Shown here in pieces: positions 1 to 64,000 of a DNA stretch of 64,000 bases. The notes below the pieces were generated by a model. The model saw nothing but the letters and a program-made list of their open reading frames with translations, was not told the DNA's origin and did no database searches. The DNA lies in the NCBI RefSeq assembly GCF_020103725.1, contig NZ_JAHXBG010000029.1, positions 62,001-126,000 of the forward strand. The letters run 5' to 3'. The first letter of the stretch is position 1. Every line of letters starts with the position of its first letter. This stretch comes from Hyalangium gracile (GTDB lineage Bacteria; Myxococcota; Myxococcia; Myxococcales; Myxococcaceae). The translations under genes were made by a program, and so were the position numbers.

Positions 1-377
1 GGGATGTGGAGCCGGATGAGCCCCTTGTCGAAGCCCAGGAACCAGTCGCTGTGAGCGTGGATCCCACCGTTCGGCCACATCACCGAGATGCGCACGCTGT
101 GCTTCGGACACGGCAGCGAGTCCAGCACGTGCTTGAAGTACGGGGCGACGCGCGTGAGCTCCGTCTCCTGGAAGCCGACCAGGGCGGGCTGACCCGGAGA
201 GGCATCATCCCATCGGCCGCCAATCGAGTGGAGGCTGGCTCCGCCCCAGCGCGCGTGGATGGGAGGATCGCTGTACGTGGGCTCCTCGCGGATCTGGAAC
301 CGGGAGATCTGCTCCAAGGCCTGAAGCAACTTCGCGGGTTCGTAGGTGAGGGGCAGCTTCGCCGTGACCTGCGCCAT
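1..377 (-). CDS. Aspartyl/asparaginyl beta-hydroxylase-family oxygenase, 3' end cut off by the window
   Basis: Reading leftwards from an ATG at 377 gives 125 uninterrupted codons that run off the left end, so only the N-terminal part is visible. The product is a clear paralogue of the oxygenase at 26056-27021. Both share SLHSIGGRW, GFQETEL, APYFKHVLDSL and an H-S-D followed by GFDK and RLH(I/V)P. H-x-D is the Fe(II)-binding pair of the Asp/Asn beta-hydroxylase (PF05118) fold, which uses 2-oxoglutarate to hydroxylate side chains. The gene diverges from the radical SAM gene at 539, leaving about 160 bp for two promoters. Inferred role: hydroxylation of an amino acid or peptidyl residue of the NRPS product. 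The second metal-ligand His would lie outside the window. Confidence 0.85.
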   Translation of the reverse strand, partial: MAQVTAKLPLTYEPAKLLQALEQISRFQIREEPTYSDPPIHARWGGASLHSIGGRWDDASPGQPALVGFQETELTRVAPYFKHVLDSLPCPKHSVRISVMWPNGGIHAHSDWFLGFDKGLIRLHI

Positions 378-538
378 GCCTGACCTCGTTTCAAGAAGAA
401 AGCTCGAGACGGCGCACGGTACCAAGGCCGCGCGTCCCGTTGAAGGCGCTCCGAGATCATGCCAGGATTCCGCCCGCAAACTTCCTGGGGGCCGGCCCAC
501 CATCCGGGCAGCCCTCTGGCTGCCCACGGATTCGATTC

Positions 539-2206
539 ATGTCGGAGTCATCGCGTCTCGACTGCGTCGTCGTCGGATACAACGAGACTCCCTTCGACGA
601 GTACGAGTCCACGCTCCGTCGCTACGGCGAGGACTCCGAGGCCTACCGGGACCTCAAGTTCAGCTTCGTCGAGGTGGGCGAGAGCAAGCTGACCTACGCC
701 GATCTGCTGAACCGCGTGTACCGGGAATCCCTGGGACCGGCGACACCGCACCGGGACTTCCTGTCGGGGGATATCCCCAGTCTGGCGGCCGTCTACCTGA
801 CGAGCTTCCTGAGGCGCAGGGGCTTCCAGGCCTGCTACATCAACCTGTTCCAGTATGAGAAGGAGCAACTGGCCAGGCTCCTCGCGCGCAACCCGCGCTG
901 CATCGCGCTCACCACCACGCTCTACGTCCTGAACGAGCCGGTGATCGAGATGGTGAAGTTCATCCGCCAGCACAACCCGGACGTCCGGATCATCGTGGGC
1001 GGCCCGCTCATCGCCAACCACTTCCGGCGCCACCAGGGGGACGAGCTGGCCACGGTGCTCGACGAGCTGGGGGCCGATCTCTACGTGGTGGAGGGCCAGG
1101 GCGAGCTGACCCTGTCGCGAATCGTGGAGCGCCTCCGGGACGGGGGAGAGCTGTCCGAGATCCCCAACCTCGTCTACGTCGACGACCGGGGTCCGGTGCG
1201 CGCCGGGCGCTACCGCATCACTCCCCGGGTGGAGGAGAACAACCCGCTCGACGAGAACATCATCGACTGGAACGCGCTGGGAGATGCTCCGCTCGGGCCC
1301 ACGCTCCAGACGCGCACGGCACGGAGCTGCGCCTACAGCTGCTCGTTCTGCGCCTACCCGATGCGGGCGGGAAACCTGACGCTTGGGGGCCTGGAGGCGG
1401 TGGGGCGGGAGCTGGACGCGATGGCCGCGCAGGGCGCGCGCAACGTCGTCTTCATCGACGACACCTTCAATGTGCCGCTCAAGCGCTTCAAGGAGCTGTG
1501 CCGGCTGATGATCGAGCGCCGGTACGGGTTCAACTGGTTCTCCTACTTCCGGTGCAGCAACGCGGACGAGGAGGCCGTCGAGCTGGCTGCACGCAGCGGC
1601 TGCCGGGGCGTGTTCCTGGGGATCGAGTCGGGCTCGCCGAGGATCCTGACGAACATGAACAAGGCGGCCAGCGTGGAGAAGTACATCCACGGGATGAAGT
1701 GGCTGCATGACCACGGCATCCTGACCTTCGCCTCGTTCATCATCGGCTTCCCGGGCGAGACGGACGAGACCGTGGAGGAGACGATCGAGTTCATCCAGCG
1801 CACCCGCCCCGACTACTACCGAGCGCAGCTCTGGTACTGCGAGCCCGGGACGCCCATCGACGCCAAGAGGCAGCAGTACGGCATCTCCGGCCAGGGCTTC
1901 AGCTGGCGCCATGCCACCATGGAGAGCCTGGAAGCGATGGACCACATCGACCGGATGTTCCTCACGATCGAGAACTCGACGTGGCTGCCCCAGTGGTCGT
2001 TCGACTTCTGGATCATCCCGTACCTGCTCGGCCGGGGCATGGGGCTGGATCAGTTCAACACGCTGATGCGACTGGTCCACCGGCTCCTCGCGCTCCAGAT
2101 CGCGTACGTGCCGCCCGAGGAGAAGCGCTCGCTCCAGGAAGGATACCTGCGGCAGATGCGGGAGCACGTGCGCCAGTGGGGTGCGGCTGCCCCGAGCGTG
2201 CGATAG
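539..2206 (+). CDS. B12-binding-type radical SAM protein, PhpK-like methyltransferase candidate
   Basis: 555 aa. The start is set at the ATG at 539, where similarity begins (LDCVVVGYNE); an in-frame ATG at 440 would add a region resembling no known domain. Residues about 90-220 form a Rossmann-like cobalamin-binding region (IALTTTLYVLNE, then IIVGGPLIA). The radical SAM core follows, with a C-x3-C-x2-C cluster motif (RSCAYSCSFCAYP, about residue 260), GIESGS and GFPGET segments. Enzymes of this class B family methylate unreactive carbon or phosphorus centres using methylcobalamin. The VVGYNE start and TTTLYVLNE segment recall the PhpK-type P-methyltransferase subfamily, but that is recollection, not a search. 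It is the first gene of the rightward NRPS operon, 81 bp before NRPS-1, so methylation of a precursor or of the carrier-bound peptide is the likely job. Confidence 0.8.
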   Translation: MSESSRLDCVVVGYNETPFDEYESTLRRYGEDSEAYRDLKFSFVEVGESKLTYADLLNRVYRESLGPATPHRDFLSGDIPSLAAVYLTSFLRRRGFQACYINLFQYEKEQLARLLARNPRCIALTTTLYVLNEPVIEMVKFIRQHNPDVRIIVGGPLIANHFRRHQGDELATVLDELGADLYVVEGQGELTLSRIVERLRDGGELSEIPNLVYVDDRGPVRAGRYRITPRVEENNPLDENIIDWNALGDAPLGPTLQTRTARSCAYSCSFCAYPMRAGNLTLGGLEAVGRELDAMAAQGARNVVFIDDTFNVPLKRFKELCRLMIERRYGFNWFSYFRCSNADEEAVELAARSGCRGVFLGIESGSPRILTNMNKAASVEKYIHGMKWLHDHGILTFASFIIGFPGETDETVEETIEFIQRTRPDYYRAQLWYCEPGTPIDAKRQQYGISGQGFSWRHATMESLEAMDHIDRMFLTIENSTWLPQWSFDFWIIPYLLGRGMGLDQFNTLMRLVHRLLALQIAYVPPEEKRSLQEGYLRQMREHVRQWGAAAPSVR

Positions 2207-2287
2207 CAAGGACGCAGCCACGCCACGCGACGGGGCCGCCGCGAGCTGGCGGGCCCCGGGTGAAGGCTCAAGAACTCCGAGACAAGC

Positions 2288-5200
2288 ATGGACGTCTACC
2301 GGCTCTCTCCCCAACAACAACGACTGTGGCGGCTCCAGCGCCGCGGTGAGCCTTTCCGTGTCGAGGCTCTGATGCGGATCGAAGGGGTGCTCCGCAGGAA
2401 GGACCTCGAGCGCTCCCTGGAGCGGCTGGTGGAAAGGCACGAGGTGCTCCGCACGACGTTCCCGGTCCTGCCGGGAAGCACGGAGCCGGTGCAGGCCATC
2501 GCTCCACGCGGCGAGGTGGAGTGGGACGTGGTGGATCTGCGCGCGCTCGGGCTGGAAGAACGGGAGCGCCAGGCGCGGGAGCGCTTCGAGCAGGCTTGCA
2601 CCCGGCCCTTCTCGCTCGACTCCGGCCCCGTGCTGCGCGCGCTGCTCGTCACCTTGGAGGAGCGGCAGCATCTGCTCGGGCTGATCCTCCCGGGGATGCG
2701 CGCGGACGCCGCCACCCTGCGCCTCCTCTGTCGGGAGCTTCAGCGTGACCATGCGACTCGCGCGGGAGAGTCTGGCCCCGACTCCGAGCCGCTGCCCTAC
2801 CTCTCCTTCTCCGAGTGGCAGAGCGAGCTGCTTGCTGAGCGAGCCGAGCCAACGAGCCCTGCCGCGGCGTGGTGGGAGCGGCACTCCCCCACGGCCGCGA
2901 GCGTGGCCCTGCCCCTCGAGCGCCGGACCAGCGGGGCGGCGCTCTCCCGCATCCCGCGGCACCATGCCCTCTCGCTACGAGGGGAAGCGCTGGGGGACGC
3001 TGCGCGCCGTGCCGGGTGCACGCTGGAAGGGTTCGTGCTCGCCGCGTGGGCGGCGTTGCTCGGCAAGCTCGCGGGTCAGAAGGAGCTCGTCCTCGGCCTG
3101 CGGAGCGACGGTCGCGAGCACCCGGAGCTGGCGGAGACGCTGGGGCCGGTGGCGCGTTGGCTGCCACTCCGCTGCAGCGTGGAGCCCGCCCAGCGCATGA
3201 GCGAGCTGGCCCGGCAGCTCCAGCAGGCCCGAAGCGAGCTGCTCGAGTGGCAGCGCTACTTCGTCTGGCCCGTTGAGGGTGACGAGCCCGTCGCGGGCCG
3301 TGACTATCCGGCCTTCGGCTTCGAGTGGCAGGACGAGAGCTCCGTCGAGCCCACCGCCTCGGAGCTTCGGGTCGAGCTCTGTCGGGCTTTCGTGGACCGC
3401 TCCAAGGTGACCCTCGCCTGCGTCCGCACCGGCTCCTCCCTGGGGCTCGGGCTTCAATACGACCCGAGCCTCTTCTCTGGACCGGACATCCTGCACCTGG
3501 CGAACCAGCTCGAGGCCCTGCTCGAGCATGCCGCCCGTGAGCCGGATGCCCCAGTGGGCACGCTGGAGACGCTGGGCGCCCGCGAGCGTGAGCGGCTCCT
3601 GCGGGACTTCAACGCGACGGACCAGAGCCTCCGGCCACGCTGCATCCACGAGTGGATCTCCGAGCTGGCGGCGCGCTACCCGACTCGCCCGGCGGTGGCC
3701 TTCGAGGACGCCTCCCTCACCTACGCGGAGCTCGAGGCCCGGGCCAATCAGCTCGCCCACGCCCTGCGGCGGCGCGGCGTCGGCCCCGAGAAGCGCGTGG
3801 GCCTGCTGCTCGACCGCTCGATCGAGATCGTGGTTGGGATGCTCGGCGTGATGAAGGCCGGGGCCGCCTATGTGCCGCTGGATCCCTCGCAGCCCCGCCA
3901 GCGGCTGATGTACCTGCTGGACGATCTCCAGGCGCCCGTCCTCCTCACCGAGCGCCGTCGGATCAAGGACGTGCCCGCCCGAGAGGGGTGCGAGGTGCTG
4001 TGCCTCGACGCCGGCGAGGCAGCGCTCGCCCAGGAGCCCACGCACGCACCGGAGAGCGGCGTGACTCCCGAACACCCCGCCTACGTCCTGTTCACCTCTG
4101 GCTCCACCGGGCGTCCCAAGGGCGTCATCGTGGAGCACCGCCAGCTCCACAACTACACCGCGAGCGTCCTGGAGCGGCTCGACCTTCCAGAGGGCGCCTC
4201 CTACGCCACCGTCTCCACCTTCGCGGCGGACCTGGGCAACACGGTCATCTTCCCGGCGCTCTGCACCGGCAGCTGCCTGCACGTCATCTCCTCCGAGCGG
4301 GCATCAGACCCGATCGCGCTCGCGGACTACATGCGGCGTCACCCGATCGACGTCCTCAAGATCGTCCCGAGCCACCTGAGGGCCCTGCTGAGCTCCGGAG
4401 ACACCCGGGCCCTGCTCCCTCGGCGACGACTGATCCTGGGCGGCGAGGCCAGCCCGCGGGCGTGGGTGGAGCAGCTCCAGGCCGCCGCCCCCGAGTGCCG
4501 CATCTACAACCACTACGGCCCCACCGAGACGACCGTCGGGGTGATGACGTTCGGCTTCGATCCCGCCCGGCCCTTCGCCGCGGAGACGGCCCTGCCCCTC
4601 GCGCGGCCCATCGCCAACACGCGGGTGTACATCCTGGACGCCCGGCTGCGACCGGTGCCGGTAGGCGTGGCCGGTGAGCTCTACATCGGAGGGGCGGCGC
4701 TCGCCCGAGGCTACCTGAACCGACCGGACCTGACGGCCCAGGCGTTCATCCCGGACCCATTCAGCCAGGAGCCGGGAGCTCGGCTGTACCGCACTGGCGA
4801 TCTGGGCCGCCACCTCTCCGATGGCACCCTCGAGCACCTGGGGCGTGCCGACAGTCAGGTGAAGTACCACGGCTACCGGGTGGAGCTCGCGGAGCTGCGT
4901 CACGCGCTCACCCAGCACCCGCAGGTCCGCGACGGCGTCGTGCTGCTGAAGAAGGACGCGAACGGGAACGAGGTGCTGGTCGCCTACTACGTCGCCCGCC
5001 AGGAGCTGGATCCCGAGCAGCTCCGCGCCTTCCTGGCGGAGCACTTGATCGACGAGGTGCTCCCGAACCTCTACATCCACCTGAAGAAGCTGCCCCTCAC
5101 CCTCAACGGGAAGATCCACTACGACGCGCTCCCGTCGATCGAGCAGGCGCGGCAGAAGCAGCGCCGGGCCCAGGTTCCCCCGCGCACGCCCGCCGAGGCC

Positions 5201-6817
5201 ACGCTGGCTCGCATCTGGTGCCAGGTGCTCAACGTCGAGGCGGTCGGCGTCCACGACAACTTCTTCGGGCTCGGCGGCGACTCCATCCTCTGCATCCAGG
5301 TCATCTCGAAGGCGAACCAGGCCGGGCTGCGGCTCAGCCCCCGACAGCTCTTCCAGCACCAGACGATCGCGGAGCTGGCCAGCGTGGCCTCCGAGGCTCC
5401 CGCGGCCCCCACGGCGGTGCAGGAGCCGCTCACCGGTCCCATTCCCCTGACGCCCATCCAGCGGTGGTTCTTCGAGCAGGACGCCTCCGATCCGGACGCC
5501 TGGTGCATCCTGGTGCCGCTCGAGGCGCGCCAGCCCATGGACGTCGCGCGGCTCGAGCAGGCCTTGACCGCCCTGCTCCACCGTCACGACGCGCTCCGGC
5601 TTCGAGTGGTCCGTGGCCCGTCCGGCTGGGAGGCCTCGATCGCCCCGCCCGAGGCGCCGATGCCGCTCGAGCGGGTGGACCTCTCGGCGGTCCCAGACGC
5701 CACGCGGGAGACGGAGGCCCAGCGAGTCGCTCAGAGACTCCAGCGCAGCCTTCACCTGAGCACCGGTCCCCTGGTCGCCGCCGCCTGGCTCGAGTTCGGC
5801 CCCCATCGCCCCGCCCGCCTGCTCATCGCCGCGCACCGGCTGGTGATCGATGGCGTGTCCTGGCGCATCCTGTTCGAGCACCTCCAGGCCGCCTATGAGC
5901 AGCTCGTGGAGCAGGGCCGCTGCGAGCTGCCCCCGCGCACCAGCTCGCTCAAGACGTGGGTCGAGCAGCTTCAGCGTCACGCGACCTCGCGAGCGAGAGA
6001 GGAGCTGCCGCACTGGAGCTCCACAGCCGCGCCGGCCGCCGGCCTCCCCGTGGATCGGAAGGAAGCCACCCTCCCTCTCACGCTCGAGCGCAGCCTCGCC
6101 TTCTCGCTGACGCCGGAGGAGAGCCGAGCGCTGCTCCATGACCTGCCAGAGCGGCACCGGTCCGAGATCGGCGAGCTGCTGATCGCCGCGCTCGCGAAGA
6201 CCTTGTGTGGCTGGTCCGGCCAGCCGCACCTGCAGCTCGACCTGGAGGGCCATGGCCGGGAGGATCTGTTCGATGGGGTGGACCTCTCCCAGACGGTGGG
6301 CTGGTTCGCCTCGCTGTACCCGGTCGTGCTCACCCCGGCGCCGAGCCCCGACATGGGAGCAACGGTCAAGGCGGTGAAGGAGCAGCTGCGCGCGGTGCCT
6401 CACCGGGGAATCGGCTACGGAGTGCTGCGCTACCTCGGCAACGAGCCCGAGGCGAAGGCGCTGGCGGCGCGTCCACGGTCCGAGGTGCTCTTCCGTTACG
6501 TCGGCCAGTACCACCTGGCCAGCCCGTGGCTCACCGTGCAGGATCCCGCCGAGCCCCAGGCCCCGACACGCCAGCACAAGCTGGCCGTCGTCGCGGGGAT
6601 GGCCGAGGGCCAGCTCCGGGTCACCTGGTTCTTCAGCGAGGCGATGTACCACCGGGCCACGATCGAGGCGCTCGCGAGCCGCCATGCCGAGGTCCTGCGT
6701 GCGCTGATCGCTGGAGACGAGGTCACCGCCCAGCCGGCCTACACCCCCTCCGACTTCCCACTGGCAGGCCTCGATCAGCAGAAGCTCGACAAGCTGCTTG
6801 CCCGCATCAAGAAGTAG
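2288..6817 (+). CDS. NRPS-1: degenerate C - A - T - degenerate E (1509 aa)
   Basis: Domains in order: a condensation-like domain (1-430), adenylation domain (about 450-930, A3 FTSGSTGRPKG near 600), carrier protein (LGGDSI near 995) and epimerisation-type domain (about 1040-1490; TVGWFASLYPV is an E-domain signature). Three active sites are abnormal. The HHxxxDG motif of the first domain reads PGMRADA (residues 135-141), with both histidines absent. The A4 core reads FAADLGNT, where most A domains have F-D and use that Asp to hold the alpha-amino group. The E-domain HHxxxDG reads HRLVIDG, with the catalytic second His replaced by Arg (CAC CGG near 5836). This suggests a loading module for a substrate without a normal alpha-amino group, in which epimerisation is not needed. 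The module starts the operon and is followed after 31 bp by a methyltransferase. Substrate not assigned. Confidence 0.93.
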   Translation: MDVYRLSPQQQRLWRLQRRGEPFRVEALMRIEGVLRRKDLERSLERLVERHEVLRTTFPVLPGSTEPVQAIAPRGEVEWDVVDLRALGLEERERQARERFEQACTRPFSLDSGPVLRALLVTLEERQHLLGLILPGMRADAATLRLLCRELQRDHATRAGESGPDSEPLPYLSFSEWQSELLAERAEPTSPAAAWWERHSPTAASVALPLERRTSGAALSRIPRHHALSLRGEALGDAARRAGCTLEGFVLAAWAALLGKLAGQKELVLGLRSDGREHPELAETLGPVARWLPLRCSVEPAQRMSELARQLQQARSELLEWQRYFVWPVEGDEPVAGRDYPAFGFEWQDESSVEPTASELRVELCRAFVDRSKVTLACVRTGSSLGLGLQYDPSLFSGPDILHLANQLEALLEHAAREPDAPVGTLETLGARERERLLRDFNATDQSLRPRCIHEWISELAARYPTRPAVAFEDASLTYAELEARANQLAHALRRRGVGPEKRVGLLLDRSIEIVVGMLGVMKAGAAYVPLDPSQPRQRLMYLLDDLQAPVLLTERRRIKDVPAREGCEVLCLDAGEAALAQEPTHAPESGVTPEHPAYVLFTSGSTGRPKGVIVEHRQLHNYTASVLERLDLPEGASYATVSTFAADLGNTVIFPALCTGSCLHVISSERASDPIALADYMRRHPIDVLKIVPSHLRALLSSGDTRALLPRRRLILGGEASPRAWVEQLQAAAPECRIYNHYGPTETTVGVMTFGFDPARPFAAETALPLARPIANTRVYILDARLRPVPVGVAGELYIGGAALARGYLNRPDLTAQAFIPDPFSQEPGARLYRTGDLGRHLSDGTLEHLGRADSQVKYHGYRVELAELRHALTQHPQVRDGVVLLKKDANGNEVLVAYYVARQELDPEQLRAFLAEHLIDEVLPNLYIHLKKLPLTLNGKIHYDALPSIEQARQKQRRAQVPPRTPAEATLARIWCQVLNVEAVGVHDNFFGLGGDSILCIQVISKANQAGLRLSPRQLFQHQTIAELASVASEAPAAPTAVQEPLTGPIPLTPIQRWFFEQDASDPDAWCILVPLEARQPMDVARLEQALTALLHRHDALRLRVVRGPSGWEASIAPPEAPMPLERVDLSAVPDATRETEAQRVAQRLQRSLHLSTGPLVAAAWLEFGPHRPARLLIAAHRLVIDGVSWRILFEHLQAAYEQLVEQGRCELPPRTSSLKTWVEQLQRHATSRAREELPHWSSTAAPAAGLPVDRKEATLPLTLERSLAFSLTPEESRALLHDLPERHRSEIGELLIAALAKTLCGWSGQPHLQLDLEGHGREDLFDGVDLSQTVGWFASLYPVVLTPAPSPDMGATVKAVKEQLRAVPHRGIGYGVLRYLGNEPEAKALAARPRSEVLFRYVGQYHLASPWLTVQDPAEPQAPTRQHKLAVVAGMAEGQLRVTWFFSEAMYHRATIEALASRHAEVLRALIAGDEVTAQPAYTPSDFPLAGLDQQKLDKLLARIKK

Positions 6818-6848
6818 AACCCCGACGCGTCCCAGGAGCCCTCTCCCC

Positions 6849-7850
6849 ATGCCCTCCACACCGCTCAGCGCCGAGCTCTTCAACGGACACCTCGCCGCGG
6901 TCGCCATCTCGGCCCTGAACGAGCTGGGCTTCCTGGACGAGCTAGACCGCGCCGGGTCGCTGCACCTGCCTTCCTGGGTGGAGCGGAACAAGCTCCACGC
7001 GATGACGGTGGACAGCCTGATGGAGGTCATGGCCCTCTACGAGATCGTCACCCACTCCTCCGATGGGACGACCCGGCCCGGTAAGCACTTCGCGGACATC
7101 CTGAGAGCCAAGGGCTACTTCACCTGGCTCACCTCGGGCTACGGCCGACTCTTCCAGAAGCTGAGCAGCACCGTGCCGCTGGCGGGCCGGACGCCGGGCT
7201 TCATCGATCGGGACGGCCGGTCCATCGCCCTGGGCGGGAAGGACTACGGGCGGCAGTTCGTGGACGAGCAGTTCGACCATGTCCTCCGGATGCGGGACTT
7301 CAAGGTGGTGGCGGACCTGGGCTGCGGCAGCGCGGAGCGGCTCATCGGCATGGTGTCCCGCTACTCCGCCGAGGGCATCGGGGTGGACGTGAACGCCGGC
7401 GCGATCGAGCTGGCGGCCAAGGGCATCCAGGATGCGGGCCTCGAGCACCGGATCGGGCTCGTCCTGGGCGACCTGCGGACGCTGGAGCCCTCTCCGAGGC
7501 TGGACCGGGTGGATCTGCTCACCAGCTTCTTCAACGGGCACGACCTGTGGCCGCGAGAGGCCTGCCTGGCGGTGCTCGAGCGGCTCAAGCAGGTCTTCCG
7601 CAACGTCACCCGGTTCCTGCTGTGCGACACGTACCGCGCGGAGCCATTCACCTCCATCTCCGGAGTCCCCATCTTCACCCTTGGGTTCCATGTCACGCAC
7701 GCCGTGATGGGCCAGTACATCCCCACCCGAGAGGAGTGGCTGGAGCTGCTGAAGGAAGCGGGCTGGCAGTGCAACGGCATCCATGAGATCGGGATCCCGT
7801 ACAGCGCCATCTTCGATCTGTCTCCGGTGCGCACGAGCGGTGGGTCATGA
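6849..7850 (+). CDS. Class I SAM-dependent methyltransferase
   Basis: 333 aa. The start is the ATG at 6849, preceded by CAGGAG; an upstream in-frame start at 6798 would place an arginine/proline-rich stretch in front of the conserved fold. The N-terminal 130 residues look like the helical dimerisation region of small-molecule methyltransferases. Motif I is VVADLGCGS (about residue 157), followed by GIGVDVN and later FFNGHDLWPRE. A 4-nt ATGA overlap with NRPS-2 implies coupled translation, so the enzyme should serve this pathway. Alpha-keto-acid C-methyltransferases and O-methyltransferases share this layout. Given the odd amino-group pocket of NRPS-1, methylation of a keto or hydroxy acid starter is possible, but the acceptor atom cannot be read from sequence. 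Confidence 0.85.
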   Translation: MPSTPLSAELFNGHLAAVAISALNELGFLDELDRAGSLHLPSWVERNKLHAMTVDSLMEVMALYEIVTHSSDGTTRPGKHFADILRAKGYFTWLTSGYGRLFQKLSSTVPLAGRTPGFIDRDGRSIALGGKDYGRQFVDEQFDHVLRMRDFKVVADLGCGSAERLIGMVSRYSAEGIGVDVNAGAIELAAKGIQDAGLEHRIGLVLGDLRTLEPSPRLDRVDLLTSFFNGHDLWPREACLAVLERLKQVFRNVTRFLLCDTYRAEPFTSISGVPIFTLGFHVTHAVMGQYIPTREEWLELLKEAGWQCNGIHEIGIPYSAIFDLSPVRTSGGS

Positions 7851-10800
7851 CGGACGTCCTGCTGGACTTCGTGACGAAGCTGCGCCAGCTCGAGGTGAAG
7901 CTGTGGCTCGAGCAGGATCAGCTCCGCTGTAGCGCGCCCAAGGGGGTGCTCACCGGAGAGCTGCGCGCGTCGATCAGCGCTCGGAAGGCCGAGCTGATGG
8001 CCCTGCTCCGGGAGGCTCGGGCCTCCACTCGCGAGGCCACCTCCAGCATCCCCAAGGCGCCACGGCCCGCGGAGCTCCCGCTCTCCTTCGCGCAGCAGCG
8101 CCTCTGGTTCTTCGACCAGCTCGAGCCGGAGAGCCCCGTCTACAACATCGCCAGCGCCCTGCGGCTTCGGGGCGAGCTCGACGTCCGCGCGCTCGAGGCG
8201 GCCTGCACCGGGCTGGTCCATCGGCACGAGGTGCTTCGGACCACGTTTGGCAGCGTCGACGGACGGCCCTTCCAGGTCGTCCACCCGCCGGGTCCCCACC
8301 CGCTTCCCGTCATCTCCCTGGAGGAGCACCCGCCACAGGAGCGCGAGGCGGTGGCCCGCCGCATGGCGGAGGAGGAGGCGCGGCGTCCCTTCTCGCTGTC
8401 CCGGGGGCCGCTGCTCCGGACCTCCCTGCTGAGGCTGGCCCCGGATCACCACATCCTGCTGACGACGCTGCACCACATCGTCACGGATGCCTGGTCCGAC
8501 CAGGTGCTCAACCGCGAGCTCGTCACTCTCTACGCCGCGGCGCGAGCCGGCGTTCCCGCGAACCTGCCGGTGCTGCCCATCCAGTACGCGGACTTTGCCG
8601 TCTGGCAGCGACAGTGGCTCCAGGGTGAGGTGCTCGAGTCGCAGCTCGACTACTGGCGGAAGCAGCTCGCTGACAGCCCTACCGTCCTCGAGCTGCCCAC
8701 CGATCGCCCCCGCCCACCGGAGCAGACCTATCGCGGGGATCGGCACAGCTTCGTGCTCCCCGCGGCGCTCACCTCCGCGCTTCGCGCCCTCTCCCAGCGC
8801 CAGGACGCCACGCTGGCGATGACGCTGCTGGCGGGCTTCTCGGCGCTGCTCCAGCGCTACACCGGGCAGGAGGACTTCCTGGTCGGCTCACCCATCGCCG
8901 GCCGCCGCCATGTCGAGACCGAGGGCCTGCTCGGCTTCTTCGTGAACACGGTGGTGCTGCGCGCCCGCCCTTCGGCCCGCGGGACGTTCCAGCAGCTGCT
9001 GGCCGGGATTCGGGAGACCTCGCTGGGTGCGTACGCCCACCAGGACCTCCCGTACGAGACCCTGGTGGAGAAGCTCCAGCACACGCGCGACCTCAGCCGG
9101 GGCTCGCTCTTCCAGGTCATGTTCGGCATGGCCACCGGCAACGAGGGCGAAGTCACGCTGCCCGGCCTCACCATCGAGCCGCTGGACACCGTGAGCAAGG
9201 TCGCGCACTTCGACCTGATCATCGAGTTCGAGGAGCGCTCGGACGAGCTCATCTGCCGGCTGAAGTACAGCTCGGATCTCTTCGACGCGAGCACCATCGA
9301 GCGGATGGGGCGGCACCTGCGACGGCTGTTCGAGTCCGTCGCGGCGGCTCCGGACATCCGTCTGGCGGACATCCCGCTGCTCTCCCCCGAGGAGGAGCGG
9401 CAGGTGCTGGTGGACTGGAACGCGACCGAGGCCCACTACCCGGCCGACACGCCCATCCACGAGCTCATCGAGGCGCAGGCGGCCCGGACCCCCGAGGCCC
9501 CGGCGGTCATGGTGGCTCGCGCGGAAGGCCACGGCGCCAGCGACCTGCCGCCGCTCACCTACCGCGAGCTCGATGCTCGCTCGAACCAGCTCGCCCGGCA
9601 CCTCCGGGCGCTGGGCGTCGGCCCGGAGGTCCGGGTGGCGATCTGCTTCCGGCGCTCGCCCGAGGCGCTGGTGGCCATCCTCGCCGTGCTCAAGGCCGGC
9701 GGCGTCTACGTCCCGCTCGATCCGCAGTACCCGAGGCAGCGGCTCGCGTTCGTCATCCAGGACACGCAGCCGCTCGTGCTGCTCACCCAGCGCGAGCTGC
9801 TCGACGAGCTCCCTCCTCCCGGAGAGGCCCGGGTGGTGTGCCTGGACCAGGAGTGGGAGCACATCTCCCGGGAGAGCACTTCCCGCCTGGAGCGCAACGT
9901 CTCCCCGGACAACCTCGTCTACGTCATCTACACGTCCGGCTCGACGGGGCAGCCCAAGGGCGTGATGATCTCCCACCGGGGCCTGCAGATCTCCAACACG
10001 GCGCGGCTCCACTACTACCGCGCGACCGCTCGGCGCTACCTCCTGCTGTCGTCGTTCGCCTTCGACAGCTCGGTGGCCGGCATCTTCTGGACGCTGTGCC
10101 AGGGCGGACTGCTCGTGCTGCCCGAGCAGGATCTCCAGCAGGACACGGTCGAGCTGGTGCGGTGCATCGACCGGCTGCGCGTCACGCACCTGCTGTGCGT
10201 GCCGACCTTCTACCAGCAGCTGGTCGAGGCTGCTCCGCACGGGAAGATGCGCTCGCTGGAGGTGGCGATCGTCGCGGGAGAGACGACTCCCCACGAGCTG
10301 ATCAACACGCACCTGGAGCGATTCCCCCAGGCGGGCCTCTTCACGGAGTACGGCGCGACCGAGTCCTCTGTCTACACCACCATCTACCGCTATGAGCCGG
10401 GCGGGCTCCGTGGGCGCGTGCCCGTGGGCCGGCCGGTGGAGAACAACGAGATCTACGTCCTGGATGCCGGGATGCGCCCGGTGCCCATCGGGGTGAAGGG
10501 CGAGATCTACCTGGGCGGACCCGGCGTCGCGCGCGGGTACTACCGGCGCCCCGAGCTGACGGCGAAGAGCTTCGTGCCCCACCCGTTCAGCCGGGAGCCA
10601 GGGGCGCGGCTCTACAAGACCGGAGACATGGGCCGCCTGCGCGCGGACGGCGTGCTCGAGTTCCTCGGCCGCATCGATCAGCAGGTGAAGGTCCGTGGGT
10701 ATCGCATCGAGCTCGAGGAGATCGAGGCGGCACTCGCGCAGCACCCCAGCGTCCAGGCCACGGCGGTCTCGGTCCGCGAGGACATCCCAGGCAACCCACG

Positions 10801-13800
10801 CCTGGTGGCGTACGTCGTCCCTCGGTCCGACGAGCCGGCCCCTGCCCGGGAAGGCTCGCCCATCGACGAGGCGCAGCTGGACCGCGTCTCCCAGTTCCAG
10901 GCGATGTACGACCAGCTCTACGGGCACACCGAGGGGTTCTCGAGCGAGGATCCATCGATCAACCACCGGATCTGGATCGACACCTACGATCACAAGCCCA
11001 TCCCGCTGGATGTCATCCACGAGGTCGTGGACGACACGGTCCAACGCATCCTCGCGCTGAAGCCACGGCGGGTGCTGGAGATCGGAGTGGGCACGGGGCT
11101 GCTGCTCCTGCGCATTGCCTCCAAGACGGAGCGCTACCTGGGCGTGGACTTCTCGGAGACGGCGCTCGACCGGCTGCGCTCGCTGCTGGCGAAGCGTCCG
11201 CCCCTTCCCGGGGTCTCGCTGATGCAGGGCGCGGCCCACGAGGTGGACCGGATCCGCGAGGAGCCGTTCGACATCGTCGTCATCAATGAGGTCAGCCAGC
11301 ACTTCCCCTCCCTGGACTACTGCGTCGCGCTCCTGGAGAAGCTGGTGCCGCTCGTTCGCCCGGGCGGTCGGATCTTCATCGGCGGCGTGCGCCCACTGCC
11401 CCTGCTGGAGATGTTCCATGCGACGGTGCAGCTCCACCGCGCCAGCGACGAGGTACGTCGCGAGGAGCTCCAGCGCATCGCGCATGCCTATCTGGCGGGC
11501 GACAAGGACCTGTGCATCGACCCGGAGTTCTTCCGGGCCGTGCGCGCGCACATCCCCGCGCTGAGCCAGGTGTGGATGCAGCTGAAGGGCGGGCGCCACC
11601 GCAATGAGCTGACCCGCTTCAAGTACGACGTCTTCTTCGAGGTCCAGGGCCCGCGCCAGGCTCCGCTCGAGGTGGAGTGGCTCGACTGGCGGGCTCGGCG
11701 GCTCACGCTCGCGGACGTCCGCGCGATGCTCGCCCAGGAGACGCCGGAGACGCTGGCGCTGGCCAACGTGCCCAACGCCCGTCTGTCCCAGGAGGGACAG
11801 GCCATGACGCTGCTCGCGTCTCCCAGGGGACCTTCCACGGTCGGAGAGCTGCGGCGGGCACTGGCGGCGCTCCCTCCTTCGCCGGCGGAGGATCCGGAGG
11901 ACTTCCGGGAGGTCGCCGAGAAGCTGGGCTACGACGTGGTCATCGACTGGGCGGGTGATGGCCGGGATGGCGCGTTCAATGCCGTCTTCCATCGCCGCCC
12001 GCGCCGGCACTTCGAGGTGGTTCGCCCGGTGGCTGCTGGAGGCCCCGCCCCCCGCCAGGCCTGGAGCGCGTATGGGAACGATCCGCTCCGGGAACAGTCC
12101 CGGCGCGCGCTCGTCCCCACGCTGCGGGACTTCCTCCAGAAGCAGCTGCCGGCCTACATGGTCCCGTCAGCGTTCGTCGTGCTGGATGCCCTGCCGCTCA
12201 ACCCCAATGGCAAGGTGGACCGCAAGGCGCTCCCGTCGCCGGAGTCGACCCGACAGGGACCGGACGACGGCTTCGTCCCCGCGCGCAACCCGGTGGAGGA
12301 GCGCCTGGCCGCCATCTGGGCCCAGGTGCTGCGGCTGGAGCGCGTGGGCATCCACGACAACTTCTTCGATCTGGGCGGTGACTCGATCCTGAGCGTGCAG
12401 ATCGTCGCTCGGGCGACCCAGGCCGGGCTGCGGCTCGCCGCGCGGCAGATGTTCGCGCACCAGACCATCGCCGAGCTGGCGGCGGTGGTGGGCTCGGCTC
12501 CGTCCGCCGCCGCGGAGCCCGAGCTCGTGACGGGGGAAGTGCCGCTGACTCCCGTGCAGCACTGGTACCTGTCCCAGGACCCGGTAGCGCCCCACCACTT
12601 CAACCAGGCGGTGATGCTCGTCGCTCGCGAGCCGCTGAACCTCGAGAAGCTCGAGCAGTCCGTGCGCCACATCCTGCGGCACCACGACGCGCTGCGGATG
12701 CGCTTCGAGCGGACCGGCACCGGCTGGTCGCAGCGCTGCATGCCTCCCGATGAGCGCGTGGTGCTCGAGAGCTTCGACCTGAGCGGCCTGCCCTCGGAGC
12801 AGCGACGCGCCGCGATCGAGGCCACCGCCGCCCGTCTCCAGGAGGGCCTGAGCCTCGAGCAGGGGCCCTTGCTGCGCGTCGCCCGCTTCGTGCCCGGTCC
12901 CGGCGAGCCGGAGCGACTCCTGCTGATCGCCCACCACCTGGTGGTGGATGGAATCTCCTGGCGCATCCTCCTGGAGGATCTCCAGACGGCGTACCAGCAG
13001 CTGCGGGAGGGGCGAGCACCGCACCTTCCCGACAAGACCACCTCCTATCAGCGCTGGGCGCGACGGCTCGTCCAGTACGCGCGCACCCCCTCGCACGCTC
13101 TGGACTTCTGGCGGCAGCTACCGACCTCGGGCACGGCCCGGCTGCCTGTGGACGGCTCCGACCCCAGCCCATCCGCCCGAGCGGTGGGCGCCGCCCGGAC
13201 GCACACGTGCGCGCTCGGCGCGGAGGAGACTCGCGCGCTCCGGCAAGAGGTGCTCAAGGCATTCCACTGCGAGATCAACGACGTCCTGCTGACCGCGCTG
13301 GCGTCCGCGCTCACCGCGTGGACCGGGGAACGCCGCTGGCTCATCGACCTCGAGGGGCACGGTCGCGAGCCGCTCTTCGAGGACGTCGAGCTGTCGCGGA
13401 CGGTGGGCTGGTTCACCTCGCTGTTCCCCGTGGTGCTCACGCACGAAGGGGACGACCTGCTCGACACGCTCCAGGCCGTGAGGTCCCGCCTGCGGAGCCT
13501 GCCGAACCGGGGCATCGACTACGGCATCCTGCGCTACCTGCGCGGGCCCGGAGAGGAGCAGGTCCCCGCGCTCCAGCCGGAGCTCGTCTTCAACTACCTG
13601 GGGCAGTTCGACCAGGTCTTCGACAGCAACGCGCTCTTCCGGCCGGCCGATGAGTCCGTGGGGCCGACCATCAGCCCGCTCTCCCACCGCCCGCACCTGC
13701 TCGAGGTCAACAGCCTGGAGCATGAGGCACGGCTGCGGGTGAACTGGACGTACAGCCCGGAGCTCCACCGCCCGGAGACCATCGAGCGGCTCGCCGAGCA

Positions 13801-15232
13801 TTTCCTCGAGGCGCTGCGGCGGCTCGTCGCGCTCGCTCGGGCGGGCGGAACCCGACGTCCCACCCCCGCCGACTTCCCGCTCGCCCGCGTCGATCGCGCG
13901 GAGCTGGAACGGCTCCTGGCGAACCGTGGTCCCGTGGAGGACCTGTACCCGCTGGCGCTCTCGCAGCAGGAGATGTTCGACGAGACGCGGGCGCGTCCCG
14001 GGACGTGGGCCTACTTCATCCAGATCTCCGGGCGCATCTCGGGCGCCTTCTCTCCAGAGGCCTTCGAGCAGGCCTGCCAGCGGGTCATCGAGCGCAATCC
14101 GGTGCTGCGCACCGCGGTGGTGTTCGAGGGAGTCCGTGAGCCGCACCAGGTGGTCCAGCGCGAGGCCCGACTGGCCGCCGAGCGAATCGACGCGACGGGC
14201 TTCTCACCGGAGCAACGAGACGCGGAGCTGCGACAGCGGCTCGAGCACGGCCAACGTCGCTTCGAGCTGGAACGGGCTCCCCTCATGCGCCTGGAGCTCG
14301 TCCAGGTCGCGCCGGAGCGCTTCCACCTCATCTGGAGCACCCACCACGGGATGCTGGACGGATGGTGCATGTCCCTCCTGCTCCACGAGGTCTTCACCCT
14401 GTACAAGTCCCTCGCGCGTGGGACGGCGGTGGAGCTGCCCCCCCGCCCACCGTTCCGTGAGCTGCTCCACTGGCTGGCACGCCAGGACCGCTCCAGGGCG
14501 GAGGCCTGGTGGCGGCGTGAGCTCTCGGGCCTCGCCCTCCCAGCCCACGTGGAGCCGACGGGAGAGCGCCCCGAGTGGCAGTGGGCCGAGCAGCGTGCCC
14601 GTCTGTCGCGGGAGACCACCGAGGCCCTCTCGGGGATGGCACGACGCCACCGGCTCACGCTGAACACCCTGGTCCAGGGCGCCTGGGCCCTGACGCTCGC
14701 GCGCGGCCAGAGCCGCCAGGAGGTCTGCTTCGGAGCGACCTCGGTGGTGCGTCCCGCGGAAGTGCCAGGGGTGGAGGAGATCATCGGGCCCTTGCTCAAC
14801 ACGCTCCCCCTGCGCGCACGGCTGGAGCCCCAGGCGCCGGCCACCGACTGGCTCAGGGCACTGCAGGCGCGCCAGCAGGAGCAGCGCCCGTTCGAGCACG
14901 TTGCCCTCTCCACCCTGCGCCGCTGGATCGGCGCGCCGGAGGGGGCGCCCCTGTTCGACAGCATCGTCCGCTTCCAGAACTACCCGACGCAGTTCGCCCT
15001 CGAGCAGCTCGAGCTCGGGTTCAAGTTCGACCGGATGAGGGTGGTCGATCGCTGGCCCTACCCGCTCGCGCTGGTCGTGGTCCCGGGCGAGCGGCTGGGG
15101 ATCGAGCTGAGCCACCGGCTCGATCGCGTCGGCCCCGAGCAGGCCCGGCTCCTGCTGGAGCAGTTCCGGCGGCTCCTCACGAAGCTGGCGGAAGCGCCGG
15201 AGCAGCGGCTCGCCGCGCTGATGGAGGTATAG
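7847..15232 (+). CDS. NRPS-2: TubC dock - C - A(nMT) - T - E - C (2461 aa)
   Basis: Residues 1-60 are a TubC-type N-terminal docking domain (KLWLEQDQLRCSAPKG). Then come a condensation domain (HHIVTDA near 210; the terminal Gly is Ala), an adenylation domain (A3 YTSGSTGQPKG near 695; A4 SFAFDSSV with the usual Asp) and an N-methyltransferase inserted after A8 (VLEIGVGTG near 1077). A10 NPNGKVDRKALP, a carrier protein (LGGDSI near 1508) and an intact epimerisation domain (HHLVVDG near 1695, TVGWFTSLFPV) follow. A final condensation domain (HHGMLDG near 2165) ends the protein with no carrier or thioesterase after it. By eye the selectivity residues read about D-S-A-L-I-A-E-V-Y, which I cannot match to a substrate. 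It should add an N-methylated D-residue. The terminal C domain either passes the chain to another protein or releases it onto a free amine. Confidence 0.95.
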   Translation: MTDVLLDFVTKLRQLEVKLWLEQDQLRCSAPKGVLTGELRASISARKAELMALLREARASTREATSSIPKAPRPAELPLSFAQQRLWFFDQLEPESPVYNIASALRLRGELDVRALEAACTGLVHRHEVLRTTFGSVDGRPFQVVHPPGPHPLPVISLEEHPPQEREAVARRMAEEEARRPFSLSRGPLLRTSLLRLAPDHHILLTTLHHIVTDAWSDQVLNRELVTLYAAARAGVPANLPVLPIQYADFAVWQRQWLQGEVLESQLDYWRKQLADSPTVLELPTDRPRPPEQTYRGDRHSFVLPAALTSALRALSQRQDATLAMTLLAGFSALLQRYTGQEDFLVGSPIAGRRHVETEGLLGFFVNTVVLRARPSARGTFQQLLAGIRETSLGAYAHQDLPYETLVEKLQHTRDLSRGSLFQVMFGMATGNEGEVTLPGLTIEPLDTVSKVAHFDLIIEFEERSDELICRLKYSSDLFDASTIERMGRHLRRLFESVAAAPDIRLADIPLLSPEEERQVLVDWNATEAHYPADTPIHELIEAQAARTPEAPAVMVARAEGHGASDLPPLTYRELDARSNQLARHLRALGVGPEVRVAICFRRSPEALVAILAVLKAGGVYVPLDPQYPRQRLAFVIQDTQPLVLLTQRELLDELPPPGEARVVCLDQEWEHISRESTSRLERNVSPDNLVYVIYTSGSTGQPKGVMISHRGLQISNTARLHYYRATARRYLLLSSFAFDSSVAGIFWTLCQGGLLVLPEQDLQQDTVELVRCIDRLRVTHLLCVPTFYQQLVEAAPHGKMRSLEVAIVAGETTPHELINTHLERFPQAGLFTEYGATESSVYTTIYRYEPGGLRGRVPVGRPVENNEIYVLDAGMRPVPIGVKGEIYLGGPGVARGYYRRPELTAKSFVPHPFSREPGARLYKTGDMGRLRADGVLEFLGRIDQQVKVRGYRIELEEIEAALAQHPSVQATAVSVREDIPGNPRLVAYVVPRSDEPAPAREGSPIDEAQLDRVSQFQAMYDQLYGHTEGFSSEDPSINHRIWIDTYDHKPIPLDVIHEVVDDTVQRILALKPRRVLEIGVGTGLLLLRIASKTERYLGVDFSETALDRLRSLLAKRPPLPGVSLMQGAAHEVDRIREEPFDIVVINEVSQHFPSLDYCVALLEKLVPLVRPGGRIFIGGVRPLPLLEMFHATVQLHRASDEVRREELQRIAHAYLAGDKDLCIDPEFFRAVRAHIPALSQVWMQLKGGRHRNELTRFKYDVFFEVQGPRQAPLEVEWLDWRARRLTLADVRAMLAQETPETLALANVPNARLSQEGQAMTLLASPRGPSTVGELRRALAALPPSPAEDPEDFREVAEKLGYDVVIDWAGDGRDGAFNAVFHRRPRRHFEVVRPVAAGGPAPRQAWSAYGNDPLREQSRRALVPTLRDFLQKQLPAYMVPSAFVVLDALPLNPNGKVDRKALPSPESTRQGPDDGFVPARNPVEERLAAIWAQVLRLERVGIHDNFFDLGGDSILSVQIVARATQAGLRLAARQMFAHQTIAELAAVVGSAPSAAAEPELVTGEVPLTPVQHWYLSQDPVAPHHFNQAVMLVAREPLNLEKLEQSVRHILRHHDALRMRFERTGTGWSQRCMPPDERVVLESFDLSGLPSEQRRAAIEATAARLQEGLSLEQGPLLRVARFVPGPGEPERLLLIAHHLVVDGISWRILLEDLQTAYQQLREGRAPHLPDKTTSYQRWARRLVQYARTPSHALDFWRQLPTSGTARLPVDGSDPSPSARAVGAARTHTCALGAEETRALRQEVLKAFHCEINDVLLTALASALTAWTGERRWLIDLEGHGREPLFEDVELSRTVGWFTSLFPVVLTHEGDDLLDTLQAVRSRLRSLPNRGIDYGILRYLRGPGEEQVPALQPELVFNYLGQFDQVFDSNALFRPADESVGPTISPLSHRPHLLEVNSLEHEARLRVNWTYSPELHRPETIERLAEHFLEALRRLVALARAGGTRRPTPADFPLARVDRAELERLLANRGPVEDLYPLALSQQEMFDETRARPGTWAYFIQISGRISGAFSPEAFEQACQRVIERNPVLRTAVVFEGVREPHQVVQREARLAAERIDATGFSPEQRDAELRQRLEHGQRRFELERAPLMRLELVQVAPERFHLIWSTHHGMLDGWCMSLLLHEVFTLYKSLARGTAVELPPRPPFRELLHWLARQDRSRAEAWWRRELSGLALPAHVEPTGERPEWQWAEQRARLSRETTEALSGMARRHRLTLNTLVQGAWALTLARGQSRQEVCFGATSVVRPAEVPGVEEIIGPLLNTLPLRARLEPQAPATDWLRALQARQQEQRPFEHVALSTLRRWIGAPEGAPLFDSIVRFQNYPTQFALEQLELGFKFDRMRVVDRWPYPLALVVVPGERLGIELSHRLDRVGPEQARLLLEQFRRLLTKLAEAPEQRLAALMEV

Positions 15233-15251
15233 TCCGCCCATTCCTCGACAC

Positions 15252-17804
15252 ATGCTCCACACAGCCACGGTGACACTGGCCGTTACCCTCGCCCTGCTCT
15301 CGCCGCGCATCGCCGGCGCGAGCGAGGGCGACGGGGCGCTCCAGGCAGGCCGGGCCACGGAGCGGATCGACATCAACGGGGTGTGGGACGAGCCCGCGTG
15401 GGCCAGTGCCCTCCCCTTCGACGGCTTCGTCCAGATCTTCCCCTCCGAGGGTGGAGCGCCCACCGAACGGACGGAGGTGCGCGTCCTGTACGACGATCGC
15501 AACCTCTATGTGGCGTTCACCTGCTTCGACTCGCAGCCCGACCAGCTCAACCGGAACCTCGGGCGGCGGGACAGCCCGCCCCCGTCGGACAGCGTCGAGG
15601 TGGTCATCGACTCGGCGGCCGATCGCCGTACCGCCTACACCTTCGGAGTGAACGCGGGCGGAGTGCTCTTCGACTCGCTGGTGCAGGACAACGGCACCAC
15701 GTCCACCGAGTGGGACGCGGTCTGGGATGCCGCGGTCCAGGTACGCCCCGACGGCTGGTCCGCGGAGCTTCGCATCCCGCTGCACATCCTCCGCTTCTCC
15801 AAGGCCACTCTTCAGAAGTGGGGCTTCCTCGCCCGGCGGCGCCTGGCGCGCACCAACGAGGTCATCACCTCCGCCCTGGTGCCCCGGACTGGCAGCGGTC
15901 AGGTCTCCCGCATCGGCACGCTCGAAGGCCTGAGGGACCTCACCCCACGGCCATACGTGGAGCTCAGCCCGTACCTGGCCGCCCGCACCGCGCTCCAGCC
16001 GCAGTTCTCCGACCCGAGCCGGCCCGATCCGCGCCTGCTCAACCCCGCGCTCGACGTCGGGCTGGACCTGCAGATGGCGCTCTCCAGCGAGCTGGTGCTG
16101 ACCGCCACGGTCCACCCCGACTTCGGCCAGGTCGAGGCGGACGAGCTGATCCTCACCCTGGCCAACGCCGAGCCCTACTTCCCGGAGAAGCGTCCCTTCT
16201 TCGCCCAGGGGCTGGAGCTCTTCCAGCCGCCGCCCAGCGGCAACGGCGCCATCCTGGCGCAGCAGTTCTTCTACTCACGCCGCATCGGCCTGACGACGCC
16301 CATCCTGGGAGCAGCCAAGGTGGCCTGGTCGGTGACGCCGGAGCTCGACGTGGCGTTGCTGGACGCCTACGTCCTCGGCGCGCAGGCGCCGGAGTTCGAT
16401 GAAGCCACGCCGGACCGTCGCTTCCGGCTGGGACTGCTCCACTTCGGCCCCGCGAACGCGCTGCCGCGGACGCCTCAGATTCCCCAGAACTTCCTGGTGG
16501 CGGTCTCTCGCTGGCGGCCTCGGGAGGACGTGACGCTCGGAGGCCGGGTGGCCATGGCCACGCCCTTCGCCGGCGCGTGCAGCGAGGAAGACGCCGCGCT
16601 CTCCGAGGAGGAACAGCCGCTCGGCTGCCTGGCGCAGGGGGGCAACACGGGAGCCATCGAGTGGGAGCTGCGGAGCCCCGACTCCGACTGGGGACTGTCC
16701 GGCCAGCTCCTGGGCTCGCAGACGGTGGGCGGGCCTCCCCTGCGGCTCCTGGCCGACGGCACCGCCCTGTCTCGCGGCGCCACCGGCCTTGGCGCCTACG
16801 TCACGGCGGGCAAGTTCGGCGGAGAGCCTTTCCGGTTCGACGTCACCTACCGCTACAACGCCCCCACCCTCGAGCTCAACGCCATCGGCTACCTGCCCTA
16901 CCAGAACGAGCACGTGGGAGCCGTGCACCTGCGCTACACGCGACCGAGCGGCTTCGGCCTGCTCCACGCCTTCGACCTCTACTCGGTGGCCTACGGGACG
17001 TGGACCGCGGACGGCCAGGGCATCGACCGGAATCGCCGACTGGCCGTGGGGAGCGCGGCGGTCATCCCAGGCTTCCACGAGCTCACACTGGAGCTGGGCA
17101 CCCTCGACCCGCGCTTCGACACGCGGGAGATCCCCGGCACGGGCATCGCGTACCAGCGCGTGGGCTTCCACTACCTCAACCTGCTCCTCCAGACGAACCC
17201 GCACCGGCCCCTGTCCTTCTTCATGGACGGAGTGCTCAAGTACGCCCCCAACGCCGCGTCGCCGAGCGGGGAGCAGGGCTGGGTGGCGGACGCGGGGCTC
17301 ACCTACCGCCCCAACAGCCGCTTCGAGTCGAAGCTCTCGGTCAGCGCGGAGCTGACGCCCAACGAGCCGCGCTGGGTGGACCAGGTGGAGGACGAGCTCA
17401 TCTTCGGCGCGCTCACGGCTCGGAGCCTGTCGCTGATCCTCCGGCTGCAGTGGGTGCTCACGCCTCGGCTGACGCTGCAGACCTACGCGCAGCACTTCAG
17501 CGAGCTGGGCCGGTACGACCGCTTCTTCCGAGGAACCCCGGGCGCAGGCTCGCACATCCGGCTGTCGGAGCTCACCCCAGTGGACTACGGGGGCTCGGTG
17601 GACTTCCACGGCTCCGCGCTGAACCTGAACCTGGTGCTGCGCTGGGAGTACCGGCTCGGGTCGCTCCTCTACTTCGTCTACACCCGCTCGCAGGAGCAGG
17701 CACCTGGGGGGGCCCTCCCCCGGACGGTGCTCCCTTCGGGCCTGCCGAGCGGCCCGACGTCCGATGCCGTGATGGTGAAGTGGTCCTACTTCTGGAGCAG
17801 CTGA
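15252..17804 (+). CDS. DUF5916 family outer-membrane-type protein with CBM9-like N-terminus
   Basis: 850 aa, starting 19 bp after NRPS-2 and therefore probably co-transcribed. An N-terminal signal peptide (LAVTLALLSPRIAGA) is followed by a carbohydrate-binding family 9-like beta-sandwich (about 30-210; IDINGVWDEPAW, VLYDDRNLYVAF). A long beta-rich C-terminal part has YFPEKRPFF and alternating aromatic strands, as in DUF5916 proteins that are predicted to form outer-membrane barrels. Proteins of this family are often found near secretion or TonB-type genes; their biochemical role is not established. Its place inside the NRPS operon suggests surface retention or export of the product, but it could be a bystander. 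Confidence 0.8.
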   Translation: MLHTATVTLAVTLALLSPRIAGASEGDGALQAGRATERIDINGVWDEPAWASALPFDGFVQIFPSEGGAPTERTEVRVLYDDRNLYVAFTCFDSQPDQLNRNLGRRDSPPPSDSVEVVIDSAADRRTAYTFGVNAGGVLFDSLVQDNGTTSTEWDAVWDAAVQVRPDGWSAELRIPLHILRFSKATLQKWGFLARRRLARTNEVITSALVPRTGSGQVSRIGTLEGLRDLTPRPYVELSPYLAARTALQPQFSDPSRPDPRLLNPALDVGLDLQMALSSELVLTATVHPDFGQVEADELILTLANAEPYFPEKRPFFAQGLELFQPPPSGNGAILAQQFFYSRRIGLTTPILGAAKVAWSVTPELDVALLDAYVLGAQAPEFDEATPDRRFRLGLLHFGPANALPRTPQIPQNFLVAVSRWRPREDVTLGGRVAMATPFAGACSEEDAALSEEEQPLGCLAQGGNTGAIEWELRSPDSDWGLSGQLLGSQTVGGPPLRLLADGTALSRGATGLGAYVTAGKFGGEPFRFDVTYRYNAPTLELNAIGYLPYQNEHVGAVHLRYTRPSGFGLLHAFDLYSVAYGTWTADGQGIDRNRRLAVGSAAVIPGFHELTLELGTLDPRFDTREIPGTGIAYQRVGFHYLNLLLQTNPHRPLSFFMDGVLKYAPNAASPSGEQGWVADAGLTYRPNSRFESKLSVSAELTPNEPRWVDQVEDELIFGALTARSLSLILRLQWVLTPRLTLQTYAQHFSELGRYDRFFRGTPGAGSHIRLSELTPVDYGGSVDFHGSALNLNLVLRWEYRLGSLLYFVYTRSQEQAPGGALPRTVLPSGLPSGPTSDAVMVKWSYFWSS

Positions 17805-17878
17805 GGCTCTAAAATGGGGAGCGTCGGGAGACCCCGACTGGAGCAAGCAGGCGAGCAGCCCTCCGCGGAGCCAGTGGC

Positions 17879-18883
17879 ATGCAAGACGGAACGCAAGAGG
17901 AGGCTCATCTCGCGGCGGGAGGTGCGGCGGCCCTAGATGAGGTCGCCGAGCCCCCTCGCTCGGCCGGGCTGCGGCCTCGCGACCTCATCACTCGCAGCAA
18001 CCTTCGCGGCGCGGTGGCCCTCTTCGGCGACTGGTTCCTGATCATCAGCGCCGCCGCCTTCAGCATCTGGGCGGACCACATCCTCGCCTACCTCTTCTCC
18101 GTCTGCGTGATCGGCACCATCCAGTTCTCCCTGCGAGAGACGGTGCTGCACGAGGCCGTGCACTACAACCTGTTCCGGACCCGCGTCCTGAACGAGTGGT
18201 CCCAGGTCCTCCACGCGTGGCCGTTCTTCTACGACGTGAACGAGTACCGGAGAGCCCACTTCGCGCACCACCGGGACCTCATGGGCCCGGGGGACCCCAT
18301 CCCCGACGCGTACTACCGGGCCGGCTACCAGAACCGGAAGCGCGGGCTCTGGTGGCTCTGGGGGCTCCGGCCGCTGCTGGGCTACGCCGGGCTGACCTAC
18401 ATCGTCCAGTTCGCCAGGCCGACGCCCATCCGCATCCTCACGCTCATCGCGATGCTGGCCGGCGCATGGGGGCTGGGCCGCGTGGAGGGGCTGAAGATCC
18501 TGGGCCTGTACTGGTTCGTGCCCCTGCTGACGATCAACGCCTGCCACGACCACTGGTTCGGCATCACCGACCATCTCCACGTCAGCAGGTCCCGGTCGCG
18601 CTCCTACACCAGCTGGCTGTGGAACTTCTTCCATCACGGGATCGGCTACCACCAGGTGCACCACATGTACCCGGCGATCCCCTGGTACAACCTCAAGAAG
18701 GCCCACGAGGCGTTCTGCCCCCCGGATGCCGAGCTCTCCAGGAACCTGCTCGAGACCTACCGGCAGATCACGTCGCCGGAAGGGGCACTGCCGATCCGTC
18801 CCGAGAACCCGACTCGGGGCTTCCTCAAGAAGGCGATGGACGTGATGAACTGGTACCCGTCGCGCTCGGAGCAGCCCCGCTAA
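17879..18883 (+). CDS. Fatty acid desaturase-type membrane di-iron oxygenase
   Basis: 334 aa with several hydrophobic segments and the three histidine boxes of the PF00487 superfamily: HEAVH (from residue 91), HFAHH and HQVHH. These bind two irons and support desaturation, hydroxylation or similar oxidation of C-H bonds at the cytoplasmic membrane. An extra HDHWFGITDHLH segment lies before the third box. It follows the DUF5916 gene by 74 bp on the same strand, so it may belong to the NRPS operon and act on a lipid side chain or on the peptide. An independent lipid desaturase role is equally allowed by the sequence; a second, typical acyl-CoA desaturase is encoded at 60990. Confidence 0.85.
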   Translation: MQDGTQEEAHLAAGGAAALDEVAEPPRSAGLRPRDLITRSNLRGAVALFGDWFLIISAAAFSIWADHILAYLFSVCVIGTIQFSLRETVLHEAVHYNLFRTRVLNEWSQVLHAWPFFYDVNEYRRAHFAHHRDLMGPGDPIPDAYYRAGYQNRKRGLWWLWGLRPLLGYAGLTYIVQFARPTPIRILTLIAMLAGAWGLGRVEGLKILGLYWFVPLLTINACHDHWFGITDHLHVSRSRSRSYTSWLWNFFHHGIGYHQVHHMYPAIPWYNLKKAHEAFCPPDAELSRNLLETYRQITSPEGALPIRPENPTRGFLKKAMDVMNWYPSRSEQPR

Positions 18884-19061
18884 CCTGTTTCAGGGAAGTC
18901 TCGTAAGAGACAAGCGTGTGATGAGGAAGAAGGCACACTCCGCCTTCACCCCATCGGTGCTGCCCCCGGCGATGAACGCAGCCCTTCCCTCGGACTGCCG
19001 CACGCGTTGTCAGAGGCCTTTGCTTTGATGGGAGCGGCTTGCAACGCGAAGGGTGGCGGGG

Positions 19062-20264
19062 ATGGAACACAAGGGGCTGGTGTCGAGAGTGGCGGAGCAG
19101 CTGGAGCGAACGATTGCCCTGGGGCAATGGCCCAAGGGCCGGCTGCCTTCCGAGCGGATGATGGCGAAGCGCTATGGAGTGTCGCGCACCACCATCCGAG
19201 GAGCCCTCCAGGGGCTAGCCGCCAGAGGACTCATCCGTCAACACCCCGGGCGACAGAGCCGCACGGTGCCACTGGGCGAAGCGCTGTCGCTGGAGAGCCT
19301 GAAGCTGCTGCTGCCCGAGGGCCGCCAAGACATGGACCGCCGGCCGCTGCTCGAGGGGTACTTCGCCCTCAAGCGGGAGGTGACGGTGGAGCTACTGGCC
19401 GCCTGCTGCGAGCACGCCAGCCAGCCCGATGTGGAGCAGCTGCTCAATGCCAGCTTCGCGTTGAGAGATGAGGCCCGCTGGCAGGAGAAGCGCATCCGGT
19501 GGGTGGAGCGAGAGTTCGACCTGCTGCGGCTGGCGGCCCAAGCAGCGGACCGTCCAGGCCACATGCTGCTCCTGATGTCGTTGGAGAAGGCTTTCCGAGG
19601 CTTGGCGGACGTGCTGCTCCCTGCGCTGCAACCGGAGGCCCTCCAGCAGTGGGCCCAGTGCGTGTTCAACGCCCTGGCCGACCGTGATGCCCAGGCCCTT
19701 CGCCAACAGCTGCCGGCGTTGCTGAAGGCTGCCGATGAGCCGCTGCTCGACAGCCTGGCTCCGGTGCGTGATGCGCACACCGCCCCCGCGTCCCAGCCCC
19801 CTGCCGGGGAGGTGCCCGTGTCGGGCGAGAAAGCCAGCAACTGGTCTGCTTGTCATACCAGTTCGCAACCAATCGGGCCGACAGGGAGGCTCCCGGTCCA
19901 CGAGGAGGGTGACGCCAACGCGTGTCCAACTTCGAGCCAGAACGCGCCCTCGGCCCCCACCACCCCTGGCTCCTTCTGCGATTTGGAGGAGGATTCCCGC
20001 GGCCCGGAACCCATCGCGGTCCCACCCGACCTTCGCTCCTTCGGCGGTGTTCCTCGCAGGCCCTGTTCTGCGCCCACCCTTCCTCTTGCCTGGGCGCGTC
20101 CTTCCTCCTCGGAAGCCCCGGCAGCAGCCTCCGGAGGCCCGCCTGCCCCGTGCCCGGAAGCTTCGACTGCCTTTGCAAAGCAGCCTGTCCCCAGCGAGAG
20201 CCAGGCCGCTTTGCCGGTAGACGCGGGGGTGGCACGCGTCTCTGATCCCGATGACGCGCTGTGA
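19062..20264 (+). CDS. GntR-family transcriptional regulator with long low-complexity tail
   Basis: Residues 1-75 form a GntR winged helix (GRLPSERMMAKRYGVSRTTI, then GALQGLAARGLI). Residues 80-235 are a helical FadR/FCD-like effector region with LEGYFALKREVTVELLAACCEH. The start at the ATG at 19062 fits the family; a GTG at 19053 is also in frame. From about residue 240 to the end (400) the sequence is proline/serine-rich and unlike any fold, and contains the 28-bp repeat described at 19839. Either the family carries a disordered tail or the original stop has been lost. Upstream, GTCTC-N4-GAGAC at 18898-18911 is a weak candidate operator. It sits between the plus-strand NRPS operon and the convergent NRPS-3 gene, so it may regulate the cluster. 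Confidence 0.82.
   Translation: MEHKGLVSRVAEQLERTIALGQWPKGRLPSERMMAKRYGVSRTTIRGALQGLAARGLIRQHPGRQSRTVPLGEALSLESLKLLLPEGRQDMDRRPLLEGYFALKREVTVELLAACCEHASQPDVEQLLNASFALRDEARWQEKRIRWVEREFDLLRLAAQAADRPGHMLLLMSLEKAFRGLADVLLPALQPEALQQWAQCVFNALADRDAQALRQQLPALLKAADEPLLDSLAPVRDAHTAPASQPPAGEVPVSGEKASNWSACHTSSQPIGPTGRLPVHEEGDANACPTSSQNAPSAPTTPGSFCDLEEDSRGPEPIAVPPDLRSFGGVPRRPCSAPTLPLAWARPSSSEAPAAASGGPPAPCPEASTAFAKQPVPSESQAALPVDAGVARVSDPDDAL
19839..19866 (-). repeat. Copy 1 of a 28-bp inverted-pair repeat with GntR-operator-like dyad
   Basis: Its reverse complement is identical over 28 bp to 35073-35100. The core is AACTGGT, 11 bases, ACCAGTT, which is a dyad, and it also contains CTGGTATGACAAG, which looks like operators bound by GntR-family proteins. 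This copy lies within the coding sequence of the GntR gene (near codon 260), an unusual place for an operator. Confidence 0.8.
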
Positions 20265-20413
20265 GTAGGCACTCGCCAGCACACAGGTGAGCGCTTGGGG
20301 CTCGAGGCGACGACCTCGTCCTGTCCACGACACCACCTGCCTGCCGGTTGGCTCAGGTCTTCTCTGGCGCCTGGCTTCGCGTCCCACTCCCTCACCCAAC
20401 CTCCCTGGCGGGG

Positions 20414-23400
20414 CTATACGTCGAACTCCTCGCGCTCCTCGTCGCCCGCCGTCGAAGCGGACGGCTCGCCAGCGGCCCAGCGGAGCGCCTCGATCTTCCG
20501 CGCGAGTTGCTCCACCGTCGCGAGCTCGAAGAGGCTGCGCAGTGGCATCTCCACGGCCAGGGCCTCCCTCATCCTGGAGTGGACGCGGATGGCGAGCAGG
20601 GAGTGGCCTCCGAGATCGAAGAAGCTCTCATCCACCCCGATGGGCGCGCGCCCGAGTACTTCCTCCCAGATGGCCACCAGGGTCTTCTCCAGCGGACTGC
20701 TCGGCGCCTTGACGGCCGGCTTCGCCAGCGCGGCCGCATCCGGCGCGGGGAGCGCCTTCCGATCGATCTTCCCGTTGGCGTTGAGCTTGAGAAACGGCAG
20801 GACCACCACCGCGGCCGGCACCATGTAATGCGGGAGCCGCTCGCGGATGAAGCTCCGCAGCTCCTGTCCGAGCTCCTCACCTGAAGACGCGGAGGTACCG
20901 TCCCTCGGCTCCTGGGGCGAGACATACGCCACCAGCTCCTTGCCCCCGCCCACCTCCCGCACGACGACCACTGCCTGCTTGATGCGCGGGTGGCGCTGGA
21001 TGACCGTCTCGATCTCTCCCGGCTCGATGCGGAAGCCTCGGAGCTTCACCTGGAAGTCCGCCCGCTCCACGAACTCGAGGGCCCCGTCCTCCCGGTAGCG
21101 GCAGACATCCCCCGTCTTGTAGAGGCGAGCCCCCGGCCCTGAGGAGAACGGGTTGGGCAGGAACACGGCGGCGGTCCGCGACGGATCATTCAGGTAGCCC
21201 CGAGCCACTCCCACGCCACCGATGTACAGCTCCCCAGGGATGCCAATGGGCACCGGCTCCATGCGCCGGTCGAGCAGGTACATCTCCAGGTTGTCCAGCG
21301 GGAAGCCGATGGGGACGCGCTCCTCGTGCTCCGCGGGCGGACGCTCGATGATGAAGAGGTTGGTGTCGTCGCACACCTCGGTGGGACCGAAGCCGTTCAA
21401 CAGCGGCCGGTCCGGGTACATCCGCAGCCAGCGACGGCAGTACGCGGGCGGGAGCACCTCGCCGGTGGGCATGGGCCAGCGCAGCGCCGCCAGGGGGTAG
21501 CGGCGCTCCCCCATCCGCTCCAGCTCCTCGAGCAGGTTCGCCAGCAGCGAGGGAACGATCTCGAGGACCGTCACTCCCCGCCGCTCCACCTCCGACAGGA
21601 AGCGCGGCGCGTCGTACTGGAGCTCGGTGTCGAAGATCTCCACGCGCGCGCCCACCACCAGCGGCGCGAGGAACTGCCACACCGAGACGTCGAAGCTCTG
21701 GGTCGCGGTCTCCGCCATGACATCCTCGGGACCGAGCTTCATGAAGTCGATCATCGACAGGATGTGGTTCAGCTTCCCGCGATGGTCGAGCATGGCGCCC
21801 TTGGGCACTCCCGTGGAGCCCGAGGTATAGATGACATAGAAGAGGTTCAAGTCCGAGTTCCGGACTGGCGGATTGGTCGCCGGGCCTGGATGCGCCTGGA
21901 GCTCCTCGGTGGAGACGACGCGGGGCGAATGCTCCAGCCGGGTCAGCGCCCGCTCCAGCAGCTCCCGCTGGCCCGGAGACACGACCACCAGCGGGACCTG
22001 GCTCTGTCGGAGGATCTGGGCGAGGCGCTCTGGCGGCAGCCCCGGATCCAGCGGCAGGTATCCGCCACCCGCTTTCAGCACACCCAGCACCACCACGGGG
22101 AAGTGCACATCGCGCTCGGCCAGCACGGCGACGAGGACATCCGCGCCCACGCCCTCCGCGATGAGCCGGTGCGCCGCGCGGTTCGCCCGCGTGTTGAGCT
22201 CCGCGTAGGTGAAGGACGCATCCCAGTGGCGAACGGCGATCCGCTCCGGAGTCCGCGCGACCTGGTCCTCGATGAGCGCCTGGACCGGGCGCTCGGAAGG
22301 ACGCTCCACGGGGCGCTGGCTCCACTCCACGAGCAACCGGCGTCGCTCCCCTTCCGGGAGGATGTCCAGCGCCCTTAGGGACACTTCCGGGTGAGCGGCC
22401 ATCCGCGACAGCAGGTGCACGAAGTGCGAGAGCAGGCGGGAGACCCGGACCTCCTCGATCCGCTGGAAGTCGCAGGTGGCCAGCAGGGTCAGCTCCGGCC
22501 CGGGAATCACGGCGATGTCCAGGGAGAAGCTGGTGTAGTCGATGACGTCGATGTCCCCAACCTTCAGCCCGCCCTGGGCGGAGGCCTCTCCGAGCGTGCG
22601 CGGGAAGTTCTCGAAGACGAGCAGCGTGTCGAAGAGCGGCTGGCCGCGAGGCAGCTCGCTCACGCCCTGGATCTCGATGAGGTTGCTGTACTCGTACTGC
22701 TGGCTCTCGGCCTGCGCGGCCTGGAGCCGCTTCAGCCACGACACGAGCGGAGCCTCAGGCTCCACGAGGACGCGAACGGGCAGTGTGTTGATGAACATGC
22801 CCACCATGGTCTCGGCGCCCGGCAGGCTCGCGGGGCGACCGGAGACCGTGGCGCCGAAGACGACGTCCTGTTCGCCGGTATAGCGGGACAGCAGCAGGGC
22901 CCAGGCGCCCTGGAAGACGGTGTTCAGCGTGAGCGCATGCTCTCGCGCCAGCTCGCGCAGCTGCTCCGAGAGCTCCTTCGAGAGTGTCACCGCCCGCTGT
23001 CCCTGGCGCGGCACCTCACCCGCGCGTGGAGCGCGCGCGAAAGGCACGGGCGTGGGCGAGCTGAAGCCCCGCAGCCGCTCCCGCCAGTAGTGCTCGGCCG
23101 CCTCCCGTGGCTGCTGCTTCACCCAGGCGATGTAGTCGCGGTAGGGACGCACCGGAGGCCGGGCCGGCGTCCGCCCCTCCAGCAGCGCCTGGTACGCCGC
23201 CACGTACTCGCGCAGCAGCAGCCCGAGCGACCAGCCGTCCGTCAGCAGGTGGTGGCAGGACCAGATGAAGACATGACGCGCCTGTCCGGTGCGGGCGAGC
23301 GCCAGCCGCATGAGCGGGGCCTTCTCCAGATCGAAGCCTCGCGCGCGGTCGGCCGCCAGGAACTCCTCGAGCCTCCGCCTCCGAGCGTCCTCGTCCAGCG

Positions 23401-23680
23401 GTCGCCAGTCGAGCGACTCGAGCGGGAGCGACACCTCCCGGTGGAGGATCTGCAGCGGGTCATCCACCTGATCCCAGGCGAACGAGGCCCGAAGAGCCCC
23501 ATGCCGAGCGAGCAGGTGCTTCCAGGCGGACTGGAACGCCGCGACATCGAGCGGGCCCTCCAGGTTGCAGACGATCTGCAGCACATGCTGCCCCGCCTCG
23601 GGTGCGTAGAGGCCTTGGAAGAGCAACCCCTGCTGCAGCGGCGAGAGGGGGTAGATGTCGTCGATCTCGGTGCGGTTCAT
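20414..23680 (-). CDS. NRPS-3: C - A - T (1088 aa), no thioesterase
   Basis: The start is the ATG at 23680, giving a normal C-domain opening (DDIYPLSPLQQGLLF); an ATG at 23722 is also in frame. The condensation domain has an intact HHLLTDG (about 141). Its opening and LNTLPVRV segment resemble C domains that accept a D-configured donor. The adenylation domain has YTSGSTGVPKG near 617 and A4 SFDVSVWQ, with the usual Asp. A10 reads NANGKIDRKALP and the carrier protein has LGGHSL near 1020. The GFGPTEVCDD segment gives a selectivity pattern of about D-V-W-E-M-T-G-D-D, read by eye, which I cannot assign. The protein stops after the carrier domain. It is convergent to the GntR gene and divergent from the carbamoyltransferase. 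As NRPS-2 ends with E-C, how the two connect is unclear. Confidence 0.95.
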   Translation of the reverse strand: MNRTEIDDIYPLSPLQQGLLFQGLYAPEAGQHVLQIVCNLEGPLDVAAFQSAWKHLLARHGALRASFAWDQVDDPLQILHREVSLPLESLDWRPLDEDARRRRLEEFLAADRARGFDLEKAPLMRLALARTGQARHVFIWSCHHLLTDGWSLGLLLREYVAAYQALLEGRTPARPPVRPYRDYIAWVKQQPREAAEHYWRERLRGFSSPTPVPFARAPRAGEVPRQGQRAVTLSKELSEQLRELAREHALTLNTVFQGAWALLLSRYTGEQDVVFGATVSGRPASLPGAETMVGMFINTLPVRVLVEPEAPLVSWLKRLQAAQAESQQYEYSNLIEIQGVSELPRGQPLFDTLLVFENFPRTLGEASAQGGLKVGDIDVIDYTSFSLDIAVIPGPELTLLATCDFQRIEEVRVSRLLSHFVHLLSRMAAHPEVSLRALDILPEGERRRLLVEWSQRPVERPSERPVQALIEDQVARTPERIAVRHWDASFTYAELNTRANRAAHRLIAEGVGADVLVAVLAERDVHFPVVVLGVLKAGGGYLPLDPGLPPERLAQILRQSQVPLVVVSPGQRELLERALTRLEHSPRVVSTEELQAHPGPATNPPVRNSDLNLFYVIYTSGSTGVPKGAMLDHRGKLNHILSMIDFMKLGPEDVMAETATQSFDVSVWQFLAPLVVGARVEIFDTELQYDAPRFLSEVERRGVTVLEIVPSLLANLLEELERMGERRYPLAALRWPMPTGEVLPPAYCRRWLRMYPDRPLLNGFGPTEVCDDTNLFIIERPPAEHEERVPIGFPLDNLEMYLLDRRMEPVPIGIPGELYIGGVGVARGYLNDPSRTAAVFLPNPFSSGPGARLYKTGDVCRYREDGALEFVERADFQVKLRGFRIEPGEIETVIQRHPRIKQAVVVVREVGGGKELVAYVSPQEPRDGTSASSGEELGQELRSFIRERLPHYMVPAAVVVLPFLKLNANGKIDRKALPAPDAAALAKPAVKAPSSPLEKTLVAIWEEVLGRAPIGVDESFFDLGGHSLLAIRVHSRMREALAVEMPLRSLFELATVEQLARKIEALRWAAGEPSASTAGDEEREEFDV

Positions 23681-23774
23681 CGGCAAGGGCAGGGACGTTA
23701 GCGGCTCGCCCCGAGCCTTCAAAGCGAACCCGGATCAGCGCTCCACCGCCCAGCGAGGAGGGCTGTTCGACGGC

Positions 23775-23804
23775 TTGACACCCGTCGAGCCGCGAGGATG
23801 GAAT
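23775..23804 (+). promoter_or_regulatory. Candidate sigma-70-type promoter for the carbamoyltransferase gene
   Basis: TTGACA at 23775-23780 and TGGAAT at 23799-23804 are separated by 18 bp, in the 214-bp gap between NRPS-3 and the carbamoyltransferase. The -35 is perfect and the -10 is weak. It would leave about 85 nt of leader before the ATG at 23895. Confidence 0.4.
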
Positions 23805-23894
23805 TCGCGAACCCCGGAGCCCCATGCCTCCTCCATGGCCGACGCGCCAGGAGCACCCGCTTGGAGTAGCCTGAGGCTCTCGAAAGGTCCCTTC

Positions 23895-26048
23895 ATGCAG
23901 AAGCAGAACGCACCCTGGATCCTTGGCCTGGCCTACTCCCACAACGGGAGCGCTTGCCTCCTGCGAGGGGACGAGATCGTCGTCGCGGTGCAGGAGGAGC
24001 GCCTGCTGCGCCAGAAGCGCGCCTCGCTCTCCGGGGGCTGGGGCTCGCTGGCCGTCACGTACTGCCTCGAGACGGCGGGGATCCGGCCCGAGGACCTGTC
24101 CGCGGCGGTGATCTGCCCGACGACCGAGTCGCAGTCGGTGGAGGCCGACCTCGCCCTCAACGGGCGACTGCGGCTGGTGCGCAACAAGGTCCCCATCTTC
24201 ACGATCGCCCACCACTTCGGGCACGCGCTGAGCGCCTTCGCGACCTCCGGCTTCGAGGACGCGGCGGTGCTGGTGGTCGACGGCAGCGGAAGCTCCTGGG
24301 ACGAGCTCCCGCCGGAGGAGCGCGCGGTCGTCAAGGGAACGGACGAGGCGAGCGTTCGCGAAGCCATGGCCAGGGGGCTGCGGGTGCGGGAGTGGGCCTC
24401 GCTGTACATGGCCTCTGGAACCTCCATCCGCCCGCTGGAGAAGCACGTGCTCGAGCTGATCGGCCCGGAGGCTCTGCATGAGCAGCGCCGCACGGGCATG
24501 CGCGAGTTCCGAGGCCTCGGCCACCTCTATCAGGGGATCGGCTGGCAGCTCTTCGGCTCGGAGGACGAGGGCCCTGGCAAGGTGATGGGCCTGTCTCCGT
24601 TCGGCCAGCCCACCACCCCCCCGAGCGACTTCTACGAGTTGGTGGATGGCGCCTTCCGCTTCAAGGACACCGTCCCCGCACGCTATCGCCACCACGACCG
24701 CTGGCCGGCGCGCGAGCAGGAGTACGCCGACCTGGCGGCCTCGGCCCAGCACGCGGTCGAGGAGGCCCTGCTCCACCTCGCGCGCCGGGCCCGCGCGCTG
24801 AGCGGCAGCACCCGGCTCTGCTACTCGGGGGGCGTGGCGCTCAACAGCATCGCCAACGAGCGGCTGCATCGCGAGTCGGGCTTCGAGCAGCTCTCGGTGA
24901 TGCCCGCGGCGGAGGACAGCGGCACCGCGGTAGGCGCCGCCTACTACGGGCTCTGGCAGCTGACCGGAAGGAACACGCGCCGCAAGCTCCACCACGACGC
25001 GGTCGGCAAGGTGTACGCGTCGGCGGAGGTCCGCTCGGCGGCCCAGGCCCAGGCAGGGCTCCGGGAGATCCGGTGCGACGACACGCTGCAGAAGGCGGTC
25101 GACCTGCTGGTGGACGGGAAGATCATCGGATGGTTCGAGGGACGCTCCGAGCTGGGTCCGCGCGCGCTCGGGCAGCGGAGCATCCTGTGTGATCCCCGCC
25201 GCGCCGAGATGAAGGACGTGCTCAACCAGAAGGTGAAGTTCCGCGAGGGCTTCCGTCCCTTCGCGCCCATCCTTCCCCTGGAGAACGCGGCCGAGTGGTT
25301 CGAGCTGGACGGCGTGTCGAAGGAGAGCCCGTTCATGCTCCGGATCGCGAAGTTCAGGCAGGAGAAGCGAGCGCTCGTGCCCGCGGTGGTGCACGTGGAC
25401 GGGACCGGCCGGCTGCAGACGCTCACCGCCGAGAACAACGGCCGCCTCTATCAACTGGCGAAGCTCTTCGAGCAGCGGACGGGCTGTCCGGTGCTGCTGA
25501 ACACCTCCTTCAACATCGCCGGAGAGCCCATCGTCGAGACGCCGGATGACGCGCTCTGGTGCCTGCTGTTCACCGGGCTGGACGCGGTCGTCTTCGAGAG
25601 CGCCATCTTCGGGAAGGACCCCGGCTTCCGGTCGGTCCTGGATCTGGAGATCCGCATCACGGCCGACACCTTCTCGATGGAGTTCCCCATCACCCAGGGC
25701 GTCCTGCCCACCGAGCTGGGAGAGGTGGCGGGGGATATTCCCATCCCCGTCCCCTTTGGGACCCACCTGGATGGGGTCGCGATGATCGACGCCCATCCGC
25801 TCGCCCGGATGTTCCCCCACGTGCGCTTCCGGACCTCCACCCCCTGGGGACGCACCCTGCAGCTCTTCAAGCCCGAGGTGGCCACTGTCCTGAAGCGGGT
25901 GGGCCCGGGAACCACGGGCCGCAAGCTGCTCGAGGCGCTCCAGCCCGAGGGCTTCGATGAGCGCCGCCTCACGCGCCTGCTGGGCGTGCTGAGGCGTGCC
26001 CGGGTGATCTCGATCGGTCAGCTCGACTCCAAGACCTCGCAATCCTGA
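23895..26048 (+). CDS. Carbamoyltransferase (NodU/CmcH/TobZ family) with C-terminal extension
   Basis: 717 aa from the ATG at 23895, preceded by GAAAGG. The N-terminal Kae1-like domain begins GLAYSHNGSACLL and has the metal-binding HHFGHA and VVDGSGSSWD motifs. CYSGGVALNS, EGRSELGPRALGQRSI and LNTSFN belong to the ATP-using YrdC-like/C-terminal parts. The family converts carbamoyl phosphate and ATP to carbamoyl-AMP and transfers the carbamoyl group to a hydroxyl. About 130 residues follow the usual end (from about 585); their last part (LFKPEVATVLKRV to RLTRLLGVLRRARVISI) looks like a small winged-helix or PqqD-like fold, perhaps for recognising a carrier protein or peptide. The hydroxylase gene follows after only 7 bp, so hydroxylation then O-carbamoylation is the natural reading. 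Confidence 0.92.
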   Translation: MQKQNAPWILGLAYSHNGSACLLRGDEIVVAVQEERLLRQKRASLSGGWGSLAVTYCLETAGIRPEDLSAAVICPTTESQSVEADLALNGRLRLVRNKVPIFTIAHHFGHALSAFATSGFEDAAVLVVDGSGSSWDELPPEERAVVKGTDEASVREAMARGLRVREWASLYMASGTSIRPLEKHVLELIGPEALHEQRRTGMREFRGLGHLYQGIGWQLFGSEDEGPGKVMGLSPFGQPTTPPSDFYELVDGAFRFKDTVPARYRHHDRWPAREQEYADLAASAQHAVEEALLHLARRARALSGSTRLCYSGGVALNSIANERLHRESGFEQLSVMPAAEDSGTAVGAAYYGLWQLTGRNTRRKLHHDAVGKVYASAEVRSAAQAQAGLREIRCDDTLQKAVDLLVDGKIIGWFEGRSELGPRALGQRSILCDPRRAEMKDVLNQKVKFREGFRPFAPILPLENAAEWFELDGVSKESPFMLRIAKFRQEKRALVPAVVHVDGTGRLQTLTAENNGRLYQLAKLFEQRTGCPVLLNTSFNIAGEPIVETPDDALWCLLFTGLDAVVFESAIFGKDPGFRSVLDLEIRITADTFSMEFPITQGVLPTELGEVAGDIPIPVPFGTHLDGVAMIDAHPLARMFPHVRFRTSTPWGRTLQLFKPEVATVLKRVGPGTTGRKLLEALQPEGFDERRLTRLLGVLRRARVISIGQLDSKTSQS

Positions 26049-26055
26049 GCCCGCC

Positions 26056-27021
26056 ATGACGACATCTTTGTCCCCGGAAGTCCGGCTCCCCATCACCTAC
26101 GACGCGGACGCGCTCCGCTCGGCGCTCGACGTGGTGGTCCAACGCTACGGAGTGAAGTCCCGAGGGCAGTTCCGGGACGGCTCGGAGCATCCGAACTTCG
26201 GAGGCCTGAGCCTTCACTCCATAGGCGGCAGGTGGGAGGACCTCACCTCGGGCTATCCCGCGCTGGCGGGCTTCCAGGAGACGGAGCTGGTCCGCACGGC
26301 GCCCTACTTCAAGCACGTGCTGGACTCGCTGAAGTGCCCCAAGTTCGCGGTCCGCCTCCATGAGCTCGGGCCCCAGGGCGTCATCGAGCCCCACTCGGAT
26401 GATCTGGGCTTCGACAAGGCGATGCTGCGGCTGCACGTGCCCATCATCCCGTCACCGGACGTGGTCTTCCTGATCGACGGCCACCGCTGCCGCTGGGGCG
26501 CGGGCGAGCTGTGGTTCGGAGACTTCTCTCGCCGGCACTCCGTGCACAACCAGGGCAAGACGGCGCGCGTCCACCTGGTGGTCGACGTGGGCATCAACGA
26601 CTTCGTGCTCGGCCTCTTCCCGGAGGAGTACATCCGGGCCCAGCCGCGGATCATGCGCTACCCGTCGGCCATTCCCACCGTCCCCTCGGAGCTGAAGAAG
26701 CTGGAGTGCTCGTTCTCGGTGTCGGGCGCCATCCTCGGCATGTCGCTGCCCGAGGTGGTCCCGCTCGAGTGGGGCCAGCGCGACCGCTACGACATCGACG
26801 TGCACCTCTCCGGGGAGAGGTTGGTGCTCGGGTGCGAGGGGCGGGACGCCATCGCGCTCGAGGCGATCGGCGAGCGGAAGTTCCGGATGCTCGGAGGGCC
26901 GACCCACCTCGCCGTCTCGTTCGACGTCGAGCCTGGCACCGGCAGGGCCGGTGCGCTGCACCTCAGCATGGGCGACCAGGATCTGGCGCTGCCCGTGGGC
27001 CCGCTGCGCGCGGCCGCCTGA
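26056..27021 (+). CDS. Aspartyl/asparaginyl beta-hydroxylase-family oxygenase
   Basis: 321 aa. The N-terminal half is the PF05118-type double-stranded beta-helix, with H113-S-D115 as the Fe(II)-binding HxD and a second His in RRHSVHNQG (H161 or H164). A downstream Arg (RVHLVVDV) probably binds 2-oxoglutarate. The last about 110 residues (from 215) form a separate beta-rich region of unknown role. It is encoded 7 bp after the carbamoyltransferase and is clearly translated with it. It should provide the hydroxyl that the carbamoyltransferase modifies, on a free or carrier-bound amino acid. Its N-terminal half is paralogous to the partial gene at 1-377, so two related hydroxylations are likely in this pathway. 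Confidence 0.88.
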   Translation: MTTSLSPEVRLPITYDADALRSALDVVVQRYGVKSRGQFRDGSEHPNFGGLSLHSIGGRWEDLTSGYPALAGFQETELVRTAPYFKHVLDSLKCPKFAVRLHELGPQGVIEPHSDDLGFDKAMLRLHVPIIPSPDVVFLIDGHRCRWGAGELWFGDFSRRHSVHNQGKTARVHLVVDVGINDFVLGLFPEEYIRAQPRIMRYPSAIPTVPSELKKLECSFSVSGAILGMSLPEVVPLEWGQRDRYDIDVHLSGERLVLGCEGRDAIALEAIGERKFRMLGGPTHLAVSFDVEPGTGRAGALHLSMGDQDLALPVGPLRAAA

Positions 27022-27066
27022 GCCTCGCGGCCTGACCAGCGGCCTCGTCGACGGGCCCTGCCAGGC

Positions 27067-28392
27067 CTACGCGCTCCAGGTCAGCGCGCGCGTCGCCTGC
27101 AGCTCCTCCAGGAGCGAACGGAGCCCGGCCTCCTGGCCGAGGTTCACCTTCACCGCGGCGCCTTCGTTCAGGCGGGAGATGAGGCTCACCAGCTGCGGGC
27201 TGTTGGGCAGGGTGCTCGCGTGGCCGTTGCTCCACACGCGCAGCTCCCCGCCGCTCTCTCGCCAGTGGATGGGGAAGCGCGGGTCGATGCGCACCGTCCC
27301 CACCTCGCCGGGCAGCGCCTTGGACACCTTCGGAGGCACCTCTGAGAAGCCGCTCGCCGAGGCATGCCTCACGAACCGCTCGGCCAGGATCTCCTTCATC
27401 TGGTCCGAGGCGCACAGGCCTCCCAGGTTCGCCAGCGTGGAGACGATGTTCTCGGGAGCGCGTGAGCGCCCACCCACGGCGGGATCGAACTTGCCGAAGT
27501 TGTCGATGCGCCCCAGGTCCATCTGGCGCAGCATTCCCAGGAGCACCACCCCCAGCGCGTCCGCCGTCTGCCGGTTGTACAGGCACGTGTTCAGCATGAT
27601 CGGCGCGTCCTGCTTGTCCGCGACGGCCATGTGCCAGTGGTTGTACGGCCAGTACAGCAGGTCACCCGGCTTCCCATGGAGGACGATGGCCTCGTCCCGG
27701 TACTTCTCGACCACTCCCGGCTCGCACAAGTCCCGCGGCCAGGTCTGCCCGCGCTGGGTGGCCGTGGGTACGCCGCGCTTCTCGAAGAAGTCCGGGGGCC
27801 AGATCAACATCGTCTTCTCGCCCTTGAGGATCCAGCTCAGGTTGCTCGCATCGTCGCGGTGCGGCCCGCGCGGCGTCACCCGGTACTTGCCGGAGAAGAG
27901 CTCGAGCTCGACGTCGATGGGGACGCCGATCAGCGGGAGCAGCCCGCTCAGGAACTCACGGCTGCGGATCCACAGGTCGGGGTTGTGGACCTGCATGCCG
28001 TAGATGACGAACGTCACCTCCTGGTCGGTCGTGATCCGAGAGAGGTAGGGCTCGAGCGTCTCCTCGGCGCGCGGCTGGAAGGTGAAGGCCTCGGCGGGCG
28101 TGAGCCTGCGGCCGTTGACATAGACGCTGCGGATGTCGGTCTCCTGGCGCTTCCACGAGGCGCGGATGCCCTCGAAGGCCTCCTCGGGCGTGGCGATCAG
28201 GTCGGGCAGGACGTTCCGGAAGACTCCGGGCTTCTTCATCCAGTACTCCTGGACGAAGTGCTCCCAGAACCCCGAGGCAGGGGTGTACCTGGGGTGCTCG
28301 ACAGGAGCGGAGACGCGGGGCAGAGACTCGAGAGCGGTGGTCACGATGGTCGGTACCTGCTTCAGAGTGAACGGTCCACCCCAGTGTAGCAC
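27067..28392 (-). CDS. JmjC/cupin-fold Fe(II) oxygenase (ROXA/NO66-like)
   Basis: Up to 441 aa. The start is uncertain between GTG at 28392 and GTG at 28344, as neither has a strong ribosome site. The central region carries the metal triad of the cupin_4/JmjC fold: GPHRDD (H-x-D) and a distal His in YNHWHMAV. The C-terminal 70 residues (TLPNSPQLVSLISRL onward) resemble the winged-helix end found in ribosomal oxygenases such as ROXA. Those enzymes hydroxylate ribosomal protein side chains, but relatives in biosynthetic clusters act on peptides. It is the last gene of a minus-strand operon with an MFS exporter, a decarboxylase and a GNAT protein, and converges on the Asp/Asn hydroxylase. This context supports a tailoring role; the substrate is unknown. 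Confidence 0.82.
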   Translation of the reverse strand: MLHWGGPFTLKQVPTIVTTALESLPRVSAPVEHPRYTPASGFWEHFVQEYWMKKPGVFRNVLPDLIATPEEAFEGIRASWKRQETDIRSVYVNGRRLTPAEAFTFQPRAEETLEPYLSRITTDQEVTFVIYGMQVHNPDLWIRSREFLSGLLPLIGVPIDVELELFSGKYRVTPRGPHRDDASNLSWILKGEKTMLIWPPDFFEKRGVPTATQRGQTWPRDLCEPGVVEKYRDEAIVLHGKPGDLLYWPYNHWHMAVADKQDAPIMLNTCLYNRQTADALGVVLLGMLRQMDLGRIDNFGKFDPAVGGRSRAPENIVSTLANLGGLCASDQMKEILAERFVRHASASGFSEVPPKVSKALPGEVGTVRIDPRFPIHWRESGGELRVWSNGHASTLPNSPQLVSLISRLNEGAAVKVNLGQEAGLRSLLEELQATRALTWSA

Positions 28393-28423
28393 CGTGCGGG
28401 CCCGCGGAACCGCTGGCTGTCCT

Positions 28424-29809
28424 TCAGGGCAGGGGCGAGGCGTCCACCGTCGGCTTGGAATCCGAGGGAGGCTCGGCTCGCGCCTCGGACGCCTGATTGA
28501 GCCGCTCGAGCCGAGGCGACAGCAGCGACGCCAGGCCCACCAGCGCGATGGTCAGCCCGATCAGCAGCACCAGGACGGCGAGCCCCCGGCCCGGCCCTAC
28601 CCCGACGAGCCCGCCCAGGGTCGACGCCCAGGCTCCCGTGGGGAGCAGCAACGGCTCGAAGATCCGATCCACCAGAGGCCCCATCGCGGCATACGTCAGC
28701 AGGCCTGCGACGATGAAGATCGCCTGGCGCCCGGCGAACACCCTCCCCAGCCGGTCGGGTGGAACGATCTGCTGCCACACGCTCTGCCCATAGGCGACCG
28801 AGATGGTGCGCAGCGCCATGAGCACGAACGCGGCGCCGCTGATGACCCACGTGCTCTTCGTCCAACCGGTGAGCATCAGGACGAGTCCCGAGAGGACGCA
28901 CATCACCTGAACGGGCCGGACCCGACGAGACGGCCCGCCCACGGCGACCATTCCCACACTGGCGACCAGCGCGCCCGCTCCCGCGAACGCGATCACCCGG
29001 CCCAGCTCGGGCGCGTCGGCGAGCGAGAGGACCATCGGACCGATCAAGCCCATCAGCATCGTCATGGCGATGTTGCCGATGAGCTCGAGCGCCAGGAAGG
29101 AACGCAGGCCGGGGACCTCCTTCAAGTAGGCCCAGGTGCGGCCCATCTCCCGGAAGCTGGAGCGCTGTCGAGTGGCCACGCTCTGCACCTGGGCCGGGGC
29201 ATCCGCCGACGGGACCAGGGCCATCGCTCCGATGGCGAGCACGGCCAGGGCGAGGTTCAGCCAGGCCAGCCCTGCCAGTCCCAGGGATGCGAGGAGGAAC
29301 CCGCAAGCGAGGGGGCCGAGGATCTCGCTGATGGCGATGGCCACCTGGAGCGCACCGTTGCGCCGAGCCAGCTCGCGGTCCGCGGCCCGGTGCGCCAGCA
29401 GGGCCAGCATCGGCGGCGACTGGATGAACTCGAACGCCGAGATCCCCGCGACGGCCACGTACATCGCCCAGAGCGCGATCTCCGACTTCAGGAACACCAG
29501 CGCCAGCGCGAGGCTGAAGATGGCCCAGCCGATCCGCTCGAGGAACAACGTCCGTCGCGGCCCCATGCGGTCCGTCAGGCTGCCCGCGATGGGCGCGAGG
29601 ATGAGCCCTGGGGCAATGGCGAAGATCTGGGTGATGACGACCGGCGTCACCTGTCCGGTCTGCTCGAAGATGGAGACCCCGATCGCGAAGGTGAACATCG
29701 CCCCGCCGAACCAGGTCGCCAGCATCGACAGCCAGAGCCCGACCATGGTGCGGGACAGGAGCCTGCCGGAGGCTGGGGCTTCGGAGCCCTCTTGCCGGGT
29801 CTCTGTCAT
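28424..29809 (-). CDS. MFS transporter, EntS-like exporter
   Basis: 461 aa with about 12 hydrophobic segments and a cytoplasmic loop in the middle. GSLTDRMGPRR between TM2 and TM3 is the classic MFS motif A. Arrangement and length match the MFS_3/EntS-type exporters that secrete siderophores and peptides by proton antiport. It lies between the PLP decarboxylase (4 bp upstream) and the JmjC oxygenase (31 bp downstream), so it is probably the exporter and self-protection gene of the NRPS product. No ABC exporter is visible in the window. Confidence 0.88.
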   Translation of the reverse strand: MTETRQEGSEAPASGRLLSRTMVGLWLSMLATWFGGAMFTFAIGVSIFEQTGQVTPVVITQIFAIAPGLILAPIAGSLTDRMGPRRTLFLERIGWAIFSLALALVFLKSEIALWAMYVAVAGISAFEFIQSPPMLALLAHRAADRELARRNGALQVAIAISEILGPLACGFLLASLGLAGLAWLNLALAVLAIGAMALVPSADAPAQVQSVATRQRSSFREMGRTWAYLKEVPGLRSFLALELIGNIAMTMLMGLIGPMVLSLADAPELGRVIAFAGAGALVASVGMVAVGGPSRRVRPVQVMCVLSGLVLMLTGWTKSTWVISGAAFVLMALRTISVAYGQSVWQQIVPPDRLGRVFAGRQAIFIVAGLLTYAAMGPLVDRIFEPLLLPTGAWASTLGGLVGVGPGRGLAVLVLLIGLTIALVGLASLLSPRLERLNQASEARAEPPSDSKPTVDASPLP

Positions 29810-29813
29810 GGCC

Positions 29814-31100
29814 TCACTGGGACGGCTCTTGGACCGGGAGATCTCGAGCCACCATCTCCTCGAACGACTCGCGCCTGCGGATCAGCCGAGCCTGCCCCCG
29901 CTCATCCACCATGACCACGGCGGCGCGGGGAAAGGCCCAGGCGCTCTCGTACGAGAGGAAGTACGCGCCAGCGCTGGCGATGGCTAGCACGTCCCCGACC
30001 TTCAACTCGGGCAGCTCGAGCCCCTCGACGAGGACATCGGACGGCGTGCAGAGCGGCCCCGTCAGGGTGTAGCGGCGACGGTGCGGGCGCTGCTCGCCGA
30101 CCAGGGAGATCTCATGACGCTCGCCTCCCATGGGCCGGGTGCCCGTCGAGGGCCCCGAGGTCGTGATCGCGTAGGTGACACCGCTGAACTCCTTCACGTC
30201 GAGCACCTCGAGCAACAAGGTCTGGGCCTCGCCCAGGAGCGCGCGGCCTGGCTCGACGATCAGCGTCGGGAGCGGAAGTGACTGGGCCTGGAACTCCTGG
30301 CGGATCGCCTTCCCGATCGCCTCCGCCACGGACGCGATGGAGTGGACGGGAGGCGTCCGCAGGAAGCGCGGCGTCTCTCCCGGCAGCAGGAAGCTGTAGG
30401 CGGCCTCCCATCGCGTCAGGCGCTGCACGGTGGGGACGCCGAACCCTCCGCCCAGATCCAACGTAGAGATCGTGACGCCGGCTTCGCGCCGCAGACGCGA
30501 CGCGAGCTCCGCGAGGTCCTTGATCGCCTGCAGGTAAGACTCCGCTCCCGCGAGGTTGCTGCCAACCTGGACCTGGAAGGCCTCGAAGCGGAGCAACGGG
30601 TGCTTGCGGATCTCCTGCGCCGCTCGAAGGATCTGGTCCGGCTCGATGCCGAACTGGTTCTTCCATCCCCGAGTCGGACGGACCCGGCAGCCCAGCCGGA
30701 GCTCGCGGCCATGCGTGGACACCGCCTTCGCCACCGTGGCGATCTCGCCCGGGGAGTCGATGTTGAGCAGCCGGACGCCCGTGGCCGCGCAGCGGTCGAT
30801 CAGCTCCGGCCGCTTCCCAGGACCATTGACGATCGTCTCCCCCGGAGGGACTCCCAACTGCCCGGCCAGCCACAGCTCGAACGGCGAGACGACCTCCGCG
30901 CCGATTCCCTCGGTGTGCAGGAGCTTCAGCACCTGGGGAACAGGGTTGGTCTTGAAGGAGACGTAGACCTCCGCCGGCTCATAGCTCTTGAGGAAGGCCT
31001 GCCGGAGGGCACGAGCGTTCTGGAGGAGCGCCTCGCGGTCGACTACGTGAAGCGGCGTGCCGAACTCCCGCGCGAGCGCGAGCCCATCGATGGCAGCCAT
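29814..31100 (-). CDS. PLP-dependent decarboxylase, fold type III (DAP/Orn/Arg decarboxylase group 2)
   Basis: 428 aa from the ATG at 31100, which overlaps the GNAT stop codon (TGATG), so the two are translationally coupled. The PLP-binding lysine lies in YVSFKTNP. GGGFGVP binds the phosphate, EPGRALLG completes the site, and Cys in GPLCTPSDVL is the family's catalytic cysteine from the partner subunit. Family members remove the alpha-carboxylate of diaminopimelate, ornithine, arginine, lysine or carboxynorspermidine; which applies here cannot be read. In the cluster it could make an amine, for instance the nucleophile for the free C domain at the end of NRPS-2, or decarboxylate a precursor. 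An ordinary lysA role is less likely given the operon with an exporter and oxygenase. Confidence 0.88.
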   Translation of the reverse strand: MAAIDGLALAREFGTPLHVVDREALLQNARALRQAFLKSYEPAEVYVSFKTNPVPQVLKLLHTEGIGAEVVSPFELWLAGQLGVPPGETIVNGPGKRPELIDRCAATGVRLLNIDSPGEIATVAKAVSTHGRELRLGCRVRPTRGWKNQFGIEPDQILRAAQEIRKHPLLRFEAFQVQVGSNLAGAESYLQAIKDLAELASRLRREAGVTISTLDLGGGFGVPTVQRLTRWEAAYSFLLPGETPRFLRTPPVHSIASVAEAIGKAIRQEFQAQSLPLPTLIVEPGRALLGEAQTLLLEVLDVKEFSGVTYAITTSGPSTGTRPMGGERHEISLVGEQRPHRRRYTLTGPLCTPSDVLVEGLELPELKVGDVLAIASAGAYFLSYESAWAFPRAAVVMVDERGQARLIRRRESFEEMVARDLPVQEPSQ

Positions 31101-32041
31101 CAACGGGCTCCGGGCGTTGGGGCACTCGGCCCGGGCAGCAGCGGACCGCGCAGGTGCAGCCACGTCAACCGCGGCCTGAAGCCGAGCTGCTCATTCAGGC
31201 GTCGCATCGCCGTGTTCTGGGCTTCGGGCTCGGCACGCAGCTCGCGCAATCCCGCGGCGCGCGCGGCCTGGATCTGCGCCGTCTTCAACGCCCGGCCGAC
31301 CCCGCGTCGTCTCCAGTCCCGCCGCACCCCAGTCATCCGGTGCTCGGCGATTCCGGGCTCGGAGTCGTCCAGGAGCGCGTAGCCGATCACCTCGTCACCG
31401 GCGAACGCAACGAAGGACAGCTCGCGCAGGATGCCGGGCCCGAGCATTCGCCGCTGCCAGCCCTCGAGCGGGAGCGAGGCGATCGGCTCCGCGGTGGGGA
31501 CGTCCTGGTCGATCTCGGTGGCAACCGGGTGAACGACCGGATCGAGCTCGGCGGCGTACGGCACCAAGCGCACGCCCTCCGGGCAGGAGTGCTCCACCCG
31601 CGCCTGATCGAGCGTGAGCGCCACCTCCTCCACTCGGAGCACCTCCTGGAACCCGCGCTTGCCGAGAAACGCCCTCGAGTCGGCGTCGTCGAGACGCACG
31701 ATGGTGTAGAAGCCGGTCCTCCCGATCCGCTCCGCATGCCTCGAGACGGCGGCGAACAGCGCCGAGCCCACGCCGCGGTGACGATGCGCCTTCAACACAC
31801 GGACGCTGACGAAGGCGACCCGCGCATCGCGGTTGTCGTGGAAGCGTCGGGCGGTGGCCGTCCCGACAGGTGCTCCGTCCACCACCGCGAGCAAGTCGAT
31901 GCGGTCGTCCTGGCGCGTTTCGGAGAAGTGCTGCTCGCTCGAGATGGGCGTGTCCGGATGGATCTGGTTGCGGACGGCGATGTAGCGATCGCGCTCGGCG
32001 GCCGTCTCGACCGGAAGGATCTGGAGCATGCGGGCGGACAT
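31100..32041 (-). CDS. Tandem GNAT-domain acetyltransferase
   Basis: 313 aa from the ATG at 32041; a TTG further upstream is less likely. Two GNAT folds lie in a row, each with a recognisable acetyl-CoA loop: AHRHRGVGSAL in the first (about residue 95) and DWRRRGVGRALK in the second (about 235). Tandem GNATs often keep only one catalytic half; both loops look intact here. It is the first gene of the minus-strand operon and overlaps the decarboxylase start by one base. Likely roles are N-acetylation of an amine made by the pathway, or self-resistance; neither can be proved from sequence. The divergent aminotransferase gene starts 72 bp away, so both share a short promoter region. Confidence 0.82.
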   Translation of the reverse strand: MSARMLQILPVETAAERDRYIAVRNQIHPDTPISSEQHFSETRQDDRIDLLAVVDGAPVGTATARRFHDNRDARVAFVSVRVLKAHRHRGVGSALFAAVSRHAERIGRTGFYTIVRLDDADSRAFLGKRGFQEVLRVEEVALTLDQARVEHSCPEGVRLVPYAAELDPVVHPVATEIDQDVPTAEPIASLPLEGWQRRMLGPGILRELSFVAFAGDEVIGYALLDDSEPGIAEHRMTGVRRDWRRRGVGRALKTAQIQAARAAGLRELRAEPEAQNTAMRRLNEQLGFRPRLTWLHLRGPLLPGPSAPTPGAR

Positions 32042-32113
32042 CAGAGCATCCGGCTTTGCGGTGCACAAGAAGTGCTAGCATCGCCCGGCTCTGCCAGCTC
32101 TGGATGATTCACG

Positions 32114-35029
32114 ATGAGTTCCCCCCCGGGCGCAAACGAACCTGCGCGAGTCCCGACCCATGGAGCTTCCGCCGAGGCGATCGCACAGGCACTCCTGGCG
32201 GTGGAGGCGGGGCTCTCTCTCGAGTCGCTCGCCCCATCGTCGAGAGAGGCGGTGCGAGCGGTGCGCCCGCTCGTGCGTCCGCTGGGAGCGCGAGACGCGG
32301 GCTCCGCGTACGACCGGGTGGCCGAAGCCCTCGGTGCACCTGCCGTCTCAGCGGCACTGGCCGGCCTGGCGAGCGCGGTCCGGGACATCGGTCTGGCCAC
32401 CGACAGCGCGCTGGTGGGTGAGCTCCTGAAGGATGGGGAGAAGGAGCGCAAGGACCTCAGCCGCGACGAGTACGATCTGCATCGCGACTGGGGCCTCGCC
32501 CTCTTGTGCCGATTCCACCGGTACTTCTCCGAGGGAGGCTTTCTCATCGAGCAGCTCGCGCTCTCTGGGACAGCGCCCAAGCAGGTCGGCGCCGGGGAAG
32601 CGCCAGACCGGATGCGTGCGCGCTTCGAGGCGAAGCTCGCGAAGTCCGCTCCGAACCTCCGGATCCTCACCTATACTGGCAGCGGAAGCGACGCGGTCAA
32701 CGCGGTCTATGAGATCGCCCGAATCTGCGGCGAGCGACGCCTGGCCCGGTCCCGGATGCCGAACACGGGTGCATCCGGGCAGCGGAGCCCTGGCGTGGCC
32801 TTCTTCTCCCGCTCATATGGAGGAGGTCGTGGCCCTTCGCGCGAGATGAACCTGAATGGATGGCCCGACCTGAGACGCGGAGGGGCCTCTCCATACCGAC
32901 TATGGGCGCCCAATCTGGACGGCAACGCTCCCACGGAGAGCCGGGTGCAGGAGGTGGAGGCGCTCGAGGAGCAGGCACTGCGGCGGATCCGGGAGCTGGC
33001 CGCGAGCACGGAGACGCCGCTCGGCGCCATCGTGATCGAGGTCGTGCAGGGGCCAGGCGGTGTGCTCACCTTCCGCGCCGACTTTCTCCGTCGCCTTCGA
33101 GCGCTGGCCGATGAGCTGGAGCTTCCCCTCATCGCGGACGAGGTCCTGACGTGCGGAGGCCGCACGGGGCGCTTCTTCTCGTACGAGCACTTCGATTTCA
33201 TCCCGGACTACGTCACGTTCGCCAAGGGCCTTCAGGTCAACGGTATCGCGGTGGTCACGCGCCAGGGCCAGAAGGAGTCCCAGCGAGTCGAGAGTCTGGG
33301 CGACGACTTCGGAGTGGCGCACCCCATCGACTACCTGAAGGGAGAGAGAGTCCTCCAGGCGCTGGAGGACGACCGACTCATCGAGCGTGCCACGGAGGTG
33401 GGCCGGATCGTCTCGACGCTCCTCGCGACGATCCAGGAGTGGCACGGGAAGCCGCGCGAGGTGGGCGTTGCCGGGGCGATGCTGAACTGGCGCCGCCCTC
33501 CGGAGATCACCTATCTCGCGCTCAACGAGCCCATCTCGCCCATTCCGTTTGGCGAGACCGCGCCCATGGTCCGCGAGCGCATGCAGGTCGCACTCGACAT
33601 CACCACCGGGGCCCTGGGCCGAATGTTCTGGGTCGCCAGCAGGTGGCAGCATGTCGGGGCGGGAGTTCCTCCGCTGGAGCTCCTCATGAACGTTCTGGGC
33701 GAACCGCCGGACCTTCGCGAGGAGTTGGCCAACCTGGAACCGGTCCGTGGCGAGGAACATGACGCCGTGCAGGTCGCACTGGCCACGCTGGCCGTGAAGG
33801 GTGGCCTGCCTCGTGACGCACTGGCTCCGCAGCTTGGGTCCGTGGTCGAACAGCTTCTCCAGACGGGAGAGAACCTCTCGCCCACGCGCTCGACGGAGGT
33901 GCTGACCTATCGCACGGTGCAGGCGGTCGGGATGGAGCCGGTGCGGAAAGCGCTGGAGGCGCTCGCGGCGGCAGTCGCGGTGGGAGTGGCTCGCCCTTCG
34001 ACGACGTGGGCCCGCTCAGGCGCCAAGGTACCGCTGATCCATCCCTGCCATCCCGCCTTTCGGCGGGGAACGTTCGCGCTCGGAGCGTTGCTGGATGCGG
34101 GGCAGAACTACTCCCTCTTCCGGGGGGACTCGCCATCGGGAGCGCGGGCGCGCTTCGAGACGGTGCTCAAGGCCGCCGTTCCGAACCTCCGGCCCGTCGA
34201 GCCCGCCAACGATCCGTCGGAGGCAATCCGGCTGATGTTCGAGCTTGCGCGCGAGCTGGGCCTCCGCCGACTGGGCGTGAGCGAGATCGACGCCCTCGGC
34301 GGACGAGAGCCCAAGCCCGCTTTCTTCTGGGGCGGCAGGGGCGCCGGGCGAGGCCCCGGTGCCGCGCTGCGCTCGGAGGCTCTCGCACGGAGCGCCGGAG
34401 CAGAGCCCCTGAGCACCTACGCCCTTCCTGATCCGACGTTCCGTCCGGGTGACGCCAGCAGCCTCCAGGCCATGTCCCGCGTGGAGGAAGCCGAGCGTGC
34501 GGCGCTGGAACGGATTCGCCAGCTCGCCAGCGATCCGGAACATCCCCTCGGAGCGATCTACCTCGAGCCGGTTCGAACCGAACGGGAGCTGCGCTTCCAT
34601 CGCCCCGAGTTCTTGCGCAACCTGCGAGCCCTCGCGAATGAGCTCAAGATCGCGATCATCGCGGACGAGCTCGACACCGCGGGGGGCCGCGCCGGCAGCT
34701 TCTTCGCATTCCAGCGGACGGAGCTGGTTCCCGACTACGTCGTCTACGGTGGCCTTCCCCAGTGCGGCGTCGCCTTTATCGAGCGCGCGGGGAACGACTC
34801 CCTGCGCATCAAGAACCTGGGCATGACGACGGCCGGAGGTACCGCCGCCGACTACCACGCTTCCGCAGAGATCCTCCGGGTGGTGACGGAGGAGCACCTC
34901 TGGAAGCGCGCCCTGCGGGCCGAGCGGGCCGCCAGGCAGGAAGGGCTCCCCGCCTTCGGAGCGCTGGTGGAGCGAGCGGGTGAAGTCGTCACGCAGCCGC
35001 TGGACACGCTGCCGCCCTGCCCCGACTAG
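32114..35029 (+). CDS. Tandem-duplicated class III aminotransferase-fold protein, second half without PLP lysine
   Basis: 971 aa made of two homologous halves. Half 1 (about 30-550) has the class III aminotransferase core: LPLIADEVLTCGGRTGRFFSY with the PLP-binding Asp, then PDYVTFAKGLQVNG with the PLP lysine at about K371. Half 2 (about 560-960) repeats the same segments (IAIIADELDTAGGRAGSFFAF, then PDYVVYGGLPQCGVAF), but the lysine is gone. Each half is preceded by a similar helical stretch of about 70-90 residues (LAVEAGLSLESLAPS; LAVKGGLPRDALAPQ). Class III enzymes work as dimers that share active-site residues, so this may be a covalent pseudo-heterodimer with one active site, or the second half may bind a carrier protein. 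It opens away from the GNAT operon and closes the cluster. Aminotransfer or a related PLP reaction is inferred; the substrate is unknown. Confidence 0.8.
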   Translation: MSSPPGANEPARVPTHGASAEAIAQALLAVEAGLSLESLAPSSREAVRAVRPLVRPLGARDAGSAYDRVAEALGAPAVSAALAGLASAVRDIGLATDSALVGELLKDGEKERKDLSRDEYDLHRDWGLALLCRFHRYFSEGGFLIEQLALSGTAPKQVGAGEAPDRMRARFEAKLAKSAPNLRILTYTGSGSDAVNAVYEIARICGERRLARSRMPNTGASGQRSPGVAFFSRSYGGGRGPSREMNLNGWPDLRRGGASPYRLWAPNLDGNAPTESRVQEVEALEEQALRRIRELAASTETPLGAIVIEVVQGPGGVLTFRADFLRRLRALADELELPLIADEVLTCGGRTGRFFSYEHFDFIPDYVTFAKGLQVNGIAVVTRQGQKESQRVESLGDDFGVAHPIDYLKGERVLQALEDDRLIERATEVGRIVSTLLATIQEWHGKPREVGVAGAMLNWRRPPEITYLALNEPISPIPFGETAPMVRERMQVALDITTGALGRMFWVASRWQHVGAGVPPLELLMNVLGEPPDLREELANLEPVRGEEHDAVQVALATLAVKGGLPRDALAPQLGSVVEQLLQTGENLSPTRSTEVLTYRTVQAVGMEPVRKALEALAAAVAVGVARPSTTWARSGAKVPLIHPCHPAFRRGTFALGALLDAGQNYSLFRGDSPSGARARFETVLKAAVPNLRPVEPANDPSEAIRLMFELARELGLRRLGVSEIDALGGREPKPAFFWGGRGAGRGPGAALRSEALARSAGAEPLSTYALPDPTFRPGDASSLQAMSRVEEAERAALERIRQLASDPEHPLGAIYLEPVRTERELRFHRPEFLRNLRALANELKIAIIADELDTAGGRAGSFFAFQRTELVPDYVVYGGLPQCGVAFIERAGNDSLRIKNLGMTTAGGTAADYHASAEILRVVTEEHLWKRALRAERAARQEGLPAFGALVERAGEVVTQPLDTLPPCPD

Positions 35030-35072
35030 AGGCGCGGCCCAGCCATGGAGGTGCCCGGCGAGCGGACCGGTC

Positions 35073-35102
35073 GCGAACTGGTATGACAAGCAGACCAGTT
35101 CG
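35073..35102 (+). repeat. Copy 2 of the 28-bp repeat, extended to a perfect 9-bp dyad
   Basis: Identical to the reverse complement of 19839-19866 over 35073-35100. Here the arms reach nine bases: CGAACTGGT at 35074-35082 and ACCAGTTCG at 35094-35102, with an 11-base spacer. It lies between two converging genes (stops at 35029 and 35126), so it is not at a promoter of either. There is no T-tract, so it does not look like a simple terminator. Confidence 0.8.
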
Positions 35103-35125
35103 AACGAGAACTTCTTCGGACCTGT

Positions 35126-36706
35126 CTACGCCTTCCGGAGCCCCACGACCTCTCCGTAGCCACCGGGGATGAAGAACTGGTGCGAGTCCATGCCCATGAT
35201 GCGCAGCGCGGTCGTCACCACGTCCGCGGACCTGGGCACGCGCTTCGACGGCTGACCGGTCTCCTCGATGATGTCCACCGGGACGCCGAGCCCACGCGGG
35301 GTGTACGAGCCCACCTGTCGATTCCCCGCCACGTTCCCTCCCGCGAAACAGACCGAGGTGTAGGGGTGGTGGTCATCCGGCAGGGAGTAGGTGCCGTCGC
35401 TGTTGCGCGAGGCCCAGCTGCGGCCGAACTCGCTCATCACCAGGACCAGCGTGTCATCGAGCAGCGTCTTGCCCGGCTTGCCAGGAGCAGGCGCGGCCTT
35501 GAGCTCGCCCAGGAAGCGCGCGACGCAGTCCATCAGCCCTCGGCCATGCGCGCAGCTATAGCCATGGCCCATGCCGTTGTGGGTGTCGAAGTCGAGCTTC
35601 AGAGAGACGTGCACCGAGGTGCAGAGGTCCGACTTGAGCAGGCGCAGCGCGAGATCCATCCGCGGGTCGAGCCCGGTGAGGTGGAAGTTCGCGAGCCCGA
35701 AGGTGTACGTGAACGACTCGCTCAGGTAGCTCGACAGGTATGCGGGACGGTTCGTCTTCAGCGTGTCGATACCCTTGGTGCCCTCCAGCATGGACACGAC
35801 ATCCGTCGCCAGCACCCGCGAAACCGACGACAGCGAGCCATGTAGCCCTTCCAGGTAGCTGTCCACCTTCGCCGTCGAGCGGTCCATCAGCTGCTGGGCG
35901 CGCGAGAGCGAGAAGCGCTCCACGGTGGTCGTCTTGAGGGTGCTCCCGGTGGGTTGGCCGCGCGCGTTCAGCTCGGGACCTTCGGTGCGCGCATCGAGCC
36001 CCCTCCACCAGGCATTGTCCTCGGGTTTCGCGGAGAGCAGCGGCCTGAGCGCTTCGATGGACGGAACGCTCACGGGCGAGGCGTGCGAGGGCAACCCCAT
36101 CCCGACCGGCATCCCGCGCTCACCGGTGACGACCACGAACGGCAGCGGCCGGCTCTCGCGGTACTTCTCGTACAGGTGATTCGCGATGACCGAGTGCACC
36201 GCGGGCGCCCGGTAGTCCGCGCCGGCGACACCGCACATCGAGGAGATGAACGCGCTCGCGTGATCGTTGGTACCCTGGTCGATGCCGTGCAGCACACTCA
36301 GCTGCTCATGCAGCGCGAAGTGCGAGAAGCCGTACATGAGCGGGCTGTAGCTGCCGCGCGCCGCGGGGTCCGCCGGGTTCCACGACTGCCAGGTTCGCAG
36401 CGGCTTGTACGGACCGTTCGGCGCCGCGAGGTTCACCACCTGGCTCGCCGTGAAGAAGGCGGGCTCGCCGCTGTAGCCGCCGGGCGCGGGGATACAGAGC
36501 GGAATGTCCGCGTCATCCAGTGGGGTGAAGTAGTACGCGGGCCGGTAGCCCCCCGGGATGTAGAGCACCGCGAGCCGGGAGGGAGCGTCGGTGTCCGCGG
36601 CGGCGTGCGCGACGCTCGAGCCGAGCAGCCCGGCGCGTTCGAGGAGCGCGAACTGTCCGGCTCCGAGGGCCCACTTGAGCAGCGTGCGACGAGAGGTGTT
36701 CGTCAT
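35126..36706 (-). CDS. DUF1552 (PF07586) Tat-exported protein
   Basis: 526 aa. It begins with a twin-arginine signal (SRRTLLKWALGAGQFALL), so it is folded before export. The body has the DUF1552 layout: LYIPGGYRP near the start, HGIDQGTNDHASAF, LKLDFDTHNGMGHGY and LVMSEFGRSWASRNSDG. This is distantly related to the alkaline-phosphatase-like DUF1501 group. In planctomycetes and myxobacteria these proteins are nearly always next to DUF1588/1592-type cytochrome-like proteins, as here. The gene is the last of three on the minus strand, 12 bp after the lipoprotein gene. The reaction is not known for this family. There is no sign that it belongs to the NRPS cluster. Confidence 0.88.
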   Translation of the reverse strand: MTNTSRRTLLKWALGAGQFALLERAGLLGSSVAHAAADTDAPSRLAVLYIPGGYRPAYYFTPLDDADIPLCIPAPGGYSGEPAFFTASQVVNLAAPNGPYKPLRTWQSWNPADPAARGSYSPLMYGFSHFALHEQLSVLHGIDQGTNDHASAFISSMCGVAGADYRAPAVHSVIANHLYEKYRESRPLPFVVVTGERGMPVGMGLPSHASPVSVPSIEALRPLLSAKPEDNAWWRGLDARTEGPELNARGQPTGSTLKTTTVERFSLSRAQQLMDRSTAKVDSYLEGLHGSLSSVSRVLATDVVSMLEGTKGIDTLKTNRPAYLSSYLSESFTYTFGLANFHLTGLDPRMDLALRLLKSDLCTSVHVSLKLDFDTHNGMGHGYSCAHGRGLMDCVARFLGELKAAPAPGKPGKTLLDDTLVLVMSEFGRSWASRNSDGTYSLPDDHHPYTSVCFAGGNVAGNRQVGSYTPRGLGVPVDIIEETGQPSKRVPRSADVVTTALRIMGMDSHQFFIPGGYGEVVGLRKA

Positions 36707-36718
36707 GGTGTCCTCGGC

Positions 36719-37771
36719 TCAGTAGGTGATCCACAGCGGGTGACGGACGAGCGCCGCGCAGGTGCCAATCCAGGCAAGGCGCGTGCTCTGCGCCTCGAGC
36801 GGGAGATAGACCTGGGTGTACAGCGCCTGCGCCTCCGCTTCCGAGGGAGGCTGTCCGAGCATGCGCAGGTAGAGCGCGCGCAGGTTCCTCTGCACCGCGT
36901 CCGGGTTCTTGGTCGAGGTGTCGGCCAGCGTCACGTGGCGCAGCACGGCCTTGTTGCCGCTCTTGTCCACCGCTCGGGCGCACCAGGCTTGCGACATCTG
37001 GACCAGCGCCTGCGCGGCGGAGGGACCGAAGCTCACGTCCCGCTTGCGGTACACCAGCGAGTTGCCTCCTCCGAGCGACTCGAACCGCTCGGTGGCGCGT
37101 GAGTCGGAGATGTACGCGCCCGAGATGCCGGGCGACCAGTCCCCGGGCCACACGAAGAACCTGCCGCCGTTCACGGTGTACGCACTGTCACGCCAGTCTG
37201 GGGCGCTGGTGCTGACGAAGTCCTCGAGCGAGAGCCCGAGCTGGGCCATCAGGCTCACGACCATCTCCTCGGCGGACAGCCGGCGGACGTGGAACTCTTC
37301 CGGAGCCGGAGTCTCCAGCTCCGCGGGCGGGGCGGGCAGATCGCGGATCCAGGCCTCCACCTTCTCGACCGTCAGCGTGACGCGGCCGTTGGTGACGAGC
37401 TCGCTGTAGGGCTGACCGGGCGGCATCTGGGGATAGCTTCCGGGTGCGACGCCCTTCAGCAGCTGGATCAGCATGCTGTTCTCGGGCTCCCCACGCTTGA
37501 CGTACTTCTCGTTGTACACGAGCCCGGTCTCGAACGCGGTGAGCGAGGCGAAGAACGGCTTGTTGCCGGTGAGGTGGCAGCCCTCGCACGCGGGCGCGAG
37601 CGCGAGCCGGATCTCGTCGTTCTTGCCCTTGGCCTCGCAGCTGTCGCCCCCTGGCTGCTCCTCCTGGGGCGTCCTCGAGTCCGTGGAGTCGGCCGAGCCG
37701 AAGCAGGCCCCCGTGGAGAGCGCCAGGGAGGCCAGCGCCGCGGCCCCCAGCATCGAACGCAGCGTGCTCAT
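36719..37771 (-). CDS. Cytochrome c-like lipoprotein of the DUF1552 operon
   Basis: 350 aa from the ATG at 37771, which overlaps the upstream stop codon by one base (TGATG). A lipoprotein signal ends near LSTGAC. A single haem-binding CxxCH is in ACEGCHLTG (about residue 63), followed by the 'PENSMLIQLL' and 'PQMPPGQP' segments typical of planctomycete-type cytochrome c domains. A C-terminal DUF1585/1592-like part (RALYLRMLGQPPSEAEAQALY) follows. It probably sits at the periplasmic face of the outer membrane and passes electrons to or from its DUF1592 and DUF1552 partners. Function is inferred from the haem motif and operon only. Confidence 0.8.
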   Translation of the reverse strand: MSTLRSMLGAAALASLALSTGACFGSADSTDSRTPQEEQPGGDSCEAKGKNDEIRLALAPACEGCHLTGNKPFFASLTAFETGLVYNEKYVKRGEPENSMLIQLLKGVAPGSYPQMPPGQPYSELVTNGRVTLTVEKVEAWIRDLPAPPAELETPAPEEFHVRRLSAEEMVVSLMAQLGLSLEDFVSTSAPDWRDSAYTVNGGRFFVWPGDWSPGISGAYISDSRATERFESLGGGNSLVYRKRDVSFGPSAAQALVQMSQAWCARAVDKSGNKAVLRHVTLADTSTKNPDAVQRNLRALYLRMLGQPPSEAEAQALYTQVYLPLEAQSTRLAWIGTCAALVRHPLWITY

Positions 37772-39603
37772 CACAGGCCCCTCCGCAGCTCGGGCTGTTC
37801 GAAGAGGTATCGGATGAAGGGCCGGAGCTTGCGGTCGCGCGCGACGAACTCCCGGGCGAGCTTGTCGATGAAGCCCTTCTCGGTAGCCGGGTTCAGCTGC
37901 CGGCCGATGAACATCGCGTAGAGCCTGCGCGCGGTGCAGCGGTCGAACTCTCCCGAGCGGACCAGGAGCTTTCCGAACCCGAGCGGGCCCATCGTGCCGT
38001 CGCCATGCTCACCGAGCAGCGTGTACGACTCGGGCATCGTGTCGAGCAGCACCGCCTCCGGGTTGGCCTTGAGCTGCTCGGGGGTGACCGGAGTCAGCAT
38101 GGTGTTGGGAAGGAACGCGTTCTTCCAGCGGAACCCCGGTGTGCTGCCGGTGTGCGGATACTGCCCGGACAGCCACTCCTTCGTGACGCGGTGACGGCCC
38201 ACGCCTGGGATGAAGGGCCAGGGGACGTAGTAGCTCTGGAACGGGCTGAAGTCCCAGCGCTTGAAGGAGATGGCCGCGGGATCGAGCGTCTTGTGGCAGT
38301 GCAGGCACGTTCCGCCGGTCGCGGGATCGGTCTCGAGCGGAGGGAAGTGCACGTCCGCGGGAGGCGGCGAGAAGCTCTGGCAGGCGAACATCTCCAGGAA
38401 GCGCGCCGCGCGGACGCGCTCGCGCGGGAACGAGGACATCGCGCCCATCATGGTCAGCACCCCGGCGGTGGGAATGCCCTTGGGCGCCTCGGTCGTGGTG
38501 CGGGGATCGTAGCGGTAGGTGCGCTCGAGACTGCCGGAGCGCGTCCGGTTCTCGGTGAGCGAGAGGTGGAAGGGCTCCAGCTCCTCGACCACGAACTCGC
38601 GCCACGCCTGCGGATCGTTCGGCGTCGGGTGCATCGGGTCGCGGGGGGCGTCGCCCACGTCCGGGCGCCACCACGTCGTGTTCGCGTCCAGCGCGGCGCT
38701 GCCCATGTGCCGGCCGAAGCGCACGTAGAGCGCACGCAGCCAGTTGGTTCCGACCGAGTAGTTGCCGATGACGAGGTCCGAGAGCGGCCGGTCATGCCAC
38801 GCCAGGTGCGCGAACAGGCGCGCGGGCTCCTCGTACGGATGGCGCCGTTGAAGGCGCAGGTCATGGGTGCCCAGGGTGTGCAGGCCGACGAGCGGCGAGC
38901 ACCACACCAGGTTCTGTCCGCAGCCGCAGCCGCTGGGCAGAGAGGGGTCGTAGTAGCCGCCGTTCGCGATGCCGCAGTCGACCTGCTGCCCATTGGAGTC
39001 GGTGATGTGGGTCGTGGAGGTGCCGGCCTTGCCGAGCACCTGGACCGTCGTACCCGGCGCCCACCAGGGCTCGACGGTGTTCACCTCGGGCACGGCGGGA
39101 TTGCCGGCTCCATCCTTGTCGTTGCACTGCTGGCCCGAGTCCCTCTCCCGGAACTCGTTCGTATGGTAGTACGCGCCCGGGTGCAGGCTGTTGCTGGGGC
39201 ACGTGAAGAGGTGGCCGGACATGTCGCCCTGGTACGCGTCACCAGCCGCGCCGGTGGTGTACGCGCCCACCGCGAGCCACTCGTGTCCGAAGCGCACCAT
39301 CCGCTCGTAGAACTTCGGCGAGGCGAGCACCTCCTCGAGCGTCGAACGCAGGAGCGATTCTCGCGCCTCGGACGTGGCCGCGGTCGCCATCGCTTCGTAC
39401 TGCTCGACGGTCGGCGTGGTCCCGGTGAGCCCGAGCACGATGCGCCGCAAGACGCGCGTGTCGCTCATCTGGTCGTGAAGAACCTCGGGCTGAGGCTGCT
39501 CGGGACCGCATTGCTGGGCGTAAGCCTCGGCCCCCATGAGTCCGGACATCACGAGGAGCACGGTCAATATGGCCGCACTCTTCCGTTGCAGTGGCGCATG
39601 CAT
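37771..39603 (-). CDS. DUF1592/DUF1588-type exported protein with CxxCH
   Basis: 610 aa from the ATG at 39603, with a cleavable signal peptide (LTVLLVMSGLMGAEAYAQQ). One haem-type motif, GTCLHCHKTLDP, lies near residue 430 and is characteristic of the DUF1588 segment. The C-terminal RRLYAMFIGRQLNPATEKGF region is of the DUF1585/1592 type. Many cysteines in the middle (CGCGQNLVWC, IANGGYYDP) suggest disulfides or further metal binding. It is the first gene of the three-gene operon and is translationally coupled to the next. In the planctomycete literature such genes are linked to periplasmic oxidation of complex substrates; that link is not shown here. Confidence 0.8.
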   Translation of the reverse strand: MHAPLQRKSAAILTVLLVMSGLMGAEAYAQQCGPEQPQPEVLHDQMSDTRVLRRIVLGLTGTTPTVEQYEAMATAATSEARESLLRSTLEEVLASPKFYERMVRFGHEWLAVGAYTTGAAGDAYQGDMSGHLFTCPSNSLHPGAYYHTNEFRERDSGQQCNDKDGAGNPAVPEVNTVEPWWAPGTTVQVLGKAGTSTTHITDSNGQQVDCGIANGGYYDPSLPSGCGCGQNLVWCSPLVGLHTLGTHDLRLQRRHPYEEPARLFAHLAWHDRPLSDLVIGNYSVGTNWLRALYVRFGRHMGSAALDANTTWWRPDVGDAPRDPMHPTPNDPQAWREFVVEELEPFHLSLTENRTRSGSLERTYRYDPRTTTEAPKGIPTAGVLTMMGAMSSFPRERVRAARFLEMFACQSFSPPPADVHFPPLETDPATGGTCLHCHKTLDPAAISFKRWDFSPFQSYYVPWPFIPGVGRHRVTKEWLSGQYPHTGSTPGFRWKNAFLPNTMLTPVTPEQLKANPEAVLLDTMPESYTLLGEHGDGTMGPLGFGKLLVRSGEFDRCTARRLYAMFIGRQLNPATEKGFIDKLAREFVARDRKLRPFIRYLFEQPELRRGL

Positions 39604-39664
39604 ATCCGAAAACACTAGTGAGCCGATTGTTGAGTGGCAAAGGGTTTGCGAGCGCCCGGGAGTA

Positions 39665-39925
39665 GGTGGGCGGCTCCGCGACGTCATCGGAGACCTGCTG
39701 GGGCTGGACCGCTCCCTGCACGCCCGCTTCAAGCAGTGGTCGGATGACATGATGGCGGCCATGACGGCCACCCACACGCCGGGGTCGGCCGTCCGTATCC
39801 GGAAGAGCTTCCAGGACATGGAGGGCTACCTGCGAGAGGTGCTGGCGGCAGGTCAGCGCCAGCCGCGGGACGACATGGCCACGGAGCTTCTGAGGGCGGA
39901 GGTGGATGGCAAGCGGCTCGACCCG
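39665..39925 (+). pseudogene. Cytochrome P450 remnant (helix E-H region only)
   Basis: In the frame beginning at 39671 about 84 codons read like the middle of a bacterial P450: LRDVIGDLLGLD, then HARFKQWSDDMM, RKSFQDMEGYLREVLAAGQRQPRDDMATELLRAE and DGKRLD. No start region, I-helix, ExxR or Cys-haem loop is present on either side. The sequence before and after is not P450-like. This is therefore a gene fossil in an otherwise empty 400-bp gap (39604-40004). The match is by eye to family patterns, without an alignment. Confidence 0.65.
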
Positions 39926-40004
39926 GGGAGGCCAGACCGGACGCGGGCCACCCAGGAGTGCTGCTCTCCCTGCTTCCCAACGCGTTCAGGGGTATGGTGG
40001 GGGC

Positions 40005-40418
40005 ATGCAGTTCGACTGGGAAGCTCCGCGGATCAAGAGCACCTTCATCTTCTCGAGCCTCATCCCTGGGTTGATGAGCCTCGTCGCCTATAAAGGTGAT
40101 CTGCCCTGGGCATGGGCCGCGCTCCTGGCTGTGCCGAGCGGCATCATCGGAGGCTTCCTCTTCGGGGCGGGGTGGAAGAACAGTTTTCTCTACAGCATTC
40201 CCTCGATCGTAACGTCGCTCGCGACGGTCGGAGTCGTGTGGCTGGTCATCCGCTGGCAGCCATCGGTGCCTTTCATCGAGATGGTGCTCTGCCAGCTGGT
40301 GGCCGCCGTCGGCACGTTGCCGCTGTGGAGGTACTTCTACCAACGGCTCGAAGCACAGGAGGATCCGCAGGCTGTGCGTCTCGCCGCCTGGAAGGCTGCG
40401 ACACGCCGGGATGACTGA
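40005..40418 (+). CDS. Small four-helix membrane protein, unknown
   Basis: 137 aa from the ATG at 40005. I do not recognise the family. Four hydrophobic segments can be seen: FIFSSLIPGLMSLVAY, WAALLAVPSGIIGGFLFGAG, SIVTSLATVGVVWLVI and IEMVLCQLVAAVGTLPLW. The charged C-terminus (RLEAQEDPQAVRLAAWKAATRRDD) would be cytoplasmic. It stands alone between the P450 remnant and a frameshifted small gene; no operon partner. An inner-membrane location is the only safe statement. Confidence 0.6.
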   Translation: MQFDWEAPRIKSTFIFSSLIPGLMSLVAYKGDLPWAWAALLAVPSGIIGGFLFGAGWKNSFLYSIPSIVTSLATVGVVWLVIRWQPSVPFIEMVLCQLVAAVGTLPLWRYFYQRLEAQEDPQAVRLAAWKAATRRDD

Positions 40419-40534
40419 ACCTGGGCGGTCCGGCAGCCTCCTCCCTTGTGCGTGGGAGTTCGTCAGTTCCTGGTTCAGACAGCAGTTGGCAATGGTCGAA
40501 GCTGTCCAGCTTTCACACGAGAGGAAGGCCGTGA

Positions 40535-40786
40535 ATGGAAGAGCCTAAAAACTTCTCCGTCCTCCTGAGGCTTCAAAAGGTGACGACCCAATACGCATAC
40601 GTCCTGGTGCCAGTCACCGAGACAGTTCTCGGGCCTGCCGACGCGGAAGGGCAGCGGAGGATCGACCCGGAGAAGTTCACGAGGGAAGGAGTGAAGAACC
40701 GGTCATCCAGCCTCACCCGTTACAAACGCCACTCCCGCCAGACTACCAGGCCAAGAACTTCTGGGAGTGAAGGGAGGCCCCGCTGA
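40535..40786 (+). CDS. Small hypothetical protein, probably frameshifted near its 3' end
   Basis: The open frame gives 83 aa (MEEPKNFSVLLRLQKVTTQYAYV start; good ribosome site AGGAAGG 9 nt upstream). After about codon 55 the product turns into arginine/serine-rich sequence (KNRSSSLTRYKRHSRQTTRP). The +2 frame over the same stretch reads EEPVIQPHPLQTPLPPDYQ and ends NFWE-stop at 40770, which looks like the natural ending of such a small acidic protein. The simplest view is a recent indel or small deletion around 40685-40700. The family function is unknown. I treat the gene as translated, with an altered or broken C-terminus. Confidence 0.5.
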   Translation: MEEPKNFSVLLRLQKVTTQYAYVLVPVTETVLGPADAEGQRRIDPEKFTREGVKNRSSSLTRYKRHSRQTTRPRTSGSEGRPR

Positions 40787-40799
40787 ACTCCAAGCCGGC

Positions 40800-41858
40800 T
40801 TACTTCCGGACCACCTCTCCTTCCACCCAGGTCCTCCACGCGGCCGGGTCTTCTCCCAGATCACGCCCCGCCAGGGCCCGCAGCGCGAGCAGGGCCCCTT
40901 CCCGGTCCGTCCGCTGCCGCATGGCCACCATCTCCAGCAGCACAGGTCCAGCGTCCAGCAGAGCGGCGCGCCGCAGGCTCGGGTCCTTCTCCACCACGGC
41001 GCCGAGCAGAACCGAGGCCTTGTTGCGATCCGCCGAAGCAGGGCCACGCAACGCACGCAACACCGGCGCGAGCGGCACGATGGCCTTGGAGGCTCCGCGC
41101 TGCGTCTGCCAGAGAACCCGCATCGCGTTGTTGCGCACCGCGACGCTCGGGTCCCGCATGGAAGGAATGAGCGCCTCCGCTACCTCCTCGCGCGTCCGTC
41201 CATAGGCCAGCAGGAATGGCACCCACGAGCGGCGGCCCTCGTCCTTATCGGTGCGCAGCACACGCACCAGCGCCTCGAAGTGGGCGGGCACGCCGGTGAT
41301 GAAGCGCGCTTCCAGGGGAGCGAGCGTGGGATGGCCGAAGCCCGCTCCACAGTGGAAGGCCCTGCAGGGGCCTTCTCCCATGGGCAGTTGCCCTGCACGG
41401 TACAGCGCTCCGGCCTGCGCCTCGTAGGCGGCCCAGGCGGCAACCAGCCCCTCAGGGTCCTCCGGAGCACCGTCCGGGGCGGGAGCAAAATCGAGGCGCC
41501 ACTCATCCCCGACATCCACCAGGTTCACCGTCACCTCCACGGTGCGGGTGTCCTCGTAGTTGGTAATGCCGCAGCGAACGTCCGCGAATGCAAAGCGCGA
41601 CAGGAGGCGCTCCTTGCCAAGCCTCGCCTCCCGATGAAGCTCGCCACTCGACAGGTCCACATCCCGGCCCTCGGGAACACCGAAGGCGGCGAGCAGTTCC
41701 TCGCGCGAGTAGCGATGGGAGCCGAAGACATCGACGCTCGCCAGCCGATAGCGTGAGGGCGCGGCGGCCGGAGCCGCGTCAGAGGCCGCCCTGACTCGGG
41801 AAGATGGGGCACAGCTCGCCAGCAATGCTAGTGCAACCCACAGAGGCGTTGAGTTCAT
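40800..41858 (-). CDS. Hypothetical lipoprotein with HEAT-like repeats
   Basis: 352 aa from the ATG at 41858, giving a short lipoprotein signal with lipobox LLASC. Residues 35-130 (YRLASVDVFGSHRYSREELLAAFGVPEG) resemble a POTRA-type module. The second half has alanine/leucine helices with regular 'DPSVAVRNNAMRVLWQ' and 'DPSLRRAALLDAGPVLLEM' units, i.e. HEAT-like repeats. Such proteins act as scaffolds at the inner or outer membrane, but no specific role can be given. It is convergent with the small gene at 40535 and divergent from the porin, with 305 bp between. Confidence 0.65.
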   Translation of the reverse strand: MNSTPLWVALALLASCAPSSRVRAASDAAPAAAPSRYRLASVDVFGSHRYSREELLAAFGVPEGRDVDLSSGELHREARLGKERLLSRFAFADVRCGITNYEDTRTVEVTVNLVDVGDEWRLDFAPAPDGAPEDPEGLVAAWAAYEAQAGALYRAGQLPMGEGPCRAFHCGAGFGHPTLAPLEARFITGVPAHFEALVRVLRTDKDEGRRSWVPFLLAYGRTREEVAEALIPSMRDPSVAVRNNAMRVLWQTQRGASKAIVPLAPVLRALRGPASADRNKASVLLGAVVEKDPSLRRAALLDAGPVLLEMVAMRQRTDREGALLALRALAGRDLGEDPAAWRTWVEGEVVRK

Positions 41859-42013
41859 GCCCACAATCAACCACGACCGACATGGCTCCAGGAACGCCAC
41901 CGGGACATGCGTCCATCGCCCATGCTCCCGTCCCCGGACAGATCGAGATCAGCAGCCCATGGAGAAGACGTTTCGGAAGCGTCCGTCCACCGCGCGACGC
42001 GGGGTTGCCATCT

Positions 42014-42033
42014 GCGTGTCACCCGCGTGTCAC
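42014..42033 (+). promoter_or_regulatory. Pho box (PhoB/PhoP-type operator) upstream of the porin gene
   Basis: Two identical copies of GCGTGTCAC (42014-42022 and 42025-42033) give the 7-bp direct repeats GTGTCAC spaced by 4 bp. This is the architecture of the PhoB box (CTGTCAT-N4-CTGTCAY). It points towards the porin start, 131 bp downstream. The rest of the 305-bp gap 41859-42163 shows a further single TTGTGACG at 42049 and nothing else that I can name. Confidence 0.65.
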
Positions 42034-42163
42034 AAAGGGATGGCGTCTTGTGACGCTCTGGCAAACACCGGGGGCGGTCCGTTGCGGACCCATTTCCGCT
42101 CCTGTAACGGGGGCGCCACATCCAGGTCGGAGCGCCCCCGCTCCGCTGTGATGCCGACGCGTT

Positions 42164-43543
42164 ATGACTCTCATTCCTGCGTACCGACCTCTCTTCCGCG
42201 CCCTGCTGTCCGCTTCGCTCCTGCTGGCTCCCGCCGTCCACGCCCAGCAGGAGGCCGCTCCTCCCGCCTCCACTTCCGAGCCCACGCAGCCCGAGGCCAC
42301 CCAGCCTCCCCAGTCTCCGCAGCCTGCCGAGTCTCCGCAGCCTGCCGAGGCCGTGCCCGCTCCCGCCACGCCTTCCGCCGAGGCCGCGCCGCCCGCCGAG
42401 GCCAAGAAGGAGAAGGAGACGTCCTGGTACGACCGCATCAAGCTCCGCGGCTACACCCAGTTCCGCCACAACCGGCTGCCGAGCTTCCGTAAGAACGACG
42501 AGCTGGTGAACGACCAGGGCGACCGCTACATCGGCGCCAACAACAACTTCGGCATCCGACGCGCGCGCATCATCATCTTCGGGGACATCACCGACCACGT
42601 CTCCATCTACATCCAGCCGGACTTCGCGTCGGTCATCGGCGACCAGTACCACGTGGCCATCCTCCGCGACCTGTACGCGGACGTCTTCCTGGACAAGAAG
42701 AAGGAGTTCCGGCTGCGAGTGGGCCAGTCCAAGGTGCCGTTCGGCTTCGAGAACCTCCAGTCGAGCCAGAACCGCGCCCCACTGGACCGAAACGACGCCC
42801 TCAACAGCGCGCTCAGGGACGAGCGCGATCTGGGCCTGTTCGGCTACTGGGCTCCGAAGGAGATTCGCGAGCGGTTCAAGCTCCTGGTCGACAGCGGGCT
42901 GAAGGGCTCGGGCGACTACGGCGCGGTGGGGCTCGGCATCTACAATGGCCAGAACGCCAACCGCCCCGAGCGCAACAACAACGTGCACGTCGTCGGTCGC
43001 GTGGCCTGGCCCTTCCTCTTCGGCAAGCAGTTCGTCGAGGTCAACGCCGCCGGGTACTACGGCAAGTACAACGTCACCGTCACCCCGCGCGATGGCGCGC
43101 CCTATGAGCTGGCGGGCGGCAAGAACGACCTTGTGGACGCCCGCGCCGCGGCGGCCCTGGTCATCTACCCGCAGCCCATCGGCCTGGTCGCCGAGTACAA
43201 CATCGGCAAGGGGCCCGCGCTGGGGCAGGACGAAGAGAGCTTCGTCATCGACAGCCGCCGGCTGAACGGTGGCTACGTGCAGCTCATGTACAAGCTGGAC
43301 GGCGTGGTCGGCCAGTCGCTGCTGCCCTATGTGCGAGGGCAGCTCTACAAGGGCGGCAAGAAGTTCGATACGAACGCCCCCCGCTACGACATCCGCGAGC
43401 TGGAGCTGGGCGTGGAGTGGCAGATCATCAAGCCCTTGGAGCTGACGGTCGCTTACATGATCTCCGACCGCACCTCCTCGCGCTACCCGTACGAGAAGGA
43501 GCGGGGAGACGTGACGCGCGTGCAGCTCCAGGTGAACTACTGA
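42164..43543 (+). CDS. Phosphate-selective porin O/P-type outer-membrane channel
   Basis: 459 aa. A signal peptide (ALLSASLLLAPAVHAQQ) is followed by a proline/alanine/glutamate-rich linker with repeated SPQPAE and a coil-like stretch to about residue 85. A 16-strand-type beta-barrel of the OprO/OprP (PF07396) kind comes next: LRGYTQFRHNR, NNNFGIRRARIIIFGDI, VGQSKVPFGFENLQSSQN, EYNIGKGP, a terminal strand VTRVQLQVNY with aromatic C-terminus. The family takes up phosphate or polyphosphate across the outer membrane. The Pho box upstream fits induction at low phosphate. It is monocistronic, with an alpha/beta hydrolase converging on it. Confidence 0.85.
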   Translation: MTLIPAYRPLFRALLSASLLLAPAVHAQQEAAPPASTSEPTQPEATQPPQSPQPAESPQPAEAVPAPATPSAEAAPPAEAKKEKETSWYDRIKLRGYTQFRHNRLPSFRKNDELVNDQGDRYIGANNNFGIRRARIIIFGDITDHVSIYIQPDFASVIGDQYHVAILRDLYADVFLDKKKEFRLRVGQSKVPFGFENLQSSQNRAPLDRNDALNSALRDERDLGLFGYWAPKEIRERFKLLVDSGLKGSGDYGAVGLGIYNGQNANRPERNNNVHVVGRVAWPFLFGKQFVEVNAAGYYGKYNVTVTPRDGAPYELAGGKNDLVDARAAAALVIYPQPIGLVAEYNIGKGPALGQDEESFVIDSRRLNGGYVQLMYKLDGVVGQSLLPYVRGQLYKGGKKFDTNAPRYDIRELELGVEWQIIKPLELTVAYMISDRTSSRYPYEKERGDVTRVQLQVNY

Positions 43544-43576
43544 GCGCGGCGACTCCCGGAGGGCCCTGCACCGCCC

Positions 43577-44377
43577 TCACGGGAGACTCTCGAGGGACTC
43601 CTCTATCGCCCGAGCGAGCGTCCTGGGGTCCACGGCGTGCGTCTGTCCCTCCAGCGTACGGTGGCGCGCGTTCGGGATGGCACGTGTCAGGGTCTGAATC
43701 GCCTCGCGCATCCAGCCCGGGCTCGCGCCTCCCTCCATGACGAGTGCCGCCGCTCGGACGGCCGGCACCTCGGCGAGACGCGAGGGTCCTCGGGCCGTGA
43801 TGAGCAGGTCGTAGCTGAGTGTGTGGGCGAGCCGTTCGAGGCCCGCCCACATCGGTGACCTGCGCATCTGTTCGACGGCGGGCGCGGGTACCTGCATCAC
43901 CTTCGTGAAGTACAGCTCGACTGCCTCCGAGCGGCGATTCCCCGCGGCGGCATCGTCGAGCTGCTTCGCCAGGCGCTCGAAGGAGCTAGCCCGGCCCGCC
44001 TCAAGAATCACCGGAGGCTCATAGAGGACGAGCTTCGGTATCGGGAGTCCGTGGACGGCGGCATCCAGGGCGAGCAGGGCGCCGGACGAGTTGCCAAAGA
44101 CCGAGGCCGACCCGCCGGCCGCGGTGAGCAGCGCCGCGAGGTCCTCGATTTCACGACCGGGCGCGTCGGGCGGAGTGTTGTCGCTGCTCCCACGGCCGCG
44201 CCGGTCGTAGCTGAACACGGTGAATCGATGTGCCAGCAGGGCGGCCAGGGGTGTCCCCGACGCGGGGGCCGAGCGGTCGCAAAACGCTCCACCGACCAGG
44301 ATGAGCGGTGGGCCCTTGCCCGTGGTCTCGAACGCAATGGAAGTACCGTCGGCGGACCTGACTGTGTGGCTCTTCAT
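43577..44377 (-). CDS. Alpha/beta hydrolase
   Basis: 266 aa from the ATG at 44377. HG-type oxyanion region GGAFCDRSAP, YDRRGRGSSD loop, nucleophile serine in GNSSGA (about residue 95) and a C-terminal EGQTHAVDP with the catalytic His complete a typical hydrolase triad; the acidic residue is less certain. Substrate unknown (ester, lactone or haloperoxidase-like use are all possible). It is 10 bp downstream of an ECF sigma factor gene in the same direction and is very likely co-transcribed with and controlled by it. Confidence 0.82.
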   Translation of the reverse strand: MKSHTVRSADGTSIAFETTGKGPPLILVGGAFCDRSAPASGTPLAALLAHRFTVFSYDRRGRGSSDNTPPDAPGREIEDLAALLTAAGGSASVFGNSSGALLALDAAVHGLPIPKLVLYEPPVILEAGRASSFERLAKQLDDAAAGNRRSEAVELYFTKVMQVPAPAVEQMRRSPMWAGLERLAHTLSYDLLITARGPSRLAEVPAVRAAALVMEGGASPGWMREAIQTLTRAIPNARHRTLEGQTHAVDPRTLARAIEESLESLP

Positions 44378-44387
44378 GGCGGCTCCT

Positions 44388-45332
44388 CTAGGACGCGGCA
44401 GAACCCGGGTGATAGCCGTGCGTGCGGAACGGGACGTCGAGCTCTCGGCAGACCTCGGTGACGACCTCGGGGGCGTGGTAGTAGTTGCGCAGCCGCGCAA
44501 TGCGGTCGCCGTCCAGCTCCACCCGGACGACGGTGTGCACTTCCTCCCCCGACCACCAGAGCAGGAGCCATTCGCCCCGGTGTGCGCGGAGCTCGCAACG
44601 GGGAGGGGCCACGAGCTCGAATCCACCCTCGGGACAGCCGAAGAGCGTTCCCTGTAGCGAGCCGGCCCTGACTGCCTTGCTCCCGGATTCGATCTTGAAG
44701 CCCGGGTACTCCAGGATCGCCGTGTCCAGGAGGAGCGCCGTGAGACGGTCGAGGTCCCGGGCGTTGAAGGCCGCGCAGAAGGCGTCGAGGACGGCGGGCG
44801 CCACGGGAGCCAGCCTGTCCGGATCGGGCGTCACCAGCCTGGACCTTCCCCTGTGCAGGGCTGCCTTGATGGCTCCGGTCGTGGTGGTCAGCGCCTCGGC
44901 GATCTCCTCGAGCGAGAGCCCGAAGGCATCCTTGAGCACGACCGCTGCGCGTTCCTGCGGCGACAACTGGGTGAGCAGCGTTCCAGCGGCCTCACGCGTC
45001 GCGCGGGGCTCGGCGCTTGCCGCCGGTTCCGGGACCTCGGGGCCGGCGGTGAGCGGCACCTCTCCCGCTTGCCGAGCCCGGTTGAGCCACAGGTTGGAGG
45101 CAACACGAAAGAGCCACGCCCGCGGGCTTCGCGGCGGTTCCGCCATGATGGCGAGAGTCGCGAACGCCCGGGCGAGCGTCTCCTGGACCATGTCCTCGGC
45201 ATCCCAGGGGCTGCGCGTCAGATGCCGGCAGTACCGGTAGAGCTCCGGGCGAAGCGGCTCATAGGTATCGAGGAAATGGCGCCAGGACGCCTTGACGGCA
45301 TCGCCCAGCGGGTCAGGAAATCCCGTGCTCAT
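44388..45332 (-). CDS. ECF sigma factor with C-terminal SnoaL-like domain
   Basis: 314 aa from the ATG at 45332. Region 2 (YRYCRHLTRSPWDAEDMVQETLARAF) and region 4 (LSPQERAAVVLKDAFGLSLEEIAEALTTTTGAIKAALHRGRSRL) are clear. Region 4 is followed by about 125 residues of SnoaL/NTF2-like fold (FCAAFNARDLDRLTALLLDTAILEYPG, then DGDRIARLRNYYHAPEVV). Sigma factors of this build (ECF41 and relatives) have no classical anti-sigma factor; the SnoaL domain itself tunes activity. The hydrolase gene next to it is the probable target. Confidence 0.87.
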   Translation of the reverse strand: MSTGFPDPLGDAVKASWRHFLDTYEPLRPELYRYCRHLTRSPWDAEDMVQETLARAFATLAIMAEPPRSPRAWLFRVASNLWLNRARQAGEVPLTAGPEVPEPAASAEPRATREAAGTLLTQLSPQERAAVVLKDAFGLSLEEIAEALTTTTGAIKAALHRGRSRLVTPDPDRLAPVAPAVLDAFCAAFNARDLDRLTALLLDTAILEYPGFKIESGSKAVRAGSLQGTLFGCPEGGFELVAPPRCELRAHRGEWLLLWWSGEEVHTVVRVELDGDRIARLRNYYHAPEVVTEVCRELDVPFRTHGYHPGSAAS

Positions 45333-45438
45333 GCAGGAGAGACACGCGAGAGGCGAGAAAGGATACGGGCCTGCTCGCGGCCGCCGGGGCGCAGCCCCTG
45401 GCTCCGTCAGAAGGATTCCGAGCACCGGGGGAAAAACG

Positions 45439-45483
45439 AAAGCCCTGGAGTTTCAGCGGAAGTCCGCGAAACTCCAGGGCTTT
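45439..45483 (-). terminator. Intrinsic terminator of tRNA-Pro
   Basis: A perfect 16-bp stem (AAAGCCCTGGAGTTTC at 45439-45454 with its complement at 45468-45483, 13-base loop). On the minus strand it is followed by TTTCGTTTTT-type sequence (plus-strand A-run 45432-45436). It begins a few bases after the tRNA 3' end. It also faces the ECF sigma gene, whose leader it precedes. Confidence 0.85.
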
Positions 45484-45486
45484 TGA

Positions 45487-45563
45487 TGGTCGGGGAGACA
45501 GGATTTGAACCTGCGACCCCTTGGTCCCGAACCAAGTGCTCTACCAGGCTGAGCCACTCCCCG
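45487..45563 (-). tRNA. tRNA-Pro (anticodon CGG)
   Basis: Acceptor strand CGGGGAG at the 5' end pairs with CTCCCCG before A-CCA, which is encoded in the genome. The anticodon arm is CTTGG-TTCGGGA-CCAAG, so positions 34-36 are CGG, reading CCG proline codons, frequent in this GC-rich genome. The T arm contains GGTTCAAATCC. 77 nt including CCA. Confidence 0.97.
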
Positions 45564-45616
45564 ATATGTACGCCCTTCCGCCGGAGACAACGCTCGGGCC
45601 GGCAGAAGTGGCGGCG

Positions 45617-45645
45617 GATGTACCCGACCCGCCCGGCTGAGTCAA
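45617..45645 (-). promoter_or_regulatory. Promoter of tRNA-Pro
   Basis: On the minus strand TTGACT (45645-45640) and TACATC (45622-45617) are 17 bp apart. The start would fall near 45610, giving a 5' leader of about 45 nt before the tRNA. Confidence 0.6.
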
Positions 45646-45798
45646 CGCCTCTGGATCTCCTTTTCGTTCCCTTCTCAGCCCTTGATAGCCAGGGGTCTGG
45701 CTCACCCCACGGGTCCCTGTCTACCCGGCTGCTCCTCCTCCAACCCTTCGGAGTTCCTCGCCTTCCCTCTGGGAACAGTCCTTGCTCTGCCCTTCCGC

Positions 45799-46191
45799 AT
45801 GCCCGAGCCCGTTGTTCTGATCTCCGACGATGAGCCCTTGCTCGTGTCCGCCCTCGCTCGCGAGGGCCGCCGATCAGGGCTGACCTGCCTCACGGACACC
45901 ACCGCGGACCATGTCCTCGAGCTGGCGCGCAAGCACCACCCCGCCGTCATCATCCTGGACATCTACCAGCGGCGCGACGGCAGGGATCTCCTCGCCCAGC
46001 TCAAGCAGGACCCCGAGACGCGCGACAGCAAGGTCGTCATCCTCAGCGCCGTCGAGGACCAGCACATGCGCCACCAGTGCTTCGAGCTCGGCGCGGATGC
46101 CTACGAGGTGAAGCCCTTCAACGTCACCTTCATGCCTCGCATCGCCCGGCTCGTCGCCGACAGCACCCGCGCCGCTCCCTCCGTGGCCTGA
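45799..46191 (+). CDS. Single-domain response regulator (CheY-like receiver)
   Basis: 130 aa from the ATG at 45799; a longer in-frame reading from 45682 would add unrelated sequence. The acidic pair is in LISDDEP, the phospho-acceptor Asp in VIILDIYQRRDG, the conserved Ser in ILSAVEDQ and the Lys in YEVKPF. There is no output domain, so it acts by protein contact, as in many myxobacterial relay systems. No histidine kinase is encoded nearby. rpe converges on it from 46201. Confidence 0.88.
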   Translation: MPEPVVLISDDEPLLVSALAREGRRSGLTCLTDTTADHVLELARKHHPAVIILDIYQRRDGRDLLAQLKQDPETRDSKVVILSAVEDQHMRHQCFELGADAYEVKPFNVTFMPRIARLVADSTRAAPSVA

Positions 46192-46200
46192 AGCGCTGCC

Positions 46201-46869
46201 TCACCCCTGCTGAGACGCCGGGCGCAGCGAGCGGATGGCCTGCGCGTAGTCCTTCGCGCCAAACACATACGAGCCCGCCACCAGCACGTTGGCGCCCGCC
46301 TCCACCACCCGCTTGGACGTCTCGGCGTTGATGCCGCCGTCCACCTCGATGTCCACCTTCAGCCCGCGCGCGTCCAGCATCGCTCGCAGCCGGCGCACCT
46401 TGTCCACCGCGCCCTCGATGAAGCGCTGCCCCCCGAACCCCGGGTTCACGCTCATCACCAGCACCATCTCCACCTCCCCCAGCACCTCCTCCACCGCCGA
46501 CAGCGGCGTCGACGGGTTCAGCACCACCGCGGGCCTCGCTCCCACGTTCCGGATGTGCTGCAGCGTCCGGTGCAGGTGCGGGCTCGCCTCCACGTGCACC
46601 GTCAGGATGTCCGCCCCCGCCGACGCGAACGCCTCGATGTACCTCTCCGGCTCGACGATCATCAGGTGCACGTCCAGCGGCCGGGTCGCCACCCGCTTGA
46701 TCGCCTCCACCACCACCGGACCGATGGTGATGTTCGGGACGAACCGGCCATCCATGACATCCACGTGAATCCAGTCCGCTCCCGCGGCCTCCACGGCGCG
46801 GACTTCCTCCGCCAGACGACCGAAATCACAGGACAGGAGCGAGGGAGAGATGAGGACGCGGCGGCTCAT
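46201..46869 (-). CDS. rpe: Ribulose-phosphate 3-epimerase
   Basis: 222 aa TIM barrel that interconverts ribulose 5-phosphate and xylulose 5-phosphate in the pentose phosphate pathway. Visible family marks are [10 protein letters not shown] at the start, [12 protein letters not shown] (metal-binding His and catalytic Asp), [16 protein letters not shown] (substrate loop) and EVDGGIN (second catalytic Asp). Length is normal. It stands alone on the minus strand, divergent from the HD-GYP gene. Confidence 0.96.
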
Positions 46870-47048
46870 GGTGAGCCCGCTTCATAGCCGCTCCGGGTTT
46901 GCAACGGTACCGGACATTCCTGGCCTCGAAGCCAATAGGACTCCCGCCCTCCGAGCAGAGAGGCAGCCAGGCAGGCTGGTCCCACACCCATCGTGCTACA
47001 ACGGGGTGCGTTCCTGCCCTCTCCCACCACCTCCGGAGTCGCTCCCAG

Positions 47049-48554
47049 GTGCTTTTCACGTCCGACGAAACCGCTCTGACCCGACGTCTCCAGAAGCTCA
47101 CGTCCATCCTGGACGTGACGAAGGCGATGAGCGCCGAGCGCGATCTCGACCTGCTGCTGCCGCTCATCATCTACGAGGCCTCCAAGGTCGTCGAAGCGGA
47201 CCGCTGCTCGCTCTTCATCCTGGACCGTGAGCGCAACGAGCTGTGGAGCAAGGTCGCCCAGGGCTCCAAGAACGAGATCCGCCTCCCGGTGGGCAGCGGC
47301 ATCGCCGGCCAGGTGGCCTCCACCGGCGCCACCATCAACATCCCGGACGCCTACGCGGACGACCGCTTCAACCGCTCCTTCGACATCTCCAGCGGCTACC
47401 GCACGCAGACCATCCTCTGCGTGCCCATGCGCGACGCCAACGGTGAAGTCACCGGCGTCATCCAGGCCCTCAACAAGCGCAGCGGCCGCATCTTCGACGC
47501 CGAGGACGAGGAGCTGCTGCTCGCCCTGGGCGCCCAGGCCGCCGGCGCCATCGAGAACGCCCTGCTCCACGAGGAGATCAACCGCCTGTTCGAGGGCTTC
47601 GTCTCCGCCTCCGTGGTGGCCATCGAAGCCAGGGATCCGTCCACCGCCGGCCACTCCGGCCGCGTGGCCAACCTCACCGTGGAGCTGGCCCAGGCGCTCG
47701 AGCACCTGTCCACCGGCTCCTACGCCAACACCCGCTTCTCCGCCGTGGAGATTCAAGAGCTGCGCTACGCCTCGCTGCTCCACGACTTCGGCAAGGTGGG
47801 CGTGCGCGAGCCGGTGCTCGTCAAGGCCGAGAAGCTCTACCCCCACGAGCTGGACATGCTGCGCTCCCGCTTCCAGATCGCTCGCAAGGATCTGCAGCTA
47901 CAGAGCTACCGCCGCCGGCTCGGCGCCGTGAAGCTGCGCGGCGACAAGGCCCTGGCCGAGATCGACGCCGAGGAGGATGAGCGGCTGCTGGTCGAGCTCA
48001 AGCAGCTGGACGAGGTGCTCGACTTCGTCCTCACCTGCAACCGCCCCACCGTGCTGGCCCAGGGCGGCTTCGAGCGCCTCATCGAGCTGCGCAAGCTCAC
48101 CTTCAACGACGCCAAGGACCAGGCCCAGCCGCTGCTGCTCGAGAATGAAATCCGCTCGCTCTCCATCGCCCGCGGGACGCTGTCCGCCGAGGAGCGCAAG
48201 GAGATCGAGAGCCACGTCGAGCACACCTACCGCTTCCTCTCGCAGATTCCCTGGACGCGCACCCTGCGCCGCGTGCCGGAGATCGCCTACGCCCACCACG
48301 AGAAGCTCGACGGCACCGGCTACCCGCGCGCCATCCCCAGCAAGACCATCCCCGCCCAGTCCAAGATGATGGCCATCTCGGACATCTACGACGCGCTCAC
48401 CGCCTCCGACCGGCCCTACAAGAAGGCCGTGCCCCACCAGCTGGCGCTCGACATCCTCGGCAAGGAGGCCAAGGCCGGCCAGCTCGACAGCGAGCTGCTC
48501 ACCGTCTTCATCGAGGCGGAGATCCCCCGCAAGGCCCTGGGCGCGGTGAAGTAG
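47049..48554 (+). CDS. GAF - HD-GYP domain protein (cyclic-di-GMP phosphodiesterase type)
   Basis: About 501 aa from a GTG at 47049; an in-frame ATG at 46899 would add 50 residues without family character. A GAF domain (residues about 20-170; CSLFILDRERNELW, GSGIAGQVASTGATINIPDAY) precedes an HD-GYP domain: HSGRVANL, LLHDFGKVG (HD pair), HHEKLDGTGYP (GYP motif) and DIYDALTASDRPYK. An insertion of about 120 residues lies between the HD and GYP parts. Such proteins usually hydrolyse cyclic-di-GMP under control of the ligand-binding GAF domain and work in the cytoplasm. Confidence 0.88.
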   Translation: MLFTSDETALTRRLQKLTSILDVTKAMSAERDLDLLLPLIIYEASKVVEADRCSLFILDRERNELWSKVAQGSKNEIRLPVGSGIAGQVASTGATINIPDAYADDRFNRSFDISSGYRTQTILCVPMRDANGEVTGVIQALNKRSGRIFDAEDEELLLALGAQAAGAIENALLHEEINRLFEGFVSASVVAIEARDPSTAGHSGRVANLTVELAQALEHLSTGSYANTRFSAVEIQELRYASLLHDFGKVGVREPVLVKAEKLYPHELDMLRSRFQIARKDLQLQSYRRRLGAVKLRGDKALAEIDAEEDERLLVELKQLDEVLDFVLTCNRPTVLAQGGFERLIELRKLTFNDAKDQAQPLLLENEIRSLSIARGTLSAEERKEIESHVEHTYRFLSQIPWTRTLRRVPEIAYAHHEKLDGTGYPRAIPSKTIPAQSKMMAISDIYDALTASDRPYKKAVPHQLALDILGKEAKAGQLDSELLTVFIEAEIPRKALGAVK

Positions 48555-48624
48555 CGCCCCGCGTCACGGCAAGGGCTGGCGCTCTGTCGCAAGCCTTTGG
48601 CGTCCTGCCGTAAACCGGAATTCC

Positions 48625-49053
48625 ATGATCCGGCAGACTGTGCGGGTCATGGTCCAGGCGCTGTTTACGAAGCAGTTCGTCACGCTCTCCTCCGACAAGC
48701 AGCGATTCCACGACGTGATGCGCGACAGCTTCGGCGCCGGGTATGACGTCCGCAAGGCCGAGCGGTACCGCCAGCAGGCCCTCGAGGGCGACTTCAGCTG
48801 GCTGCCTCCCGTCAGGTGGGTGGACTCGCAGATCCTCCTGGGGGCTCGCGGCGCGTACTACCCCGAGTTCGGCACCGTGTTCCTCGACCGCGCGCTGCAG
48901 CGCTTCCCGTCGCTGGCGGCGGCCACCTTCGCCGAGGAGGCCGGCCACGTGCTCGACTCGCTGCTCAACGCCGAGGAGGCCCAGGGCAACCGGGGCGTGC
49001 ACTTCCGGCGTATCCTCGACGGCTCGGGGCTGGCGCAGGCCCGGCTCGCCTAG
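48625..49053 (+). CDS. Hypothetical protein with EExGHxLD metal-site-like motif
   Basis: 142 aa; the ATG at 48625 or the one at 48649 may be used. I do not recognise a named family. The centre holds TFAEEAGHVLDSLLN, then GNRGVHFRRIL. This order (EExGHxLDxxLN, later G-x-x-G-x-x-F) resembles a segment seen in cyanobacterial surface proteins, where the Glu and His look like a degenerate metalloprotease helix. No signal peptide or membrane segment is visible. It is monocistronic between the HD-GYP gene and pyk. Confidence 0.6.
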   Translation: MIRQTVRVMVQALFTKQFVTLSSDKQRFHDVMRDSFGAGYDVRKAERYRQQALEGDFSWLPPVRWVDSQILLGARGAYYPEFGTVFLDRALQRFPSLAAATFAEEAGHVLDSLLNAEEAQGNRGVHFRRILDGSGLAQARLA

Positions 49054-49104
49054 AGCCACGGGCCCACGCCCTTCCCGCCCACCACTTCCTCCCGCGCCGG
49101 GGGC

Positions 49105-50535
49105 TCAGCCCCCGATGGTGTGCAGGCGCAGGCTGTTGATCTTGCCCGGCTGTCCCACCGGCGCGCCGAAGACGATCACGATGCGATCGCCCGTCCGCGC
49201 CAGCCCGCGCGTGAGCAGCTCCTCCTCCACGCGGCGCACCATCGCCTCGGTGTCCTGGATGGGCTCCAGCACCCGCGGCACCACGCCCCACAGCAGCGCC
49301 AGCCGACGGCGGACCTCCTGGTTCGGGCTGAAGGCGATGATGGGCACCGGCGGCCGGTAGTGCGCCAGCAGCCGCGCCGTCACGCCCGACAGCGTGAAGG
49401 CCGCGATCAGCGTCGCGCCGCTCGCCTCCGCCGCCTGGCAGGCCACCCGGGCGATGACGTCCGGGAAGTGCGCCGGCAGTCCCAGCGGCGCCTCGATGAT
49501 GCGCCCCAGGCGCTGCGCCCGCCCCGCCGACTCGGCCGCCAGGACGATGCGCTCCATCATCTGCACCGACTCGATGGGGTACTTGCCGCTGGCCGTCTCG
49601 CCCGAGAGCATCACCGCGTCCGCCCCGTCGAACACCGCGTTGGCCACGTCGCTGGCCTCGGCGCGGGTGGGGCGCGGGTTCTCGATCATCGAGTTCAGCA
49701 TCTGCGTGGCCACGATGACGGGCAGGCCGCGCTGGTTCGCGCGCCGGACGATGTCCTTCTGGACCGCCGGCACCTCCTCGGGCGGAATCTCCACGCCCAG
49801 GTCTCCGCGCGCCACCATCACCCCGTCCGTCTTGTCCAGGATGGCGTCCAGCCGCGCGATGGCCTCCGGCTTCTCCAGCTTGGCGATGATGGGCACCGTG
49901 CGGCCCACCTCCGCCATCGCCTGGCGCGCCGTGTCCATGTCCGAGGGCTGGCGCACGAAGGACAGGGCGATGAAGTCCACGCCCGCCTTGATGCCGAAGA
50001 TGAGGTCCTCGCGGTCCTTCGGCGTCAGCGCGTCCGCGCGCACCGCCACGCCCGGCAGGTTGATGCCCTTGTTGTTCTTCAGCGTGCCGCCGACGATGAC
50101 CTGCGTGCGCAGCAGCTGCTTCTTGTCCGTCTCGATGACCTTGAGCTCCAGCAGGCCGTCATCCAGCAGGATGCGGTCCCCGGGGTTCACGTCCTGAGCC
50201 AGATGCGGATACGTGGTGGAGACGATGTCGTCGGTCCCCTTCACGCTCTCGTCGGTGGTGATGGAGAAGGTGGCCCCCTCCTTCAGCTCCGTGCTGCCGG
50301 TGATGAAGCGGCCGGTGCGGATCTTCGGGCCCTGCAGGTCGCCCAGGATGCCCACCGCCTTGCGGACCTTCAGGGAGGCCGCGCGCAGCTTGGCGATGTT
50401 CTCCGCGTGCTGCTCGTGGCTGCCGTGGGAGAAGTTCAGCCGGGCCACGTCCATTCCGGCATCCAGCAGCGCCTCCAGCATCTCCTGGCTCTGGCTCGCG
50501 GGGCCGAGGGTGCAGACAATCTTCGCTCGTCGCAT
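49105..50535 (-). CDS. pyk: Pyruvate kinase
   Basis: 476 aa from the ATG at 50535; family similarity (RRAKIVCTLGPAS) begins right there. Phosphoryl transfer site: ARLNFSHG, LGDLQGPKIRTG, the Lys in IAKLEKPEA, and MVARGDLGVEIP for the metal and substrate. ATQMLNSMIENPRPTRAE is the signature. A complete C-terminal domain (ASGATLIAAFTLSGVTARLL, DRIVIVFGAPVG) follows. It makes pyruvate and ATP from phosphoenolpyruvate. Normal length and no oddities. Confidence 0.97.
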   Translation of the reverse strand: MRRAKIVCTLGPASQSQEMLEALLDAGMDVARLNFSHGSHEQHAENIAKLRAASLKVRKAVGILGDLQGPKIRTGRFITGSTELKEGATFSITTDESVKGTDDIVSTTYPHLAQDVNPGDRILLDDGLLELKVIETDKKQLLRTQVIVGGTLKNNKGINLPGVAVRADALTPKDREDLIFGIKAGVDFIALSFVRQPSDMDTARQAMAEVGRTVPIIAKLEKPEAIARLDAILDKTDGVMVARGDLGVEIPPEEVPAVQKDIVRRANQRGLPVIVATQMLNSMIENPRPTRAEASDVANAVFDGADAVMLSGETASGKYPIESVQMMERIVLAAESAGRAQRLGRIIEAPLGLPAHFPDVIARVACQAAEASGATLIAAFTLSGVTARLLAHYRPPVPIIAFSPNQEVRRRLALLWGVVPRVLEPIQDTEAMVRRVEEELLTRGLARTGDRIVIVFGAPVGQPGKINSLRLHTIGG

Positions 50536-50635
50536 AGGGGCAGGGAGGATGGGGGGAGCCTCGCGCGGGGTCAAGAACGCAACGAAGGCCCTTCGCTCGG
50601 TAAATTGGTAAAAGGGCGGCCAGGCGGCGGAGGGC

Positions 50636-51469
50636 TCAGCCCCGCAGGAGCACGCCCAGGTTCTCCCGCTCCCAGCGCAGCGCCGCCGCGTAGTGCGGAT
50701 AGGCCTTCTCCCGGTCCCGGAACGCCCTGGGGTGGTGCACCCGCCGGCCGCCCCGACCCGTGCTCGGGAAGAGCTGGTGCAGCATCTCGTGGAAGACGAT
50801 GAACTCCACGAAGAAGGCCGGCACCTCCGGCCTGTCCAGCGCCGGGTGGATGCGGATCTCCCGCGTCTGGTGATCGTACACGCCCAGGCGGATGGACTTG
50901 CGCCGGCGCCGCGGCGGCATGCGCCCCCAGCCGATCCGCGCCTGGATGCCGTCCTGGAAGTAGGTGCGGTTCACCGACTCGAAGAGCAGCTGCAGATCGA
51001 AGCAGCGCCCCACCGGGTTGAGCTCCGCGTCCGACTCGCGGCGGAACTGGCGGATGCGCGGCTGCTGGCCCCGGATGTAGTCGTCCAGCACGCCTCCGGC
51101 GCCCCGGTGGCCCCGGCCCGCGTAGTCCGCCACCGCGCGCAGCACGGGCTCGGGCGCGTCCAGGAACATGTGGTGCAGCCGCAGCTGCAGCACGTTGCCG
51201 CCCCGACGGAAGGACACCATCGTCGAGCGGTTGTCCGTCACCGCCAGCCGCACGGGGATGCCCAGGTCCGCCGAGAGCCGCCACGCCAGGGACTCCGCGC
51301 GGGAGAACAGCTCGTCCCGCTCGGTGGCGATGCGTGGGGCCTCCTCCACCACCCGGTTTCGCACGGGCGGCTGAGGCTGGGGCAGCGCTGGCGCTGGCGC
51401 GGGTCGCAGGGACGCCGCCGGGCTGCCCGACAGCGTGAAGAGCGACATCTGGCGTGCGTACTCGGTCAT
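50636..51469 (-). CDS. SprT-like zinc metalloprotease-fold protein
   Basis: 277 aa from the ATG at 51469; a GTG at 51496 is also possible. The C-terminal half contains FFVEFIVFHEMLHQLFP, an HExxH zinc site in the SprT/WLM-like arrangement. IRLGVYDHQTREIRIHPALD before it is the beta-hairpin usual in this fold. The N-terminal 60 residues are proline-rich and probably flexible. Myxobacteria have several such proteins; protease activity is assumed, not shown. It lies downstream of the YkgJ gene on the same strand. Confidence 0.75.
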   Translation of the reverse strand: MTEYARQMSLFTLSGSPAASLRPAPAPALPQPQPPVRNRVVEEAPRIATERDELFSRAESLAWRLSADLGIPVRLAVTDNRSTMVSFRRGGNVLQLRLHHMFLDAPEPVLRAVADYAGRGHRGAGGVLDDYIRGQQPRIRQFRRESDAELNPVGRCFDLQLLFESVNRTYFQDGIQARIGWGRMPPRRRRKSIRLGVYDHQTREIRIHPALDRPEVPAFFVEFIVFHEMLHQLFPSTGRGGRRVHHPRAFRDREKAYPHYAAALRWERENLGVLLRG

Positions 51470-51547
51470 CACTTGGCCAGCATCGTACCCGCCCACCTCA
51501 CGGACTCAAGCACGCTGGGGGCTGGTTGCTTCCACTCCGTCAGACCG

Positions 51548-52111
51548 TCAACCGCGACCATGGTTTCGCACTTCCTCGGCGAGCTGCGCACCCAGCGCCT
51601 CCACCGCCTCGTGAGTGGTTCCGAACGCCGCCAGCACCTCCTCCATGGACCCGGCCTCCTCCACCGCGAGGCAGGCGCTCCCCTCCTCGCGTGCTGCCTG
51701 GAGGTCTCCGAACCGCCCGATCGCCAGGCTCCAGCTCCCATCCGCCCACTTATCGAAAGGGTACAGCCGGCAGGCAATCGGCCGAACGTCCAGGGGAAGC
51801 GTGCAGCCGCGGGCTCGATCCAGGAAGACGCAGGCGCCGTCCCGCGCCAGCAGCGTGATGCGCACCGGCCCGCGGCGGAAATAATCCCGGTAGAGCGGCC
51901 AGCGGGCCTCGAAGTCCACCGCGCCCGCCTCGGAGACGGCCTCCTCCTCGGTGAAGCGGCGCGCGGACAGGCGCGTGTGCGCGCTGATGCGGGCGATGTC
52001 CGCTCGCGTCACCATGGCCAGGTGCTCGTGCGGCCCCGGCTCGCAGCACGTCTTGCCGATCGCCTTCGCGCAGCGCGCGCAGGCCGGGCTCTGGAACGGC
52101 TTTCGCGTCAT
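51548..52111 (-). CDS. YkgJ-family cysteine-cluster protein
   Basis: 187 aa. The N-terminus has C-x2-C-x6-C-C (CARCAKAIGKTCC), and RPIACRLYPF gives the further cysteine of the YkgJ (UPF0153) zinc- or iron-chelating domain. The biochemical role of this family is not established. The start ATG overlaps the stop of the NFACT gene by four bases (ATGA), so the two are translationally coupled. Confidence 0.8.
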   Translation of the reverse strand: MTRKPFQSPACARCAKAIGKTCCEPGPHEHLAMVTRADIARISAHTRLSARRFTEEEAVSEAGAVDFEARWPLYRDYFRRGPVRITLLARDGACVFLDRARGCTLPLDVRPIACRLYPFDKWADGSWSLAIGRFGDLQAAREEGSACLAVEEAGSMEEVLAAFGTTHEAVEALGAQLAEEVRNHGRG

Positions 52112-53568
52112 CCGAGCTGAGGCTCCGTGTGGCGCGTCTTCAGCAGGCGCTCGAGCCGCTCCGGCTCCATGCGCACCATGAACGTCTTCTCCCGGCTGAA
52201 CTGCACCTGGCCGGGAGCCCCACCCTTCTGCTTGCGGACGAACTTCACCGGCACGTAGCTCACCTCGCCGCGCGGCTCGCCCTTGGCCCCCGAGTGGTGC
52301 AGCGCCAGGTGCGCGGCATCCAGCAACACCTCCTGCGGCACCTCCGTGCCCTTCTCCAGCGGCACCACCACGTGGCTGCCTGGCTGCCCCCGCGCGTGCA
52401 GCCAGAGGTGGTACGGCTTCGCCACCTTGAAGGTCAGCACGTCGTTGTCCTCCGAGCCCCGCCCCACCCAGATGCGCTGCCCGCCGTGCCCCAGGTACTC
52501 CTTATAAGGACGGCCCTCCGGGGGGCCCTCCTCGCCCATGGGCACCTGCAGCACCTCCACCTGGGCCAGCAACGCCGCCTCGTCCATCTTCTCGAGCTGC
52601 GCCAGCGCCGCCTCCGCGTGCGCCACCTCGCGCGCCAGCTCCGCCTCGCGCCGCCGCGCCGACTCCACGCCCCGCAGCAGCCGCTTGTACTGGTGGAAGT
52701 GCCAGTCCGCCTCCTCCTTCGGTGAGCGCTTGGGGTCCAGCTTCACCTTCACCTCCTCCACGCCCGTCTCCGTGTACGCGGTGAGCGTCACCTCGGTGGC
52801 CCCGCGCTTCAGGCGGTGGAGGTTCTGGGTAAGCAGCTCGCCCACGCGGCGGTGCTCCTCGGCGTCCGGCCCGCGCGCCGCCTCCGCCCGAACCTTCTCC
52901 AGCGTCCGCCCGGAGCGCTTGAGCCGCGCCCGGTATGGCTGTGCCAGCCGCCGACGGATGGACTCCGCCCGGCTCTTCCGGTCCCGCTCTCCCAGCAGCC
53001 GCTCGGCGGCCTCCGCGTACGGTGCGAAGTCTCCGGCCACGGGCTGCAGGCGGGACGTCGCGCTCCGGGCCTTCTCCAGCGCCTCCGGCGACAGCGGCTC
53101 GGGGGGCCTCCACTCCGCACCCGGGTGCAGGCTCCGGCGCTGCGCGAAGCCCTCACCGGTGAGCATCAGCACCCGCCCGCTCTCGCTCAGGAGCGCCATC
53201 CCGCCCGGCGTGGACAGCTCCAGCGCCAGGCGCCGGGTCCCCTCCTCCTCCTTGTGGAAGTCGAGCATCACCACGCGCTCGGCCTCGCGCCACGTGGCAC
53301 CCTTCAGCTTGAAGCCCGTCAGCTCCTGGCGCAGCCAGCGCTGGAAGGGCGCGGGCTCGCCCGGCGTGGGGAAGCGGTCCGACGCCACCGAGAGGCGGCT
53401 GAGCTCTCCCTCCGCGCACAGGCACAGGAAGAAGGAGCGCCCGGGCACTCGCAGCTCCAGGTAGGCCAGCCGCGGCAGCGGGCACCACGCCTTCTGCACC
53501 ACCGCCCCCGCGAGGCGCGAGCCCACCTCGGCCACCACCTGCTCCAGCTCCGTGGGTCGAAGTGACAT
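52108..53568 (-). CDS. NFACT-domain protein (Rqc2/RqcH-like ribosome quality control factor)
   Basis: 486 aa from the ATG at 53568, with GGAG upstream. An NFACT-N domain occupies residues 1-200 (SLRPTELEQVVAEVGSRL, then FLCLCAEGELSRL and FKLKGATWREAERVV). A basic helical/coiled-coil middle follows (about 215-345). The C-terminal NFACT-R (DUF814) domain reads YKEYLGHGGQRIWVGRGSEDND, KPYHLWLHARGQPGSHVVV and VKFVRKQKGGAPGQV. In bacteria such proteins bind stalled 50S-peptidyl-tRNA complexes and add C-terminal alanine tails for degradation. Somewhat shorter than the typical 550-570 aa RqcH, so activity may differ. Confidence 0.85.
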   Translation of the reverse strand: MSLRPTELEQVVAEVGSRLAGAVVQKAWCPLPRLAYLELRVPGRSFFLCLCAEGELSRLSVASDRFPTPGEPAPFQRWLRQELTGFKLKGATWREAERVVMLDFHKEEEGTRRLALELSTPGGMALLSESGRVLMLTGEGFAQRRSLHPGAEWRPPEPLSPEALEKARSATSRLQPVAGDFAPYAEAAERLLGERDRKSRAESIRRRLAQPYRARLKRSGRTLEKVRAEAARGPDAEEHRRVGELLTQNLHRLKRGATEVTLTAYTETGVEEVKVKLDPKRSPKEEADWHFHQYKRLLRGVESARRREAELAREVAHAEAALAQLEKMDEAALLAQVEVLQVPMGEEGPPEGRPYKEYLGHGGQRIWVGRGSEDNDVLTFKVAKPYHLWLHARGQPGSHVVVPLEKGTEVPQEVLLDAAHLALHHSGAKGEPRGEVSYVPVKFVRKQKGGAPGQVQFSREKTFMVRMEPERLERLLKTRHTEPQLG

Positions 53569-53746
53569 TGCGGTGCTCCTCGGGAGGATCCGCGCCGGCG
53601 GATCCATCGGTACGCCCCGCCGAGGTTAGCTGGCAGCACGGCGAGGTTGAAGACATCGTTGCCCCCGCGCCCTGCTCGATAGGAATTCCCGAGGATGACT
53701 GTGGGTGATTGGCGCGTGGCGGCACTTCGCGATATCCCCATGACTC

Positions 53747-56503
53747 GTGGACCGGGCTGCGCGCGCCGCGCGGCCTGGGGGGAGGCGTTTCGTGTCTCTG
53801 GGTGTATTCGGCGGTATCGCCGCTGGTCTCGTCTTGTCAGTGACCGCGTCGGGTTCCTCGGCGGTCCAGTCTCCTCCTGCTCCTCCGGGCCCCGCTCGAC
53901 CCGCCAGCTCGAAGCAGGCCTTCATCGCTCCCGAGCCGGGCTCCCCGGGGCGCTACCTCCTGGAGCAGCCCGGAGCCCGCGCGCTCTTCAACGAGTCAGG
54001 CGTCACGATGCGCCTGACCGCTCCGGAGCGCCCCGCCCGCGAGCTGCGCTGGGGACTGGCGGGAGCACGAGCCGTGATGCCCCAGCCGCTGCAGCCGCGC
54101 GAGGCCCGCCTCCACCAGCTCGTGGGGCAGAAAGAGAGCTGGAGGCAGGATCTGCCCACGTGGGCTGCCCTCTACTACCCGGGCGTGGCGCCCGGGGTGG
54201 ACCTCTGGATGGAGGCTCGGGACGAAGGGGTCGCCTACAGCCTTCGCGCCGAGCATGGCGCGGACCTGCGTCAGGTGAGGCTCGAGTGGCGCGGCGCCCA
54301 GGCACTCCGGGTGGCCGACGGCGGACGCGCGCTGGAGGTGGAGCTGGCCGACGGCACCCTTCGCGAGGAGGGACTGCGCTGCGGGCAGGAGGGCGCGGCG
54401 GGCAAGTCGCTCGAGCTGCCCTGCCGCTACCGCGAGGCGCGCCTCAAGGGGCCGGACCTGTGGGAGTACGTCATCGAAGTGGACGTGAAGGAGCCCCGTG
54501 CCCCGGCCTGGGTCGATCCGGTCATCCGGTGGAACACCTTCGTGGGCCTGGGAGGCAACGACTCGCTCAACGGAATCACGATCCTCGAGCCTGGTGGATG
54601 GGTCTTCTCCGTCGGCGCCAGTGGTAGCGGGACCGGGCCAGCGGTGCCCTCCGCTGGTACCGGCTTGGACCAGCGTGGGAGCAACTCGGATGTGGTCGTC
54701 AGCCGGAATGACGGCACCGGCACCCTGATCTGGAGGGCGGTCTTCGGCGGCAGCGGGAACGACGTCGCCAAGGTGTTCGTCATCGGCGAGAACAGCTTCG
54801 TCTATGTGGCAGGTACCACCGGCTCGCTCGACTTCCCGCTGGCGCCGGGGTCCATGGCCGCCAACGGCGCCACGGACGGCTTCATTGCCCGCATGGCGTC
54901 GAACGGCAGCGGCTTCAGCTGGGTCCGGCGCGTGGGAGGACCGGGTGACGAGGACATCCACTCCCTGGTCCTCGGGCAGGACAAGAAGCTGTACGCCGTG
55001 GGCTCGTCCACTTCGTCTCGGATGCCCGGATGGGACGGCGGCGTATCGCTGGGGCAGCGGGACTTCTTCGTGAGCCGGCTCGATGCCATCTCCGGCGATC
55101 TGGAGAGGACCCTGGTCCTCAGCGGCAGCGGCCACGAGGAAGCCCTGTCCATCGCGAGGGATCCGCAGGCCACTTCGGGCGCAATCCTGTACGTCACCGG
55201 CTACACCGAGTCAGCGAACTTTCCCCTGTCCGGGGCCGTCGTCGGCCCCGCGGATCTCGACGGTGGGCGGGAGGCCGTGGTGCTCCGGCTGAACCAGGAT
55301 CTCGTCACCCCCACCTGGTGGACCTTCCTCGGCGGCCATGGCCAGGACCAGGGCAACGCCATCCTGTATCAGGGGAGCCCTTCCCGCGTCATCGTCGTGG
55401 GCACGACCGGCTCCAGCGACTTCCCCCTGCCCAACGCGCCCACCGGCAACCCGTTCGGGGTGAATGCGTTCGCGGCCGGCTTCAATCCCTCGACGGGCCA
55501 GAGGACGTTCGCCCTGGCGACAGGAGGCGCCGGGGATGACGAGGGGTTCGCCGTCGCGGCGGGCACCTTCGATACCTTCTACATCGGCGGGAGAACCACC
55601 TCGCGAGATCTCCCTACCTCGTTGGGATTCGACAAGGAGAGCAGCGGCACCACCGAGGGGTTCGTCCTGCGGATGGCTCCGGATGCCGGGAGCTTCTTTC
55701 CCGAGTGGGGCACCTACGTCGGTGGCGCCCTGCAGGACGAGGTGAGGGCGCTGGCCTCGGGCGAGGGAAACGAGCTGCTCATCGGCGGGGCGACGCGCTC
55801 GGGGGACATGTTGGACAACCTGTCACCGGTGGGTGAGGACCTCTCCTACTCGTTCCAGGACGACATGTTCCTCATCTCGCTCGAGGCCACCGACCTCACG
55901 CCTCCCGTGGGCCAGGTCAACGACGGCACCTCCGGGGACGTGGACACGCAGGAGACGAACCTGGCGCTGACGGCCCACTGGCTCTTCACGGACCACGAGA
56001 CGGGCCTCCGGGACTACGAGTTCGGCGCGGGCACCGTGCCTGGATGCACCGACACCGTCCCCTTCCGCCTCATGAATCGGGCCCTGTCCATCTCGCTGGA
56101 TAGCACCCAGCCGGGCTTCCGCCCCCTCGTTCCCGGCACGTGGTACTTCGCCACCGTCCGCGCGACGAACAACGAGGGGCTGACCACCACCCTCTCCTCG
56201 GATGGCTTCTTCGTGCTGTCGGATGGGGGGCCTGCCGTCCTTCCCCCGAAGCCTCTGCCCGGAACTCCCTGCCCCGGTGGGCAGCCGGACGGGGGAGCGC
56301 TGGATGGCGGGCTGCCCGACGGGGGACTTCCCGACGGCGGCGGGCTGCTGCCGGATGGAGGCTCCCCTCCGGGCCCGGACGAGGAGGACGGCGCGCGATC
56401 TCCGCTGGGCTGGGGCTGCGGGGCGACCGGTGGGCCCACGGCGGTGGTGCTGCTGATGCTCGTGGCGCTCGGGCTGTGGGGCTCGCGCCGCCGGGCCCGC
56501 TGA
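53747..56503 (+). CDS. Surface protein with SBBP-type beta-propeller repeats and MYXO-CTERM-like tail
   Basis: 918 aa from a GTG at 53747; a GTG at 53792 is an alternative. Signal peptide: FVSLGVFGGIAAGLVLSVTA. Residues 40-250 are a beta-rich N-terminal domain. Residues about 260-700 contain repeated propeller blades with patterns such as FGGSGNDVAKVFV, VAGTTGSLDFPL, VGGPGDEDIHSL and FLGGHGQDQGNAI (SBBP repeat). A fibronectin-like stretch is followed by a run of PDGG/LDGG repeats (about 845-880). The end, GWGCGATGG, a hydrophobic helix, and GSRRRAR, is a MYXO-CTERM-like sorting signal: the Cys is probably processed and the protein is anchored at the cell surface. Confidence 0.83.
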   Translation: MDRAARAARPGGRRFVSLGVFGGIAAGLVLSVTASGSSAVQSPPAPPGPARPASSKQAFIAPEPGSPGRYLLEQPGARALFNESGVTMRLTAPERPARELRWGLAGARAVMPQPLQPREARLHQLVGQKESWRQDLPTWAALYYPGVAPGVDLWMEARDEGVAYSLRAEHGADLRQVRLEWRGAQALRVADGGRALEVELADGTLREEGLRCGQEGAAGKSLELPCRYREARLKGPDLWEYVIEVDVKEPRAPAWVDPVIRWNTFVGLGGNDSLNGITILEPGGWVFSVGASGSGTGPAVPSAGTGLDQRGSNSDVVVSRNDGTGTLIWRAVFGGSGNDVAKVFVIGENSFVYVAGTTGSLDFPLAPGSMAANGATDGFIARMASNGSGFSWVRRVGGPGDEDIHSLVLGQDKKLYAVGSSTSSRMPGWDGGVSLGQRDFFVSRLDAISGDLERTLVLSGSGHEEALSIARDPQATSGAILYVTGYTESANFPLSGAVVGPADLDGGREAVVLRLNQDLVTPTWWTFLGGHGQDQGNAILYQGSPSRVIVVGTTGSSDFPLPNAPTGNPFGVNAFAAGFNPSTGQRTFALATGGAGDDEGFAVAAGTFDTFYIGGRTTSRDLPTSLGFDKESSGTTEGFVLRMAPDAGSFFPEWGTYVGGALQDEVRALASGEGNELLIGGATRSGDMLDNLSPVGEDLSYSFQDDMFLISLEATDLTPPVGQVNDGTSGDVDTQETNLALTAHWLFTDHETGLRDYEFGAGTVPGCTDTVPFRLMNRALSISLDSTQPGFRPLVPGTWYFATVRATNNEGLTTTLSSDGFFVLSDGGPAVLPPKPLPGTPCPGGQPDGGALDGGLPDGGLPDGGGLLPDGGSPPGPDEEDGARSPLGWGCGATGGPTAVVLLMLVALGLWGSRRRAR

Positions 56504-56522
56504 GCCATACCCCGCAAATGAA

Positions 56523-56551
56523 AACGGCTCGGCGGAGTCCGCCGAGCCGTT
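56523..56551 (-). terminator. Intrinsic terminator of the lysine-rich protein gene
   Basis: Thirteen-base-pair stem (AACGGCTCGGCGG / CCGCCGAGCCGTT) with a 3-base loop; read on the minus strand it ends in TTTTCAT. It may also stop transcription of the surface protein gene from the other side, although the plus-strand exit lacks Ts. Confidence 0.8.
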
Positions 56552-56591
56552 CACGGGTATCAGAGGTAACTGATGCCCGCGTCGACCGCGC

Positions 56592-56744
56592 TTAGGCCGT
56601 CGGAGCCGGAGCAGCAGCAGCCTTCTTGCGGGAGGACGTCTTGCGCGCGGTCTTGCGCGCTCCGCCCTTCTTGGCCGCCGTCTTCTTCTTCGGCGCAGCA
56701 GCCTTCTTCGTCGTCTTCTTCGCGGTCTTCTTCTTCGCGGCCAT
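56592..56744 (-). CDS. Lysine/alanine-rich histone H1-like DNA-binding protein
   Basis: 50 aa from the ATG at 56744, with an excellent ribosome site GGAGGG. After MAAKKKTAKK the protein is nearly all Lys, Ala, Thr and Arg (KKAAAPKKKTAAKKGGARK). This matches the tails of histone H1-like bacterial nucleoid proteins (such as KapB/Hc1-like AAKK proteins). It is likely to bind DNA without sequence specificity and to be abundant, given the strong promoter and terminator on either side. A longer upstream reading to 56858 has no ribosome site and overlaps the promoter. Confidence 0.85.
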   Translation of the reverse strand: MAAKKKTAKKTTKKAAAPKKKTAAKKGGARKTARKTSSRKKAAAAPAPTA

Positions 56745-56829
56745 GCAATCCCTCCGTTGAGTTGGGTGCCCGCACCCAATGGGGGTGGGGCCCTGCACTC
56801 GGACACAAGTGACTGAGTGCTTGACGTGA

Positions 56830-56858
56830 ATGGTAGAGGCGATAGTCGTGTGTGTCAA
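56830..56858 (-). promoter_or_regulatory. Strong sigma-70-type promoter of the lysine-rich protein gene
   Basis: TTGACA at 56858-56853 and TACCAT at 56835-56830, exactly 17 bp apart. The leader of about 80 nt to the ATG at 56744 holds a hairpin with GCACTC/GAGTGC arms. This is the best-matching promoter I see in the window. Confidence 0.7.
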
Positions 56859-56889
56859 CGCATGGTGACGTATTGCACTGCGTGGCGAG

Positions 56890-57016
56890 GGCCGATTTTT
56901 CGGCCTCCGCGCATTCAGGGACCGCTTCGGTGGCTCTTCGCCTACCTGCCGAGCGCTCTCCGAGGCCGAAAACTCGGCTCGGGAAGAGATCCGCGCGCGA
57001 GCCGAGAATTCGGCTC
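56890..57016. repeat. Three short GCCGA/TCGGC hairpins in the gap before the glycosidase gene
   Basis: The 379-bp gap 56745-57123 holds the promoter above plus three similar small inverted repeats: GGCCG-N6-CGGCC (56890-56905), GCCGA-AAAC-TCGGC (56965-56978) and GAGCCGA-GAAT-TCGGCTC (56999-57016). Spacers are A/T-rich. They could be regulator sites or RNA hairpins in the leader of the GH1 gene. No other gene is visible in the gap. Confidence 0.5.
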
Positions 57017-57123
57017 CGGAAGCGACACCGAGCCGTCACGCGCGAGTGTCCGATGGCGCGCAGAGCGCTCGGCGCACGCCGCGCTTCCTCCCGTCGGAGC
57101 CGACATCTAGGGTGCCCCCCGCG

Positions 57124-58440
57124 ATGAGTGCCGACGAGAGGACGTTTCCCGAGGGCTTCACCTTCGGAGTCGCCACCTCCGCCTACCAGGTGGAGGGAGG
57201 CATCGAGAACGACTGGGCCGAGTGGGAGCGCGCCGGGAAGCTGAAGGAGCCGCACGTGCGCTGCGGCCGCGCGGTGGACCACTGGAATCGTTACGAAGAG
57301 GACTATGGGCTCGCCCTGGAGGCCGGGGCCTCGGCCTTCCGCGTCTCTCTGGAGTGGGCGCGCATCGAGCCTGGGCGCGGCCAGTTCGACGGAGCGGTGC
57401 TCGAGGCCTACCGCGAGCGGCTGCTGCGCATGAAGGCGCGGGGCCTGAGGCCCGTGGTGACGCTCCACCACTTCACCCACCCCACGTGGTTCCACCGGGA
57501 GACGCCCTGGCACACGCCGGCCAGCGTGGAGGCCTTCCGCGCCTACACCCGCGCGTGCGCGCCGCTGCTGAAGGGGCTGGATGCGCTGCTCATCACCCTC
57601 AACGAGCCCATGGTGGTGCTGCTCGGGGGGTACCTGCAGGGCCTGCTGCCGCCGGGCATCGCCGACGGGCCGAAGACGATGCAGGCGCTGGAGAACATGG
57701 TGCGCGCCCACGTGGCCGCGCGCGAGGAGTTGCAGGCGGTGCTGGGCAAGGTGGAGCTGGGCATCTCCCAGAACATGCTCTGCTTCGCGCCGGACCGGTG
57801 GTGGAACCCGCTGGACCGCGCCCTCGTGCGGCTGGGCGCCCACGCGTACAACCATGCGTTCCACGAGGCGCTCGTCTCCGGGAAGCTGCGGGTGAACATG
57901 CCGGGCGTGGCCTCCACGCGGGTGGACATCCCCCAGGCGAAGGGCTCGTGCGAGTTCATCGGCGTCAACTACTACTCCCGTGCGCATCTGCGCTTCATCC
58001 CTCGCACGCCTTTCATCGAGTTCAAGTTCCGGGACAGACACGGCCGCGGCCTCACGGACATCGGCTGGGAGGACTACCCCGAGGGCTTCGGGCAGATCCT
58101 CCGCGAGGTGAAGCGCTACGGGCTGCCCGTCTGGGTGACCGAGAACGGCATCGATGACCGCGACGGCCAGCGACGGCCCCACTACATCCACTCGCACCTG
58201 GCGCAGGTGCTGGAGGCGCGCGCCCAGGGGGTGGACATCCGCGGCTACCTCTACTGGAGCCTGCTGGACAACTTCGAGTGGCTGGAGGGCTGGGGCCCCC
58301 GCTTCGGGCTCTACCACGTGGACTTCGACACGCTGGAGCGCCGCCCCACCCCGGCCTGCGCGTACTTCCGCACCGTGGCCCAGGGCCGGCGGCTCGTCCC
58401 TCCCGAGCTGGCCTCGCCTCAGCCCAGCGCGGCCCGGTAG
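57124..58440 (+). CDS. Glycoside hydrolase family 1 beta-glucosidase-type enzyme
   Basis: 438 aa from the ATG at 57124. (beta/alpha)8 barrel with PEGFTFGVATSAYQVEG at the start, TLNEP (acid/base Glu161) and VTENGIDD (nucleophile Glu340), plus YLYWSLLDNFEWLEGWGPRFGLYHVDF at the end. These are complete GH1 signatures for a retaining beta-glycosidase, likely cleaving glucosides or galactosides in the cytoplasm; no signal peptide is present. Its last 22 bases overlap the 3' end of the convergent dihydrouridine synthase gene. Confidence 0.94.
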   Translation: MSADERTFPEGFTFGVATSAYQVEGGIENDWAEWERAGKLKEPHVRCGRAVDHWNRYEEDYGLALEAGASAFRVSLEWARIEPGRGQFDGAVLEAYRERLLRMKARGLRPVVTLHHFTHPTWFHRETPWHTPASVEAFRAYTRACAPLLKGLDALLITLNEPMVVLLGGYLQGLLPPGIADGPKTMQALENMVRAHVAAREELQAVLGKVELGISQNMLCFAPDRWWNPLDRALVRLGAHAYNHAFHEALVSGKLRVNMPGVASTRVDIPQAKGSCEFIGVNYYSRAHLRFIPRTPFIEFKFRDRHGRGLTDIGWEDYPEGFGQILREVKRYGLPVWVTENGIDDRDGQRRPHYIHSHLAQVLEARAQGVDIRGYLYWSLLDNFEWLEGWGPRFGLYHVDFDTLERRPTPACAYFRTVAQGRRLVPPELASPQPSAAR

Positions 58441-59432
58441 TCCACGTCCTGCTCCTCCGAGGGGCCTGTCAGGTCCACGCTCGCGGAGGCGAAGAAGCGG
58501 CGCGCGGCCTCCTCCACCGCCTCGGCGGAGTCCAGCGCGTTCACCTCCGAGCGGAAGAGGGCCGCGCCCCGCAGTCCGTGCGCGTACCAGGCCATGGGCT
58601 TGCGGAAGCTGCGCACCGCCCCGAGCTCATCTCCCACGAAGGCCACGTGCGCCCGGAAGTGGGCCAGCACGCCCTCGCAGCGCTCCTCGGGCGTGGGCGG
58701 CTCTCCGCCGGTAAGCTCGCGGAAGATCCATGGGTTGCCCAGCGCTCCACGGCCGATCATCACGAAGTCGCAGCCGGTGGTCTCCAGCATGCGGTGCGCG
58801 TCCTCGCGCGTCTTCACGTCCCCGTTGCCGATGATGGGCCGGTCCGGGAAGTGGCGCTTGAGGTCAGCAATGACTCCCCAGTCCGCCTTGCCCGAGTAGC
58901 CCTGCTCGCGGGTACGCGGGTGGATGGCGAGCGCCGCGCAGCCGGCCTCGAACAGCTCGCCGGCCACGCGCAGGTAGTTGAGGCTCTTCGCGTCCCACCC
59001 CGAGCGAATCTTGCAGGTGACGGGCAGCCCGGTGGCCGCGCGAATCTGGCGGACGATGTCCGCGGCGCGGGGCGGATCGCACAGCAGGCCGCTGCCGGCG
59101 CCGTTCTTCGTCACCTTCTTCACCGGGCAGCCCATGTTGATGTCGATGAGCTGGGCGCCGTACTCCTTGCCCACCACCGCGGCCCGGGCCATGGCCTCCG
59201 GGTCTCCTCCGAAGATCTGCAGCGAGTAGGGCCGCTCCACCTGAGGATCGAACCGCAGGTACTTGAGGGTGCGCTGGTTGGTGCGCATCAGTCCCTGGGA
59301 GCTGACCAGCTCGGTGGGACACAGCGCCGCCCCCATCCGGAAGGCGATGACGCGGAAGGGCATCTCGCTCACCCCCGCCATGGGGGCCAGGATGTAGGGG
59401 TTGGGGAGGGTGTAAGGGCCGATCTGCAACAT
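58419..59432 (-). CDS. dusB: tRNA-dihydrouridine synthase
   Basis: 337 aa from the ATG at 59432 (LQIGPYTLPNPYILAPMAGVSEMPFR is the normal Dus start region). FMN-binding TIM barrel with the catalytic Cys in DINMGCPVKKVTKNGAGSGL, KIRSGWD, HPRTREQGYSGKADW and IGNGDV/IGRGALGNPW. It reduces specific uridines in the D-loop of tRNA using NADPH. The DusB subgroup is suggested by the N-terminal pattern. It diverges from the protease gene (start 59525) and converges on the glycosidase with a 22-bp overlap. Confidence 0.93.
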   Translation of the reverse strand: MLQIGPYTLPNPYILAPMAGVSEMPFRVIAFRMGAALCPTELVSSQGLMRTNQRTLKYLRFDPQVERPYSLQIFGGDPEAMARAAVVGKEYGAQLIDINMGCPVKKVTKNGAGSGLLCDPPRAADIVRQIRAATGLPVTCKIRSGWDAKSLNYLRVAGELFEAGCAALAIHPRTREQGYSGKADWGVIADLKRHFPDRPIIGNGDVKTREDAHRMLETTGCDFVMIGRGALGNPWIFRELTGGEPPTPEERCEGVLAHFRAHVAFVGDELGAVRSFRKPMAWYAHGLRGAALFRSEVNALDSAEAVEEAARRFFASASVDLTGPSEEQDVDYRAALG

Positions 59433-59524
59433 GAGCGGTGGGGAACCTAGCGGATTGGTTGCCACAGAGCAGTGCCCAAGCAATGGTCTGCACGCGCACA
59501 CCCCAACGGTTAAGGTGGTAGCCA

Positions 59525-60904
59525 ATGTTCCGCTTTCGCCTGGGGAGCATCCCCGTCGAAGTCCAGGCCAGTCACCTGCTCGTGTCGGCGGCGATTGCCC
59601 TGACGTTCACGCCCACCGGCCGACCCGGCATCACCGGGACCATGGGCTTCAACGTCGTCTCGTGGATGCTCATCGTCTTCGTCTCCGTGCTCGTCCACGA
59701 ATTGGGCCACGCCGTGGCCAGCCGGGCGTTCGGCTACCAGCCGAGCATCACCCTGGCCTGGATGGGAGGGCACACCCTGCCCAACGCACCGGGCCCCATC
59801 CCCTGGCACCGTGACGTGCTGCTGACCCTGGCGGGGCCCGTCTTCGGGCTGCTGCTGGGGCTGGCGTGCTGGGTGGGCAGCCTCCTGGTGGGGGACCGCT
59901 CCGAGGTGCTCGACTACCTGCTGAGCGTGGGGGCCATCGCCAACTTCTTCTGGGCCGGGCTCAACCTGCTGCCGGTGCTACCCCTGGATGGAGGGCGCAT
60001 CGTCAGCGTGCTGGCGGTGCGGCTGTTCAAGCACCGGGGCTTCGTGGCGGCGCAGGTGCTGGCCCTGCTCATCTGCCTGGGCATGGTGGCCTGGGGCATC
60101 CGCCAGCGCGCGCCCTTCCTCACCTTGTTCTTCGCCATGTTCGGCTTCCAGGCCGTGCGCGCCATCTCCGAGGCGATGAAGCGGCCCGCCCCGCTGGGAG
60201 AGGCGGAGACGGCCGTCGCGCGCACCCTCCAGGAGGCCCACGAGGCGATGTCGAAGAACGAGCTCTCGGAGGCACGGCGGCTGGCCTCCTCCGCGCTCGA
60301 CAACGGCACCGCGCTCACCCCGGACCTGGCCAGCCGCGCCCACTATCTGCTCGGGTGGGTGGCCCTCAAGGAAGGCCAGGGCCGCATGGCGCTGGACCAC
60401 TTCTCCCAGGTGCAGCGCCAGCCGGTGGAGACGCACGCGCTGGCCGCCGCCTTCTCGTTGGTGGGCGACGAGGCGCGCGCCCTGCCCCTGTGGGAGATGG
60501 CCTGGCGCGACACGGGCGATCGCACGGTCATGCACGAGTACGCCGGCAGCCTCATCCGCTCGGGGAAGGAGGCCCAGGCGCTGCGGCTGCCCGGGGTGGA
60601 TGCCGCCGCGGCCTTCTCCTGTGCCGAGCGCGTGCTGTTCATCCGCGGCGCCTACTCCGAGGCCGCGGCCATGGGCGAGGCGGCGCTGACCCATGTCCCC
60701 AACCCGACGATTGCCTATGACGCGGCGTGTGCATTCGCTCGTGCACGGAATGTCACGGATGCGGTGCGCATGCTGCACCGCGCCAGGGAGCTGGGATTCC
60801 GGGATGGGGCCTATGCCGCCTCGGACGAGGACCTGGCGCCGCTCCATGGCCACCCCGCCTTCGAGGCGTGGCTGACGGATCTTCGCCAATCTGCGTCCTC
60901 CTGA
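59525..60904 (+). CDS. Site-2 protease family (M50) membrane metalloprotease with TPR-like tail
   Basis: 459 aa. Zinc site H58-E-L-G-H62 lies in a transmembrane segment, with the third ligand Asp155 in LLPVLPLDGGRIV, as in the SpoIVFB/S2P family. Six or so hydrophobic segments fill residues 10-220. The last 240 residues are soluble helical repeats (SEARRLASSALDNGT, ALPLWEMAWRDTGD, DAACAFARARNVTDAVRMLHRARELG) of the TPR kind. Members cut transmembrane substrates, for example in regulated release of anti-sigma factors. There is no obvious substrate gene next to it, though an ECF/anti-sigma pair lies 1.2 kb downstream. Confidence 0.9.
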   Translation: MFRFRLGSIPVEVQASHLLVSAAIALTFTPTGRPGITGTMGFNVVSWMLIVFVSVLVHELGHAVASRAFGYQPSITLAWMGGHTLPNAPGPIPWHRDVLLTLAGPVFGLLLGLACWVGSLLVGDRSEVLDYLLSVGAIANFFWAGLNLLPVLPLDGGRIVSVLAVRLFKHRGFVAAQVLALLICLGMVAWGIRQRAPFLTLFFAMFGFQAVRAISEAMKRPAPLGEAETAVARTLQEAHEAMSKNELSEARRLASSALDNGTALTPDLASRAHYLLGWVALKEGQGRMALDHFSQVQRQPVETHALAAAFSLVGDEARALPLWEMAWRDTGDRTVMHEYAGSLIRSGKEAQALRLPGVDAAAAFSCAERVLFIRGAYSEAAAMGEAALTHVPNPTIAYDAACAFARARNVTDAVRMLHRARELGFRDGAYAASDEDLAPLHGHPAFEAWLTDLRQSASS

Positions 60905-60989
60905 CAGAGCCATGACATAGGGGGGTGTTGATGGAGGGTGAGGCTGAGCACCTTCCCGCTCGGTCTGCATTCCGCCGAGGCACCCCTTC

Positions 60990-61991
<1,002 letters not shown>

Positions 61992-62022
61992 GGCCGCTTG
62001 CTCCCCAGAAAGGTCCGTGCCC

Positions 62023-62040
62023 CGAGGCCCTTGCCTCGGG
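62023..62040 (+). terminator. Possible terminator after the desaturase gene
   Basis: CCGAGGC-CCTT-GCCTCGG gives a 7-bp GC-rich stem, 31 bp after the desaturase stop. No T-run follows (ATAAAGT), so stopping would be weak or Rho-assisted. Confidence 0.35.
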
Positions 62041-62057
62041 ATAAAGTGTAGGGACCT

Positions 62058-62678
62058 GTGTCACCCTCTTCGCTGAAACCCGAATCCGGCCTCCCGCGTA
62101 CAGGAATGGCACCCGCGTCCAGTGACGCGGGAAGTTCCGACGAGGAGTTGATGGCCAGGTTCTGCCAGGGTGAGGCGACGGCGTTCGATGCGCTCTTCCA
62201 GCGCTACTCGCGCCCTGTCCACGGCTACCTCACCCGGCTGACGGGCAGTGCCTCGGCGGCCGAGGACCTGGTGCAGCTCACCTTCCTGTCCCTGGTGCGA
62301 GCGCGTGGGCGCTTCCAGGCGGGCGCGCGGGTGAAGCCGTGGCTGTACGCCATCGCCACCAACGCCGCGAGGGACCACCAGCGCCGCACCCGGCGGCCGG
62401 AGGAGCTCACCGACGAGGGCGAGCTGCCGGTGACGGTGGCGGCGGAGACGGCCGGCCCGCGGGACATGGGGCTGGAGCGCACGGTGCAGCGGGCCCTGGA
62501 GATGCTGCCCGAGGGCCAGCGCATCCCCATCGTCATGCACCGCTTCGAGGGGATGAGCTTCGCGGAGATCGCCGAGGCGATGGGCCTGACGGAGTCCGCG
62601 GTGAAGGTGCGCGCCCACCGAGGGTACGCGCGGCTGCGCGAGCTGCTGGCCGGGCTGAAGGAGGAGGCGAGCCAATGA
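62058..62678 (+). CDS. ECF-type RNA polymerase sigma factor
   Basis: 206 aa from a GTG at 62058. Region 2: DEELMARFCQGEATAFDALFQRYSRPVHGYLTRL, then SAAEDLVQLTFLSLVRAR. Region 4: ALEMLPEGQRIPIVMHRFEGMSFAEIAEAMGLTESAVKVRAHRGYARLRELL. No extra domain. The next gene overlaps by four bases and encodes a membrane anti-sigma-type protein, so the two form a signalling pair. Confidence 0.92.
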   Translation: MSPSSLKPESGLPRTGMAPASSDAGSSDEELMARFCQGEATAFDALFQRYSRPVHGYLTRLTGSASAAEDLVQLTFLSLVRARGRFQAGARVKPWLYAIATNAARDHQRRTRRPEELTDEGELPVTVAAETAGPRDMGLERTVQRALEMLPEGQRIPIVMHRFEGMSFAEIAEAMGLTESAVKVRAHRGYARLRELLAGLKEEASQ

Positions 62679-63454
62679 CGCCCGAGTGCGAGCGCGTGAT
62701 GGATTCCCTGGGACAGCCCCTGCCGCCGGAGCTGGCCGCGCATGCCGCCTCGTGCGAGGACTGCCGCGCCCTCACCTCCGGCTTCGGGGCGCTCGAGGCG
62801 CTGCCGCCCGTGGCCCCCCCCAAGTCCACACCGGGCCTGGAGGCCGCGCGCGCGCGGACGCTGGAGGAGCTGGCCACCCAGCCCGTGGCAAAGCCGTGGT
62901 GGCGCGAGCTGCTGGCGCTGCTGGTGGCCTACCTCGTGGTGATGGTGGGAGGCCTGTTCACCCTGGGCCGCTCGGGCCTGGTGGCCAACACGGCCTCTCC
63001 GGCCGTCATCGCCGTGCTGGCGCTCCTCATCCTCGCGCTGGTGGGCGGCGGCGCGTACATCTCCCTGGCTCCGGCGCGGCGCGGCTTGCCCTGGGCGTGG
63101 GTGGCCGGGGGCGCGGCGATGGTGTCGCTCCTCCTGGTGGTGGGCGGCTCGGGCATCGCCTCGGCGCGCGGCTTCCTCGCGGGGGTGATGGGGTGCCTCA
63201 CCACCGAGGTGGTGCTGTCCATTCCGCCGCTGGCGCTGGCGCTCGTGCTGCTGTGCCGCTCCGCCTTCCAGCCCGTGCGCGCCATCGCCGCGGGGCTGTC
63301 CGCGGGCGGCGTGAGCCTCTTCGTCCTGCACCTGCACTGCGCGGATGGGACGACCGGGCACCTGATGCTGGGCCACCTGGTGCCGTGGCTCCTGCTGGCC
63401 GGGGTGGCGCTCTTCCTGCGCGCGCGCCTGCCCACGCGCAGCTACGCCCCGTGA
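62675..63454 (+). CDS. Membrane anti-sigma factor with zinc-finger N-terminus
   Basis: 259 aa from the ATG at 62675, in ATGA overlap with the sigma gene. The N-terminus has a ZAS-like H-x3-C-x2-C (AAHAASCEDCRAL, about residues 24-32), which in this family clamps the sigma factor. Six hydrophobic segments follow (LALLVAYLVVMVGGLF to HLVPWLLLAGVALFL), a layout like the DUF1109/NrsF group of anti-sigma factors. It should hold its sigma partner at the inner membrane until a signal releases it; the signal is unknown. Confidence 0.85.
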   Translation: MTPECERVMDSLGQPLPPELAAHAASCEDCRALTSGFGALEALPPVAPPKSTPGLEAARARTLEELATQPVAKPWWRELLALLVAYLVVMVGGLFTLGRSGLVANTASPAVIAVLALLILALVGGGAYISLAPARRGLPWAWVAGGAAMVSLLLVVGGSGIASARGFLAGVMGCLTTEVVLSIPPLALALVLLCRSAFQPVRAIAAGLSAGGVSLFVLHLHCADGTTGHLMLGHLVPWLLLAGVALFLRARLPTRSYAP

Positions 63455-63486
63455 GCGGCGGCGGAGCTGGCCTCGCGGTGAAAAAT

Positions 63487-63525
63487 GCGAGGCGCGTCCA
63501 GGGGGCAATGCCAGACGCGCCTCGC
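63487..63525 (-). terminator. Intrinsic terminator of the peroxiredoxin gene
   Basis: Twelve-base-pair stem GCGAGGCGCGTC / GACGCGCCTCGC with a 15-base loop; on the minus strand it is followed by ATTTTTCAC (plus-strand A-run 63481-63485). It lies 24 bp after the peroxiredoxin stop and supports that gene being intact and expressed. Confidence 0.85.
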
Positions 63526-63548
63526 GGTGATGCGGAACGACGTGCGGC

Positions 63549-63986
63549 TCAGATTTCCCCGAGAGCCTGCTGAGGGAACGCTCGCGCGTCCACTTTCGGG
63601 TAGTACGCCTTCACCTTCCCGTCCGGCCCGATGATGACGCCCACCCGACGAGCATTGGGTGCCTTCGCGTCGTCACATGCGCCGTAGGCCAGCCCGACCT
63701 TCCGGTCGGTGTCGCACAGCAGCGGGAAGTTGAACCCGAACTTCTCGGAGAAGGCCTTGTTCTCCTCGGGGGTGTCGAAGCTGATGCCCAGAATCTCCGC
63801 GTTCTTCTGCTGGTACTGCGCTCTCTGGTCGCGGAACCCGCAACCCTCGGCCGTTCAACCCGGTGTGTCCGCCTTCGGGTAGAACCAGAGCACCACCGTC
63901 CTTCCACGGTACTCGGACAGCGAGTGCGTCCTGCCGGTGTGGTCCCGGACCGTGAAGTCCGGAGCCACGTCTCCTGGCTTGAGCAT
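63549..63986 (-). CDS. bcp: Bcp/PrxQ-type peroxiredoxin with in-frame TGA at the peroxidatic position; probable selenoprotein
   Basis: From the ATG at 63986 (ribosome site GGAGG) to the TGA at 63551-63549 there are 146 codons with a single in-frame TGA at codon 44 (63857-63855). Before it: MLKPGDVAPDFTV, VVLWFYPKADTPG. After it: TAEGCGFRDQRAQYQQ, GISFDTPEENKAF, FPLLCDTDRKVGLAYG, RVGVIIGPDGKVKAYYP. In Bcp/PrxQ proteins the residue after DTPG is the peroxidatic cysteine and the resolving one lies five further, here Cys49. TGA at exactly that position, intact coding on both sides, a SECIS-like hairpin (63827-63845), good ribosome site and terminator all point to selenocysteine at residue 44. It would reduce hydroperoxides in the cytoplasm. 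The alternative is a TGC-to-TGA nonsense mutation or sequencing error. Confidence 0.85.
63827..63845 (-). promoter_or_regulatory. Candidate bacterial SECIS hairpin for the selenocysteine codon
   Basis: Nine bases after the TGA (minus strand) lies GGTTGCGG-GTT-CCGCGACC, an 8-bp stem with one G-U pair and a GUU apical loop. The loop lies 17-19 nt after the TGA, within the distance range of bacterial SECIS elements, which act inside the coding region and have a G in a small apical loop for SelB. The fit is by eye; no folding was run. Confidence 0.6.
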
Positions 63987-64000
63987 GGCGCAGCCTCCTC

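Follow-up and report, generated by a model that had tools for sequence, protein, structure and literature searches.

Selenocysteine (Sec)-containing peroxiredoxins of COG1225 with a TxxU motif were reported in 2005 for 43 Sargasso Sea sequences (PMC1088965, Table 1). A 2006 study gives 12 Sec-peroxiredoxins; its Table 3 has three for Anaeromyxobacter dehalogenans, a myxobacterium, and its Table 1 counts five Cys-to-Sec events and no Sec-to-Cys event for peroxiredoxin (PMC1794560). A passage of PMC5029168 puts the number at 91 Sec-Prx in 78 organisms, and the selenoprotein table of a 2026 review includes Prx (PF00578, TxxU; PMC13188914). PrxU of Eubacterium acidaminophilum goes back to Sohling 2001, as cited in PMC8533274. 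The main text of PMC12013277 has no mention of peroxiredoxin, Prx or Myxococc. Literature searches on myxobacteria with selenoprotein and selenocysteine and on 1-Cys bacterial selenoproteins found nothing, and the matches to Myxococcota selenoproteins were off topic by title and abstract. We take COG1225 to be the Bcp group. The gene described here is of an already known kind, because Sec-COG1225 peroxiredoxins (2005) and the tabulated myxobacterial ones (2006) are on record. The three A. dehalogenans entries in PMC1794560 also make the novelty in this lineage weaker than the initial annotation had claimed. Less expected are the approximately 13 switches between Sec and Cys in the subfamily, some of them within one genus, and the absence of the usual resolving cysteine from many Sec forms, described below.

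The gene, called bcp below, was found in a 64,000-nt stretch of Hyalangium gracile DNA, the whole of which is referred to as the window. Translation of the minus strand from 63986 to 63549 reads MLKPGDVAPDF...WFYPKADTPG-U-TAEGCGFRD...GEI (145 residues), and the plus strand of 63549-63986 has no comparable reading frame. The coordinates and the 145-codon frame with a lone internal TGA at codon 44 agree with the initial annotation, in which the strand was unstated. The features of the locus are as follows.

63549..63986, minus strand: Bcp/PrxQ peroxiredoxin gene, predicted to contain Sec (145 codons plus TGA stop, translated with TGA as U)
63855..63857, minus strand: TGA codon 44 at the peroxidatic position, context DTPG-U-T, the sole internal TGA
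63827..63845, minus strand: SECIS-like hairpin with an 8-bp stem and a GUU loop, starting 9 nt past the TGA (fold and covariation)
63840..63842, minus strand: Cys49 codon, inside the hairpin (translation and alignment of relatives)
63714..63716, minus strand: Cys91 (LLCD), second candidate resolving residue by comparison with relatives
63549..63551, minus strand: terminal stop codon, also TGA (translation)
63994..64000, minus strand: Shine-Dalgarno-like GAGGAGG, 7 nt 5' of the ATG (by eye)
63481..63525, minus strand: intrinsic terminator 3' of bcp with a GC-rich stem (fold and sequence)

Three elements predicted earlier from the letters were all located: a Cys at position 49, a ribosome site (GAGGAGG, 7 nt before the ATG) and a terminator. 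Cys49 is presumably the canonical resolving cysteine of Bcp. The terminator has 12 Watson-Crick pairs (13 in the fold, including one G-U), a 15-nt loop region and T5, and its folded stem scores z = -6.29. A consensus promoter/terminator scan around bcp listed nothing; the terminator escapes it because the scan accepts loops of 3-8 only. By eye, bcp stands alone, with flanking frames on the opposite strand on both sides. The frame just past the window edge lies on the other strand, runs away from bcp and, from a motif judged by eye, looks ClC chloride channel-like. A plus-strand ORF ending at 63454 points toward bcp from the other side and has no Pfam match at 1e-10.

The bcp product matches Pfam AhpC-TSA (PF00578) at 1e-35. 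Eight solved sequences were matched at 1e-15, five of which are labelled bacterioferritin comigratory protein, and the bcp TGA aligns with the Cys of the solved-structure relatives. An AlphaFold model of the Cys44 version, built on a 42-row alignment (the window protein and 41 of the best 80 of 221 relatives), has a mean pLDDT of 97.3. Its best structure match is M. tuberculosis BcpB (5epf, TM 0.91). Five of the top six matches are labelled Bcp and one alkyl hydroperoxide reductase; the 1-Cys AhpE is at rank 7. The PxxxTxxC motif is present with Sec for Cys (PKADTPG-U), a cysteine (C49) stands at the resolving position five residues past the peroxidatic one, and P37, T41 and R114 are invariant in the 42 rows. 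R114 would be the catalytic Arg. By sequence matches and predicted fold, 63549-63986 is assigned to a Bcp/PrxQ-type peroxiredoxin. Twelve NCBIfam families matched the product and none was over its cut-off, with NF006960 at 103.3 bits (cut-off 140) and NF053650 at 107.9 bits (cut-off 260); these two equivalog models may cover narrower groups. Since no NCBIfam model reaches its cut-off, automatic naming would be poorly supplied even with the frame called. In line with the claim that standard gene calling misses the gene, a mechanical ORF list has zero ORFs of at least 80 aa in the bcp frame.

Relatives were sought in a scan of named genomes with peptide patterns that exclude codon 44. The scan confirmed 221 relatives, and the analysis went on with the best 80 of them. 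Codon 44 in these best 80, which come from several phyla, is TGA in 54, TGC in 23 and TGT in 3, that is, in-frame UGA in 54 and Cys homologues at the same position in 26, with no TAA, TAG or other codon. A second set of 29 loci came from a search of 59 genomes; one of these is bcp itself, and several encode proteins identical to first-set rows. Over all 109 loci the count is TGA 63, TGC 41, TGT 5 and nothing else. A close relative, from Hyalangium versicolor, is 93% identical and has TGC at codon 44.

Folding recovered the 8-bp stem-loop that had been described 9 nt after the TGA, with the sequence GGUUGCGG-GUU-CCGCGACC. The 26-nt segment beginning with this hairpin gives z = -4.45, and 0 of 200 shuffles are as good. 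Longer segments are less striking: z = -1.90 at 40 nt (11/200 shuffles as good) and z = -0.88 at 52 nt (31/200). For this reason the hairpin of bcp taken by itself has moderate weight, and it is the comparison of relatives that matters. Searching 63500-64000 against Rfam at E values up to 10 gave two matches, both below the gathering score and neither of them a SECIS; Rfam includes bacterial SECIS families, but no family of any sort rose above chance for the hairpin.

For the comparison of TGA forms we used 60 sequences, 54 of them distinct: the window's gene and 59 loci with an identity of 50% or more, after removal of three TGA rows that were more distant. Among the 54 distinct rows, 93.8% of the stem cells are paired. 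Both-side changes number 13, compared with 2.7 for shuffled rows; none of the 500 shuffles is as high, a figure that is not a probability because the rows are related. Pairing falls to 34-53% when the partner strand is slid. The clearest compensation is at columns 17/27, which are G-C (or G-U) in the Cys49 and Arg49 forms and C-G in nine rows, eight with Ser49 and one with Thr49; on the partner side the change is silent (Arg CGC to CGG). In 8 of the 60 rows the best hairpin is elsewhere or shifted (e.g., loci L085, L106 and L107). The Cys set had 32 sequences, 26 of them distinct, with 14 more distant rows dropped. Its stem is 71.6% paired with 0 both-side changes, and shuffles do as well. Slid versions are 38-46% paired, less than the unslid 71.6%, which shared codons would explain. 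Three positions, all silent, separate the Hyalangium versicolor Cys form from the bcp hairpin. With kinship ignored, best-hairpin energy differs between TGA (63) and Cys (46) forms at p = 1.3e-10, and, where identity is 60% or more, between 26 TGA and 22 Cys rows at p = 1.2e-7. It was concluded that the hairpin is conserved with compensatory changes in the TGA forms and not in the Cys forms.

The source genome (11.7 Mb in 81 contigs; tool figures of 100% completeness and 3.25% contamination) was searched for selA, selB, selD and tRNA-Sec (selC), as had been suggested, and all four are present. The tRNA-Sec scores 71.6 bits (gathering 47) and ARAGORN calls SeC with anticodon TCA. SelB scores 284.9 bits, or 308.2 with a neighbouring stretch (cut-off 242.25), selA 577.1 bits and selD 376.9 bits. 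The selD gene (G000:C7:46357) has itself one in-frame TGA (SHCAG-U-AAKL) and probably encodes a Sec-containing selenophosphate synthetase. Two of the 18 AhpC-TSA matches in this genome contain a TGA. The second (locus L125; C29:141074-141436, minus strand) lies approximately 15 kb from bcp, outside the window. Its one in-frame TGA at 141316 is at the peroxidatic position (FTPG-U-TRELSAYRD), and a hairpin with an 8-bp stem and a GGAC loop follows 15 nt past the TGA. It has Ser, not Cys, five residues past the Sec, and its N-terminus is signal-like by eye. L125 is probably a second selenoprotein of the source genome. Among the 59 genomes searched, tRNA-Sec is over the cut-off in 43, so the machinery alone is no predictor of the TGA form. 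Nine of the 59 have a TGA match (G000, which is the source genome, G002, G029, G035, G042, G046, G050, G057 and G058); eight of the nine have tRNA-Sec and all nine have selA over the cut-off. In G050, a draft of 130 contigs and 97% completeness with a TGA form and selA, tRNA-Sec was not found over the cut-off or by a laxer search.

The bcp product is therefore predicted, with near certainty, to be a selenoprotein with Sec at the peroxidatic residue 44. We regard it as very improbable that the TGA is read through without Sec by a near-cognate tRNA, or that translation terminates at codon 44 to leave a short peptide: Cys forms do occur at the same position, but Cys codons are the sole alternative among the 109 loci, the genome encodes the Sec machinery, and the hairpin directly past the TGA is conserved. 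For the part of bcp past the TGA, dN is 0.033-0.132 and dS 0.35-0.98 against the TGA relatives L017, L018 and L020, which gives dN/dS of approximately 0.10-0.21 (the figures for L101 are those of L017); this region is thus constrained as protein under purifying selection. A nonsense change in a dead gene, or a miscalled TGC/TGT in an ordinary one, is the least probable reading and was rejected, since the same TGA recurs in 54 of the best 80 of 221 relatives, with conserved codons past it and a hairpin that accompanies it, even though TGA and TGC are one base apart and the 93% identical H. versicolor gene has TGC.

From the gene, codon, hairpin, machinery genes and conservation described above, we infer how a Sec-containing bcp product would be decoded and would act. 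SelA and SelD would make Sec-tRNA, and SelB with Sec-tRNA(Sec) would bind the hairpin that closely follows the UGA, so that Sec is inserted. The selenol of residue 44 would reduce a hydroperoxide and become a selenenic acid. This would be resolved to a selenenylsulfide, probably by Cys49 and possibly by Cys91, and thioredoxin or a similar reductant would reopen it. On this reading bcp is an antioxidant selenoprotein gene identified in a myxobacterium, of a type that ordinary gene finding can overlook.

Within the window's genus, the source genome and G002 have TGA, and G001, G003, G004 and G006 have TGC; G005 has no bcp match at 1e-30. The H. versicolor locus (L016) lies in genome G059, whose tRNA-Sec agrees with that of G006 in contig number, place and score, in keeping with a Hyalangium origin of the window. 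The Sec and Cys versions in the genus are 91-93% identical to the bcp product. G001, G003 and G006 have tRNA-Sec yet use Cys, so Sec is not indispensable. In G004 (two contigs, 100% complete) no selA and no tRNA-Sec reaches the cut-off, and this member of the genus has probably given up the use of selenocysteine. With its TGC form, G004 is a natural control that favors the Sec reading of the TGA.

Mapping Sec and Cys onto the protein tree takes 13 changes, at least eight of them forced by well-supported branches; when positions 44 and 49 are masked it takes 14. This tree was built quickly from few columns and leaves 38 of its 102 inner branches unresolved. A two-state model on this tree, rooted with 16 more distant rows and ignoring the hairpin, reconstructs the ancestral residue as Sec for the myxobacterial cluster (P 0.91-0.99) and as Cys for Corallococcus and Citreicoccus (P(Sec) 0.01), which together imply a Sec-to-Cys change. 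For the clade that includes the window's genus, the same model reconstructs an ancestral Cys (P(Sec) 0.03), so that the TGA there would mean a regain. We prefer repeated Sec loss to regain because the TGA forms inside and outside the genus have the same hairpin. A weakly supported DNA tree without the hairpin region shows three Sec/Cys changes, one of them forced by starred branches. We tentatively propose, at somewhat less than even confidence, that this Bcp subfamily frequently exchanges Sec for Cys and Cys for Sec, with repeated Sec-to-Cys loss among myxobacteria and Sec gain removing the need for the canonical resolving Cys. A series of such closely related Sec and Cys enzymes, with that of G004 among them, is a good natural system for studying why selenium is kept or given up.

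The window's bcp keeps Cys49. Among the best 80 of 221 relatives, Cys49 is absent in 25 of the 54 TGA forms (12 Arg, 9 Ser, 2 Asn, 1 Lys and 1 Thr) and in 0 of the 26 Cys forms; it is absent in 0 of the 46 Cys rows over the 109 loci. Raw counts, with kinship ignored, give a Fisher p of 5.4e-6 for Sec against Cys49 loss. Loss of Cys49 takes six changes on the protein tree. Among eight independent pairs on well-supported branches, a comparison of low power, Cys49 differs in two to three, each time in the expected direction (sign test p 0.25-0.5), so the association loses its significance when kinship is taken into account. Sec forms without Cys49 occur in several clades among loci L050-L095 and L108, and in some of them the SECIS stem has changed to match. 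It is conceivable, but somewhat doubtful, that Cys49 was replaced by Ser or Arg in many Sec forms while the overlapping SECIS stem was kept paired, and that these proteins would act as 1-Sec peroxidases or use Cys91. If so, selenium may free a peroxiredoxin from its resolving cysteine, and the Sec/Cys series is suited to asking this.

Cys91 is found in 44 of the 54 TGA forms and 22 of the 26 Cys forms in the best 80 of 221 relatives. A role for Cys91 as a stand-in for lost Cys49 found no clear support: it is present in 22 of 25 TGA forms without Cys49 and in 22 of 29 with it, and the independent-pairs test of Cys91 against Cys49 loss gave no result.

Elsewhere in the window, 2288-6817 encodes a non-ribosomal peptide synthetase module by Pfam matches, with two condensation stretches, an AMP-binding domain and a carrier domain. 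It is followed by an ORF of 2461 aa (7847-15232), and the two probably belong to a natural-product cluster. An 850-aa ORF with a DUF5916 match (15252-17804) is also found downstream of the synthetase gene.

The Cys-type Bcp/PrxQ proteins (M. tuberculosis BcpB 5epf, S. solfataricus Bcp1 3drn and X. campestris PrxQ) are alike in fold to the bcp product (TM by query length 0.87-0.91) and have the active-site motif in common with it. They differ in having Cys where the bcp product would have Sec, and the identity is 27-33%. PrxU has Sec at the peroxidatic position. PrxU of Eubacterium acidaminophilum (NCBIfam NF040737, peroxi_PrxU) belongs like the bcp product to the peroxiredoxin family, but the bcp product scores 50.5 bits against this model (cut-off 270) and represents a different, shorter subfamily. 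The Sec-peroxiredoxins tabulated in PMC1088965 and PMC1794560 come from other organisms and are likened to the bcp product by description; they have Sec at the peroxidatic position within a TxxU motif, as predicted for bcp.
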